Below, piece after piece: positions 1-6,105 of a stretch of 6,105 bases of DNA (the first letter of the stretch is position 1; every line of letters begins with the position of its first letter). The DNA lies in assembly GCA_003557485.1 (NCBI GenBank), contig PWOI01000186.1, positions 1-6,105 on the forward strand, read 5' to 3'. The notes beneath the pieces were generated by a model, which searched no databases, had not been told where the DNA came from, and saw only the letters and a program-made list of their open reading frames with translations. Source of the stretch: Elusimicrobiota bacterium (GTDB taxonomy: Bacteria; CG03; SLGR01; PWQF01). The position numbers and the translations under genes were made by a program.

Positions 1-1
1 C

Positions 2-163
2 ATGACCGAGCAGTGCTGGCGCGCCGTAAGCGGAACTCAATCCTGGACTTTTTCAGAGATACCGGATGGTGAATTTAAGTCCGGCCATAAATATATTGTA
101 TGGAGCCGCGCTGAGGACAAAGCCGGAAATATAGCAATAGGACCGGGAACCACTTTCTATTAC
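2..163 (+). repeat. Unit A0, C-terminal part of a class A repeat cut by the window edge
   Basis: Residues 1-54 match the second half of the other class A units. The Trp at 15 in SWTFSE corresponds to the W-x-Y/F position. SGHKYIVWSRAEDKAGN (residues 27-43) is the consensus form of the late motif, and FYYD leads into the next unit's D-R-T-P-P. This is the reason to believe that the array continues upstream of the window and that the ATG at base 2 is an internal Met codon. Confidence 0.85.
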
Positions 164-3100
164 GACAGGACGCCTCCCCATACGGAAATTCTTGAGCCTT
201 CCCAGGAATTTTACAGGGAGCTTGGCTCAATATCGGGGACTTCGCACGACCTTCCCGCTTCTCCGAAACACCGTTCCGGGATGGCGTCGGTAGGACTTAA
301 GATAGCCGATGTTACTGCATCCCCGATAGAGTACTGGACGGGAACCGCCTGGTCAACAACAACATCTGTTTTCGTTCCGATTTCTCCCGAAGTAGATAAC
401 AGCTGGTCCTACAATACTGTAATTGCGGGAATAGAGTGGAAAGACGGTCATGAATACGAACTGGTTTCAAAAGGTGAGGATAATGTAGGCAATACCCAGG
501 TGGTTCTCTCAACTGTTTCCTTTAGATTTGTAACTACGCCGCCCAGTGTCTCTTTCATAAGGCCTTCCCACGGTGACGATCTGAATATCCTTAGTGAAAT
601 AAGGGGAACAGCGTCTTCCGAGTTTACAGATGTGGACAATGTTAAGCTCCGTATACAGGACAGGGCTTCTTCTCCCTATCTTTATTATGACGGTTCTGAA
701 TGGGTCCAGGATGATTCCGTAAGAGTCCCTGCAACCGGAGGCGGAAGCAAATCAATAACCTGGTATTATGACAGGGGAGGGACTCTAAATCAGATATGGT
801 CTGACGGACACAACTACCGGGTTATACCGTTTGTTGAAGACAGTATAGGCAACATAAGGCAGGGCAGCCATGTAGGGTTTACTTATGACATAACCTCACC
901 TACTTCAGCAATAACTATTCCTGCAGACGGAACGCATCACAACCGCCTTTCCCTTATATCCGGGACATCATATGACGCCACAGCCGGTGTTGAAGAGGTC
1001 CACGTCAGGATTTATGATATTGATGCGTCCAATTACTGGGACGGCAATTCATGGCTCGGTGATGAAGACGACTGGCTGCCTGCAACCGGCAGGCCGGGCT
1101 GGAGTTTTGATTCATCTTCAGTTGACTGGGTTGACGGGCACAGTTACCGGATACAGTCCCGTGCCACCGACCGCGCTACCGATGTTTTCGGCGATAATCC
1201 CAACATTGAAAATGTTGATGAAGAAGACGGTATTGTTATAGTAAACGATGAGAGTTACCCTGATTCCTTTGTAGAAATTCCGGAAAACAATGATATAAGA
1301 AACTATCTTCCCGTAATAAGCGGTACGGCTTCCGATGATGCGCCAGGTGAAATAACCGGCGTGGGGCTTCAGATTCACAGAACCGTAATAGGCGGGTACT
1401 GGAACGAGACATTAAATGAAGGAAGCGGCGGCTGGGCCGAAACACCTCACTGGAACGAAACTTTAAGCGATGACGGGTTTGAAACCTGGTCCTGGGATGC
1501 GGACGGGGTATGGACTACCGGAAGAACCTACCAGGTAACATCAAAGGCAATTGATAAAGCCGGCAATGAGGAAGAAAGCCCCGTAACAGTTTCTTTTACA
1601 TATAATACGGCTGAGCCTGTTACCTATATTTCAGTTCCCCAGCATAATATAACTACAAATACCCTGACCAGGATAAGCGGTACCGCGGAGAGCGGCCATG
1701 CCGCCGCCTCCGTAACTCAAGTGCATATGCTTATCCAGCGGGATGACGGACAGTACTGGGACTGGACAAGCGGTTTTTCAAGCGAAATGGAATGGGGTAT
1801 CTGTGACGGCACATATGACTGGGCAATGGATTCTGCCGAACCCGGAGTGTATCTGCCTGATTGGCAGTCAGACAGAACCTATACGATACATACCCGGGCC
1901 CGGGATAATGCCCTGCCGATCAACAACTATGAGAGTATGGGCGAGCCGGGTGCCAGCAACGCGCACAGTTTTACTTTTGATAACATCGGGCCCGATACTT
2001 CTTTTACCTACCCTGTTGCCGGCACTCATTACACTCCGTCCGATCTCGGTCCCGTTGTGAACGGTTTTGCCGAGGACGAAACAAGTGACGTTGAGAAAGT
2101 TGAAATAAGCATAGAAGAAGACAAAACAGGTCATTTTTTTATAAGCGGTTCCGGTTTCGGAAGCGTATTGTTTGAAAACAGCTGGATTGAAACAACTATT
2201 GACCAGGCAGCGTCTTCAACGACCTGGCAGTATTCCGATGCTATGCTTACCGATATATCGGGCTGGAAAGAAGGGATATACCGTTTCCGCAGCCGGGGCA
2301 CGGATAATATAGGAAACGTTGAAACTGTAGGCGCCGGGTTTACTGTAGTTGTAGATACTACTCCTCCGGTTTCCAAGGTAAACCATCCGGCCCACGAGGG
2401 GATATATGAAGATACCGGTGTGACTCTTCTAAGCGGAACAGCCGCTGATACCGCCCCCGGCCAGCTGGATAAGGTCCAGATAAGCATAAACATAAGAGGT
2501 TACAAGGGGAGTAATAATTATTACTGGAACGGCTCAACCTGGACAGATACGGGAGGAGCGCCACTTTATCTGCCAACGGGAGGCACGGCGGCAAACTGGA
2601 ATTATTCAATGTCGGCCTCTAACTGGATAACAGGTATGGTTTACCGTGTTCAAACCAGGGCTACCGATAAGGCGGGTAACCAGGAAACAGGAATAACCTA
2701 TAATGAATTTACCATTGTTCTTCCGGCTGAGGAGTTTGTAGTTACCGGGGTTACAGGCGGGCTTGCTGCCGGATCTCTGCAAACAGTATATGTAGAGGCT
2801 CTTGACCGGCACGGTCAGAGAGCTTTGACTTACGATGGTACTGTAAGATTTATTACAAAAGACGATGAAGAAATATTCGAAATTTCACAGTCGCGTTGGG
2901 CCGAATCTACATTCGAAGACGGAAACGAAAGGACTTTTACAGATGAATACGGCGGCGGCTACATGATTTTTTCAAACTTCTTTCGCTACAGGACAGCGTC
3001 AACTTCTGAAGCTGACAGGAAGTTTCTTGGAGTTTACGATATTGATAACACATCAGTTAAAGGAGCGCAGCAGAATATATCGGTTAATCCGGCGGCGCCT

Positions 3101-6100
3101 GACAGGATGCAGGTTATCTATACTCCCGGCGAGACCCACAGGCCCGGTACAAGCGCCGGAAAATCCGGTTCACCGGGTTCTTATCCGGCCGGCGGATCTT
3201 TCACTGTTACAATTAATATAACAGACCAGTACTGGAACGTAGCCCACGGCTCGGATACGGTAAATATTACAGTAACGGACCCCAATGCTGATAATCCCGG
3301 AAGCGTGGTGGTAGATGGTTCTGAAAGTATTTCTGTGACAATGATTACGGCGTGTGAGCAGTGGGTGGAGGTGGTTTCGCCCAAATATACCGATTTTCTT
3401 AAGGGGCACGCGCAGAACAACCCGGTAATGATTCAGCCCGATACAGCTGTAGGCCTGCAGGTGCTTCTTCCCGGAGAAGTTTCCGCTCCCGGCACTTCAA
3501 CCGGAAAAACAATAGAAGAAGTTGTGAAGCCGCAGTCGGATGTCCCGTTTATGGTTACTGTAAACGCTGTTGATAACTATTACAATGTAAATGCCGCCGC
3601 TGAACCCGAAGTTATGCTCAGCCACAGCGACAGTTCCATATACGCGTCCGAAGCTTCAACTTATACTCTCACCAATGGTTCGGCCGAAATAGAAGTCAGG
3701 CTTATAGTAGCCGGCGCTCACACGATAATGGCCCAGGATACCGATCTTGCCGGGCTGGATCCTGATTCATCCGGATTAACAGTGACTTACGGCGCCGGAA
3801 GACAACTCCAGGTCCTTATGCCCGGCGAACTGAGAGATCCCGGAACGGTAGCCGGCAAGAAAGAATTTCCCGCGCAGCAGACAGCCGGAAAGGCTTTTAA
3901 ACCTGTATTCAATCTTACCGATAATTACTGGAATATTGTTACCGGCACGACTGTTGTAGTTATGGTCCAGACAAGCGATCCTTACGGCACGGTTGACGGC
4001 ACTCCTCAGGACCGGACCAGGACCATAGGTGCCGGCGGTACCAGGAATGATATTGATATAATAAACAGGATAGCCTGGGACGGCTCCAATGCGGCCCAGC
4101 ATAAAATCAACGTCAGCGCTGCCGGATGGGAAAGTTATGAGTCCAGTTCAGTTCAAATGAATCCAAATTCCGCTACCGGGCTTCACGTTCTTCTTCCCGG
4201 CGAAGTCTATCTGCCCGGGTCCCCCACCAGCAAGGATTCATCAGGAATCCAGTCCCAGGTAGCCGGTTCGTCATTTACGGTTGTAGTACGCGCGGTAGAT
4301 GATTATTTCAATATTCAGCCCTCATCCAATCCTTATGTGCGGATAACTTCCGATGATGTTTATCATTCCGCCGAGAGCTCAAAAGAACTTTTTAACGGTA
4401 TTGCCAGCTTCTGGATAACTTTAAACGACGCTACAAATGATCCCTGGACGGTTACCGCCTCAACTGCCGGAGGCGAGAACCTTTACCCCTATACATCTTC
4501 GCAGGTATCGTTAAACGCGGCGGATCCCGCGAAGCTCCAGATACTACTTCCGGGAGAGGTAGCCGTTCCGGGTTCGCCTTCAGGTAAGAATTCCGCAGGT
4601 ATCCAGAGCCAGACTGCCGGAACAGAATTTAACGCAACCGTGAATCTTGTTGACGAGCAGTGGAATATAGTTGAGGCCGCCCCGGAAGTGGAAATAGGGA
4701 CCGATAATAATTACAGTGTTCTTCCGCCTTCTACTGAACTTATCGGGGGAACGGCAGTTTTTCCCGTAACTCTCTATACAGCCGATAATACAGTGCTTAC
4801 CGCAACCGATATCAGCGGAGTATATGATCCGGATACATCTACTGTTTTTCAGGTTAATCCCAGGACTGCAGACAGGCTTCTCATAGTATTCCCGGACGGG
4901 GAAGAGGCCGACCCGGGCCGCTGGAGCGGTGTTTCCGGGCCTCCCTACGGTAAAATCGGCAGTCCCGATCCGGTGACTGCAGGAGTGGATTTTGAAGTCA
5001 GGGTGAAAGCAACAGACCAGTACTGGAACGTCAATCCTGGGGCTTCTTCTGTTATAAGGTTGCTTACCCTTGACGATGGATATGCTCCCGATATAGAGGA
5101 TTTGACCCTTACACAGGGGACGACATCATTTATGGCCCAGCTCAGGATTGCCAAGGGATCCAGCCGTATCCGCGCCGAGGTTGAATCGGGCACTCATTAT
5201 ACCCCCTATACATCGGCAGGGCTTCAGGTTAACCCGGCTCCCGCCACAAGGCTTCTTGTCATAACCGAAGGCGAGTTCCATGAGCCGGGCAAAGAGGATA
5301 CGGGTAAAACCATTGGGAGCAACCCCGGATTACAGACGGCCGGAGAGGAATTTAGTATAGATGTTTATATCACGGATGACTTCTATAACATAAATCCCGC
5401 CTATGAACCGGAGGTTGAAATAACTCTTCAGGATCTCAATGCCGCGCCGCCGCTGCTCAGTACCCTTACCCAGGGAGCTACTACTTTCCCGGTAACTTTT
5501 AAGACTGCATATCGGGTACCTGATACTTCCGCCGGTTCCTGGAAGACCTGGACAATAACGGCGCGGGATACCGAGGAAGATTATGCTCCTTATACTACTC
5601 CCGGCATTCCTGTGAAGTCCGCTTCCGCGTCAAAACTTCTCGTTCTTCTTGATGGGGAGACACACGCGCCCGGAACCGCGCTGGGCAAGACAGGTCCCGC
5701 GGAAGAGCAGGTGGCGGGAGAGGTGTTTCCGATAGTTCTTATAGCGGTGGACGATAACTGGAACCGTGATTATACCGTACAGAAAACAGTTACTATTGAA
5801 ACCGAAGATCCCCACGATACTGTTCCCCGCACGCGTACCCTTATGGACGGGAGAAGAACGCGGGATGATATGACAATGCGTACCGTAGGCAGCTGGTGGA
5901 TAGAGGCCTCGGCCGAGGATCTGGTAACCTACAGAACAGAACCAGTGGTTATAAATCCCGGTACTTTCAGCAGGCTGCTTGTAAAACTTCCGGGTGAGGA
6001 ATTTGAGCCGGGAAGCAATACAGGGCTTTCAGGTGAACCACAAGATCAGACGGCCGGGCAGCCAATTGAAATAGTAGTCCGCGGAACAGATAAACATTTT

Positions 6101-6105
6101 AACCG
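2..6105 (+). CDS. Giant Ig-like repeat surface/secreted protein, internal fragment (open at both ends)
   Basis: One frame runs through the full window with 2,034 complete codons and no stop; the last two bases begin a further codon. The translation is low in Cys (only residues 5, 601 and 1118) and visibly rich in Thr, Ser, Gly, Asp, Glu and Trp. It contains no hydrophobic stretch long enough for a membrane span. It divides into a class A array (residues 1-907), a transition domain (908-1031) and a class B array (1032-2034), all in beta-sandwich style with alternating hydrophobic strands. The ATG at base 2 is not taken as the start: no upstream sequence is available, and residues 1-54 are the tail of a class A unit. 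In known bacterial proteins such arrays form extended stalks of adhesins or other exported proteins; that role is inferred here. No enzyme motif, signal peptide or anchor is in view. The coding call is very secure; the ligand and true length are unknown. Confidence 0.96.
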   Translation, partial: MTEQCWRAVSGTQSWTFSEIPDGEFKSGHKYIVWSRAEDKAGNIAIGPGTTFYYDRTPPHTEILEPSQEFYRELGSISGTSHDLPASPKHRSGMASVGLKIADVTASPIEYWTGTAWSTTTSVFVPISPEVDNSWSYNTVIAGIEWKDGHEYELVSKGEDNVGNTQVVLSTVSFRFVTTPPSVSFIRPSHGDDLNILSEIRGTASSEFTDVDNVKLRIQDRASSPYLYYDGSEWVQDDSVRVPATGGGSKSITWYYDRGGTLNQIWSDGHNYRVIPFVEDSIGNIRQGSHVGFTYDITSPTSAITIPADGTHHNRLSLISGTSYDATAGVEEVHVRIYDIDASNYWDGNSWLGDEDDWLPATGRPGWSFDSSSVDWVDGHSYRIQSRATDRATDVFGDNPNIENVDEEDGIVIVNDESYPDSFVEIPENNDIRNYLPVISGTASDDAPGEITGVGLQIHRTVIGGYWNETLNEGSGGWAETPHWNETLSDDGFETWSWDADGVWTTGRTYQVTSKAIDKAGNEEESPVTVSFTYNTAEPVTYISVPQHNITTNTLTRISGTAESGHAAASVTQVHMLIQRDDGQYWDWTSGFSSEMEWGICDGTYDWAMDSAEPGVYLPDWQSDRTYTIHTRARDNALPINNYESMGEPGASNAHSFTFDNIGPDTSFTYPVAGTHYTPSDLGPVVNGFAEDETSDVEKVEISIEEDKTGHFFISGSGFGSVLFENSWIETTIDQAASSTTWQYSDAMLTDISGWKEGIYRFRSRGTDNIGNVETVGAGFTVVVDTTPPVSKVNHPAHEGIYEDTGVTLLSGTAADTAPGQLDKVQISINIRGYKGSNNYYWNGSTWTDTGGAPLYLPTGGTAANWNYSMSASNWITGMVYRVQTRATDKAGNQETGITYNEFTIVLPAEEFVVTGVTGGLAAGSLQTVYVEALDRHGQRALTYDGTVRFITKDDEEIFEISQSRWAESTFEDGNERTFTDEYGGGYMIFSNFFRYRTASTSEADRKFLGVYDIDNTSVKGAQQNISVNPAAPDRMQVIYTPGETHRPGTSAGKSGSPGSYPAGGSFTVTINITDQYWNVAHGSDTVNITVTDPNADNPGSVVVDGSESISVTMITACEQWVEVVSPKYTDFLKGHAQNNPVMIQPDTAVGLQVLLPGEVSAPGTSTGKTIEEVVKPQSDVPFMVTVNAVDNYYNVNAAAEPEVMLSHSDSSIYASEASTYTLTNGSAEIEVRLIVAGAHTIMAQDTDLAGLDPDSSGLTVTYGAGRQLQVLMPGELRDPGTVAGKKEFPAQQTAGKAFKPVFNLTDNYWNIVTGTTVVVMVQTSDPYGTVDGTPQDRTRTIGAGGTRNDIDIINRIAWDGSNAAQHKINVSAAGWESYESSSVQMNPNSATGLHVLLPGEVYLPGSPTSKDSSGIQSQVAGSSFTVVVRAVDDYFNIQPSSNPYVRITSDDVYHSAESSKELFNGIASFWITLNDATNDPWTVTASTAGGENLYPYTSSQVSLNAADPAKLQILLPGEVAVPGSPSGKNSAGIQSQTAGTEFNATVNLVDEQWNIVEAAPEVEIGTDNNYSVLPPSTELIGGTAVFPVTLYTADNTVLTATDISGVYDPDTSTVFQVNPRTADRLLIVFPDGEEADPGRWSGVSGPPYGKIGSPDPVTAGVDFEVRVKATDQYWNVNPGASSVIRLLTLDDGYAPDIEDLTLTQGTTSFMAQLRIAKGSSRIRAEVESGTHYTPYTSAGLQVNPAPATRLLVITEGEFHEPGKEDTGKTIGSNPGLQTAGEEFSIDVYITDDFYNINPAYEPEVEITLQDLNAAPPLLSTLTQGATTFPVTFKTAYRVPDTSAGSWKTWTITARDTEEDYAPYTTPGIPVKSASASKLLVLLDGETHAPGTALGKTGPAEEQVAGEVFPIVLIAVDDNWNRDYTVQKTVTIETEDPHDTVPRTRTLMDGRRTRDDMTMRTVGSWWIEASAEDLVTYRTEPVVINPGTFSRLLVKLPGEEFEPGSNTGLSGEPQDQTAGQPIEIVVRGTDKHFN
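1247..1603 (+). repeat. Unit A4, class A repeat with an internal short duplication
   Basis: Residues 416-534 open with D-E-S-Y-P-D and have SGTA at 440-443. At the usual YW-x-G site the unit reads YWNETL (466-471), and 17 residues later HWNETL (483-488). The two hexapeptides are encoded by sequences at 1397-1414 and 1448-1465 that agree at 15 of 18 bases. Downstream the unit returns to consensus: WSWD at 497-500, GRTYQV at 507-512 and DKAGN at 518-522. The segment between the copies is Gly-rich, as in a loop. Membership of class A is secure; the duplication is seen directly, though its origin (slippage or convergence) is inferred. Confidence 0.75.
1979..2353 (+). repeat. Unit A6, the most diverged class A repeat
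   Basis: Residues 660-784 keep the class A frame: the opening Asp is 11 residues before Pro 671, WQYS lies at 742-745, and RSRGTDNIGN at 763-772 matches the late motif. However, SGTA is replaced by NGFA (687-690), three residues later than in most units. The YW-x-G-x-x-W centre is also absent; in its place is a Gly/Ser/Phe-rich stretch (FFISGSGFGSVLF, 712-724). The unit probably folds like its neighbours with a different central hairpin. It could be a specialised domain rather than a decayed one, since the reading frame and the core positions are intact. Confidence 0.7.
2723..3094 (+). other. Transition domain (B0) between class A and class B arrays
   Basis: Residues 908-1031 fit neither array well. 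The start, around residues 912-950, reads as FVVTGVTGG then AGSLQTVYVEALDRHGQ and YDGTVRFIT. This resembles the widespread bacterial Ig-like pattern 'AG-x-x-x-x-V-x-V-x-A-x-D-x-x-GN ... Y-x-GTV-x-F'. The domain ends with ISVNP (1026-1030), the same closing strand as class B units. Compared with class B it lacks the G-E-x3-P-G element and has Gly (938) where class B has an aromatic. Its C-terminal half (960-1010) contains an aromatic- and charge-rich segment without a counterpart in either array. I read it as the founding or capping member of the class B array. Boundaries are good to within about ten residues. Confidence 0.68.
3220..3240 (+). repeat. 21-bp exact direct repeat, copy 1 (unit B1)
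   Basis: This stretch, coding for TDQYWN plus flanking bases, is identical to 5011-5031 in unit B6, 1,791 bp downstream and in the same codon phase. The match ends abruptly on both sides. Shared codon choice in a conserved motif, a short conversion tract or chance could explain it. Confidence 0.7.
4166..4864 (+). repeat. Units B4 and B5, the adjacent class B pair with near-matching spacers
   Basis: B4 (residues 1389-1506) and B5 (1507-1621) have the same spacing from the Glu of GE-x3-PG to the Phe of AG-x-x-F (24 residues). Their spacers, 1405-1422 and 1523-1540, agree at 13 of 18 positions, including the shared string GIQSQ followed by x-AG. Other units have quite different spacer sequences here. 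This suggests that these two neighbours descend from a later tandem duplication than the rest of the array. Their downstream halves have diverged more, and B5 has Gln instead of an aromatic before the Trp of its D-x-x-W-N motif. Confidence 0.65.
5011..5031 (+). repeat. 21-bp exact direct repeat, copy 2 (unit B6)
   Basis: This is the second copy of the 21-bp match with 3220-3240. It covers the D-Q-Y-W-N core of unit B6. Surrounding codons in the two units are unlike each other, so it is an island of identity rather than part of a longer recent duplication. Confidence 0.7.
5960..6103 (+). repeat. Unit B9, N-terminal part of a class B repeat cut by the window edge
   Basis: Residues 1987-2034 hold the first part of a further unit: LLVKLPGE, GE-x3-PG at 1998-2004, QTAGQ at 2016-2020, and D-K-H-F-N at 2030-2034. 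All landmarks are at the expected spacing, except that Ile replaces the usual Phe after AG and Leu replaces the Lys of GK. The window ends inside this unit, so the array continues downstream. Confidence 0.85.

Follow-up and report, generated by a model that had tools for sequence, protein, structure and literature searches.

The window analysed here, 6,105 nt in length, is an entire contig (C135) of the source genome, a draft assembly of 2.07 Mb in 212 contigs that is 87% complete. It is filled by a single open reading frame of 2034 aa (nt 2-6103, forward strand), which has neither a start nor a stop and is a fragment of a giant surface-protein gene. Along this frame, other Ig-like repeats (class A) are followed by one plain domain and then by an array of nine units that we refer to as class B (Table 1).

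Table 1. Features of the window, with positions in nucleotides; aa numbers refer to the open reading frame
Feature	Positions	Strand	Landmarks and evidence
Class-A Ig-like repeats, Big_13 / Big_3-like, with DxxGN	2..2719	+	Sub-threshold Pfam: Big_13 E 4e-5, Big_3_3 E 2e-3
Plain Ig-like domain preceding the array	2720..3076	+	Sequence: D-R-H-G-Q, without hairpin, without aromatic
Class-B unit 1	3077..3421	+	GETHRPG aa 1043, DQYWN aa 1075
Class-B unit 2	3422..3772	+	GEVSAPG aa 1158, DNYYN aa 1191; Big_1 E 1.5e-3, sub-cut-off
Class-B unit 3	3773..4147	+	GELRDPG aa 1275, DNYWN aa 1307
Class-B unit 4	4148..4501	+	GEVYLPG aa 1400, DDYFN aa 1433; part of three-unit model
Class-B unit 5	4502..4846	+	GEVAVPG aa 1518, DEQWN aa 1551; single-unit model pLDDT 95.3
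Class-B unit 6	4847..5218	+	GEEADPG aa 1633, DQYWN aa 1672; hairpin 7 residues longer; in three-unit model
Class-B unit 7	5219..5602	+	GEFHEPG aa 1757, DDFYN aa 1792
Class-B unit 8	5603..5941	+	GETHAPG aa 1885, DDNWN aa 1917
Class-B unit 9, ended by contig end	5942..6103	+	GEEFEPG aa 1998, DKHFN aa 2030

Within the window, the class-B units agree with what the first-pass annotation had reported: all nine carry the motif GExxxPG, and all nine have an aromatic residue in place of the Gly of a D-x-x-G-N motif, giving Dxx[WYF]N. The fixed spacing described at the same time holds for the hydrophobic residue eight positions before the Asp (Phe in eight units and Ile in one), as expected for a beta strand entering a turn, but not for the distance between the two motifs, which varies from 32 to 39 residues (from the Gly of GE to the Asp: 32, 33, 32, 33, 33, 39, 35, 32 and 32 in units 1 to 9). 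Only G, E, P, G, D and N are invariant among the nine units. At the frequency found in the phylum, the occurrence of GExxxPG in nine of nine units has a probability of about 8e-4, for a pattern that was spotted after the fact. Since the pairwise identity of the units is only 24-44% and no tandem repeat is detectable in the DNA of the window, the array is not a recent duplication; recent tandem amplification was rejected on these grounds and on the positional orthology of the units described below.

A profile of the nine window units gives 29 matches in the source genome, those outside the window lying mostly on two other contigs (C84 and C33), and detects class-B arrays in eight further genomes of the phylum. 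Outside the phylum, 11 genomes in a sample of 290 have matches at E<=1e-10. One other genome of the source genus (G001, 82% complete) contains no class-B match; the gene may have been lost there or may be absent from the assembly. A contig scan with the window array as the seed found no relative because the peptide patterns had been drawn from variable parts of the units; on their own, the nine window units have no stretch conserved enough for scanning. The successful scan was seeded with an alignment of closer units and returned 28 named loci with class B, from Elusimicrobia, Endomicrobia, Pedobacter and other Bacteroidota, Ignavibacteria, Verrucomicrobia, Calditrichota, KSB1, Eisenbacteria and others. 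In the cultivated Pedobacter (L087, L095 and L100), proteins of around 2000 aa contain class-B arrays with about 6-7 units. Class B strictly alternates with plain DxxGN domains in Calditrichota, KSB1 and another bacterium (L098, L099 and L101).

Conservation was evaluated on a family set of 484 full class-B units from about 30 genomes. The first-pass annotation had taken GExxxPG as an invariant of the repeats, and this does not extend to the family: the motif is complete in 8/8 full window units, in 4/17 full units elsewhere in the source genome (C84 and C33), and in about half of the units in other genomes (65/144 in the phylum, 151/315 outside it). The Glu (E18) is present in 367 of the 484 units (76%); in the remaining 117, it is replaced mostly by Gln, Val or Met. 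It is absent from 11 of the 17 units elsewhere in the source genome, where the Asp stays invariant. GE..PG was therefore rejected as the family signature, given a Glu present in only 76% of units and a complete motif in about half. The real family signature is Dxx[WYF]N: D49 is found in 484/484 units, N53 in 480/484 (99%) and an aromatic at position 52 in 463/484 (96%), and Gly occupies the aromatic position in six of the 484. Also well conserved are G23 (462/483), G82 (459/477) and D68 (433/482, 90%).

The proposal that class B forms a distinct Ig-like subfamily, with an aromatic for the Gly of D-x-x-G-N, is borne out, in that no model in Pfam-A or NCBIfam covers the class-B unit. When 85 class-B units were compared with Pfam, one of them matched Big_1, below its gathering cut-off (E 1.5e-3, 19.1 bits against 34.9). 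Class B has no significant sequence match in the PDB (best E 0.12), and none of the papers covered by a literature search describes a giant adhesin whose Ig-like domain is extended at the N-terminus in this way. A relationship to known families is obtained through the plain domains of about 103 residues, which have DxxGN, lack the N-terminal hairpin and alternate with class B in KSB1, Calditrichota and related loci. Profile-profile comparison aligns class B with these plain domains (P=6.9e-11), the alignment starting at QTAG, past the hairpin. The plain domains in turn have matches to FdeC, an adhesin of E. coli (E=3.3e-9), and to Big_1 and Invasin_D3, both below the cut-off. Since the homology starts after the hairpin, class B is, judged by sequence comparison, an Ig-like core of the invasin/FdeC lineage plus an N-terminal hairpin of about 33 residues plus the aromatic at the Gly position.

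The hairpin lies between strand A and strand B and has the sequence pattern LLPGE..PG....GKtG.P..QTAG. It occurs together with the aromatic, which is found in 463/484 units with the hairpin but in only 5/24 domains without it (Fisher P=3e-19); among these five cases is one class-B unit truncated at the end of a contig, which means that the contrast is, if anything, understated. AlphaFold2 predicts unit 5, on the basis of 85 units, with a pLDDT of 95.3 and a pTM of 0.87, and units 4-6 together with a pLDDT of 95.4 and a pTM of 0.88. A pTM of this size for three domains suggests that the prediction is also confident about how they are placed relative to one another. The best match of the three-unit model is the three-domain FdeC rod (Z 13.8, 291 residues aligned); the rmsd of 10.5 A indicates that the bends between the domains differ.

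Covariation was calculated by mean-field direct coupling analysis (DCA) on the 484 units (effective number 442), and on 379 adjacent pairs for couplings between units. As a check on the method, DCA recovers the strand pairing 46-83, 45-86 and 42-87. Within the hairpin, E18 is coupled to K28 (DCA z 8.4; mutual information, MI, z 14.1), with Glu accompanying Lys or Arg (P=1.7e-12); this signal is weak when only the phylum is considered (P=0.046). Column 12, in strand A, covaries with the aromatic (MI z 13.3).

Between units, the strongest coupling connects column 70 of unit n, in the D-x-[Y/N] loop of columns 68-70, with column 24 of unit n+1, the residue following Pro-Gly (DCA z 10.6), and is followed by the column pairs 68-23, 93-22 and 70-21. 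The DCA maxima for units two and three apart are 5.6 and 5.0. With shuffling within arrays, the MI z for the column 70-24 pair is 11.9 toward unit n+1, -0.3 toward n+2, -0.8 toward n-1 and 0.0 in the same unit. The underlying rule is that Asn70 pairs with Thr24 and aromatics at position 70 pair with other residues (58:29 vs 12:210, P=6.7e-29, near-duplicate genomes removed). These counts are of units rather than of independent events, and the controls at n+2 and n+3, which share the same relatedness, stay weak. The rule also holds within the source genome by itself (4:0 vs 1:16, P=8e-4) and outside the phylum (P=1.5e-18); it is not significant in a small non-Elusimicrobia subset with few non-Asn cases (P=0.17). 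Because this covariation is restricted to n+1, each unit seems to dock, through its Pro-Gly turn, on the D-x-[Y/N] loop of the unit that precedes it.

The window can be placed in a larger gene by comparison with relatives. Unit k of the source genome matches unit k of two relatives (G002 and G004) at most of 22 positions, with best matches that are collinear, and these three genomes belong to three different families; the ordered 22-unit array is thus conserved among them. As the units are collinear, and C84 starts at unit 10 while the window stops in unit 9, the two contigs most plausibly represent successive parts of a single gene, separated by a gap of about 95 residues. The open reading frame on C84 has 4266 aa, and another contig (C103) is an upstream piece with 43% identity to G002 (E=3.5e-295). 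The relatives exceed 16,000 aa: in G002, a piece of 12,757 aa that begins with a signal-like N-terminus is complemented by one of 3,524 aa that runs to the stop, and in a further genome (G008) the two pieces, of 13,401 aa and 3,847 aa, lie on contigs sharing a 69-nt overlap. C33 was rejected as part of the same gene copy, since it parallels a stretch of C84; the whole contig runs parallel, in diverged form, to part of the C84 array and to the domains that follow it, and represents either a second copy of the gene or a strain variant within the bin. An insert in the giant protein on C84 (L031, nt 10492-10734) reads like a cupredoxin (plastocyanin-type) copper-binding fold, with the candidate pattern FNP...GTHVRWNW...H...MHTHNF...M, and no Pfam match at E<=0.01 is listed for it.

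The C-terminal tail of the giant protein scores above the cut-off of 23 bits against the type IX type A sorting model TIGR04183 (30.6 bits for C84, 24.6 for G002), and two PorV-family genes, also above cut-off, lie downstream of the giant gene on C84. The source genome also encodes a SprA-like open reading frame of 1731 aa (E 5e-25, with a score under the curated cut-off), and most of its PorU matches fall on the C-terminal domain. The best reading of these model matches is that the protein would be exported to the surface by a type IX-like secretion route. In the stretch 3' of the giant gene (L114, C84 from 12700, nt 188-9812) there are also a REP-type transposase-like protein with a DnaA C-terminal HTH and a 1946-aa FG-GAP surface protein with its own sorting-like tail; one of the two PorV-family genes is fused to TPR repeats.

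We consider it probable, taking the evidence as a whole, that class-B units are hairpin-docked invasin-type Ig domains that interlock into the stiff rod of a giant surface protein. The hairpin of unit n+1 would be a docking arm on unit n, and the Glu-Lys pair would hold this hairpin in shape. The Asp and Asn would close the turn after strand B, the ancestral turn of the domain, and the aromatic would pack against strand A inside its own unit. Chaining of at least 22 such units would give a stiff rod or stalk, and the architecture suggests an adhesive role for the giant protein, which probably serves attachment or contact at a distance. In a more far-reaching form, which we regard as possible but rather doubtful, the hairpin is a dedicated docking arm in a widespread Ig-like family, and a code of Asn-Thr versus aromatic-Ser/Lys matches neighbours and helps to keep the unit order in an ancient, non-homogenised array, producing a self-ordering stalk within proteins of more than 16,000 residues.

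Other readings give the conserved residues different roles. The first-pass annotation had suggested that they form a structural site, possibly for metal binding or inter-domain packing. Packing between domains is retained here, via the Pro-Gly turn and columns 68-70 of the preceding unit rather than via Glu, Asp and Asn together. A single metal-binding or structural site, defining the subfamily and formed in each unit by the Glu, Asp and Asn together, would account for their joint invariance in the nine window units; we judge it very improbable, as the Glu is replaced in 24% of the family while the Asp is invariant, and as the Glu covaries with a basic residue, Lys28 in the same hairpin, its covariation with columns 51-52 being weak. 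A joint stiffened by Ca2+, in which D68 of unit n and the backbone of the Pro-Gly turn of unit n+1 hold the ion, has a precedent in the repeats of MpAFP, which are stiffened by inter-repeat Ca2+ and by a hairpin touching the preceding repeat (PMC4083281), and is consistent with the conservation of D68, which covaries with G23 in the following unit (MI z 5.1). The coupled columns show no second conserved acidic ligand (position 70 is Tyr, Asn, Phe, Trp or His), and ions are not part of AlphaFold2 models; we consider this joint unlikely. Slightly less likely still is that the units are ordinary flexible beads with no specific joint, whose conserved residues serve each unit's own fold; the fold is a common one, and D-x-x-G-N domains of this type occur in FdeC, invasin and intimin, but the direction-specific covariation between neighbours, the pTM of the three-unit model and the positional orthology of the units argue against it.

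Most giant surface proteins of uncultured bacteria lack annotation, since their domains have no match. Class B defines one such unnamed domain, together with a testable rule for the fit between neighbours. The Pedobacter copies bring it within reach of bench work, and the alternating arrays are a natural experiment on the hairpin beside a different neighbour. A neighbour-matching code in an ordered array, if true, would bear on how long repeat proteins escape homogenisation, and misfolding between like neighbours.

Among known systems, class B resembles the domains of invasin, intimin and FdeC (Big_1, PF02369; Invasin_D3, PF09134) in its predicted Ig-like fold (Z 9.3 for invasin, 9.2 for FdeC and 9.1 for intimin), the D-x-x-[x]-N turn after strand B, the tandem rod arrays and the homology through interspersed plain domains. 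It differs from the invasin and FdeC domains in the hairpin, in the aromatic that replaces Gly and in scoring far under the Pfam cut-offs; no intimin/invasin beta-barrel is seen in the readable part of the giant protein's tail. The nearest single-domain fold is the C-terminal Ig domain of GH2 beta-galactosidases (Glyco_hydro2_C5 type), which matches the whole unit (Z 11.6, rmsd 2.5, 97 residues aligned). However, that domain is a single accessory domain of an enzyme, is not in tandem and is 14-21% identical to class B, and the family gives no match at E<=0.01 with the 85 class-B units. The RII repeats of MpAFP, an ice-binding RTX adhesin, likewise form a long tandem Ig rod with a hairpin that contacts the preceding repeat (PMC4083281), the joint in class B being a predicted one; the MpAFP repeats are near-identical and Ca2+-dependent, whereas class-B units are diverged and conserved in order. 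Very large repetitive surface proteins are known from uncultured bacteria such as Omnitrophota, and Elusimicrobia are listed among the lineages in which giant genes are common (PMC12057145, PMC11573180). The passages of these two papers considered here describe no domain of the class-B kind, and it is a domain family and its joint that we propose here. The known kind to which the array would belong is the invasin-type Ig array, and what appears to be new is a hairpin-bearing, aromatic-turn family with a putative docking joint.
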